Assembly (NCBI GenBank): GCA_024692165.1
Contig: JAILMY010000151.1
Span: forward strand, 1 to 34,987
Direction: 5' to 3'
DNA: 34,987 nucleotides
Source: Butyrivibrio sp.
GTDB lineage: Bacteria; Bacillota; Clostridia; Lachnospirales; Lachnospiraceae
The translations under genes and the position numbers were made by a program. This document shows, piece by piece, positions 1 through 34,987 of the stretch (positions within the stretch are counted from its first letter, which is position 1; the number at the start of each line of letters is the position of its first letter). The notes beneath the pieces were generated by a model that was given only the letters and a program-made list of their open reading frames with translations, was not told where the DNA came from and did not search any database.

Positions 1-65
1 TATTTCTGAAGGAATGGATATGCAATCATGAAAGGAAGGATTGCATATCCATTCCTTCAGAAATA
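1..65. repeat. Perfect 27-bp inverted repeat at window start
   Basis: Bases 1-27 are the exact reverse complement of bases 39-65, with an 11-base loop (28-38). The right arm belongs to the reading frame of a sugar permease C-terminus, while the left arm has a stop at 7-9 in the same frame. A natural gene would not be expected to be preceded by the inverted copy of its own coding sequence, so a fold-back assembly artefact at a contig end is the likeliest reading. A real inversion junction is the alternative. Confidence 0.85.
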
Positions 66-105
66 CTTCGTACAGGGTGTTAATGTAGGAGCTGTAAAAG
101 AGTAA
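40..105 (+). CDS. C-terminal fragment of a carbohydrate ABC transporter permease
   Basis: The frame from 40 reads IAYPFLQKYF followed by VQGVNVGAVKE and a TAA stop at 103-105. This matches the characteristic C-terminal end of MalG/UgpE-type sugar ABC permeases (…YPFLQKYFVKG…GAVKG). Only about 21 residues are recognisable, and upstream of base 39 the sequence turns into the inverted copy of itself. The family assignment rests on this short conserved tail and on the context: the next two genes encode plant-polysaccharide enzymes, as expected at the end of an oligosaccharide-use operon. The substrate cannot be told. Confidence 0.6.
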   Translation: MAYPFLQKYFVQGVNVGAVKE

Positions 106-120
106 TTTTGATTAGTTACA

Positions 121-147
121 AAAGGGAAACTTCGGTTTCCCTTTTTC
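121..147 (+). terminator. Rho-independent terminator after the sugar permease
   Basis: A perfect 10-bp stem (121-130 with 135-144) closes a TTCG tetraloop and runs into T residues. It lies 15 bases after the permease stop and 23 bases before the esterase ATG. It argues against any upstream-extended start for the esterase, because such a start would lie inside or before the hairpin. Confidence 0.8.
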
Positions 148-167
148 TATATGATGTAGGAGGAAAA

Positions 168-890
168 ATGAGACATATTTTCTGGGCTGGAGATTCTACA
201 GTTGCATGTAACAAGATAAATACTTTTCCACAGACTGGTATAGCACAGGCTTTTGACAGATTCTGCGCAGCAGATGTTGTGATTTATAACCATGCAGTTA
301 ATGGCAGAAGTACAAAAAGCTTTATTGATGAGAGCAGACTAGCAACAATCTATAATGAGATTTCAAAAGAGGATTATCTTTTTATTCAGTTTGGACATAA
401 CGATGAAAAGATTAATGATCCGTCAAGATATACTGATCCTCATGGCGAGTTTATAACTAACCTTGGAAAGTTCGTAAATGTGGCTAGAAATAAGGGCGCA
501 TATCCAGTTTTTATCACATCTGTTGAGCGCAGACTTTTTGATGAAAATGGAAAGCTTAAGCCCTCAGAGCATACTGAATATGTTAAAGGAATGAAGGAAG
601 CAGGAGAAGAATTCGATGTTCCTGTAGTTGACCTTTTTGCAATGAGTCGTGAGTTTCTTGAAAAGACAGGCGATGAGGCTTCTAAGAAATACTATATGAA
701 CCTTGCTCCTGGAGAGGTTTCCTGGGCTCCGGATGGAAAGAAGGATAATTCCCATCTTAAATATGAAGGAGCAATGCTTTATTCTGGAATGATTGCAAAA
801 GGCTTGAAAGAAATTGGTGAGCATTACGCAACACTCATAGCGGATGATACGCTTTTTGATCAGACATCTCAAATTGAAATTAATGGGTAA
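168..890 (+). CDS. SGNH-family rhamnogalacturonan acetylesterase-like protein (CE12 type)
   Basis: The 240-residue protein has the signatures of an SGNH hydrolase. Block I is GDST with nucleophile Ser10, block II is the NGRST stretch near 45-49, block III is GHND with Asn78, and the catalytic Asp193/His196 pair sits in DNSH. This pattern is closest to CE12 rhamnogalacturonan acetylesterases (RhgT/YesT), which remove acetyl groups from pectin or xylan. There is no signal peptide, so it probably acts in the cytoplasm on imported acetylated oligosaccharides. The ATG at 168 is chosen because AGGAGG sits just upstream and the longer frame from 108 runs through a terminator. The GH43 gene starts 5 bases after its stop, so the two are probably co-transcribed. 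The substrate is inferred from family and context. Confidence 0.8.
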   Translation: MRHIFWAGDSTVACNKINTFPQTGIAQAFDRFCAADVVIYNHAVNGRSTKSFIDESRLATIYNEISKEDYLFIQFGHNDEKINDPSRYTDPHGEFITNLGKFVNVARNKGAYPVFITSVERRLFDENGKLKPSEHTEYVKGMKEAGEEFDVPVVDLFAMSREFLEKTGDEASKKYYMNLAPGEVSWAPDGKKDNSHLKYEGAMLYSGMIAKGLKEIGEHYATLIADDTLFDQTSQIEING

Positions 891-895
891 AAATT

Positions 896-2566
896 ATGGG
901 AAAATTTCGAAATCCAATTTTGTTTGCGGATTATTCAGATCCTGATGTTATAAGAGTAGGAGACACCTTTTATTTAACAGCTTCAAGTTTTAACTATACA
1001 CCTGGACTCCCGATTCTTGTTTCAAAGGACCTGGTTAATTGGAAGATGGTTAATTATGCTATAGATAATATAAAAGAAGATAGATACAAGATTCCTCGCC
1101 ATTCTGAGGGCGTTTGGGCACCTTCAATCAGATTTCATGAAGGCGAATTCTATATTTACTACGGAATGCCGGATGAAGGTATTTATGTCGTAAAAACTAA
1201 GGATCCTCTCGGAAAGTGGGAGGAGCCTGTTTGCGTTCTGGCTGGAAAAGGACTTATCGATTCCTGTCCATTCTGGGATGAAGATGGCAGGGCATACATA
1301 ATCCACGGATATGCCAAGAGCAGGATTGGCTTTAAGAGTATTCTTGGCATATTCGAGATGAATGCTGAAGGCACAAAGGCTATTTCTGAGGATCACTTTA
1401 TTTTTGATGGTAATGATCCTGCGCATCCTGCAGTGACTATAGAAGGACCTAAGGTTTACAAGAGAAATGGATATTATTATATCTTGGCTCCGGCAGGAGG
1501 AGTGAAGGATGGATATCAAGTAGCACTACGAAGCCGCGATATTCATGGCCCTTATGAGATTAAAACTGTGATGCATACAGGAAATACTATAATTAACGGA
1601 CCTCACCAGGGTGGACTTGTTGATACAGTAAATGGTGATGAATGGTTTATTCATTTCCAGGATCGTGGACTTTATGGCAGAATCTGTCATTTGCAGCCTG
1701 TAACCTGGCAAAATGACTGGCCTGTTATTGGCATAAATCCTGATGAAAATGGATGCGGTGAGCCCGTATATGAAATGGAAAAACCAAATACAGGTGTAAG
1801 CGATGTAACTTGTTATTTAGATGCTTCAGATGATTTTAAGGATGGACAGATTGGCCTACAATGGCAGTGGCTTGGGAATCATGAAGATGCTTTTTGTGAT
1901 AATGTGTATGTCACAAATTGTTTAAGCAGCATTGTTAAAAATGATGAGCAAAATGAGGCAACTGTTCAGGACGGGATAAGGTTAAATTCCTTGAACCCAT
2001 CTAAGGATGAGGCACCTACAATCTGGCGTAGCGCAAATGTCCTTACTCAGAAACTGATTTATCCTTGCTTTGAAGCTGAAATTAAAATGGATGCTACCGG
2101 GCTAAAGGATGGTGATAGAGCCGGAGTATGTATGACCGGAGGACAGTATGTGTCTGCTTTTATTGAAAGAATTTCTGAGAACCAGTATTTAGTGAAGGTA
2201 ATTCATTCAGAAGGCGGCGATAAGGACAAAATTGAAGTCACAAATAATGTACTTGAGCTGGGAGAGCTTACAGGAAACGAGCTTGATAGTGTCAGATGGT
2301 TTATGACTTTTAAGCATCCTGATATAGATGTTCATTCAGAGGATTTATATTTTGCTAATGTTCATGAACCATTGAAGGGACAAAATCCTGTTCTTAAGAT
2401 TTCAGTAAAAATAGGAAATAGGATATCACAAGACCTTGGAGTTAATTACACTCCTTCAGACCATACCTGGGTTGGAGCTAAGCTTGGAATATATGCTTTG
2501 ACTAAAGGAAAAAAAGATAAGGGTGGCTTTGCAGACTTTAAATATGTTCATATTCGTGAAGCGTAA
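896..2566 (+). CDS. Glycoside hydrolase family 43 (beta-xylosidase / alpha-L-arabinofuranosidase type)
   Basis: The protein has 556 residues. The N-terminal part (about 1-300) is a five-bladed GH43 propeller: the general base is Asp15 in YSDPDVIR, the pKa-modulating Asp122 is in LIDSCPFWDEDG, and the general acid is Glu183 in IEGPKVY. The C-terminal part (about 310-556) looks like the beta-sandwich, concanavalin-like domain (DUF1349 type) found in many GH43 enzymes. No signal peptide is visible, so the enzyme probably cleaves imported xylo- or arabino-oligosaccharides in the cytoplasm. It is the last gene of the + strand carbohydrate unit and is followed by a terminator. The exact specificity (xylosidase, arabinofuranosidase or both) cannot be read from sequence alone. 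Confidence 0.88.
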   Translation: MGKFRNPILFADYSDPDVIRVGDTFYLTASSFNYTPGLPILVSKDLVNWKMVNYAIDNIKEDRYKIPRHSEGVWAPSIRFHEGEFYIYYGMPDEGIYVVKTKDPLGKWEEPVCVLAGKGLIDSCPFWDEDGRAYIIHGYAKSRIGFKSILGIFEMNAEGTKAISEDHFIFDGNDPAHPAVTIEGPKVYKRNGYYYILAPAGGVKDGYQVALRSRDIHGPYEIKTVMHTGNTIINGPHQGGLVDTVNGDEWFIHFQDRGLYGRICHLQPVTWQNDWPVIGINPDENGCGEPVYEMEKPNTGVSDVTCYLDASDDFKDGQIGLQWQWLGNHEDAFCDNVYVTNCLSSIVKNDEQNEATVQDGIRLNSLNPSKDEAPTIWRSANVLTQKLIYPCFEAEIKMDATGLKDGDRAGVCMTGGQYVSAFIERISENQYLVKVIHSEGGDKDKIEVTNNVLELGELTGNELDSVRWFMTFKHPDIDVHSEDLYFANVHEPLKGQNPVLKISVKIGNRISQDLGVNYTPSDHTWVGAKLGIYALTKGKKDKGGFADFKYVHIREA

Positions 2567-2626
2567 TATATTGTTATGCTTTGATTTGTTGTGGTTCAAT
2601 GATATGTAGTGAATAATAAATTAGAT

Positions 2627-2671
2627 AAAAAAGCTGTGGCAAGCGTAGTTTTACGCAAGTCACAGCTTTTT
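2627..2671. terminator. Bidirectional terminator between convergent genes
   Basis: An A-rich left arm ending in AGCTGTG (2627-2637) pairs with a right arm CACAGCT plus T-run (2661-2671) around an inner segment that has its own small stem (GCGTA/TACGC). The A-tract and T-tract flank the stem on both sides, so it can act on either strand. It serves the GH43 gene from the left and the PL9 gene from the right. Confidence 0.75.
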
Positions 2672-2728
2672 ATTTAGTGAGCTTTACAGCACACATTTCT
2701 TATGTTGGTTATATAGCCTATTTTTACA

Positions 2729-4261
2729 TCAGAAACCTACACATGTGCCCTTAAGTGTAGCACCTTTAAGGTTATTCTTACCGTTTCTTGATGTACAGCT
2801 GTCGATTACTGCAGTTCCGAAGGTGACCTTTTTGCCAAGAGCAGATGGTGTGCCTTCCTTTGGCCAGTTGTAGTTGTATTTCTTGTTGCCGTCAGCTGTG
2901 CATTTCTTCATGGTTACAACGCCGCTCTGATTGTTGCGGTCAAAACCACTTGCGTAGTTACCAACTGCTGAGCAGCCTTCAAGTACATGATTAAGTGGAT
3001 CGATATGAGCTGCAACGCCGGGTGTTTTATTATCTACGCCGCCGAGCTTAAAGCCGTTTCCATCTCCGTAAATTCCATCGCAGTAGCCGTTGTAATTAGC
3101 TCTGCAGTTTTTGAAGGTTACAACGCCATGTGCAGCATAAAGATCCCAGCCGTCATCACTGTTGTATTCAGCAACGCAATTTTCAAAGTAGTTGCCTGCT
3201 CCAGAATGAAGCTTTACTGCAAAACCATCAGCATTCTCGCCCTTGGCATCTGCGTTGTGGTGAGAGTAGCAACTGTAGAATTTGTTGTTGGATCCACCGT
3301 TACTTACCTGGAAGCCGGCGTCCTTGTTGTAACAGCAGGTTACATTTTTAAAGGTGTTGCCGCTACCATCGATAAAGATTCCGTTGTCAGCAGCATTTTT
3401 TACAGTAATGTTTGAAAGAGTACTGCCAGAACCTGAGATAGTGATTCCACGACCAGAGTTTCCCTTTGTTGAAGAAAAATCTATAGTTGCATTATTTTTT
3501 CCTTCGATATTTACACCACTCTTAAGGCTGACAGCGCCGCTTTTTACTGTACCTTCAATAATGATTGTTGTTCCTTTTGAGGCTTTGCTGATTGCATCTG
3601 AAAGACTTGTGCCGCCATTTTTAACTGTGATGGTATTTCCTGAAGGAGTCTGCGTGCTGGAACCGCCACCATTATTATTTCCACCGTTGTTACTTCCACC
3701 GTTGTTGTCGCAGGCTTCAAATTTGAACTGCTGGCAAGCCTTGCCGTTATATTCCCAGGTGCCTATGTTTCCACCTGCTTTAGTTGACCAGTCATATACA
3801 TCAACTGCCTGTTTATTAGAAGAACACTTAGTTGTCAGAGCAACTACACCACTTGAAATATTAACAATCTTAAACTTCTGTGAATCCTTGCTATTTGATG
3901 GCCAGATCTGAATGTTGGTTCCGTTCACTTTTTTGCCACCATTAACATCAAGATAGTAGCCGTTGCTTAAACCGCTTTTGATTGTGATATAACCACTTCC
4001 CTTATTCTCAACATACCATTTCTGATTGTTGTTTCCGGTTCCTTTTCCCTGCTGAACATTAGCCCCCTTAACGTCAGAAGAACCTGCAACCTCAACATAC
4101 AACTGGCTGTTGATGTTTTTGATGTAATACCATCCGTTTGAAATAGAAGATTTGGATGCTGCCTCAGCCTTGATTACCGACTGTGGAGCAAGTGATGTTG
4201 TAACAACAGTCATAATAAGTGCTGATGCTACAAAAAGATTTTTTAAAAACTTGTGCTTCAT
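2729..4261 (-). CDS. Secreted pectate lyase, PL9 family, with N-terminal ricin-type lectin domain
   Basis: The 510-residue protein starts with a Sec signal peptide (about 1-34; Lys-rich start, hydrophobic core, Ala-rich end near AEA). Residues about 40-182 form a ricin-B-like/CBM13 carbohydrate-binding domain with repeated GxYxI and QKW/QKF motifs. A Gly/Asn-rich linker spans about 186-209. Residues about 210-510 are a parallel beta-helix of PL9 type: Asp345 in ENADGFA, Asp369/Asp370/Asp373 in NSDDGWD and Lys405 in GNGFKLGG correspond to the calcium ligands and the catalytic lysine known from Pel9A, with matching spacing between the aspartates. It should cleave polygalacturonate by calcium-dependent beta-elimination outside the cell. 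GGAGGG lies upstream of the ATG. The gene is monocistronic, and its promoter carries a catabolite operator. Confidence 0.9.
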   Translation of the reverse strand: MKHKFLKNLFVASALIMTVVTTSLAPQSVIKAEAASKSSISNGWYYIKNINSQLYVEVAGSSDVKGANVQQGKGTGNNNQKWYVENKGSGYITIKSGLSNGYYLDVNGGKKVNGTNIQIWPSNSKDSQKFKIVNISSGVVALTTKCSSNKQAVDVYDWSTKAGGNIGTWEYNGKACQQFKFEACDNNGGSNNGGNNNGGGSSTQTPSGNTITVKNGGTSLSDAISKASKGTTIIIEGTVKSGAVSLKSGVNIEGKNNATIDFSSTKGNSGRGITISGSGSTLSNITVKNAADNGIFIDGSGNTFKNVTCCYNKDAGFQVSNGGSNNKFYSCYSHHNADAKGENADGFAVKLHSGAGNYFENCVAEYNSDDGWDLYAAHGVVTFKNCRANYNGYCDGIYGDGNGFKLGGVDNKTPGVAAHIDPLNHVLEGCSAVGNYASGFDRNNQSGVVTMKKCTADGNKKYNYNWPKEGTPSALGKKVTFGTAVIDSCTSRNGKNNLKGATLKGTCVGF

Positions 4262-4581
4262 TTTTACCCTCCTAAACTTTTTTCATATTTTTTTGCCTTT
4301 TTTCCCTCAAAGCACTATATAATCATAGCACTTTGTCTATTATAATGTAACCGCTTACATGCTGAAAAAATCAATAAAAATGAGGGCTAAAATTTGGTAA
4401 AAAAGCATGTTTATCGTTAAAGCATTCATGGATAAAAATTTACACGTGAATTAATAAATATGCACGGTAAAAAGATTGTATAAAATTATATTAAAAAAAC
4501 ATAAAAACAACCATAAATTTACGGGAATGCGCTAAAATTGATATTGGATAGTTTGATTTTTTTTACAAAGGAGAAAAAACA
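4262..4581. other. 320-bp divergent intergenic region
   Basis: This very AT-rich stretch separates the divergent pectate lyase and chemotaxis receptor genes. It holds the lyase ribosome site (CCTCC on the + strand near 4270) and the catabolite operator at 4345-4360. For the receptor only the AAGGAG ribosome site just before 4582 is clear. A TAAA near 4514 is not followed by a convincing flagellar sigma-factor -10. No cyclic-di-GMP riboswitch core, small ORF or tRNA was found. Confidence 0.6.
4339..4367 (-). promoter_or_regulatory. Candidate PL9 promoter with embedded cre-like operator
   Basis: Reading the - strand, TATAAT (4344 to 4339) is preceded by a 17-base spacer and a weak -35, TTTCAG (4367 to 4362). 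The spacer holds ATGTAACCGCTTACAT (4345-4360), a palindrome with 6-bp perfect arms that fits the cre consensus WTGNAANCGNWNNCW at every position. A CcpA/LacI-family repressor bound there would cover the space between -35 and -10. The site is seen directly; the regulator is inferred. Confidence 0.65.
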
Positions 4582-6369
4582 ATGGCTGAATCTGTGAATA
4601 AAAATAAAAAAATACCTCTATTAAAAACTGTGGCAGGAATGAGTGCAGTTTCATATATTGCACTTCTGATTCTGTTTGTGGTTTCTATTTTTATTGTTTC
4701 TAATCAGATGGTAAATATCACAAATACTTCCATTTCTACTTCTACAACTGTTGAGGAAGTAATGAATGATATGCGTATATTCGAAGTTGATATGCGTATC
4801 CTTGATAATGACGGTTTTGCATTGGCTTCCATGTATGAGACCATAGCGGCTATGGGGCAGGTTGATCAGAAAATTCCAGAAATGCAGGAATGCCTTACTA
4901 ATATGGATGCTGCTATTGAGGGCATAAGTACCACATTTAATCAGATATCTTCTCCTGGAAGTACAGCGCTTACCGCGGTTAATACGCTCAAGGAAAACTA
5001 TACCGGTTATAGAGAAGGCTATCAGAAAGTAATAGAAGCTGCTAAGGTAGCTGATGTAAATTCAATTCTTATGGTAGTTTATGGCGAAGCTTCAACTCAG
5101 CTGGCAAATATGAAAGAGGCTCTTGTAACTCTTAATGATGAGGTTGCAACGGTTGAAGCAAATGCTCATGAAAGCGTTCAAAAACAGTCTGCTGCTTCAA
5201 TTCGGGTAGTAGCTATATTAACATTTGTTTATATCATTGCTATTATCGCATTCCTTTTCTTTAACTATAGATCTGTAGGACGTAAGGTAAATCAGATTGC
5301 TGCTGAGATTAATGAAATCATTTCAAATATCCAAAAGGGTAAAGGCGATCTTACGGTCAGAGTTAACACCCAGACATCATCAGAACTTGTTCTTATAAAA
5401 GATGGCTTTAACCACTTCATAGAGACGTTGCAGGTTATTCTTAAACAGGTTAAGGATGGCACAGTTATCTTGAAGGATTCTTCTGATAGCATGACTAATC
5501 AGATTCAGCTGGCAAGCGATAATATTACAAACACATCGGCAGCACTTGAAGAGCTGTCTGCAAGCATGCACAATGTATCTGAGACCGCTGATGTGATGAA
5601 TACTAAACTTGAAGAGGTTGAGGCTGCTACAGGAAATATTAGTGATCGTGTAGAAGACGGCACTGCAAAGGCAGAAGAAATCAGGGCTGAGGCTATTGAA
5701 ATAAAGAATGATGCAGAGAATAAAAAGGATAACACCGGAGCCAAGATGGAGGAGCTTTCAGGAGTTCTTGAAAAATCAGTTAAGGACAGCGAAAAGGTTG
5801 CACAGATCAATGAACTTACAAATGTAATTCTTGATATTGCTTCCCAGACAAATCTTCTTGCGCTTAATGCTTCTATTGAGGCAGCAAGAGCAGGCGAAGC
5901 CGGAAAAGGATTTGCAGTTGTTGCTTCAGAAATCAGTTCACTGGCTGAGAATTCGCGTCAGACAGCCGGAAACATTCAGGTGATCAGTAATGAGGTTACT
6001 CTGGCAGTTAAAACGTTGGCTGATAATGCGATGCAGGTACTTGATTTTATCAATAACACGGTGCTTGCTGACTATGATGCTTTTGTTGGAACCGGTGAAA
6101 AATACGAAGAGACCGCCAAGATTATCAATGAGATGCTTGATGGTATTTCTGATCAGACTCAGAATCTTAACAGTATAATGGGCGAGATGTCAGATTCTGT
6201 TTTATCTATTTCAACATCCGTGCAGGAAGCAGCAAGAGCCATCAACCAGTCCTCCGAAAGCTCACAGGATATTGTTGATGAGATCTCCGGAATCAGCTCT
6301 GCGATGGATACTAATAATGATGTAACAAATAAGCTCAATGACAGCACAAAGCAGTTCATAAACATGTAA
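4582..6369 (+). CDS. Methyl-accepting chemotaxis protein
   Basis: The 595-residue receptor has a first membrane helix at about 20-42, a helical periplasmic-side sensor region (about 45-205, four-helix-bundle type), a second membrane helix at about 208-227 and a HAMP-like linker (about 228-285). The cytoplasmic signalling domain ends in the highly conserved hairpin at about 415-450 ([20 protein letters not shown], then GKGFAVVA), which binds CheA and CheW. No C-terminal CheR-tethering pentapeptide is present. The ATG follows AAGGAG at a good distance. Its ligand is unknown; sitting beside the secreted pectinase it may sense sugars, but that is only context. A clear terminator follows. Confidence 0.93.
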
Positions 6370-6383
6370 GAATGTTATATAAT

Positions 6384-6426
6384 GATATACGGCTGTTTTT
6401 ATAAGGACAGCCGTATATCTTTTTTT
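6384..6426 (+). terminator. Rho-independent terminator after the chemotaxis receptor
   Basis: A 13-bp perfect stem (6384-6396 with 6407-6419) with a 10-base loop is followed by seven T residues. Confidence 0.9.
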
Positions 6427-6446
6427 ATGTTTATGGAGAATTAACT

Positions 6447-7295
6447 ATGATGCAGATTGGTATTAGATTTCACGACACTTTAGAACTTCCCTTCGAGGAG
6501 AGATTACAGGAGATAAAAAGGCAGGGCTTTAGCTGTACGCATATAGCTCTTTCCAAGGTACCTGGATTTACAGCTGATCCTACAGCACTTACACCAGGCT
6601 ATGCTATGTATATGAGAGACGCCTTTAGAAGAGCAGATCTTGATGTGGCTGTTCTTGGCTGCTACCTTAATCTGGCAACACCAGACGAGAAGGCACTTAG
6701 AGCTAATCAGGAAAAATACATGGCACATATCCGTTTTGCTTCACTTATGGGAGCTGGTATGGTTGGAACTGAGACTGGTGCTCCAAACGTAGATTATCAC
6801 TATGATAAAGAGGCATGCCATTCACAGGAGGCTTTAGATACCTTTATTACTAACCTTAAGCCTGTTGTAAAATACGCTGAGCAGATGGGCGTTATTGTAG
6901 CAATTGAGCCTGTTTACAGACATATCGTTTATAATCCTAAGAGAGCGAGAGAGGTTCTTGATAGAATCGAGTCTCCAAATCTTCAGATTATTTTTGATCC
7001 GGTTAACCTTCTTTGGACAGATAACTATGAGCAGCGCCAGGAAGTATTTGAAGAGGCAATGGATATTCTTGAAAAGGATATTTGCATGGTGCATCTTAAG
7101 GACTGTAGAGTTGAAGGCGATGCAGTAAAGAGCATGGGATGCGGATTAGGTGAAATGGACTATCGCAGCATTGTGAAGTTTACTAATGAAAAGAAGCCTT
7201 TCATCCATGCTACTCTTGAAGATACCAAGCCAGACAACGCTGTAGCAGCAAGAGAGTGCATACAGAGAGTTGAAAGAGAAATGCTTGGAAAGTAA
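6447..7295 (+). CDS. Sugar phosphate isomerase/epimerase-like TIM-barrel protein
   Basis: This 282-residue protein belongs to the xylose isomerase-like / AP endonuclease 2 TIM-barrel superfamily. The likely metal ligands are Glu154 in AIEPVYRH, Asp184 in FDPVNL, His216 in VHLKD and Glu258 in ATLED, in the usual barrel order. Such proteins isomerise or epimerise sugars, inositols or hydroxypyruvate, but the family is too broad to name a substrate. There is no signal peptide. GGAG upstream supports 6447, and the second ATG (6450) is equally possible. It stands alone between a terminator and a large palindrome. A role in catabolism of a rare sugar or sugar acid fits the pectin context. Confidence 0.8.
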   Translation: MMQIGIRFHDTLELPFEERLQEIKRQGFSCTHIALSKVPGFTADPTALTPGYAMYMRDAFRRADLDVAVLGCYLNLATPDEKALRANQEKYMAHIRFASLMGAGMVGTETGAPNVDYHYDKEACHSQEALDTFITNLKPVVKYAEQMGVIVAIEPVYRHIVYNPKRAREVLDRIESPNLQIIFDPVNLLWTDNYEQRQEVFEEAMDILEKDICMVHLKDCRVEGDAVKSMGCGLGEMDYRSIVKFTNEKKPFIHATLEDTKPDNAVAARECIQRVEREMLGK

Positions 7296-7303
7296 TTGAA
7301 CAA

Positions 7304-7398
7304 TGGCGGTGTAGTTGGACATAGGGGACGGGGTTAGCGGTTCATTTTTTGCAAAAATGAACCGCTAACCCCGTCCCCTAGGTCCAACTACACCGCCA
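7304..7398. repeat. REP-like 95-bp palindrome between convergent genes
   Basis: Bases 7304-7349 pair with 7353-7398: 45 of 46 positions are complementary around a 3-base loop, with the single mismatch at 7321 against 7381. The core contains GGGGACGGGGTTAGCGGTTC and its complement. Such GGGGACGG-type palindromes resemble REP-like elements that RAYT-type (Y1) transposases are thought to spread; the family link is an inference. It lies in the 121-bp gap between convergent genes and ends 18 bases from the stop of the 703-residue gene. It lacks a clean T-run, but a hairpin this strong could still stop or stabilise both transcripts. Confidence 0.85.
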
Positions 7399-7416
7399 CC
7401 ATACACATAGGCCTAT

Positions 7417-9528
7417 TTATTTCTTCAAATGTTCAATCTGTTTTGTCAAAACTTCCGGTATAGGAATATCATCCTTCTTTAGCTTGGCAATAGCCATGGC
7501 AACAGGCTTGGCAGTATTTGCTATTCTTGTGTTGTAGTGATTTATAAGCTCTGTATACTGCGGATTGTCTCCAATTTTTTCCCTGAGTTCTTTTGCAAAC
7601 GGACAGAATGTGAACAGGATTTCTCTGGCAACCTTGTTGAGCCTTGGCGAGCTTGCTGCCTCGAATTTAATATATGCAAGGTAATCTGCAATAAACACAT
7701 TTTTGTAGTTGTTGCTGAATTTCTTAAGGTCTGTACGCAGCTTTTCTTTCATATCTGTTGAAAGAGCTGAGTTCTTTTTATAAAACTGCAGATAGTCGCA
7801 GTACATGGAAGTAAGGGACGGGTCTGTGACGTCGTTCCAGTGAACACCTTGTTCTGTCTTGCACATTTCCCATCTGAACTCTCCAAAGAGTCTTATCATG
7901 ACTTCTTCGGTATTTTCTGTGTTGAATATTGAAACAACCATTCTGGCTGGAGTGCTTCTGTTTTTGCCTTCGATTTCCTGCCATAGTGAAGCTCTACTGC
8001 CTATATTTGGAAGCAGAATCATGTAAGGAGTTATGTCGTTGGCGTAGTAAACCTGATTTATTCCAATCTCAGGATTGGAGAAAACGGCTTGTCTGCAAAA
8101 TACGCCATAGTCAACGGCACGAATTTTGGCATAATACTCATGAATCTTGGCGGCAGTAAGATATGCCATATCAAGCGGCCTTAGTACATTCTGAGAATCA
8201 AAAACAGGAACGAAGGATGAAATTCGTCCGAAAGTCATTCTGTTACCAAGGGCAAACAGATTCTTAATTTCGAAATTAAGTCGGCTTGTTGGATCATTGG
8301 TCATAAGTTCAACCTGAGCCTGATTAAATTCACCGCTGATTTTCTGTTCTCTAAGATATGTAGGCCAGTCCTGGTCAAATTCGTTTCGAGATGGATCAAC
8401 TTCCAGGTTGTATATTTTGATTAGCCACTCGTAGATTGTAAGAACCTTTCCTTCAGGATCTGGAGTATAGGCTCTGGCCATGTTATACAGGATGATTGTG
8501 TTTTTGTCCCCAGCAAGCTCTTCATCAACAAAGCCAAACATGAAGAACATTTTGACTTCAATTGGAATATTAGGGTCCGATAGGCTTTTTATGAAAGCAG
8601 GAGTATAAATCTCATAGAATGAAGAGCCAATTGAGCGCCTAAGGGCTCTGGCTTCATCTGAGGAGTCATTTCTGTTAGGATTTGCTTTGAACTCGTTAAT
8701 CTGGTCTTCAAATTTAGTTGCAATTTCCTGTGAAACACCCGAATAAAGAAGAATAGTATTAAGCGCATTTACGATAGTTACAGGTGCATTGCCGTTTTCA
8801 TCTGCATTTTCAAGGTCATTTAGCTTGGCTCTGATGACCTTCATGTTAGAAGCAAAGGATGCTGTTTTCTTTTTTAAGGTGTTGCGATATTCCGACAGAA
8901 GCTCGGATTCTTCTGATATTTTCTGATAGATATTGTAAGTGGACATAACCATACCAGCGGCTATGTCGATATTTAAAGGATATAAAGTTCTCTTTAAAGA
9001 GGCTTCGTTTTCTTTTAGACTTCTGATAAATGAAAAAGACCATTCGTTTATGTTGCCGGTTCTCTCAGGAGGAATGAGCTCCTGCATCTCAGGGAAATCC
9101 TTGGCAACTTCGCCTACCTTGATGCAAAGGGCAGGGTAGTCAGTGTAGTCTGAAATTATGGTTTCATACTCAGAAACAGCATCGTCGTATTCTTTTTCGT
9201 AGATATCACAACACTTTGCGGCAGTCTCAACTGATTGAGCAGCGAGAATAGGCGCAATTTTAGGGTTTGATCTTACTACCTTTGGAATATCGTCGACTGA
9301 TTGGAAGGAATAGGAATAGACAGCTGATTCCTCAAGGGCTTCGTAGGTATAAACGTATTTTTTTCCGGGCTTTTCAACTATACCTACAAATCCGCCTACT
9401 GCCAGTGTAATAGAAGTAAACTGATTGGATATTGTCAGGCTTCCCTTTACAAGGACCTCGATGGTTTCAACTGTATCGACGTCTGACTTATGAAGAATTT
9501 GTCCTTTTTCCAGTTTAACAAGACCCAT
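7417..9528 (-). CDS. Large uncharacterised protein with N-terminal cyclic-nucleotide-binding-like beta-roll
   Basis: I do not recognise this 703-residue protein as a named family. Residues about 1-95 read like the beta-roll of a cyclic-nucleotide-binding (CAP effector) domain, with VLVKGSLTIS and GGFVGIVE turns, but a canonical phosphate-binding cassette (FGE…RxA) is not evident. The rest (about 100-703) is mostly helical, with a Tyr/Phe-rich stretch at about 455-500 and a conserved-looking block at about 545-570 (RLFGEFRWEM, then CKTEQGVHWND). There is no signal peptide, membrane segment, P-loop, HTH or nuclease motif. GGAGGT lies 6 bases before the ATG, so the start is sound. It is probably transcribed alone; a TTGACA-like -35 is present near 9595-9590, but its -10 is weak. 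Confidence 0.6.
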   Translation of the reverse strand: MGLVKLEKGQILHKSDVDTVETIEVLVKGSLTISNQFTSITLAVGGFVGIVEKPGKKYVYTYEALEESAVYSYSFQSVDDIPKVVRSNPKIAPILAAQSVETAAKCCDIYEKEYDDAVSEYETIISDYTDYPALCIKVGEVAKDFPEMQELIPPERTGNINEWSFSFIRSLKENEASLKRTLYPLNIDIAAGMVMSTYNIYQKISEESELLSEYRNTLKKKTASFASNMKVIRAKLNDLENADENGNAPVTIVNALNTILLYSGVSQEIATKFEDQINEFKANPNRNDSSDEARALRRSIGSSFYEIYTPAFIKSLSDPNIPIEVKMFFMFGFVDEELAGDKNTIILYNMARAYTPDPEGKVLTIYEWLIKIYNLEVDPSRNEFDQDWPTYLREQKISGEFNQAQVELMTNDPTSRLNFEIKNLFALGNRMTFGRISSFVPVFDSQNVLRPLDMAYLTAAKIHEYYAKIRAVDYGVFCRQAVFSNPEIGINQVYYANDITPYMILLPNIGSRASLWQEIEGKNRSTPARMVVSIFNTENTEEVMIRLFGEFRWEMCKTEQGVHWNDVTDPSLTSMYCDYLQFYKKNSALSTDMKEKLRTDLKKFSNNYKNVFIADYLAYIKFEAASSPRLNKVAREILFTFCPFAKELREKIGDNPQYTELINHYNTRIANTAKPVAMAIAKLKKDDIPIPEVLTKQIEHLKK

Positions 9529-9655
9529 GAGATACCTCCAAAATATGTGGAAAAACGTCCAAAAATATCTCTACAGAATAATGTTATCATGTCAAAAAAA
9601 CAACTTCAATTCGATAACTAAAACTAAATCTAAAAATTTGATTAATAAGAAAAAG

Positions 9656-10882
9656 CTAGCAAATAATAGGTTTCATCCTGTATTCATTCGGAAGATTGTT
9701 GCAGCTTATCCTGTTATAAATCAGACTTGAGGAAAGGGTCTCATTTAGGAGTCGCAGTTCTAGTTCATTAAGCTCTTTTTCAGCATTTTTAAGCCCATTA
9801 ATAATTGGTATCTGCGAAACAACATTTGCTTCTTTTAACAAAGGAAAAGCAGTTTCCTTCATACCAAGAATTCTTGCATAAGAGGTAAAGCTATCCTTTT
9901 TGTAGTCTTCCATATTTGAAGATGTGATATCAAGCAAAATATGGGTAAGGCAACGGCTGATTCTTGAATAGGTCATATCCTTACTTTTAAGAATAGTGCA
10001 GAAACCATCAAAAGAAGTGTAGCTTTCAAGATTAGCCAGTATTTTATTAGATAAATCCACTGTGACATCCAGGTATCTACTATAACCAAGTTCTTTTTCT
10101 GAAATGAGCTTGTAATACAAAAGGTCTGAGAACAGGTTGGTGTCAGCAAATATTCCCTTGTAATCAGTTAAAAGATAAAGACATTCCTTGGGCATAGCGG
10201 GTTTTAGCTTTTCTTCATCATTAAAAAGAGCATGTCTTATGGCTGTTGCGCTTGCCATAGTAGTTAAAGCATCAGAATTATAGCCTTCTCCAAGGCGCTC
10301 AATTGTATAGGGCTTAATACCACTTTTTAATCTAAGGAGAGCTTTTATGTATTCAATTCCAAGAATATTATTGGGAGAAGATACGGATTCTTTTATTTTA
10401 TTTAGTTCCTCTGCCGGGCTTTCTTTGTCAAGTACTTCAAGAAGGGCTTTTTGCCTTGCAAGGGCAAAGGAATCACCATTTTTCTGGTAAGAGGAAAGAA
10501 GAGACTTAAACTCTGAGGATTCCTCGTTAAGAATGCCGGCAATTTTGGCCAGATTATCGATATTTCCAGATTCACTTCCAAAGCAAAGATAGTCGACTAT
10601 TTCAAGCCTGTCTAAAATTGAAACGGCTCCCTGTGCGAAAAATTCAGCGCTACCGCAGCTATAGTAAAGAGGCAGCTCAAGTACAAGGTCAGCACCGCAG
10701 CTAAGAGCCATGCGGGTTCTGGTGAATTTGGAGACAATTGCAGGAGCGCCTCTTTGAACAAAGTCGCCGCTCATAATTACGATGCAGCGGTCTGCCTCTA
10801 AATCTTTTTTGCACTGGGAAATAAGGTGCAAATGACCGTTATGAAAAGGATTGAATTCTGCTATTATTGCTATGGTTTTCAT
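9656..10882 (-). CDS. tmcAL: tRNA(Met) cytidine acetate ligase TmcAL (YlbM, DUF795)
   Basis: The 408-residue protein opens with MKTIAIIAEF and the nucleotidyltransferase motif FNPFHNGH (about 10-17), then SGDFVQRG, the TRTRMALSCGADLVLELP region and CFGSESG. These are hallmarks of TmcAL, which uses ATP and acetate to make N4-acetylcytidine at the wobble position of elongator tRNA-Met. I take the ATG at 10882; a TTG codon directly before it only adds one residue. No Shine-Dalgarno sequence is evident, and a cre-like site occupies the 5-19 bases upstream. It is divergent from acetate kinase, which is apt because the enzyme consumes acetate. The assignment is firm. Confidence 0.92.
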   Translation of the reverse strand: MKTIAIIAEFNPFHNGHLHLISQCKKDLEADRCIVIMSGDFVQRGAPAIVSKFTRTRMALSCGADLVLELPLYYSCGSAEFFAQGAVSILDRLEIVDYLCFGSESGNIDNLAKIAGILNEESSEFKSLLSSYQKNGDSFALARQKALLEVLDKESPAEELNKIKESVSSPNNILGIEYIKALLRLKSGIKPYTIERLGEGYNSDALTTMASATAIRHALFNDEEKLKPAMPKECLYLLTDYKGIFADTNLFSDLLYYKLISEKELGYSRYLDVTVDLSNKILANLESYTSFDGFCTILKSKDMTYSRISRCLTHILLDITSSNMEDYKKDSFTSYARILGMKETAFPLLKEANVVSQIPIINGLKNAEKELNELELRLLNETLSSSLIYNRISCNNLPNEYRMKPIIC

Positions 10883-10886
10883 CAAA

Positions 10887-10931
10887 ATGTAAACGCTTTC
10901 ATAAATTTGTGATCTGTGTTATAATTATAAT
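10887..10931 (+). promoter_or_regulatory. cre-like operator and ackA promoter
   Basis: ATGTAAACGCTTTCA (10887-10901) fits the cre consensus WTGNAANCGNWNNCW at every position. Just downstream is an extended -10, TGTTATAAT (10917-10925), with a second TATAAT overlapping at 10926-10931; no good -35 is seen. In Bacillus subtilis CcpA activates ackA from an upstream cre. Here the operator is only about 35-45 bases from the likely start of transcription and also lies 5 bases from the tmcAL start codon. Confidence 0.65.
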
Positions 10932-10997
10932 GTTGCGATATATTTTCGCTGATACAATTATATCAAAAAAGGATAATTCAAGGAAAGAAGGTTAATT

Positions 10998-12191
10998 ATG
11001 AAGATTCTTGTTATTAATTGTGGAAGCTCTTCACTTAAGTTTCAGCTTATCGATTCAGATTCTGAGCAGGTAATCTGCAAAGGTCTTTGTGAGAGAATCG
11101 GAATCGACGGAAGTCAGATAGTTTATACACCAGCAGGCAAGGACAAGATTACTAAGGTTGAGGCTATGCCTGATCACAACAGAGCAATCGAGCTTGTTAT
11201 CGAGGCTCTTACCAATGCAGAGAATGGTGTTGTTAAGCTCGAAGAAATCGGTGCTGTTGGACATAGAATCGTTCACGGCGGCGAGAAGTTTACAAAGTCA
11301 GTTATCATCAATGATGAAGTTATAAAGGCAATCGAGGAGGTTAGTGATCTTGCTCCACTTCACAACCCAGCAAACCTTATCGGTATCAGAGCTTGCCAGA
11401 AGGTTATGCCAGGCGTTCCTATGGTTGCAGTATTTGACACAGCATTCCATCAGACAATGCCAGAGCAGGCTTATCTTTACGGCCTTCCTTATTCATATTA
11501 TGAGAAGTATGGCATCAGAAGATATGGTTTCCACGGAACCAGCCATTCTTATGTAAGCAAGCGTACAGCTGAGATCCTCGGCAAAGATGCAAAGGACCTT
11601 AAAATGATTGTTTGCCACCTTGGAAACGGTGCTTCAATTTCTGCTGTAGATGGCGGCAAGTGCGTTGATACTTCAATGGGTCTTACACCACTTGAGGGAC
11701 TTATCATGGGAACAAGAACCGGAGATATCGACCCTTCAGTTGTAGAGTTCATTATGAAGAAGGAGAATTCTTCAGTTGCTGACGTTACCAACCTTCTTAA
11801 CAAGAAGTCAGGTGTGTTTGGCCTTTCAGATGAGCTTTCTTCAGATTTCAGAGATCTTGAGGATGGTTATCTTAACGGACATGCAGGTGCTAAGCGTGCT
11901 GTAGACGCTTTTGTTTACAGAGTAGTTAAGTATATCGGCGCTTACACAGCTGCTATGGGCGGTGTTGATGTTATCAGCTTTACTGCAGGTGTTGGTGAGA
12001 ACAGCGGCTTCGTTCGCGGACTTGTTTGCGAGAAGCTTTCATTCATCGGCGCTACTTTAGACAAAGAGGCTAATAAGGTTCGTGGAAATGAACAGGTTAT
12101 TTCAGGCGCTGACAGCAAGGTAACTCTTATGGTTGTTCCTACAAACGAAGAGCTTGCTATCGCTAGAGACACTGTTGCTCTTTGCAAATAA
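10998..12191 (+). CDS. ackA: Acetate kinase
   Basis: The 397-residue protein carries the acetate kinase signatures: NCGSSSLKF at the start, GHRIVHGGE with Arg90, FDTAFHQTMP with Asp147, YGFHGTSH with His179, CHLGNGAS, TRTGDIDP and FTAGVGENS. It converts acetyl-phosphate and ADP to acetate and ATP, the last energy-yielding step of acetate formation in fermentation, and it can run in reverse. AGAAGG precedes the ATG. Phosphotransacetylase (pta), often the neighbour, is not within the window. An upstream cre-like site suggests carbon catabolite control. Codon use is that of a highly expressed gene (few rare codons). Confidence 0.98.
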   Translation: MKILVINCGSSSLKFQLIDSDSEQVICKGLCERIGIDGSQIVYTPAGKDKITKVEAMPDHNRAIELVIEALTNAENGVVKLEEIGAVGHRIVHGGEKFTKSVIINDEVIKAIEEVSDLAPLHNPANLIGIRACQKVMPGVPMVAVFDTAFHQTMPEQAYLYGLPYSYYEKYGIRRYGFHGTSHSYVSKRTAEILGKDAKDLKMIVCHLGNGASISAVDGGKCVDTSMGLTPLEGLIMGTRTGDIDPSVVEFIMKKENSSVADVTNLLNKKSGVFGLSDELSSDFRDLEDGYLNGHAGAKRAVDAFVYRVVKYIGAYTAAMGGVDVISFTAGVGENSGFVRGLVCEKLSFIGATLDKEANKVRGNEQVISGADSKVTLMVVPTNEELAIARDTVALCK

Positions 12192-12212
12192 TCTGGTTTT
12201 TAAAGGGGTTAT

Positions 12213-13073
12213 ATGAAGGAACTGAATTCTTGTAAGGATGCAATGGCACAGAGCATTGAAAATAACTATTTTGCCGTAGCCCATTTATATAAAGATGAAA
12301 AGGCTATGGAAATGCATATTCACGATTGCTATGAGGTGTATTTTTCTATATCCGGTGGTAAACAGTTTTTAATAGATAATAAGGTTTATGACATTGAGCC
12401 TGGAGATCTATTCCTTATTAATCAGTATGATTCTCATTATCTTACTCAGATTGATAAGGAGCTCCACGAGAGGATTGTTATCATGATCGATCCTGAGTAT
12501 ATGCGCAGCATTTCAAGTAAGGATACCAATTTGGATGCTTGCTTTCAGGAAAGAGATGACAAGTTTTCACACAAGCTTTCTTTATCGCAGGAGCAGCAGG
12601 GAAGATTTCTTTATTTTATAAACAAGATAATTACCAGCAACGGATATGGACATGATTTGTTAGAAAGAGCTACTTTTACAGAGCTTTTTGTGATGATCAA
12701 CAGCATTATAAATGATAAGAAGGACAACAAGGCTACCGAGAAGCCTGCTACCTACAACGAGCAGGTTGATGCCATTCTTTCTTATCTAAATAATAATATT
12801 CAGTATCCAATTAGCATTGGGGATCTGGCGAAACATTTCTACATCAGTGAATCCTATATTTGCAGGATTTTCAAGGCTGCCACCGGGACAACTATCAACA
12901 AGTACATGACGGCGAGAAGAATTTCTATTGCCAAGTCACTGCTTGCGGAAGGAACCGGAGTAAGTGAGGTGTGTGACAGATGCGGATTTAGTGATTACAG
13001 CAATTTTTTGAAGGCGTTTACTAAGTCTGTAGGTATTTCTCCTAAGAAGTATTCGCAGTACTGTAACAGATAA
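12213..13073 (+). CDS. AraC-family transcriptional regulator
   Basis: The 286-residue protein has an N-terminal cupin sensor (about 20-100; MHIHDCYEVYFSISG and the DIEPGDLFLI turn) and a C-terminal double HTH of AraC/XylS type (about 190-285) with ISIGDLAKHFYISESYICRIF and the second-helix motif CDRCGFSDYSNFLKAF. It probably senses a sugar-like ligand and activates a carbohydrate gene. AAAGGGG sits before the ATG, which is only 21 bases after the ackA stop with no terminator between, so it may be read through from ackA. Its target is unknown. A strong promoter for the next operon starts 13 bases after its stop. Confidence 0.92.
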   Translation: MKELNSCKDAMAQSIENNYFAVAHLYKDEKAMEMHIHDCYEVYFSISGGKQFLIDNKVYDIEPGDLFLINQYDSHYLTQIDKELHERIVIMIDPEYMRSISSKDTNLDACFQERDDKFSHKLSLSQEQQGRFLYFINKIITSNGYGHDLLERATFTELFVMINSIINDKKDNKATEKPATYNEQVDAILSYLNNNIQYPISIGDLAKHFYISESYICRIFKAATGTTINKYMTARRISIAKSLLAEGTGVSEVCDRCGFSDYSNFLKAFTKSVGISPKKYSQYCNR

Positions 13074-13085
13074 AATAAAAAGATG

Positions 13086-13114
13086 TTGACAAATGAATAT
13101 GTTATGGATATACT
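13086..13114 (+). promoter_or_regulatory. Strong vegetative promoter of the rpmF operon
   Basis: TTGACA (13086-13091), a 17-base spacer and TATACT (13109-13114) form a near-consensus sigma-A promoter. The predicted leader of about 80 nt contains a small stem TGCCT/AGGCA near 13147-13165. It drives rpmF and probably the following genes. Confidence 0.9.
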
Positions 13115-13200
13115 ACTTAGGTATGCTAATGAATAAACGTAAACAATTGCCTACATGAAGGCAGTTTCTTATACGGTTACTGTAAGGAGGTGTTACTCAA

Positions 13201-13383
13201 ATGTCAATCTGCCCAAAGAATAAGTCATCAAAAGGCCACAGAGACCAGAGAAGAGCTAACTGGAAAATGACAGCTCCAACTCTTGTAAAGTGCAGTCATT
13301 GTGGAGCTCTTATGCAGCCTCATCAGGTTTGCAAGAAGTGTGGTTACTACAATAAGAAGAACATTGTTGAAACTGAGGCTTGA
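13201..13383 (+). CDS. rpmF: 50S ribosomal protein L32
   Basis: The 60-residue protein has the typical L32 start MSICPKNKSSKGHRDQRRA and a zinc ribbon made of KCSHCG and VCKKCG. It is a structural part of the large ribosomal subunit. GGAGGT lies 9 bases before the ATG. The link to plsX and acpP is the common rpmF-plsX-fab arrangement of bacteria, although the usual upstream yceD gene is absent. A terminator-like hairpin after it probably lowers transcription of the genes behind it. Confidence 0.97.
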   Translation: MSICPKNKSSKGHRDQRRANWKMTAPTLVKCSHCGALMQPHQVCKKCGYYNKKNIVETEA

Positions 13384-13416
13384 TAGTTTTGGTACAACTC
13401 CAATAGTTCGAATTTA

Positions 13417-13452
13417 AAGGCTTTCCGATGCTTTCGGAAAGCCTTGATTTTT
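13417..13452 (+). terminator. Terminator-like hairpin between rpmF and plsX
   Basis: A 12-bp stem (13417-13428 with 13434-13445) with a 5-base loop is followed by GA and five T residues. It is probably a partial terminator within the operon, since plsX has only a modest promoter of its own. Confidence 0.75.
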
Positions 13453-13477
13453 GCATATCACTCTAGTATATTAAAAT
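13450..13477 (+). promoter_or_regulatory. Possible secondary promoter for plsX
   Basis: TTTGCA (13450-13455), a 16-base spacer and TAAAAT (13472-13477) make a moderate sigma-A match directly behind the terminator-like hairpin. It would let plsX be made independently of rpmF. Confidence 0.4.
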
Positions 13478-13506
13478 AAGTTGAAATCGAATCGGGGGAC
13501 GTATCT

Positions 13507-14514
13507 ATGTCAGAACTTGTTAGAGTAGCACTGGATGCAATGGGAGGCGATGAGGCTCCTTTCGTAACTGTAAAAGGTGCGGTTGATGCTGTTAAAGAGT
13601 CCGAAAACCTGAAGGTATTCCTTGTTGGTAAGAGTGATATTGTTGAGAAAGAACTATCCAAGTATGACTACAACAAGGAACGCATTGAGATCATCAATGC
13701 CAATGAGGTCATTGAGATGGCTGAGCCACCTGTAATGGCCATCAGAACCAAGAAGGACTCATCTATTGTAAAGGCTATGTATATGGTGAACCACGGTGAG
13801 GCTGATGCCTATGTCTCCGCAGGTTCAACCGGAGCTACACTGGTAGGCGGACAGGTAATTGTCGGAAGGCTTAAGGGTGTAGACAGAGCTCCACTTGCTC
13901 CGCTTATTCCAACAGAGAAGGGCAATTCTCTTCTCATTGATTGCGGTGCAAATGTAGATGCAAGATCCAATCACCTTGTTCAGTTTGCCAAGATGGGAAC
14001 TGTATACATGGAGAACATAATGGGTATCAAGAACCCTACAGTTGGCATAGTTAACATCGGCGCCGAAGAGGAAAAGGGCAATGCTCTTGTTAAGGAGACC
14101 TTCCCACTTCTCAAGAACTGCCCTGACATTAACTTCATTGGTAGTATTGAGGCAAGGGATATTCCTGCCGGCGGAGCAGATATTATCGTATGTGAGGCAT
14201 TTACGGGAAACGTAATTCTCAAGATGTACGAAGGCGTTGCCAAGTCTATGATGCATGTAATTAAGGATAGCCTTATGAGCAGCCTTAAGACCAAGATCGG
14301 TGCGCTTCTTATTAAGGATGATCTTAAGAAGTCACTGGGGAATTACAGCATGGACAAGTATGGCGGAGCACCTATGCTTGGACTTAAAGGCCTTGTGGTC
14401 AAGACCCACGGAAGTGCCACTGATGTCGAGGTCAAGAATTCTATTTTGCAATGTGTAACATTCACTGAACAGAAGATAAGCGAGAAGATCAGTGAGAAGC
14501 TTTCACAGGACTAA
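13507..14514 (+). CDS. plsX: Phosphate acyltransferase PlsX
   Basis: The 335-residue protein begins with RVALDAMGGDEAP and contains the GSTGAT loop (about 105-110), LIDCGANVD and CEAFTGNVILK motifs of PlsX. The enzyme makes acyl-phosphate from acyl-ACP, feeding PlsY in phospholipid synthesis, and works at the membrane surface. The length fits the family. GGGGGAC lies before the ATG. It is followed 50 bases later by acpP, its substrate carrier. FapR, the usual upstream regulator in Bacillus, is not in the window. Confidence 0.97.
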   Translation: MSELVRVALDAMGGDEAPFVTVKGAVDAVKESENLKVFLVGKSDIVEKELSKYDYNKERIEIINANEVIEMAEPPVMAIRTKKDSSIVKAMYMVNHGEADAYVSAGSTGATLVGGQVIVGRLKGVDRAPLAPLIPTEKGNSLLIDCGANVDARSNHLVQFAKMGTVYMENIMGIKNPTVGIVNIGAEEEKGNALVKETFPLLKNCPDINFIGSIEARDIPAGGADIIVCEAFTGNVILKMYEGVAKSMMHVIKDSLMSSLKTKIGALLIKDDLKKSLGNYSMDKYGGAPMLGLKGLVVKTHGSATDVEVKNSILQCVTFTEQKISEKISEKLSQD

Positions 14515-14564
14515 TAGATCAGTATTAAATCATAAAATATGAAGCAGTAAGAGAGGCTATTGTT

Positions 14565-14801
14565 ATGGAATTTGAAAAGATGAAAGAAGTTATTGCAAAC
14601 GTTCTCAACGTTGATCCTGAGGAGATCACATTGGATACAACCTTTACTGAGGATCTTGGAGCTGATTCCCTGGACCTTTTCCAGATCATCATGGGACTCG
14701 AGGACGAATTTGATGTTCAGATCGAGCCTGAGAAGGCTGAGAACATCACTACAGTAGGAGAGGCTGTTGAGCTTCTTAAGACTGCAATTTCTGGCAAATA
14801 A
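14565..14801 (+). CDS. acpP: Acyl carrier protein
   Basis: The 78-residue acidic protein carries the phosphopantetheine attachment site GADSLD with Ser35. It holds the growing acyl chain in fatty acid synthesis and supplies acyl groups to PlsX. AGAGAGG precedes the start. A strong hairpin with T-run follows, as expected for a small, very abundant protein ahead of a weakly needed nuclease gene. Confidence 0.97.
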   Translation: MEFEKMKEVIANVLNVDPEEITLDTTFTEDLGADSLDLFQIIMGLEDEFDVQIEPEKAENITTVGEAVELLKTAISGK

Positions 14802-14829
14802 TTGTTTTTAATACAATATATATGAAATG

Positions 14830-14854
14830 AGGCAGTGGAGGCACTGCCTTTTTT
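14830..14854 (+). terminator. Terminator between acpP and rnc
   Basis: The stem AGGCAGTG (14830-14837) pairs with CACTGCCT (14842-14849) around GAGG and runs into six T residues. It shows that the upstream-extended frame of rnc from 14827 is not the real start. Confidence 0.85.
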
Positions 14855-14871
14855 CATATAATGGAGTAATT

Positions 14872-15564
14872 ATGCTTAGCGAACAGGAAATCAAAGAATT
14901 CGAAAGTAAAATTGGATATACCTTCAAGGACAAGGAACTGCTTATTCAGGCCTTTACCCACAGTTCCCAGGTCAATGAACAGAAGATAAATAAAAGACCT
15001 GACTATGAAAGACTTGAGTTTTTGGGAGACGCAGTGCTTGAGATGATCTCCAGTGCATATCTTTTCAGAACTTATCCTGATAAAAAAGAGGGTGAGATGT
15101 CCAAGATAAGGGCTTCACTGGTTTGTGAACCTGCACTTGCCTACTGCTCTGAGCAGATTCAGCTTAAAAAGTACATTCAGCTTGGTAAGGGAGAGGAAGC
15201 CACCGGAGGCAGAAACAAAGAGTCTATTATCGCTGATGTTATGGAGGCTGTTATCGGAGCTCTTTTCCTAGATGGTGGAATAGAAGAGTCAAAGCGCTTT
15301 ATTGACAGTTATGTTCTGACAAATGCCGATAGCATGCAGATGTTCAGCGACAGTAAGTCTATATTACAGGAGATTGCTCAGGGGGAGAATCTCGGGACAA
15401 TCAGATATGAAATTTGTGGCGAAAGTGGCCCTGAACATGATAAAATATTTGATGTCCGCGTTTTTGTTGGAGATAAGAATTTGGGAGAGGGGACAGGAAA
15501 AACCAAAAAGGCTGCTGAACAGAAGGCGGCTTATCAGGCTCTTCTTGTATTAAAGAATAAGTAA
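14872..15564 (+). CDS. rnc: Ribonuclease III
   Basis: The 230-residue protein has the RNase III signature ERLEFLGDAVLEM (Glu46, Glu49, Asp53), the second catalytic pair Asp122/Glu125 in ADVMEAVIGALFLDGG, and a C-terminal double-stranded RNA-binding domain (about 155-228). It processes rRNA precursors and structured mRNAs. I chose the ATG at 14872 because GGAG lies 5 bases before it and the longer frame would start inside a terminator. The stop is 3 bases before smc, so the two are coupled. The rnc-smc-ftsY order is typical of Firmicutes. Confidence 0.96.
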   Translation: MLSEQEIKEFESKIGYTFKDKELLIQAFTHSSQVNEQKINKRPDYERLEFLGDAVLEMISSAYLFRTYPDKKEGEMSKIRASLVCEPALAYCSEQIQLKKYIQLGKGEEATGGRNKESIIADVMEAVIGALFLDGGIEESKRFIDSYVLTNADSMQMFSDSKSILQEIAQGENLGTIRYEICGESGPEHDKIFDVRVFVGDKNLGEGTGKTKKAAEQKAAYQALLVLKNK

Positions 15565-15567
15565 GAA

Positions 15568-18500
15568 ATGTATTTAAAAAGTATTGAGGTTCATGGCTTT
15601 AAGTCTTTTGCCAATAAGATAAAATTTGATTTTCATAACGGTATCACCGGAATCGTAGGACCCAACGGATCAGGTAAGAGTAATGTAGCTGATGCGGTCA
15701 GATGGGTTCTCGGTGAACAGCGTATCAAACAGCTGCGTGGCGGATCCATGCAGGATGTTATTTTCTCAGGCACAGAGCTGCGTAAGCCTCTTGGCTACGC
15801 TTATGTTGCCATCACTTTGGACAATTCAGATCATTCCCTTGCAATTGACTATGATGAGGTCACTGTATCCAGAAGACTTTATCGTTCGGGAGAAAGTGAA
15901 TATATGATTAACGGCTCAGCCTGCAGACTTAAGGATGTAAATGAGCTGTTTATGGATACCGGTATCGGTAAAGAGGGTTACTCTATCATTGGACAGGGGC
16001 AGATTGATCAGATCCTTTCAAGCAAGCCCGAGGACAGGCGTAATCTTTTTGATGAGGCTGCCGGTATCGTGAAATTCAAGTCCCGCAAGGAGACTGCTAT
16101 CAAGAAACTTGAAGAAGAGAAGATCAATTTGACAAGACTTAGCGACATTCTCTCAGAGCTGGAGAAGCAGATTGACCCTTTGGAGAAGCAGTCTGAAGTT
16201 GCCAAAGAGTATTTAAAGCTCCGCGAAAGACTTAAGACCCTCGACGTAAACATGTTCCTTCTTGAGAACAAGAACCAGAAGGCCCAGTTCGAAGAGGCAG
16301 AGAAGAACCTTGAAATAGCTATTAATTCCCTGGATGAAGCCAAGGCTTCATATGAGAAGACCAAGGAAGAATACGAGAGCATTCAGAGCAGAATAGAAGC
16401 TCTTGATAAGGAGATAGACGAGGCAAGAGCCAAGATCACAGACTCTTCCGTACAGAAGGAGAAGCTTGAGGGACAGATTGGTATCCTCAACGAGAAGATC
16501 AAGGCTGCCACAACAAATGATGCTCATTTTAAGACCAGACAGAGGGATGAGCAGACCAAGATCGACGAGAAGACCAAGGAAAAAGAGAAATATATCGCCG
16601 AGAAGGAAGCAGTAGATAAGGAAGCGGAGGCTCTTTTAACAGACAGAAATGCTGCAAGAAAAGAGCTGGAAGCAGTTCAGACCAAGATTTCAAATACCAA
16701 CGATGAGATTGAAGAGTGCAAGAGCACGATTATTGAGACCCTGAACCTTCGTGCCACTATCAAATCCAAGCTTAGTTCCCTGGATACCATGAAGGAACAG
16801 GTCAACATCAGAAAGGCTGAGCTTACCAGTAAGCTTGTAAGAGCCAGATCTGATGAGTCCAAGCAGGAAGAGACCATTAAAAAACTCAGAGATGAGTTCG
16901 ATCGTATCACTTCAGAGATTTCCGAGATGAACAAGAAGCAGAAATCTGCTGAGCAGGAAATCGTAAGTATCCGCGAGGAGATGACGGGGAAGGATACAGA
17001 ACTTCGTAAGACTCAGGAGCTTTATCAGCAGGCCAAGTCCAATCTTGCCGCGCTGGCTAACATTACAGAGAGATACGAGGGTTATGGTGGCAGTGTCAAG
17101 AAGGTTATGGAGCGCAAGGACGATACCAGGGGAATCATCGGTGTTGTTGCTGATATCATCAAGACCAAGCCTAAATATGAGACAGCTATCGAAGTTGCTC
17201 TTGGCGGTAATATTCAGAATATTGTAACAGATGATGAAGAGACAGCCAAGAAGATGATTCAGTATCTTAAGGATACCAAGGCAGGAAGAGCTACTTTCCT
17301 TCCCCTTACATCACTGGACAATCCACCTGAACTCAAGGCAAAAGAGGCTCTTGAGGAGGAAGGTGTCCTTGGCATGGCTGACGAGCTGGTTGAGACAGAT
17401 CCTAAATATAAGAGCGTAGCAAAGGCTATGCTGGGCAGAATTGTGGCTGTTGATAACATCGACAATGCTGTTAAGATTGCCCGTAAATACAAGTACACCG
17501 TAAGAATGGTAACCCTTGAGGGTGAACTTTTGGTTCCCGGCGGAGCTATCAGTGGTGGTGCTTTCAAGAATAATTCAAATCTCCTGGGTAGAAGACGTGA
17601 GATGGATGAACTTGAGGCAAATGTCAAGAAGTACAGCACTCGCCAGGATGAGATTCAGAAGGAAATAGAAGATCTCAAGAAAAAGAGAAATGAGCTCAGA
17701 ACCCTGGCAGAGGAGATAAGAACAGAACTTCAGGGCAAGTTCATCGAGCAGAACACTGCAAGACTTAACGTTCAGAACGAAGAACAGCGTCAGGAGGAGC
17801 AGAAGGGCAATTACACAGATCTTAAGGCTGAAAATGATGAGATTGAGGCAAAGATCGCAGAGATAGCTTCTGAAAAGGAAGAGGCAGAGAATGCTCTTTC
17901 CGATTCTGAGACTGTTGAAAAGAACTGCTCAGAAAAGGCTAATAGATTCCAGAAGGAACTGGAAGGACTTCACGAGATTGAAGAACAGGAAAACGAGAAG
18001 GTTTCCAAGTGGGATATCGAATACGAGAAGATAGCTCAGAAACAGGAATTCCAGCAGCTCAATATAGATCGTGTGGAAGAAGAGATTGAAAATGAGCAGA
18101 AGGCACTGGAGGAGATCAATGAATCCTTAAAGGCCAATGAAGAGGCTCTGAATCAGAGTAAGAAGGACATTGAACAGGTAAGACTCACCATTGAAGCTTC
18201 CACCAATGTTCACGACGAGAGCAGCAAGGAGCTGGAAGAGAAGAAACAGCAGAAATCAGAGCTTACAGAATCCCAGAAGGAATTCTTTGGTAAGACTGAG
18301 GAACTCAATTCCCAGATGTCCAGTCTGGACAAGGAAGTTACAAGACTTTCTGCAAAGAAGGAAAAGTGTCAGGAGACAATCGAAGCTCAGATCAACTATA
18401 TGTGGAATGAGTATGAGATCACTCTTTCTGATGCAGCACTTCTTCGTGATGAGTATATGACTGATGTTCCTGCTATGAGGAAGGAAACAGGTTCTCTTAA

Positions 18501-19125
18501 GGAATCTATCAGAAAGCTTGGGGATGTTAACGTAAATGCCATCGAGGATTACAAGAATCTCATGGAGAGATATACCTTCATGAAGACCCAGCACGATGAC
18601 CTTATTGAAGCTGAGGAGCAGCTAAAGGGCATCATTAAGGATCTGGATGAGTCCATGAGGAAGCAGTTTGTTGAACAGTTCAACAAGATAAATGTTGAGT
18701 TTGACAAGGTCTTCAAGGAGATGTTCGGCGGCGGACATGGTAGTCTTCAGCTTAACGAGGAAGAGGATGTCTTAGAGGCAGGAATCGGAATTAACGCACA
18801 GCCTCCGGGCAAGAAGCTGGTAAACATGATGCAGATGTCCGGTGGAGAGAAGGCTCTTACTGCCATTGCACTTCTTTTTGCAATTCAGAACTTAAAGCCA
18901 TCACCATTCTGTCTTCTTGATGAGATCGAGGCGGCCCTTGATGAGAACAACGTTGTCCGCTTTGCCAAGTATCTCCATAAGCTTTCAAGCACTCAGTTTA
19001 TTGTAATTACTCATCGTCGTGGTACAATGGAAAGTGCTGACAGACTTTATGGTATTACCATGCAGGAAAAGGGTGTTTCAACTCTTGTAAGTGTTAACCT
19101 TATTGATAAGGAGCTGACAAATTAA
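15568..19125 (+). CDS. smc: Chromosome partition protein SMC
   Basis: The protein has 1185 residues, the usual length. The Walker A motif GPNGSGKS is at 31-38, followed by the QGQID segment of the N-terminal head. Long coiled coils (about 170-500 and 670-1000) flank the hinge (about 505-665, starting GYGGSVKKVMERKDD). The C-terminal head has the ABC signature at 1091 (SGGEKALTAIALLFA) and Walker B with Asp1118/Glu1119 (CLLDEIEAALD). SMC dimers with ScpA and ScpB organise and segregate the chromosome. The start has no strong ribosome site and lies 3 bases after rnc, which suggests translational coupling; its stop overlaps ftsY. Confidence 0.98.
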   Translation: MYLKSIEVHGFKSFANKIKFDFHNGITGIVGPNGSGKSNVADAVRWVLGEQRIKQLRGGSMQDVIFSGTELRKPLGYAYVAITLDNSDHSLAIDYDEVTVSRRLYRSGESEYMINGSACRLKDVNELFMDTGIGKEGYSIIGQGQIDQILSSKPEDRRNLFDEAAGIVKFKSRKETAIKKLEEEKINLTRLSDILSELEKQIDPLEKQSEVAKEYLKLRERLKTLDVNMFLLENKNQKAQFEEAEKNLEIAINSLDEAKASYEKTKEEYESIQSRIEALDKEIDEARAKITDSSVQKEKLEGQIGILNEKIKAATTNDAHFKTRQRDEQTKIDEKTKEKEKYIAEKEAVDKEAEALLTDRNAARKELEAVQTKISNTNDEIEECKSTIIETLNLRATIKSKLSSLDTMKEQVNIRKAELTSKLVRARSDESKQEETIKKLRDEFDRITSEISEMNKKQKSAEQEIVSIREEMTGKDTELRKTQELYQQAKSNLAALANITERYEGYGGSVKKVMERKDDTRGIIGVVADIIKTKPKYETAIEVALGGNIQNIVTDDEETAKKMIQYLKDTKAGRATFLPLTSLDNPPELKAKEALEEEGVLGMADELVETDPKYKSVAKAMLGRIVAVDNIDNAVKIARKYKYTVRMVTLEGELLVPGGAISGGAFKNNSNLLGRRREMDELEANVKKYSTRQDEIQKEIEDLKKKRNELRTLAEEIRTELQGKFIEQNTARLNVQNEEQRQEEQKGNYTDLKAENDEIEAKIAEIASEKEEAENALSDSETVEKNCSEKANRFQKELEGLHEIEEQENEKVSKWDIEYEKIAQKQEFQQLNIDRVEEEIENEQKALEEINESLKANEEALNQSKKDIEQVRLTIEASTNVHDESSKELEEKKQQKSELTESQKEFFGKTEELNSQMSSLDKEVTRLSAKKEKCQETIEAQINYMWNEYEITLSDAALLRDEYMTDVPAMRKETGSLKESIRKLGDVNVNAIEDYKNLMERYTFMKTQHDDLIEAEEQLKGIIKDLDESMRKQFVEQFNKINVEFDKVFKEMFGGGHGSLQLNEEEDVLEAGIGINAQPPGKKLVNMMQMSGGEKALTAIALLFAIQNLKPSPFCLLDEIEAALDENNVVRFAKYLHKLSSTQFIVITHRRGTMESADRLYGITMQEKGVSTLVSVNLIDKELTN

Positions 19126-20036
19126 TGGCGAATTTTTTTACACGTTTACAACAGGGGCTCTCCAAAACAAGAGACAATATTGCAAAGGGAATAGATAACG
19201 TTTTTAACGGATTTTCCAGTATAGATGACGATTTCTATGAGGAGCTGGAAGAAACCCTTATTATGGGGGATATCGGCATCAATGCCACCAGCAAGATCAT
19301 GGATGAACTCAGAAGTCAGGTAAAAGAGAAGCATATCAAGGATCCATCCGAGTGCAAGCAACTTCTTATAGATGACATCAGAGAGCAGATGAAGACTGAC
19401 GAAAATGCCTATGACTTCGAGGATAAGAAGACTATTATTTTTATTATTGGAGTTAACGGAGTAGGTAAGACTACATCCGTAGGTAAATTGGCATCCATAT
19501 TTAAGAACAATGGCAAGAGGGTTCTTATTGCTGCTGCGGATACCTACAGAGCTGCGGCAACAGAGCAGCTTAAAGAGTGGGCTGACAGAGCAGGAACACC
19601 TATTATTGCGGGAAAAGAAGGTGCTGATCCTGCCAGTGTTATTTATGACGCTGTAGGTGCATTTAAGGCAAGAAACTGTGATATTCTCATTGTTGATACT
19701 GCAGGAAGACTTCACAATAAAAAGAATCTTATGGAAGAGCTTGCCAAGATGAACAGAATCATTGACAAGGAACTTCCCGGAGTATGGCGCGAGAACTTCA
19801 TTGTTCTTGACGGAACTACCGGACAGAATGCCCTTAATCAGGCAAAGGAGTTTGGTGAAGCAGCCAATCTTACCGGAATAATACTGACAAAGCTTGACGG
19901 AACAGCTAAGGGAGGCATTGCTGTGGCAATTGTTTCTGAGCTGAATATTCCTGTTAAATATATTGGTGTTGGTGAAGGAATAGATGATCTTCAGCGTTTT
20001 GATTCAAATGAATTCGTAAACGCACTGTTTATGTGA
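19125..20036 (+). CDS. ftsY: Signal recognition particle receptor FtsY
   Basis: The 303-residue protein is the NG domain of the SRP receptor: an N-terminal helical bundle (about 1-95), P-loop GVNGVGKT at 109-116, DTAGRLH at 191-197 and the specificity motif TKLDGTAKGG near 258. It lacks the long acidic A domain of the E. coli protein, as is usual in Firmicutes. It receives Ffh-bound ribosomes at the membrane. Its ATG shares one base with the smc stop (TAATG). Its partner Ffh is encoded about 4.6 kb downstream in the same window. Confidence 0.97.
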   Translation: MANFFTRLQQGLSKTRDNIAKGIDNVFNGFSSIDDDFYEELEETLIMGDIGINATSKIMDELRSQVKEKHIKDPSECKQLLIDDIREQMKTDENAYDFEDKKTIIFIIGVNGVGKTTSVGKLASIFKNNGKRVLIAAADTYRAAATEQLKEWADRAGTPIIAGKEGADPASVIYDAVGAFKARNCDILIVDTAGRLHNKKNLMEELAKMNRIIDKELPGVWRENFIVLDGTTGQNALNQAKEFGEAANLTGIILTKLDGTAKGGIAVAIVSELNIPVKYIGVGEGIDDLQRFDSNEFVNALFM

Positions 20037-20068
20037 TATGCAATATATGTAAAACGGAGGAATAACTG

Positions 20069-21292
20069 ATGTCTGATAGCAAGATGACCCTGGACAAATT
20101 TGAGGAAGCCTACGAGGATGTGAAAAAGGTAACCCTCGAAACTAAGCTTATTTACAGTGATTACTGGAGTGGCGTAACCGGAAACAAGGTATATTTAAAA
20201 CCTGAGAACCTTCAGAGAACAGGTGCCTACAAGGTTAGAGGCGCTTATTACAAGATAACCACATTAACTGATGAAGAGAGGGCGAAGGGACTTATTACCG
20301 CCTCAGCCGGCAACCACGCTCAGGGTGTTGCTTATGCTGCAAAATGCTATGGAGTAAAGGCAACGATAGTAATGCCTACTTCAACTCCCCTTATTAAAGT
20401 AAACAGAACCAAGGCTCTTGGAGCTGAAGTTGTTCTTCACGGTAATGTTTATGATGAGGCCTATGAGAAGGCTGTAGAACTGTCCAAGGAATATGGATAT
20501 ACCATGGTTCACCCCTTCAATGACCTTGATGTAGCAACAGGTCAGGGCACAATTGCTATGGAGATCATCAAGGAACTTCCAACCGTTGACTATATTCTTG
20601 TTCCTATCGGTGGAGGCGGACTTGCAACAGGTGTTTCAACTCTGGCTAAGCTTCTTAATCCCAAGATCAAGGTTATCGGCGTAGAGCCTGCCGGTGCTGC
20701 CTGCATGAAGGAGTCCATCAAGGAAGGACATGTTGTTACCCTGCCTTCTGTAAATACCATCGCTGACGGTACAGCGGTTAAGACTCCTGGAGAGCTTATT
20801 TTCCCTTATCTTGCAGAGAATATTGACGATATCATCACAGTTCCCGATGAGGACCTGGTTGTTTCATTCCTGGATATGGTTGAGAACCATAAGATGGTTG
20901 TTGAAAATTCAGGACTATTATCAGTAGCTGCCCTTAAACAGCTTGATTGTAAGGACAAGAAGATTGCCTGCGTACTTTCAGGTGGAAACATGGACATCAT
21001 CACCATGTCTTCAGTTGTACAGCAGGGACTTATCATGAGAGACAGAATCTTCACCGTATCTGTTCTTCTTCCTGATAAGCCGGGAGAACTTTCAAGAGTA
21101 TCCGGTATTATTGCTGATGTAAGCGGAAACGTAATCAAGCTGGAGCACAACCAGTTTGTTTCAATCAACAGAAGCGCTGCGGTTGAGCTTCGAATTACCC
21201 TTGAGACCTTCGGAACAGAACACAAGCAGCAGATCATTGATGCTCTGGACAAGAATGGTTACAAACCAAGAATAGTAAGGACAAATATCTAA
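20069..21292 (+). CDS. ilvA: Threonine ammonia-lyase (threonine dehydratase)
   Basis: The 407-residue PLP enzyme has the lysine motif GAYKVRGA with Lys55, SAGNHAQGVA, the phosphate-binding loop GGGGLATG near 180, and a C-terminal ACT domain (about 330-407) starting RIFTVSVLLPDKPGELSRV. It deaminates threonine to 2-oxobutyrate, the first step of isoleucine synthesis. The single ACT domain is typical of the short IlvA/TdcB-type enzymes of Firmicutes, so a catabolic role is also possible. ACGGAGGA precedes the ATG. No T-box or other leader is visible in the 32-base gap after ftsY. Confidence 0.94.
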   Translation: MSDSKMTLDKFEEAYEDVKKVTLETKLIYSDYWSGVTGNKVYLKPENLQRTGAYKVRGAYYKITTLTDEERAKGLITASAGNHAQGVAYAAKCYGVKATIVMPTSTPLIKVNRTKALGAEVVLHGNVYDEAYEKAVELSKEYGYTMVHPFNDLDVATGQGTIAMEIIKELPTVDYILVPIGGGGLATGVSTLAKLLNPKIKVIGVEPAGAACMKESIKEGHVVTLPSVNTIADGTAVKTPGELIFPYLAENIDDIITVPDEDLVVSFLDMVENHKMVVENSGLLSVAALKQLDCKDKKIACVLSGGNMDIITMSSVVQQGLIMRDRIFTVSVLLPDKPGELSRVSGIIADVSGNVIKLEHNQFVSINRSAAVELRITLETFGTEHKQQIIDALDKNGYKPRIVRTNI

Positions 21293-21293
21293 T

Positions 21294-22175
21294 ATGAGTA
21301 GTAATCGTGCACACGGTATTAAGAAAAGAGTTATGGAGTACCTGATGATCACCTGTGGTGCATCACTTTATGGTCTTGCCACAGCTCTTTTGATAGATCC
21401 AAATGACATAGCACCGGGAGGTATTACCGGTCTTGCCATTGTATTTAACAGACTGGTACCTATCGGTACAGGTATGTGGTTTTATATCATGAATATACCA
21501 ATTCTGATTCTGGCTATCTGGAAGTTTGGAATCAGGTTCACGGTATCTACAATCTATGCTACAACGGTAATTTCCTTTGTGACGGATCTTGCCAGCAGAT
21601 ATCTTTCTGCATATCAGATAAAGGACATGATCCTTGGCGTCACCATCGGAAGCGCATTATGCTCCATAGCCATGGGACTTGTTTTCAAAAGCCATGCTAC
21701 AAGCGGCGGAACAGATGTTATAATAAAAATACTTAGAATCAAATACCCCCATATCAAAACCGGTATGCTTTATCTTATGACCGATGTAATAGTTTTGATG
21801 ATCGCGGGCTTTGTGTTCGACGATATTACTAAGGTTCTTTATTCATTCATCTCAGTAATGGTCACATCCTATGTGCTGGACCTGGTGCTTTATGGAAGAG
21901 ACGGAGCGAAGCTTATTTATATTATTTCAGACAAACCGGACATTATAACCGCAAGACTCTTAGAGGAACTGGATATAGGTGTCACTCATGTATTTGCGCA
22001 GGGCGCCTACAGTGGAGAGAAGAAAAAGGTTATAATGTGCGCTATCAGAAAAAGATTATCACCACAGGCTGAGGATATTGTAAGAGACGAGGATCCGAAT
22101 GCATTTATGATTGTTTCCAGTGCCAGTGAGATTTTTGGCGAAGGCTATAAAAGCTATTTTGACGAGAGAATGTGA
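21294..22175 (+). CDS. YitT-family membrane protein (DUF161 / DUF2179)
   Basis: The 293-residue protein has five or six membrane helices in the first 200 residues (about 14-34, 60-80, 83-100, 112-130, 155-172 and 178-200) with the family motifs DPNDIAPGGITGLA and HATSGGTDVI. A soluble DUF2179 domain (about 215-285) follows. The molecular function of the family is not firmly known. The ATG is 1 base after the ilvA stop, and AAGGA sits inside the end of ilvA, so the genes are co-translated. A GH25 muramidase follows 9 bases later. Confidence 0.9.
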   Translation: MSSNRAHGIKKRVMEYLMITCGASLYGLATALLIDPNDIAPGGITGLAIVFNRLVPIGTGMWFYIMNIPILILAIWKFGIRFTVSTIYATTVISFVTDLASRYLSAYQIKDMILGVTIGSALCSIAMGLVFKSHATSGGTDVIIKILRIKYPHIKTGMLYLMTDVIVLMIAGFVFDDITKVLYSFISVMVTSYVLDLVLYGRDGAKLIYIISDKPDIITARLLEELDIGVTHVFAQGAYSGEKKKVIMCAIRKRLSPQAEDIVRDEDPNAFMIVSSASEIFGEGYKSYFDERM

Positions 22176-22184
22176 GTTTAGAAT

Positions 22185-23264
22185 ATGGCCCAGGATAGAA
22201 GAAAGAGCTTCGGAACGAGGCATATGCACAATGCGGTGTCTATTATATTTTTGAGCTTAGTGTCAATTTTGGCACTGTCTTTTTGTGTCTATTTACTGCT
22301 TATAAATGCAAAACTGGAAAAAGAGGAAGAGGCTGTAAAGCTGGAGCTGGAAGCTATTACTAAAGAAGGCTATTACACTAAGGCAGAGGCCAATCAGATG
22401 GTGGAGGATGCCAAAATAAAGGCCAGTGTAGAGGCGACCAATTCTCTGAAGGATAAGATTCAGAGTAAGCTTGAAGCCGGTGAGGGAACAACATCCACCA
22501 TCAGATCTCTTTTCCCTGAGCAGATGGTAGTGGCCAGCGGCGGAAGATATTACTTCCTGCCGATCAGTGACAACATTGAACATCACGGCTTTGCTGATAC
22601 TGACTTTGAGATTGATGACAATGGATATCTGCAATATCTGGGAAATGATGAGTCAGTCAAGATCGCAAATGGTATTGATGTATCCAGATTCCAGGGCAAG
22701 ATTGACTGGAAGAAAGTTGCGGAATCCGGAATTGATTTCGCTTTTATCAGAGTTGGTCTTCGTGGAACATCAGAAGGAAAGCTCCTGGTAGACGACATGT
22801 TTGAGACCAACATAAAGGGTGCAATAGAAAACGGCATCAAGGTTGGTGTATATATTTATTCCCAGGCTCTTAATGAGGAAGAGGCCAAGGAAGAGGCGAG
22901 GCTTGTACTTGATAATATCGAGCCCTACAACATAACTTATCCTGTGGTAATTGATATTGAATCCGCTGATTCTGAGACTGCCAGGACCAATGAACTTACC
23001 TCTGATGAATATGAGATTGTGGCTAAGACCTTCTGCGACATGGTTAAGAGCGCAGGCTACGAACCTATGATTTATGGTAATGTTAAGTCTTTTACTCTTC
23101 TTATGGATGCTGAGGATGTTGATGAATACGGCATCTGGATTGCTTATTACGGAACACCTTTGTATTATCCATATCATTTCAACGTTTGGCAGTACAGCTC
23201 CACAGGCAAGATTAATGGCATTGACGGCCATGTAGACCTTAATATCTGCATTACTGATTATTGA
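22185..23264 (+). CDS. Membrane-anchored GH25 muramidase (lysozyme)
   Basis: The 359-residue protein has a single N-terminal membrane helix (about 17-40), a coiled-coil stalk (about 42-98), a short linker region and a GH25 catalytic domain (about 160-359). The active-site acids are visible: Asp165 in NGIDVSRFQG and Asp257/Glu259 in PVVIDIESAD. GH25 enzymes cut the beta-1,4 bond between MurNAc and GlcNAc. The anchor and stalk suggest a cell-surface remodelling enzyme rather than a phage lysin; no choline- or wall-binding repeats are present. The start lies 9 bases after the YitT gene with only a weak ribosome site. Its host peptidoglycan role is inferred. Confidence 0.9.
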   Translation: MAQDRRKSFGTRHMHNAVSIIFLSLVSILALSFCVYLLLINAKLEKEEEAVKLELEAITKEGYYTKAEANQMVEDAKIKASVEATNSLKDKIQSKLEAGEGTTSTIRSLFPEQMVVASGGRYYFLPISDNIEHHGFADTDFEIDDNGYLQYLGNDESVKIANGIDVSRFQGKIDWKKVAESGIDFAFIRVGLRGTSEGKLLVDDMFETNIKGAIENGIKVGVYIYSQALNEEEAKEEARLVLDNIEPYNITYPVVIDIESADSETARTNELTSDEYEIVAKTFCDMVKSAGYEPMIYGNVKSFTLLMDAEDVDEYGIWIAYYGTPLYYPYHFNVWQYSSTGKINGIDGHVDLNICITDY

Positions 23265-23307
23265 TACTTTTGGAGTTTCTTTTTCAGATACAACAAGGAG
23301 TCGACTT

Positions 23308-24165
23308 TTGGAAAATGCATTTGATTCTTCATTGCCTCTTGGAGCATATGAAGAGAAGGGATATCTGGATCAGGATTTTAAGTTCTTTCATATAAGAAAC
23401 CACGAAAAATTTGATATTCCATACCATTATCACGATTTTCATAAGCTTGTTCTTATCCTTAGCGGTAAAACAAAGTATTATATCGAAGGGCGAGAGTATG
23501 AACTTTTGCCCTTTGATTTTGTTATAGTAAACAGATTTTTGATTCATAAGCCCGAAGTTCTTGAGAAGGATATCTATGACAGGATAATTCTTTATCTTAG
23601 CGACGAGTTCCTTCAGAAATACAATCTTCTGGACGCTTTCGTTAAATCAAAGGAGATTGGAAGCAGCGTAGTAAGGCTTCCGGGCGATGTGAGCGCGTCT
23701 ATTTTTGACCAATTCATGCAGATTGAGGAGGACATCAAGAACGAAGAGACGCAGTACGCCGGAGAACTTATAACAAGGATCGATGTCTTAAAGGCTCTCA
23801 TCAGCTTTAACAAGGCCTGTATTGCTGAGGACTTTGGCTTTAAGCCTGAGGCCAGATATAACCGAAAGGTCATCGAGATCATTACCTATATCAATGATAA
23901 TCTGGGAAAAGACCTTTCGATTGATCTTTTGGCTGACCGCTTTTTCATGAGTAAGTACCATATGATGAGAATTTTCAAGAATGAAACCGGATATTCCATC
24001 CATCAGTACATTTCGGAAAAGCGAATTCTTCTGGCAAGAAATCTTATTATAAGTGGAATGCCGGCTACAAGCGCCTGCCTTGAATGCGGCTTTAAGGACT
24101 ATTCATCCTTTAGCAGAGCCTTTAAAAATCAGCTTGGAATCCTGCCATCGGAGGTTAAGATTTGA
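23308..24165 (+). CDS. AraC-family transcriptional regulator (TTG start)
   Basis: The 285-residue protein has an N-terminal cupin sensor (about 25-105; PYHYHDFHKLVLILSG and LLPFDFVIVN) and a C-terminal AraC HTH pair (about 190-285) with LSIDLLADRFFMSKYHMMRIF and CLECGFKDYSSFSRAF. It starts with TTG: AAGGAG lies 7 bases before it, and the next in-frame ATG is more than 130 residues further on, past the cupin. The overall plan is like that of the regulator at 12213-13073, but the sequences are clearly different. The gene lies 43 bases after the muramidase and is closed by a strong terminator. Its target is unknown. Confidence 0.88.
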   Translation: MENAFDSSLPLGAYEEKGYLDQDFKFFHIRNHEKFDIPYHYHDFHKLVLILSGKTKYYIEGREYELLPFDFVIVNRFLIHKPEVLEKDIYDRIILYLSDEFLQKYNLLDAFVKSKEIGSSVVRLPGDVSASIFDQFMQIEEDIKNEETQYAGELITRIDVLKALISFNKACIAEDFGFKPEARYNRKVIEIITYINDNLGKDLSIDLLADRFFMSKYHMMRIFKNETGYSIHQYISEKRILLARNLIISGMPATSACLECGFKDYSSFSRAFKNQLGILPSEVKI

Positions 24166-24170
24166 TGATT

Positions 24171-24212
24171 TATAAGTGTCAAGAAAAAATACTTGACACT
24201 TATATTTTTTTT
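24171..24212 (+). terminator. Rho-independent terminator after the AraC regulator
   Basis: A perfect 13-bp stem (24171-24183 with 24192-24204) with an 8-base A-rich loop is followed by eight T residues. The right arm contains the -35 of the next promoter. Confidence 0.9.
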
Positions 24213-24221
24213 GTTTATTAT
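24193..24221 (+). promoter_or_regulatory. Promoter of the ylxM-ffh operon, embedded in the terminator
   Basis: TTGACA (24193-24198), a 17-base spacer and TATTAT (24216-24221) give a near-consensus sigma-A promoter. The -35 lies in the right arm of the upstream terminator stem and the spacer holds its T-run. Confidence 0.8.
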
Positions 24222-24248
24222 AAGCATTGTGTTTAAAGGTGACCAGGT

Positions 24249-24590
24249 ATGAAGAAAATCGTGGAGCAAGGCTTGTTATATGATTTTTATGGCGAGCTTT
24301 TGACTGAGCATCAAAAAGAAATATACGAGGCTGCTGTTTACAATGATATGTCTCTTACAGAGATTGCCGAGGAGAACGGCATCAGTAAACAGGGAGTCCA
24401 CGATCTTATAAAAAGATGTACCAATACTCTTCAGGGATACGAGGACAGACTTCATATGATCAGGCGTTTTGAGGCTATCAAGGACACTGCCGAGGAGCTT
24501 TCAAAACTGTCGGATTCTATGACAGACAATGATAAGCTTAGAAGAGAGATTCGGAGCATTTCCGACAGAATATTAGAGGAGCTTACTTAA
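24249..24590 (+). CDS. ylxM: YlxM/p13-family putative DNA-binding protein
   Basis: The 113-residue protein is a YlxM-family small helical protein with a sigma-70 region-4-like HTH (about 35-60; MSLTEIAEENGISKQGVHDL). It is almost always encoded directly before ffh in Firmicutes and is thought to modulate the signal recognition particle pathway. AAAGGTGA precedes the ATG. The stop is 3 bases before ffh. The family is clear; its exact role is not well established. Confidence 0.93.
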   Translation: MKKIVEQGLLYDFYGELLTEHQKEIYEAAVYNDMSLTEIAEENGISKQGVHDLIKRCTNTLQGYEDRLHMIRRFEAIKDTAEELSKLSDSMTDNDKLRREIRSISDRILEELT

Positions 24591-24593
24591 TAG

Positions 24594-25976
24594 ATGGCTT
24601 TTGAAAGTCTTACCGATAAATTACAAAATGCATTCAAGAACCTTAGGAGCAAGGGTGCTCTTACAGAAGAGGACGTCAAGGCCGCTTTAAAAGAGGTTAA
24701 GATGGCACTCCTTGAGGCGGACGTAAGCTTTAAGGTTGTTAAACAGTTTATTTCATCAGTTCAGGAAAGAGCTATTGGTGAAGACGTACTTAATGGTCTT
24801 AATCCTGCACAGATGGTTATCAAGATAGTTAATGAAGAGATGATAAAGCTCATGGGGTCTGAGACCACAGAGCTTACACTTCAGGATAGCAAGTATATTA
24901 CTGTTATCATGATGTGCGGACTTCAGGGTGCCGGTAAAACTACCACCGCAGCCAAGCTTGCTGGCAAGCTTAAGGCAAAGGGAAGAAAGCCCCTTTTGGT
25001 TGCATGTGATATTTACAGACCTGCCGCTATTGATCAGCTGGAAATTAACGCTAAGAAGCAGGAAGTCGATTTCTTCTCTATGGGAACCGATGTTAATCCT
25101 GTTAAGATTGCAAAATCCGCTATGGATTATGCCAAGGAAAAGGGCATGAACGTAGTGATTTTTGATACAGCCGGACGACTTCAGATCGATGAAGCGATGA
25201 TGAAGGAGCTTCGGGACATCAAGGATGAGATTGCTGTTCATCACACAATCCTCGTTGTTGATGCAATGACCGGACAGGAAGCCGTAAATGTTGCCGAAGA
25301 GTTCAATGAGAAGGTTGGTATTAACGAAATCATCCTCTCCAAGATGGATGGCGACACCCGAGGCGGTGCAGCCCTTTCCACAAAGGCTGTTACAGGAAAG
25401 CCTATCCTCTATGTGGGTATGGGCGAGAAACTCTCAGACCTTGAGCAGTTCTATCCTGACAGAATGGCGAGCCGTATCCTTGGAATGGGTGATGTACTTT
25501 CTCTTATCGACAAGGCAGTTGAGGCTAACGCCGACAGAGACGTTGAAAAAGATCGTGAAATGGCCCAGAAGATGAAGAAGGGTAAGATCGATTTTGAGAT
25601 GTATCTGGAGAGTATGAAGGCCATGAGAAACATGGGTGGCCTTGGCTCAATCATGTCAATGCTTCCGGGAATGGGCAAGATCAGTGATGATATGCTTCCT
25701 GATGAGAAAAAGCTTGCCAAGATGGAGGCAATTGTGCTTTCAATGACTCCTGAGGAGCGCAAGAATCCTAAGCTTATGAGTCCTCAGAGAAAGTTCAGAA
25801 TCGCTAAGGGATCCGGAAACGATATTGCAGATGTCAACAGATTTATCAAGCAGTTTGAACAGATGCAGAAGATGATGAAGCAGATGCCCGGACTTGTGGG
25901 CGGCAAGAAAGGCTTTGGCAAGTTCGGAGGCTTCGGCGGTATGGGCGGTTTCCCAGGAGGAAAGTTCCCATTCTGA
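24594..25976 (+). CDS. ffh: Signal recognition particle protein Ffh (SRP54)
   Basis: The 460-residue GTPase has an N domain (about 1-90), a G domain with P-loop GLQGAGKT at 109-116, DTAGRLQID at 191-199 and TGQEAVNVA, then a methionine-rich M domain (about 300-440) that binds SRP RNA and signal peptides. The tail is rich in Gly and Phe (GGFGGMGGFPGG), which is common in clostridial Ffh. It pairs with FtsY at 19125-20036. The nearest ribosome site, GAGGAG, lies inside the end of ylxM, so the two are coupled. The SRP RNA gene itself is not in the window. Confidence 0.98.
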   Translation: MAFESLTDKLQNAFKNLRSKGALTEEDVKAALKEVKMALLEADVSFKVVKQFISSVQERAIGEDVLNGLNPAQMVIKIVNEEMIKLMGSETTELTLQDSKYITVIMMCGLQGAGKTTTAAKLAGKLKAKGRKPLLVACDIYRPAAIDQLEINAKKQEVDFFSMGTDVNPVKIAKSAMDYAKEKGMNVVIFDTAGRLQIDEAMMKELRDIKDEIAVHHTILVVDAMTGQEAVNVAEEFNEKVGINEIILSKMDGDTRGGAALSTKAVTGKPILYVGMGEKLSDLEQFYPDRMASRILGMGDVLSLIDKAVEANADRDVEKDREMAQKMKKGKIDFEMYLESMKAMRNMGGLGSIMSMLPGMGKISDDMLPDEKKLAKMEAIVLSMTPEERKNPKLMSPQRKFRIAKGSGNDIADVNRFIKQFEQMQKMMKQMPGLVGGKKGFGKFGGFGGMGGFPGGKFPF

Positions 25977-26064
25977 GACAATGATATGTCTATCAGCTAA
26001 ATGCTGTTTTATACATATAACAACAAATATTCTATCTTAATTTTATTTAATGGAGGAAATTAAA

Positions 26065-26307
26065 ATGGCAGTAAAGATGAGATTAAAGAGAATTGGTAAG
26101 AAGAAGGTTCCTTTCTACAGAATTATCGTTTCTGATTCAAAGGCTCCTGTACAGGGTAAGTTCATCGATGAGATCGGAACATACGATCCTAACACAGATC
26201 CCAGCACAGTAAAGATCGACGCAGAACTTGCAAAGAAGTGGCTTTCAAACGGTGCACAGCCTACAGAGTCAGTTGCAAAGCTTCTTAAGCAGGCCGGCAT
26301 TAAGTAA
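26065..26307 (+). CDS. rpsP: 30S ribosomal protein S16
   Basis: The 80-residue protein starts [20 protein letters not shown], the conserved S16 beginning, and has the usual length. The ATG at 26065 is chosen over an in-frame ATG at 26050 because GGAGGA (26052-26057) would be the ribosome site, and the conserved sequence begins there. S16 helps assemble the small subunit. The 88-base gap after ffh is AT-rich and may hold a promoter, but none is convincing. Confidence 0.97.
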
Positions 26308-26346
26308 TTTATTTAACTAATAACATAACATGCCGGGGGGTATTCA

Positions 26347-26574
26347 ATGAAAGAATTAGTTGAAGTTATCGCCAAGGCTCTTGTAGACAATCCGGGAGAG
26401 GTTGTTGTTACAGAGAAAACCGAAGGGCGTAATATCGTAATCGAGCTTCATGTAGCTCCATCAGACATGGGCAAAGTAATTGGCAAGCAGGGTCGTATTG
26501 CTAAGGCAATCCGTGCCGTTGTCAAGGCAGCATCAACACGTGAGAATCTCAAGGTTGATGTGGAAATTGTGTAA
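26347..26574 (+). CDS. khpA: KH-domain RNA-binding protein KhpA (YlqC)
   Basis: The 75-residue protein is a single KH domain with the loop GKVIGKQGRIAKAIR (about 43-57). In Firmicutes KhpA pairs with KhpB (Jag/EloR) and influences cell elongation and RNA levels. Its place between rpsP and the rimM/trmD pair is conserved. GGGGGG lies before the ATG. The stop is followed after one base by the first copy of a structured intergenic repeat. Confidence 0.93.
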   Translation: MKELVEVIAKALVDNPGEVVVTEKTEGRNIVIELHVAPSDMGKVIGKQGRIAKAIRAVVKAASTRENLKVDVEIV

Positions 26575-26575
26575 T

Positions 26576-26745
26576 ATGATATAGGGATTCAAAGTCAAGC
26601 ACTGCTGTGCTTGCACAAAGCAGTGCTTGACCTTGAAGACCGAACAAACATGAGGAAAAAAGATACGCGAAGAATGAGCGGATCGATTTCCGAATGTTTG
26701 TAGGATTGCGAAAGTTTTGAAAAAACTTAGCAATCCGTATATCAT
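26576..26745 (+). repeat. Structured intergenic repeat, copy 1 (170 nt)
   Basis: The element starts one base after the khpA stop. Its ends pair (ATGATATA at 26576-26583 with TATATCAT at 26738-26745). Inside are three hairpins: 26594-26606 with 26619-26631 (13 bp, perfect); 26644-26651 with 26694-26701, enclosing 26662-26668 with 26678-26684; and 26703-26709 with 26730-26736. A second copy lies at 30261-30424 in the same orientation. Loops and joining strands are the same in both copies, while stems differ in a mostly compensatory way. The termini resemble a TA-targeting, MITE- or ERIC-like element. An RNA-level function is possible. Confidence 0.85.
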
Positions 26746-26762
26746 ATATGTATAGATTTTAT

Positions 26763-26798
26763 AGGTCGGATAAGCATTTTGTTTATTCGACCTTTTTT
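26763..26798 (+). terminator. Terminator-like hairpin before trmD
   Basis: An 11-bp stem with one G-T pair (26763-26773 with 26783-26793) runs into six T residues, 13 bases before the trmD ATG. It may attenuate transcription from rpsP-khpA into trmD-rimM. Confidence 0.75.
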
Positions 26799-26811
26799 AA
26801 AGGAAATGTAT

Positions 26812-27684
26812 ATGAATTTTCATATAATGACATTGTTCCCTGAGATGATTGAACAGGGACTTTCTACAAGTATATTAGGAAGAGCCAAAGAGAAGGGCTA
26901 TATTGATTTTGAAGCAGTAAATATAAGAGATTACTCTGCTGATCTTAAGCACCGAAAAGTGGATGATTATACTTACGGCGGAGGAGCCGGGATGCTCATG
27001 CAGGCTCAGCCAATCTACGACTGCTTCAATGCAATACTTGATAGAATTGGTAAAAAAGAAAGTAGCTGCGACGGAGCAGATGAGAATATAGGACTTGGCG
27101 TAAAAAGACCCAGGGTGATTTACGTAACACCGCAGGGGGCTGTTTTTAACCAGCAGATGGCTGCTGATTTTGCCGGGGAAGATGATCTTATTTTCCTCTG
27201 TGGACACTATGAAGGCGTTGATGAGAGAGTTCTGGAGGAGATTGTTACCGATTATGTTTCCATAGGAGACTATGTTCTTACAGGCGGAGAGCTTCCGGCC
27301 ATGGTAATGATCGATGCCATTTCAAGACTGGTTCCGGGAGTCCTTAACAACGACGAATCAGCCATGACTGAGAGCTTTAACAATAGTCTCTTGGAATATC
27401 CACAGTACTCAAGACCTGAGGAATGGATGGGTAAAAAGGTGCCGGCAATTCTTTTGTCCGGAGACCACAAAAAAGTTGATGAATGGAGACTGGAACAGTC
27501 TATAATAAGAACTAGGGAAAGACGGCCGGATCTTTATGAAAAGTGGCTCTCTGAAAATCCTCCAAAGCCGGAGAAGAAAAAGAGAAGGCGCAAGAAGAGT
27601 AGCACAGAAACAGAGAGCAACACAAATACAGAAACTAAAACATATACAGAAGCAAAAACAGATACAGAAACAGACAGTAATTGA
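26812..27684 (+). CDS. trmD: tRNA (guanine-N1)-methyltransferase TrmD with low-complexity C-terminal tail
   Basis: TrmD methylates G37 of tRNAs next to the anticodon, using S-adenosylmethionine. The 290-residue protein shows the trefoil-knot motifs: YGGGAGMLMQ (55-64), LCGHYEGVDERV (129-140) and SIGDYVLTGGELPA (150-163). The core ends near residue 248. It is followed by a Lys/Arg run (about 254-262) and a tail in which threonine occurs at about every second position, so the protein is about 40 residues longer than usual. A variable insert at about 81-97 is also seen. The ATG at 26812 is used because AAAGGA lies 7 bases before it; an ATG at 26806 is too close. Confidence 0.95.
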   Translation: MNFHIMTLFPEMIEQGLSTSILGRAKEKGYIDFEAVNIRDYSADLKHRKVDDYTYGGGAGMLMQAQPIYDCFNAILDRIGKKESSCDGADENIGLGVKRPRVIYVTPQGAVFNQQMAADFAGEDDLIFLCGHYEGVDERVLEEIVTDYVSIGDYVLTGGELPAMVMIDAISRLVPGVLNNDESAMTESFNNSLLEYPQYSRPEEWMGKKVPAILLSGDHKKVDEWRLEQSIIRTRERRPDLYEKWLSENPPKPEKKKRRRKKSSTETESNTNTETKTYTEAKTDTETDSN

Positions 27685-27693
27685 GGATAATAT

Positions 27694-28206
27694 ATGACAG
27701 ACAGATTTCAGGTTGGAGTAATTGCATCAACACATGGACTTCAGGGAGAAGTAAATGTTTTTCCCACAACTGAGGACCCTAACAGATTCAAGAAGCTTAA
27801 GAAGGTGACACTTCATACCCAGCGCGGGGAAGAGCTTGAACTTGAGGTTCAGAGTGCCAGATTTTTCAAGAAGTTCGTAATTGTAAAGTTCAAGGAGTTC
27901 AATAATATTAACGATGTTGAGAAATTCAGGGGCTGTGAACTTACAATTGACAGGAAAGATGCCTTAAAGCTCGAGCCCGGAGAGTATTACTGCGCAGATC
28001 TCATCGGTCTTGATATTGTTGATGAGGAAGGGAATGTATTAGGTAAGGTTTCCGATATAATTCAGACCGGTGCCAATGATGTCTATGAGATGACAAGACA
28101 GGACCAGGAAGAGAAGGTCTATGTGCCTGCTATCAAAGACTGCGTTAAGGAAATTAACATAGAAAAGGGGCAGATTGTAATCCATGTTATGGATGGTCTT
28201 TTATAA
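27694..28206 (+). CDS. rimM: Ribosome maturation factor RimM
   Basis: The 170-residue protein has the N-terminal RimM domain (FQVGVIASTHGLQGEVNVFP) and a C-terminal PRC-barrel (about 95-170; YYCADLIGLDIVDEEGNVLG and VYVPAIKDCVKEIN). It binds S19 and helps mature the 30S head. AGGA precedes the start, 9 bases after trmD. In most bacteria rimM comes before trmD; here the order is reversed. Confidence 0.95.
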   Translation: MTDRFQVGVIASTHGLQGEVNVFPTTEDPNRFKKLKKVTLHTQRGEELELEVQSARFFKKFVIVKFKEFNNINDVEKFRGCELTIDRKDALKLEPGEYYCADLIGLDIVDEEGNVLGKVSDIIQTGANDVYEMTRQDQEEKVYVPAIKDCVKEINIEKGQIVIHVMDGLL

Positions 28207-28208
28207 TA

Positions 28209-28237
28209 GTGACTTTTGCATAATAATGAATTATAAT
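28209..28237 (+). promoter_or_regulatory. Promoter of the nucleoside salvage operon
   Basis: GTGACT (28209-28214), a 17-base spacer and TATAAT (28232-28237) give a good sigma-A match, starting 3 bases after the rimM stop. No terminator separates it from rimM, and no purine or other known riboswitch is visible in the leader of about 50 nt. Confidence 0.6.
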
Positions 28238-28293
28238 AAATGAGTAAAATCGTGTTTGAATTTCTTTTAATACTATATTGGGTGGTGTTCTAA

Positions 28294-29073
28294 ATGGTAG
28301 ATTATACTGAGGGTGCTGGATATCAGTATCATACTCATGTTAAGCCAGGCGATGTTGGAAGATATGTACTTTTAACAGGAGATCCCGGCAGATGTGAATC
28401 TATTTCTAAATTATTCGATGATCCCAAATTTGTTGCTTATAACAGAGAATATAATTGCTACACAGGTACTCTGTGTGGTGAAAAGATAAGTGTTATCTCA
28501 CATGGAATCGGCGGAGCTTCTACAGCTATCTGCGTAGAAGAGCTTGCTAAGTGTGGTGCGGACACTTTTATTCGCATGGGTACTTCCGGAGGAATGCAGG
28601 AAGATGTTATAGGCGGTGATCTGGTAATTGCTTCCGGTGCCATTCGTGCAGAGGGAACTTCCAAAGAGTATGCGCCTATCGAATACCCTGCTGTAGCTAC
28701 TTTTGAAGTGGTTAATGCGCTGGTAAATGGCGCCAGGAAGGCAGGAGCAAGATATCACGTAGGTGTTGCACAGTGTAAGGATTCTTTCTTTGGCCAGCAC
28801 GAGCCTGAGACCAAGCCTGTTGGACAGGAACTTCTTTACAAATGGGATGCATGGATCAAATGCGGAGCTCTTTGTTCAGAGATGGAGAGTTCAACGCTGT
28901 TTATCGTAGGCAACTATTTGAGACTCAGGACAGGAGCTGTCCTTTTGGTTGTTGCTAATCAGGAGAGGGCTAAAAAGGGTCTTTCCAATCCTCAGGTCCA
29001 TGACATGGATGCAGTATATAAGACTACAATCGAAGCTGTAAAAGAGCTGATTGCTTTGGATAAAGCCCAGTAA
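28294..29073 (+). CDS. udp: Uridine phosphorylase-type nucleoside phosphorylase
   Basis: The 259-residue protein is a NP-I family phosphorylase: the phosphate-binding GDPGR (29-33), HGIGGAS, RMGTSGGMQ and the purine/pyrimidine-binding ending with MESS. RMGTSGG is typical of uridine phosphorylases, which split uridine and phosphate into uracil and ribose-1-phosphate. GGGTGG lies before the ATG. It heads a unit with a nucleoside ABC transporter and cytidine deaminase, which supports a pyrimidine role. A broader nucleoside specificity cannot be ruled out. Confidence 0.88.
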   Translation: MVDYTEGAGYQYHTHVKPGDVGRYVLLTGDPGRCESISKLFDDPKFVAYNREYNCYTGTLCGEKISVISHGIGGASTAICVEELAKCGADTFIRMGTSGGMQEDVIGGDLVIASGAIRAEGTSKEYAPIEYPAVATFEVVNALVNGARKAGARYHVGVAQCKDSFFGQHEPETKPVGQELLYKWDAWIKCGALCSEMESSTLFIVGNYLRLRTGAVLLVVANQERAKKGLSNPQVHDMDAVYKTTIEAVKELIALDKAQ

Positions 29074-29121
29074 GGGTTTATCATAAAAGTTTCTATCATT
29101 ATTTAATTACGGAGGGTAATT

Positions 29122-30264
29122 ATGAAAAAGAAAATTTTCGCAGTATTAGTGGCTGCAACAATGGTGGCTTCATCACTCGTTGGATGTGGTGGATCAACAG
29201 GTGCATCAACAGGTTCTTCAGCTGAAATGAAGGTTGCAATGGTAACTGACTATGGCGATATCACAGACCAGTCTTTCAACCAGTCAACATACGAAGCTTG
29301 TAAGGCTTTTGGTGATGCCAACAAGGTTGACTTCACATACTACAAGCCCGAAGGCGACTCAGATGCTGAGCGTGTTGCCATGATCGATAAGGCTGTAGCT
29401 GATGGTTATAACGTAGTTGTTATGCCTGGTTACGCTTTCGCTGGCGCTATCAAAGAGACAGCAGAGACATATCCTGATGTTAAGTTCGTTGCTCTTGACG
29501 TTTCTGAGTATGACCTTGAGGGTGATTCTTCAGATTTCAACAACAAGACATTTGACAATGTATTCTCAGCAGTTTACCAGGAAGAGCTTCCAGGATACAT
29601 GGCTGGTTACGCTGCAGTAAAGATGGGCTACACAAAGCTTGGTTTCCTTGGTGGTATGGCAGTTCCTGCAGTTATCCGTTATGGTTATGGTTTCGTTCAG
29701 GGTGCTGACGCTGCAGCTGCAGAGCTTGGCGCTGATGTTGAGATCAACTATGCTTATGGTAACCAGTTCTACGGTGATTCAGATATCACAGCTGCTATGG
29801 ATACATGGTATCAGGGCGGCACAGAAGTTGTATTTGCTTGCGGTGGCGGTATCTTCTCATCAGCTGCTGAGGCTGCTGCTAAGACAGGCGGCAAGGTAAT
29901 CGGTGTTGACGTTGACCAGAAGGCTACAATCGATGGAGCTTATGGTGATGGCATGACAATTACTTCTGCTATGAAGGGCCTTCAGGCTACAGTAAACACG
30001 CTTCTTTCAGCTATCAGAGATGGCAAGTGGGATTCTTATGCAGGACAGATCCAGAACCTTGGTCTTGTATCTGCTGATGATATGTCACAGAACTATGTAG
30101 GTCTTGCTGATTCTACAGTTTGGACAGATGGCTTCAAGGAGGCTGATTATAAGGCACTTGTTGCTGATATGGTAAACGGCAAGGTTTCAGTTTCTAACGA
30201 TTCTTCTGCTGAGCAGCCTTCAGCTACAACAGCTAAGATCAACTTCCAGGGAAATATCAAATGA
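29122..30264 (+). CDS. BMP-family nucleoside-binding lipoprotein (PnrA/NupN-like)
   Basis: The 380-residue precursor has a lipoprotein signal peptide with lipobox LVGC and the lipidated Cys22. The mature part is a Bmp/PnrA-type periplasmic-binding fold: MKVAMVTDYGDITDQSFNQ at the start, VMPGYAFAGAIKETAE, and GGGIFSSAAEAA with GVDVDQ further on. Such proteins bind purine or pyrimidine nucleosides and deliver them to NupOPQ-type permeases. ACGGAGGG precedes the ATG. The codon bias is that of a highly expressed gene. Its stop codon TGA is also part of the first bases of the structured repeat copy 2, which separates it from the transporter genes. Confidence 0.93.
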   Translation: MKKKIFAVLVAATMVASSLVGCGGSTGASTGSSAEMKVAMVTDYGDITDQSFNQSTYEACKAFGDANKVDFTYYKPEGDSDAERVAMIDKAVADGYNVVVMPGYAFAGAIKETAETYPDVKFVALDVSEYDLEGDSSDFNNKTFDNVFSAVYQEELPGYMAGYAAVKMGYTKLGFLGGMAVPAVIRYGYGFVQGADAAAAELGADVEINYAYGNQFYGDSDITAAMDTWYQGGTEVVFACGGGIFSSAAEAAAKTGGKVIGVDVDQKATIDGAYGDGMTITSAMKGLQATVNTLLSAIRDGKWDSYAGQIQNLGLVSADDMSQNYVGLADSTVWTDGFKEADYKALVADMVNGKVSVSNDSSAEQPSATTAKINFQGNIK

Positions 30265-30424
30265 TATAGGGATTCAAAGTCATAAGCTGTTGTGCTTGCA
30301 CAAAACAGATTATGACCTTGAAGACCGAACAATGATGAGGAAAAAAGATATGCGAAGAATGAGTATATCGATTTCCGAATTATTGTAGGATTGCGAGAAC
30401 GAAGTGAAGCAATCCGTATATCAT
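30261..30424 (+). repeat. Structured intergenic repeat, copy 2 (164 nt)
   Basis: The element overlaps the stop codon of the BMP lipoprotein gene (ATGATATA includes the TGA at 30262-30264). The hairpin at 30279-30291 with 30304-30316 has a different sequence from copy 1 yet still pairs, with one mismatch. GATATGC and GTATATC around the conserved loop GAAGAATGA pair fully, counting one G-T, where copy 1 has GATACGC and GCGGATC. GGATTGC and GCAATCC close the last hairpin, as in copy 1, with a shorter interior. It lies between the binding protein and the ATPase, a typical place for a stability or attenuation element. Confidence 0.85.
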
Positions 30425-30507
30425 CTCATTATGACTTAAGTTACAGGGATCGGCGGATTCATAGTCTTCCGGTCCTTATCTTTAATAAGTACACGGGGGT
30501 AAAACCT

Positions 30508-32052
30508 ATGGCAGGAAACAGTGAATATGCTATTGAGATGCTGAACATTACCAAAAGATTTCCCGGTATCATAGCCAATGATAATGTTACATTGCAGCTC
30601 AAAAAAGGCGAGATCCATGCACTTCTTGGAGAAAACGGTGCTGGAAAATCTACTCTTATGAGTGTCCTTTTTGGTCTATATCAGGCTGAGGAAGGAATCA
30701 TTAAGAAGGACGGTGTTGAGGTAAAGATCAGCAATCCTAACGATGCCAATGACCTTGGAATCGGAATGGTACATCAGCACTTTAAACTTGTTCAATGCTT
30801 TACAGTACTGGACAACATTATTCTCGGAGACGAGACTACAAAGCATGGATTTTTACAGAAGGAGGAGTCAAGAAAGAAGATTCTTGAACTCTCTGATAAG
30901 TATGGCCTTAAGGTAGATCCCGATGCAAAGATTGAAGATATCACTGTAGGTATGCAGCAGAGAACTGAGATTCTTAAGATGCTCTACAGAGATAATGAGA
31001 TTCTTATTTTTGATGAGCCTACAGCGGTTCTTACTCCCGCTGAGATTGACGAGCTTATGGAAATCATGCGTAATCTGGCAAAAGAGGGAAAGTCGATCCT
31101 TTTCATTTCCCATAAGCTTGCTGAGATCATGGCTGTGGCAGACAGATGCTCTGTACTTCGAAGAGGTAAGTACATTGGAACTGTTAACATTGCTGACACC
31201 AACCAGGATGAGCTCAGCCGTATGATGGTTGGCCGTGACGTTCAGCTTGTGGCTACCAAGCAGGATAAAGAGCCCGGAGAAGTCATCCTCCATGTAGAGA
31301 ATATGACTGTTCCTTCCAAGCTTCATCATAATAATGCGGTCAAGAACGTATCCTTTGATGTAAGAGCAGGAGAAATCGTATGTATAGCTGGAATCGACGG
31401 AAATGGTCAGACTGAGCTTGTTTATGGCCTTTCAGGACTTGAGAACTGCACAACAGGAAAGATTACTCTTTCAGGAAGGGATATTACCCATGCTTCCATC
31501 AGGGAGCGCTCAACCCATGGAATGAGCCATATTCCGGAGGATAGACACAAACATGGTCTTGTAATGGATTATTCCCTGGCTTACAACCTTGTACTTCAGA
31601 GATATTTTGAACCGGAGTTCAGCACAAAGTTTGGCTTCCTTAAAAAGGGCGAGATCAATAAGTACGCTGAGAGACTGATTGAGCAGTATGATATCAGATC
31701 CGGTCAGGGTGCACCTACAATCGCCCGCAGTATGTCCGGTGGTAATCAGCAGAAGGCCATAATTGCAAGAGAGATCGACAAGAATCCTGAACTTCTTATA
31801 GCTGTTCAGCCCACAAGAGGTCTTGATGTAGGAGCTATCGAGTACATCCATAAACAGCTCATAGCCCAGAGAGATTCAGGCCATGCAGTACTTCTTGTAT
31901 CACTGGAACTGGAAGAAGTAATGAGTATCTCTGACAGAATTCTTGTAATGTACGAGGGCGAACTGGTCGGAGAGTTTAATCCTAAAGAAACAACACCTGA
32001 AGAGCTTGGCCTTTATATGGCAGGCGCTAAGAGAAAGGAGATCACAGCATAA
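30508..32052 (+). CDS. Nucleoside ABC transporter ATP-binding protein (NupO-like, double ATPase)
   Basis: The 514-residue protein has two ABC domains. The first has Walker A GENGAGKS (41-48) and Walker B with Asp169/Glu170 (ILIFDEPTAV), but a degenerate signature (VGMQQ). The second has a degenerate Walker A (GIDGNGQTE, 295-303) and a proper signature SGGNQQ (410-415). This pattern is normal for sugar/nucleoside importers of this class. The start at 30508 is preferred because GGGGGT lies 7 bases upstream; a longer frame would begin inside the structured repeat. Its stop overlaps the next start (TAATG). Confidence 0.93.
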   Translation: MAGNSEYAIEMLNITKRFPGIIANDNVTLQLKKGEIHALLGENGAGKSTLMSVLFGLYQAEEGIIKKDGVEVKISNPNDANDLGIGMVHQHFKLVQCFTVLDNIILGDETTKHGFLQKEESRKKILELSDKYGLKVDPDAKIEDITVGMQQRTEILKMLYRDNEILIFDEPTAVLTPAEIDELMEIMRNLAKEGKSILFISHKLAEIMAVADRCSVLRRGKYIGTVNIADTNQDELSRMMVGRDVQLVATKQDKEPGEVILHVENMTVPSKLHHNNAVKNVSFDVRAGEIVCIAGIDGNGQTELVYGLSGLENCTTGKITLSGRDITHASIRERSTHGMSHIPEDRHKHGLVMDYSLAYNLVLQRYFEPEFSTKFGFLKKGEINKYAERLIEQYDIRSGQGAPTIARSMSGGNQQKAIIAREIDKNPELLIAVQPTRGLDVGAIEYIHKQLIAQRDSGHAVLLVSLELEEVMSISDRILVMYEGELVGEFNPKETTPEELGLYMAGAKRKEITA

Positions 32053-33215
32053 TGAGCAGATCAAACGGAAATATACAGTCTCAGAAATTCCTTTCAAGGC
32101 CTGCTGTTCAGGCAACATTGGCTGCGCTTTTGTGCATCGTTGTAGGACTCCTTATCGGATATATAGCGCTTCTTATAATCAGTCCTGCCGGAGCAACACA
32201 GGCTATCATCACAATTTTGAAGAACTATTTTACCTACCCGTCCAAAGCGGCTGCTATGAAGTACCTTGGCAATACTCTTGTTAAGGCCGCACCACTTCTT
32301 ATGTGCGCACTTTCTATCCAGTTCTGTTATCAGGCAGGTCTTTTCAATATCGGAGCTGCCGGACAGTACGTTGCCGGAGCAGGAGCAGCTCTTTTCTGTG
32401 CCCTGGCCCTTCATATGCCTTGGATAGTATGTCTTTTGGCAGCACTTATCGCCGGTGGAATTTTTGGAATCATCGTAGGACTTTTGAAATCATACCTCAA
32501 TGTAAACGAGGTTATTTCAGGAATCATGCTTAACTGGATAGGCCTTTATACAGTTAACATGCTTCTTTCAGGGGTAAAAGAGGTAGCAAGCCCATATACA
32601 GTAAATGTTGCTACGGAAAATCCCGGAGCACTTCTTCCGTCATTTGGTCTTGATAAGCTCTTTTCCAACAATAAATATGTAACCATCGCCATTCCTTTAG
32701 CTGTTCTTATTGCAATCCTCTTAAAGATTGTCCTTAGCAAGACAGTATTTGGCTATGAGATAAAGGCAACCGGTATTGCCAAGGATGCTGCAAAGTACAG
32801 CGGAATGAAAGAGAAGAGAAACGTTATCACAACTCTTTTCATAGGCGGTGCTCTTGCGGGACTTGGTGCGGCATTTTTGTTCCTTTCAGGCTATGAGCAG
32901 TGGTCAGTAACACAGTCTTCAGTTCCAAGCATGGGATTTAACGGTATTGCTGCTACATTCCTGGGCGGTCTCGATCCAATAGGAACTATTTTTGCATCAT
33001 ACTTTATCCAGCATATTACCAGTGGCGGATCATATCTTGATAAGAATATTTATCCTTCACAGATTTCGGATTTTATTTCCGCTATCATAATTTACCTTTG
33101 CGGATTTGTACTGATCTTTAAGCTTTATCTAAATAATTACCTCGGGGTAAAAGAGGAGAAGGCGAAAGAGAAAACAACTGCTTCGGCAAATAAAGAGGAA
33201 GGAGGTAACAAGTAA
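32052..33215 (+). CDS. Nucleoside ABC transporter permease (NupP-like)
   Basis: The 387-residue protein belongs to the BPD_transp_2 (branched-chain amino acid/ribose-type) permease family, with about nine to ten membrane helices between residues 18 and 365 and conserved FNIGAAGQY and GFNGIAATFLGGLDPIGT segments. The C-terminal tail (about 368-387) is short and charged. Together with the permease at 33215-34156 it should form the membrane channel of a nucleoside importer. Starts and stops overlap by one base on both sides, showing tight translational coupling. Confidence 0.92.
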   Translation: MSRSNGNIQSQKFLSRPAVQATLAALLCIVVGLLIGYIALLIISPAGATQAIITILKNYFTYPSKAAAMKYLGNTLVKAAPLLMCALSIQFCYQAGLFNIGAAGQYVAGAGAALFCALALHMPWIVCLLAALIAGGIFGIIVGLLKSYLNVNEVISGIMLNWIGLYTVNMLLSGVKEVASPYTVNVATENPGALLPSFGLDKLFSNNKYVTIAIPLAVLIAILLKIVLSKTVFGYEIKATGIAKDAAKYSGMKEKRNVITTLFIGGALAGLGAAFLFLSGYEQWSVTQSSVPSMGFNGIAATFLGGLDPIGTIFASYFIQHITSGGSYLDKNIYPSQISDFISAIIIYLCGFVLIFKLYLNNYLGVKEEKAKEKTTASANKEEGGNK

Positions 33216-34156
33216 TGATACTGCTTCTTCAATACACACTTTTATTTGCATCAGTACTTATTCTTGTAGCTCTGGGTGGATGCTTTTCAGAGCACTCCGG
33301 AGTCATCAACCTGGGCCTTGAGGGCATAATGGTTATGGGAGCCCTGGGAGGAGCACTTACACTTAAGTATATTTCTCCCGATCTTCCGGCTCTTTTGATT
33401 GTCCTGGCGGTTCTTGTGGCAGCAATCCTCAGCGGAATGATTTATTCTGTTCTTCTGGCTGTTGCCTGCATTAACCTTAAGGCTGACCAGACATTGGTTG
33501 GAACTGCTCTTAACATGCTTGCTGCAGCAGCTGCTACAGTTATTGTTAAGTCAATCAATATAGCAGAGAATCCTGATAATGTATCTTCAAATGTCCAGTA
33601 TGTTCAGACCAAGAAGGCTCTTGTTGTCAGCATGGGTTCTTTCCAGTTTAACTGGTTCATGCTTGTGGCACTTATTGTATTAATAGCTGCATATGTGGTA
33701 CTCTATAAGACCAGATTCGGCCTTCGTCTTATGGCATGCGGTGAACATCCTCAGGCTGCAGATAGTGTTGGTATCAACGTTTATAAAATGCGCTGGGCCG
33801 GAGTACTTATTTCCGGCATGCTTGCTGGAATCGGTGGTATTGTATATATCACAGCCGGTGTATCTGAATGGAAATTTGAGGTTGGTGTGGCAGGCTTTGG
33901 TTTCCTGGCCTTGGCGGTTATGATTTTTGGTCAGTGGAAGCCTCTCAACATTGGACTTGCAGCTTTGTTGTTCGGATTTTTCAGAGCCCTTTCCAATGTA
34001 TATTCAGGCTTTGATTTCCTGGCAGCTTTAAATATTCCGGGATCAGTTTACAACATGATGCCTTACATAATCTCTCTGATTGTGTTGGCATTCACATCCT
34101 CCAGCTCCAGAGCTCCTAAGGCAGAGGGTATTCCTTATGACAAGGGCTCAAGGTAA
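33215..34156 (+). CDS. Nucleoside ABC transporter permease (NupQ-like)
   Basis: The 313-residue membrane protein is the second BPD_transp_2 permease, with about eight to nine helices and the motifs GVINLGLEGIMVMGALGG, RLMACGEHPQAADSVGIN and GVAGFGFLALAVMIFG. The second motif is the cytoplasmic coupling loop that contacts the ATPase. The ATG overlaps the upstream stop, and GGAGG lies just before it. It completes the importer with the BMP lipoprotein and the double ATPase. Confidence 0.92.
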   Translation: MILLLQYTLLFASVLILVALGGCFSEHSGVINLGLEGIMVMGALGGALTLKYISPDLPALLIVLAVLVAAILSGMIYSVLLAVACINLKADQTLVGTALNMLAAAAATVIVKSINIAENPDNVSSNVQYVQTKKALVVSMGSFQFNWFMLVALIVLIAAYVVLYKTRFGLRLMACGEHPQAADSVGINVYKMRWAGVLISGMLAGIGGIVYITAGVSEWKFEVGVAGFGFLALAVMIFGQWKPLNIGLAALLFGFFRALSNVYSGFDFLAALNIPGSVYNMMPYIISLIVLAFTSSSSRAPKAEGIPYDKGSR

Positions 34157-34204
34157 AGAGTGGATGCTTTTTGCAAAAACTTACATGAAAAGAAGTGAGT
34201 CAGA

Positions 34205-34627
34205 ATGGAAGAAAACAAGATAAAAGAACTTATAAGATATGCGCTTGATATGAGGAAGATGAGCTATACTCCCTATTCGCATTTCAATGTGGGTGCAGCG
34301 CTTCTTGCAAAGAATGGCAGGATTTATACGGGCTGTAATATCGAGAATGCATCTTACACTCCCACAAACTGTGCCGAGAGAACAGCGTTTTTTAAGGCTG
34401 TAAGTGAGGGAGTCAAGGAATTCGAGGCAATTGCAATAGTAGGTGGTCCAAAAGGATCTGATCCTGAAGGGATCTGTCCACCCTGCGGAGTGTGCAGGCA
34501 GGTAATGAGTGAGTTTTGTACAGATTCATTCCTTGTAATATGCGCAAAATCTGAGGATGAATACTGGGTAAAACCACTTACCGAGGTACTTCCTGACAGA
34601 TTTGGACCTAAGGATTTATTAGATTAA
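34205..34627 (+). CDS. cdd: Cytidine deaminase
   Basis: The 140-residue zinc enzyme converts cytidine (or deoxycytidine) to uridine. It has the tetrameric Firmicutes-type active site: Cys56 and Glu58 in NCAERTAFF, and the zinc ligands Cys94 and Cys97 in PPCGVC. The substrate-binding FNVG and GCNIENASY motifs are present. It follows the permeases by 48 bases. With udp and the importer it makes a route from cytidine to uracil and ribose-1-phosphate. The ribosome site is weak (AAGTGAG). Confidence 0.95.
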   Translation: MEENKIKELIRYALDMRKMSYTPYSHFNVGAALLAKNGRIYTGCNIENASYTPTNCAERTAFFKAVSEGVKEFEAIAIVGGPKGSDPEGICPPCGVCRQVMSEFCTDSFLVICAKSEDEYWVKPLTEVLPDRFGPKDLLD

Positions 34628-34647
34628 TTGATAACTGCCAAAAACTC

Positions 34648-34677
34648 TTGACTTCTCTTATTGCCCTATGGTATAGT
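34648..34677 (+). promoter_or_regulatory. Promoter and leader of rplS
   Basis: TTGACT (34648-34653), an 18-base spacer and TATAGT (34672-34677) are a good sigma-A match; a second TATAGT overlaps at 34677-34682. The leader of about 70 nt contains TCTG/CAGA (near 34707-34717) and could be an L19 autoregulatory leader, but I cannot confirm that fold. Confidence 0.7.
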
Positions 34678-34756
34678 ATAGTACGTTGTGACAATCAGAC
34701 GGTCCTCTGTTACAGAAACTATGTATTAAGAACGTCCATAGAATAGGAGAAAAGAT

Positions 34757-34987
34757 ATGAGTACAATTATCGCAGAGCTCGAGAAAGAGCAGCTGAACGC
34801 TAATGCACCTGAGTTTCACACTGGTGACACAGTAAGAGTTCACGCTAAGATCAAGGAAGGAAACCGTGAGAGAGTTCAGGTTTTCGAGGGAACTGTTAAG
34901 AAGATCCAGGGCGGTAGCAACCGTACAACTTTCACAGTAAGAAAAGAGTCTTACGGTGTTGGCGTTGAGAAGACATGGCCACTTCAC
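34757..34987 (+). CDS. rplS: 50S ribosomal protein L19 (partial, cut by window end)
   Basis: The first 77 codons are present. The protein starts [20 protein letters not shown] and continues with [23 protein letters not shown] and [26 protein letters not shown], a clear match to L19, a protein at the subunit interface. AGGAG lies 7 bases before the ATG. The 3' end is outside the window. It usually follows trmD directly, but here the nucleoside salvage genes lie between. Confidence 0.95.

Follow-up and report, generated by a model that had tools for sequence, protein, structure and literature searches.

The two similar intergenic elements found in a 34,987-nt stretch of Butyrivibrio sp. DNA (hereafter the window) are copies of the Rfam family RF01699 (Clostridiales-1), and this family is a mobile element. 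Taking all data together, we propose with a probability of roughly 0.57 that the window copies are old, tail-less copies of RF01699 as a miniature inverted-repeat mobile DNA element of the Lachnospiraceae, whose fold is chiefly a DNA fold and which was exapted at gene ends. In this way an orphan Rfam family gains an identity as a mobile element, with its boundaries corrected and probably also the molecule in which it folds. New in this respect are the mobility of RF01699, its 3′ tail hairpin, its near G-U-free covariation and its tail-less form at stop codons.

RF01699 copies in the window

With Rfam release 15, copy 1 scored 108.9 bits (E = 4.6e-24) and copy 2 100.3 bits (E = 9.1e-22) against a gathering score of 48, and both matches covered model positions 1-166 of 166. 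The preliminary description of this DNA had placed the element in no named family and suggested an Rfam search as a check; run here, this search returned a named family for both copies, an outcome that the description had listed among those refuting its view. A covariance model built in this study (R1) gave 138.4 and 134.9 bits, respectively. Delimited from TGATATA to TATATCA, the two copies lie on the plus strand at 26577-26744 and 30262-30423, within 1-2 nt of the limits first given (26576-26745 and 30261-30424), and they align to each other at 86.5%. The shared blocks and the pair-preserving differences in the stems, on which the element had been recognised, are visible in the sequence. Both copies are thus real, but the label 'two-copy' gives too small a number, as the genome to which the window belongs has about 18-20 copies (20 matches, of which 19 were read; L006 and L007 are perhaps one locus split by the assembly).

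Copy 1 lies in the 3′ UTR of khpA (26347-26574, plus strand; Pfam PF13083, E = 6.9e-25), the stop codon TAA of which ends at 26574. The TGA that opens copy 2 is itself the stop codon of the upstream gene for a PnrA-like (Bmp) substrate-binding protein (29122-30264, plus strand; PF02608, E = 4.1e-32). As judged by eye, both copies are preceded by the gene end and followed by a terminator-like hairpin on the plus strand, located at 26763-26798 behind copy 1 and at 30446-30477 behind copy 2. The latter hairpin is kept in element-free relatives, and hairpins similar to the former are present, again by eye, in the element-free khpA-trmD spacers of relatives. Such spacers, 51-110 nt long and without the element, were found in 13 relatives; the 30 loci compared comprise the window, these 13, one ending early, L158 with a longer spacer, and 14 reverse-lying loci that were left out. 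For the copy 2 locus, we read 27 of 80 retrieved relatives; partial remnants persist in two that are close (L383 and L395, 93% protein identity), and the element is absent by eye in the other 25. Inspection of the flanks revealed no target duplication at either window copy and no tail at copy 1. At another locus (L009, G000 C171:1305-1494), half an element seems to enter the start of a gene that was named DnaJ-like by eye.

The fold of copy 1 is closed by P1, in which the left terminal repeat TGATATA (26577-26583) pairs with the right terminal repeat TATATCA (26738-26744), and the pairing continues 3 bp into the flanks. Enclosed on the same plus strand are the long hairpin P2 with a gCTTGc loop (26584-26641), the stem sequence of which varies greatly among copies, P3 with tandem G.A mismatches (TGAG/CGAA; 26644-26701) and P4 (GGATTGC...GCAATCC; 26703-26736). 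In folding, copy 1 beats all 200 shuffles with both DNA energies (z -11.0) and RNA energies (z -11.05), and copy 2 reaches a z of -7.45 as DNA. RNA energies give nearly the same fold as DNA energies for copy 1, and its DNA fold energy is -42.8 for the minus strand versus -46.7 for the plus strand. Because both the two strands and the two molecules come out so close, energies do not decide which molecule is folded. It had also been proposed that AATCC in P4 switches between two partners, one of them the GGATT at the 5′ end. We rejected this idea, since the two arms of P4 change in concert (GGATT/AATCC to GAATT/AATTC), and the 5′ GGATT is usually replaced in other copies, for instance by GGTGTC or GGGTC.

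Complete copies and their mobility

In Rfam, RF01699 is typed as 'Gene; sRNA', and the model ends before the tail hairpin described here. The main-text table of Weinberg 2010 (PMC2864571) lists it as a probable RNA, probably not cis-regulatory, from Clostridiales and human gut, and this table makes no mention of mobility. In the open-licence literature, supplements apart, we found no description of RF01699 as mobile. Complete copies consist of the Rfam core followed by a 3′ tail hairpin, begin with TGA and end with TCA. Their terminal inverted repeats, one of the criteria for a MITE, are about 18 bp long (TGANNTAGGTGTCAAAAG and relatives), with TGA..GTCAAAAG at both ends; the window copies retain only TGATATA/TATATCA.

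This layout is seen in G041 (Butyrivibrio fibrisolvens), where 11 copies with an identical 155-nt core stand in unrelated places. Every one of them runs on into a 35-nt hairpin that is absent from the Rfam model, and in 11 of 11 the 5-6 bases in front of the element recur after the TCA end. Many other genera have the same arrangement of core and tail with different sequences, the tails being mostly 27-35 nt long. Of 126 distinct copies, 56 have a tail that ends in TCN and is followed by an exact duplication of 5-6 bp; when the flanks were shuffled 500 times, such copies numbered 3.8 on average and 12 at most (126 of 131 copies entered the count after duplicates and short flanks were dropped). 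This count is preferable to an earlier listing of duplications, the 'untailed' class of which includes tails missed by the pattern. The target of complete copies is AT-rich, roughly ATWWTA. RF01699 therefore resembles MITEs in its terminal inverted repeats, its target duplication and its dispersed near-identical copies. The initial guess, a mobile ERIC/MITE-like element with an RNA function, was right about mobility, for which the duplications and inverted ends speak, while the pair statistics presented below do not support its RNA function.

A covariance-model search of Butyrivibrio and other Lachnospiraceae, as the preliminary description had advised, indeed yielded further copies. RF01699 was found in all 61 Butyrivibrio genomes searched, that of the window included (59 above the cut-off), with at least 1-32 matches per genome, and in 161 of 299 genomes from a sample of the family, 130 of which exceed the cut-off. 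Copy numbers are lower bounds, resting on at most 38 scored candidates per genome in the genus survey and at most 9 in the family survey. Outside the Lachnospiraceae, no match was obtained in the phylum sample (4 of 299 genomes match, all within the family) or in 14 control genomes. The copies analysed come mostly from the best-scoring matches (the best ~150 of each survey), so weak copies are under-sampled.

Complete copies would be mobilised in trans by a transposase, with a 5-6 bp duplication of the AT-rich target. By eye, no autonomous partner with the same ends was seen around transposase genes when up to 3 mismatches were allowed in G041 and up to 2 in G587; this search covered two transposase families (rve and DDE_Tnp_1) in three genomes, and end patterns in five. 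Where the ends of rve and DDE_Tnp_1 elements were readable, they differ from those of RF01699. One pair of ends 1.2 kb apart in G041 turned out to be a complete copy plus a remnant. The same genome harbours a 3.0-kb rve transposon at two loci (L281 and L284) with TGTTGT...ACAACA ends unrelated to RF01699; as judged by eye, each of the two has a 5-bp duplication.

Three 39-bp palindromes in G041 consist of the two ends alone, namely L112 (C1:1147299-1147337; target duplication tcata), L320 (C2:234123-234161; tattaa) and L129 (C1:2630773-2630811; no duplication). Since core-less palindromes have duplications, the core is not needed for movement. Among the one-ended remnants of this genome (L114-L128 and L130; 20 regions read), 12 keep the 3′ end and one (L127) only the 5′ end. 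We considered 5′-truncation by retrotransposition for these and regard ordinary deletion as likelier, because the few junctions checked by eye had no duplication, whereas complete copies have one of 5-6 bp. In one case (L128, C1:330000-336500), a gene that looks cysteine-desulfurase-like by eye seems to read through the remnant with its end at C1:333207, which would then encode the last residues. Other unusual arrangements were a tandem-like cluster of three partial copies downstream of a full one (L263, G625 C1:2401540-2404697) and a variant of about 241 nt in G041 (L111, L113 and L119), with additional sequence in the P4 region that is able to fold into a hairpin.

Several known repeats invite comparison. 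In the Bacillus cereus group, bcr1 is an element whose RNA fold is conserved. The repeats bcr1-bcr3 are described as small, intergenic, MITE-like and mobile, and as often located in UTRs (PMC6542083, PMC3446304), which resembles RF01699; their mobility is tied to a TTTAT motif (PMC6542083, PMC3446304). We compared them by description, and matches to RF01699 are confined to its own family in the phylum sample and the 14 controls. REP/BIME sequences of enterobacteria share with RF01699 that they are palindromic, mobile in trans and often located just past stop codons, and they are moved by Y1 enzymes without target duplication. REPs measure 20-40 bp (PMC3733652). RF01699 is unlike them, as its cores are about 150-180 nt long and complete copies duplicate 5-6 bp. 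A further likeness is to the attC sites of integrons, which fold as single-stranded DNA, lie sense-oriented at the 3′ ends of genes and have the consensus GTTRRRY at one end. For the other end the consensus is RYYYAAC, and an attC-like DNA motif, OTH-22-1, was once picked up by an RNA-finding pipeline (PMC8632094). By eye, the terminal repeats of RF01699 are unlike the attC consensus, and its neighbours are ordinary operon genes.

Covariation and loops of the fold

To count base pairs, copies were aligned to the covariance model built here and 75 copies under 90% identity were kept. The helices covary almost always as complete Watson-Crick pairs; for example, columns 219-345 hold 43 GC, 23 AT, 7 CG and 2 TA pairs and no G-U or A-C. 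RF01699, SRP RNA and 6S RNA (for each of the latter two, 30 sequences of the same bacterial family) were run through a common pipeline of MAFFT and RNAalifold with identical column rules. G-U made up 1.0% of standard pairs in RF01699 (22 G-U and 8 A-C; 75 copies), and samples of 30 sequences gave G-U:A-C ratios of 8:6, 5:9 and 4:3. In SRP RNA the share was 21.3% (207:4) and in 6S RNA 20.0% (234:8). The terminator of Bmp genes, homologous to the neighbour of copy 2, reached 22.6% (37:2, 10 columns) in a set of 18 distinct sequences from 39 loci tried, about four of which look like other hairpins. Thus, G-U is only 1-3 times as frequent as A-C in RF01699, compared to 18-52 times in these three controls. 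Over the whole covariance model we counted 78 G-U, 63 A-C and 311 other mismatches, or 59:39 after removal of the column pair 21-86 (19 G-U, 24 A-C), which was judged to be misaligned.

Pairwise comparisons of sequences at least 70% alike gave a similar picture. Double changes related to steps between Watson-Crick and G-U pairs as 1460:144 in RF01699, 2125:1526 in SRP RNA and 481:953 in 6S RNA, and transversions made up 42%, 17% and 23% of the double changes, respectively. Because G-U intermediates are nearly absent and G-U is so little above A-C, the pair-preserving changes do not show an RNA function. More generally, such changes alone do not prove an RNA; it is the G-U share and the G-U:A-C ratio that separate RF01699 from SRP, 6S and the neighbouring terminator. 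Two observations temper this. Steps from Watson-Crick to G-U still exceed those to A-C in RF01699 (144:31), less so than in SRP (1526:62) or 6S (953:72), which softens the DNA reading. In addition, when 138 terminator-like hairpins were scanned in a cruder way, the G-U:A-C ratio was 46:27 in 1383 pairs (3.3% G-U), so that strong, fast-evolving hairpins can also be poor in G-U.

Arm-matching changes can also arise when the polymerase switches template between the arms of an inverted repeat (PMC8604942, PMC3820800). The copies could accordingly be neutral MITE relics without function, their stems paired only through such homogenisation of the arms and their orientation reflecting where insertions are tolerated. 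The many double changes with few G-U steps and frequent transversions fit this explanation. So does pairing into the unique flanks, found at -1/+1 in 89% versus 46% after shuffling and at -2/+2 in 66% versus 31%, as would be predicted by template switching that extends the arms (PMC3820800). We nevertheless regard it as improbable, since template switching does not produce conserved unpaired features such as the G.A mismatches, the junction bases and the recurrent GNA loops.

These unpaired features are well conserved. GNA triloops close P4 in 39 of the 62 copies parsed and P3 in 14 of 64, while another 23 of the 64 P3 loops are GNNA (11 of 75 P3 and 13 of 75 P4 loops were not parsed). Only 4 of the 23 are GNRA and 19 are GNYA; with a pyrimidine as third base, the latter are not of the RNA GNRA type. 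The parser required GA on both sides of P3, so the YGAR/YGAR pattern in 64 of 64 is partly by construction; independently of the parser, an alignment of 60 sequences shows no variation in the G and A of the left mismatch and at least 90% conservation of those on the right. The junction bases are invariant or nearly so in the aligned copies. The loops agree with motifs that stabilise DNA, among them GNNA and CNNG tetraloops and, for the tandem mismatches, the YGAR rule. GNA triloops are said, in the title of a 1997 work by Yoshizawa, to form extraordinarily stable DNA minihairpins; this work and that of Hirao 1994 on GNA loops are cited in PMC11101458. Loop chemistry was used in the same manner for the STAXI motif by Weinberg 2010 (PMC2864571), arguing there for RNA rather than DNA.

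Pair statistics and loops together point to DNA as the folded molecule, with template switching as an aid or even the driving force. They speak for folding of the DNA, or for hairpin-templated mutation, rather than for an RNA fold, and the conserved fold of RF01699 is likely to be chiefly a DNA fold. In the single-stranded state, for instance on the lagging strand, the Rfam strand would fold into hairpins. Full Watson-Crick pairs would be restored by selection on the DNA hairpin, by template switching between its arms or by both, and the loops and tandem G.A mismatches would be held through selection on the fold. A more specific proposal, which we make only tentatively, is that RF01699 works as folded DNA, its hairpins forming on one strand with sheared G.A pairs and with loops that are hyperstable as DNA and its arms being rewritten time and again as whole Watson-Crick pairs, and is retained at the stop codons of Butyrivibrio housekeeping genes as a DNA-level element in replication or supercoiling. 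By eye from the coordinates, the copies showed no clear bias in orientation to the replication strand. If the folded-DNA proposal is true, comparing G-U with A-C would be a simple test for structured-DNA families hidden in RNA databases.

Tail-less copies at gene ends

The tail-less set comprises genus G305 and those Butyrivibrio copies, excluding G041 and G057, in which no tail was recognised; it may include a few tailed copies. A sense stop codon lies within -12 to +8 nt of the first base in 50 of 62 tail-less copies, compared to an antisense stop in 3 (62 remained of 65 after removal of three at contig edges, and open frames were taken as genes from 80 codons upwards). Of 41 Butyrivibrio tail-less copies with both neighbours, 35 have both genes in sense (++) and one has both in antisense (--). 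In the window genome the left neighbour is sense to the element in 18 of 18 copies that have one, and one further copy lies at a contig edge. Gene orientation is random around tailed copies of other genera (++ 11, -- 10, -+ 8, +- 8); tailed Butyrivibrio copies are few (++ 2, -- 6, +- 2). Among the products of neighbouring genes, as assigned with Pfam, are KhpA, spermidine synthase, the ribosomal proteins S12, L7/L12, S20 and S15, a GroES-type chaperonin, FliE and a PLP enzyme. For four gene sets the element stands at the same place in different species.

The position of tail-less copies at sense stops suggests that they have a retained role at gene ends. Both the 50:3 sense bias and the sites shared between species argue against functionless relics. 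A sense position at stop codons is also what a function at the mRNA level predicts, which makes it the best argument left for RNA. The tail-less form could then be a functional 3′-UTR RNA, such as an mRNA stabiliser or an element of decay or translation termination, derived from the mobile element or ancestral to it, with a fold selected as RNA. Besides the position and orientation at conserved genes and the positions common to different species, this would agree with the listing as a probable RNA in the main-text table of Weinberg 2010 (PMC2864571), with the excess of Watson-Crick to G-U over Watson-Crick to A-C steps in the tail-less set (170:73), and with the description of B. cereus bcr1-bcr3 as often located in UTRs or between operon genes, bcr3 correlating with mRNA decay (PMC3446304). 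We consider it unlikely, as G-U and A-C are equally rare in the tail-less set (16:16 beside 1561 Watson-Crick cells), while G-U is far above A-C in SRP, 6S and the copy 2 terminator, and as the GNNA tetraloops of P3 are mostly GNYA rather than GNRA (19 to 4). In the exapted DNA element that we favour, tail-less copies would have been retained at gene ends with a role that either the DNA hairpin or the mRNA would mediate.

In three copies of the tail-less set (L076, L077 and L257), the core itself is directly flanked by an exact duplication, which may reflect either movement of the core only or a later loss of the tail. With its hairpins at shared gene positions, RF01699 also provides a natural set for studying how arms are rewritten. 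In the spermidine synthase pair, for example, identity is 84.5% over the last 400 nt of the gene and 78.7% in the element; here the middles of the P2 arms were replaced, whereas the loop was kept.
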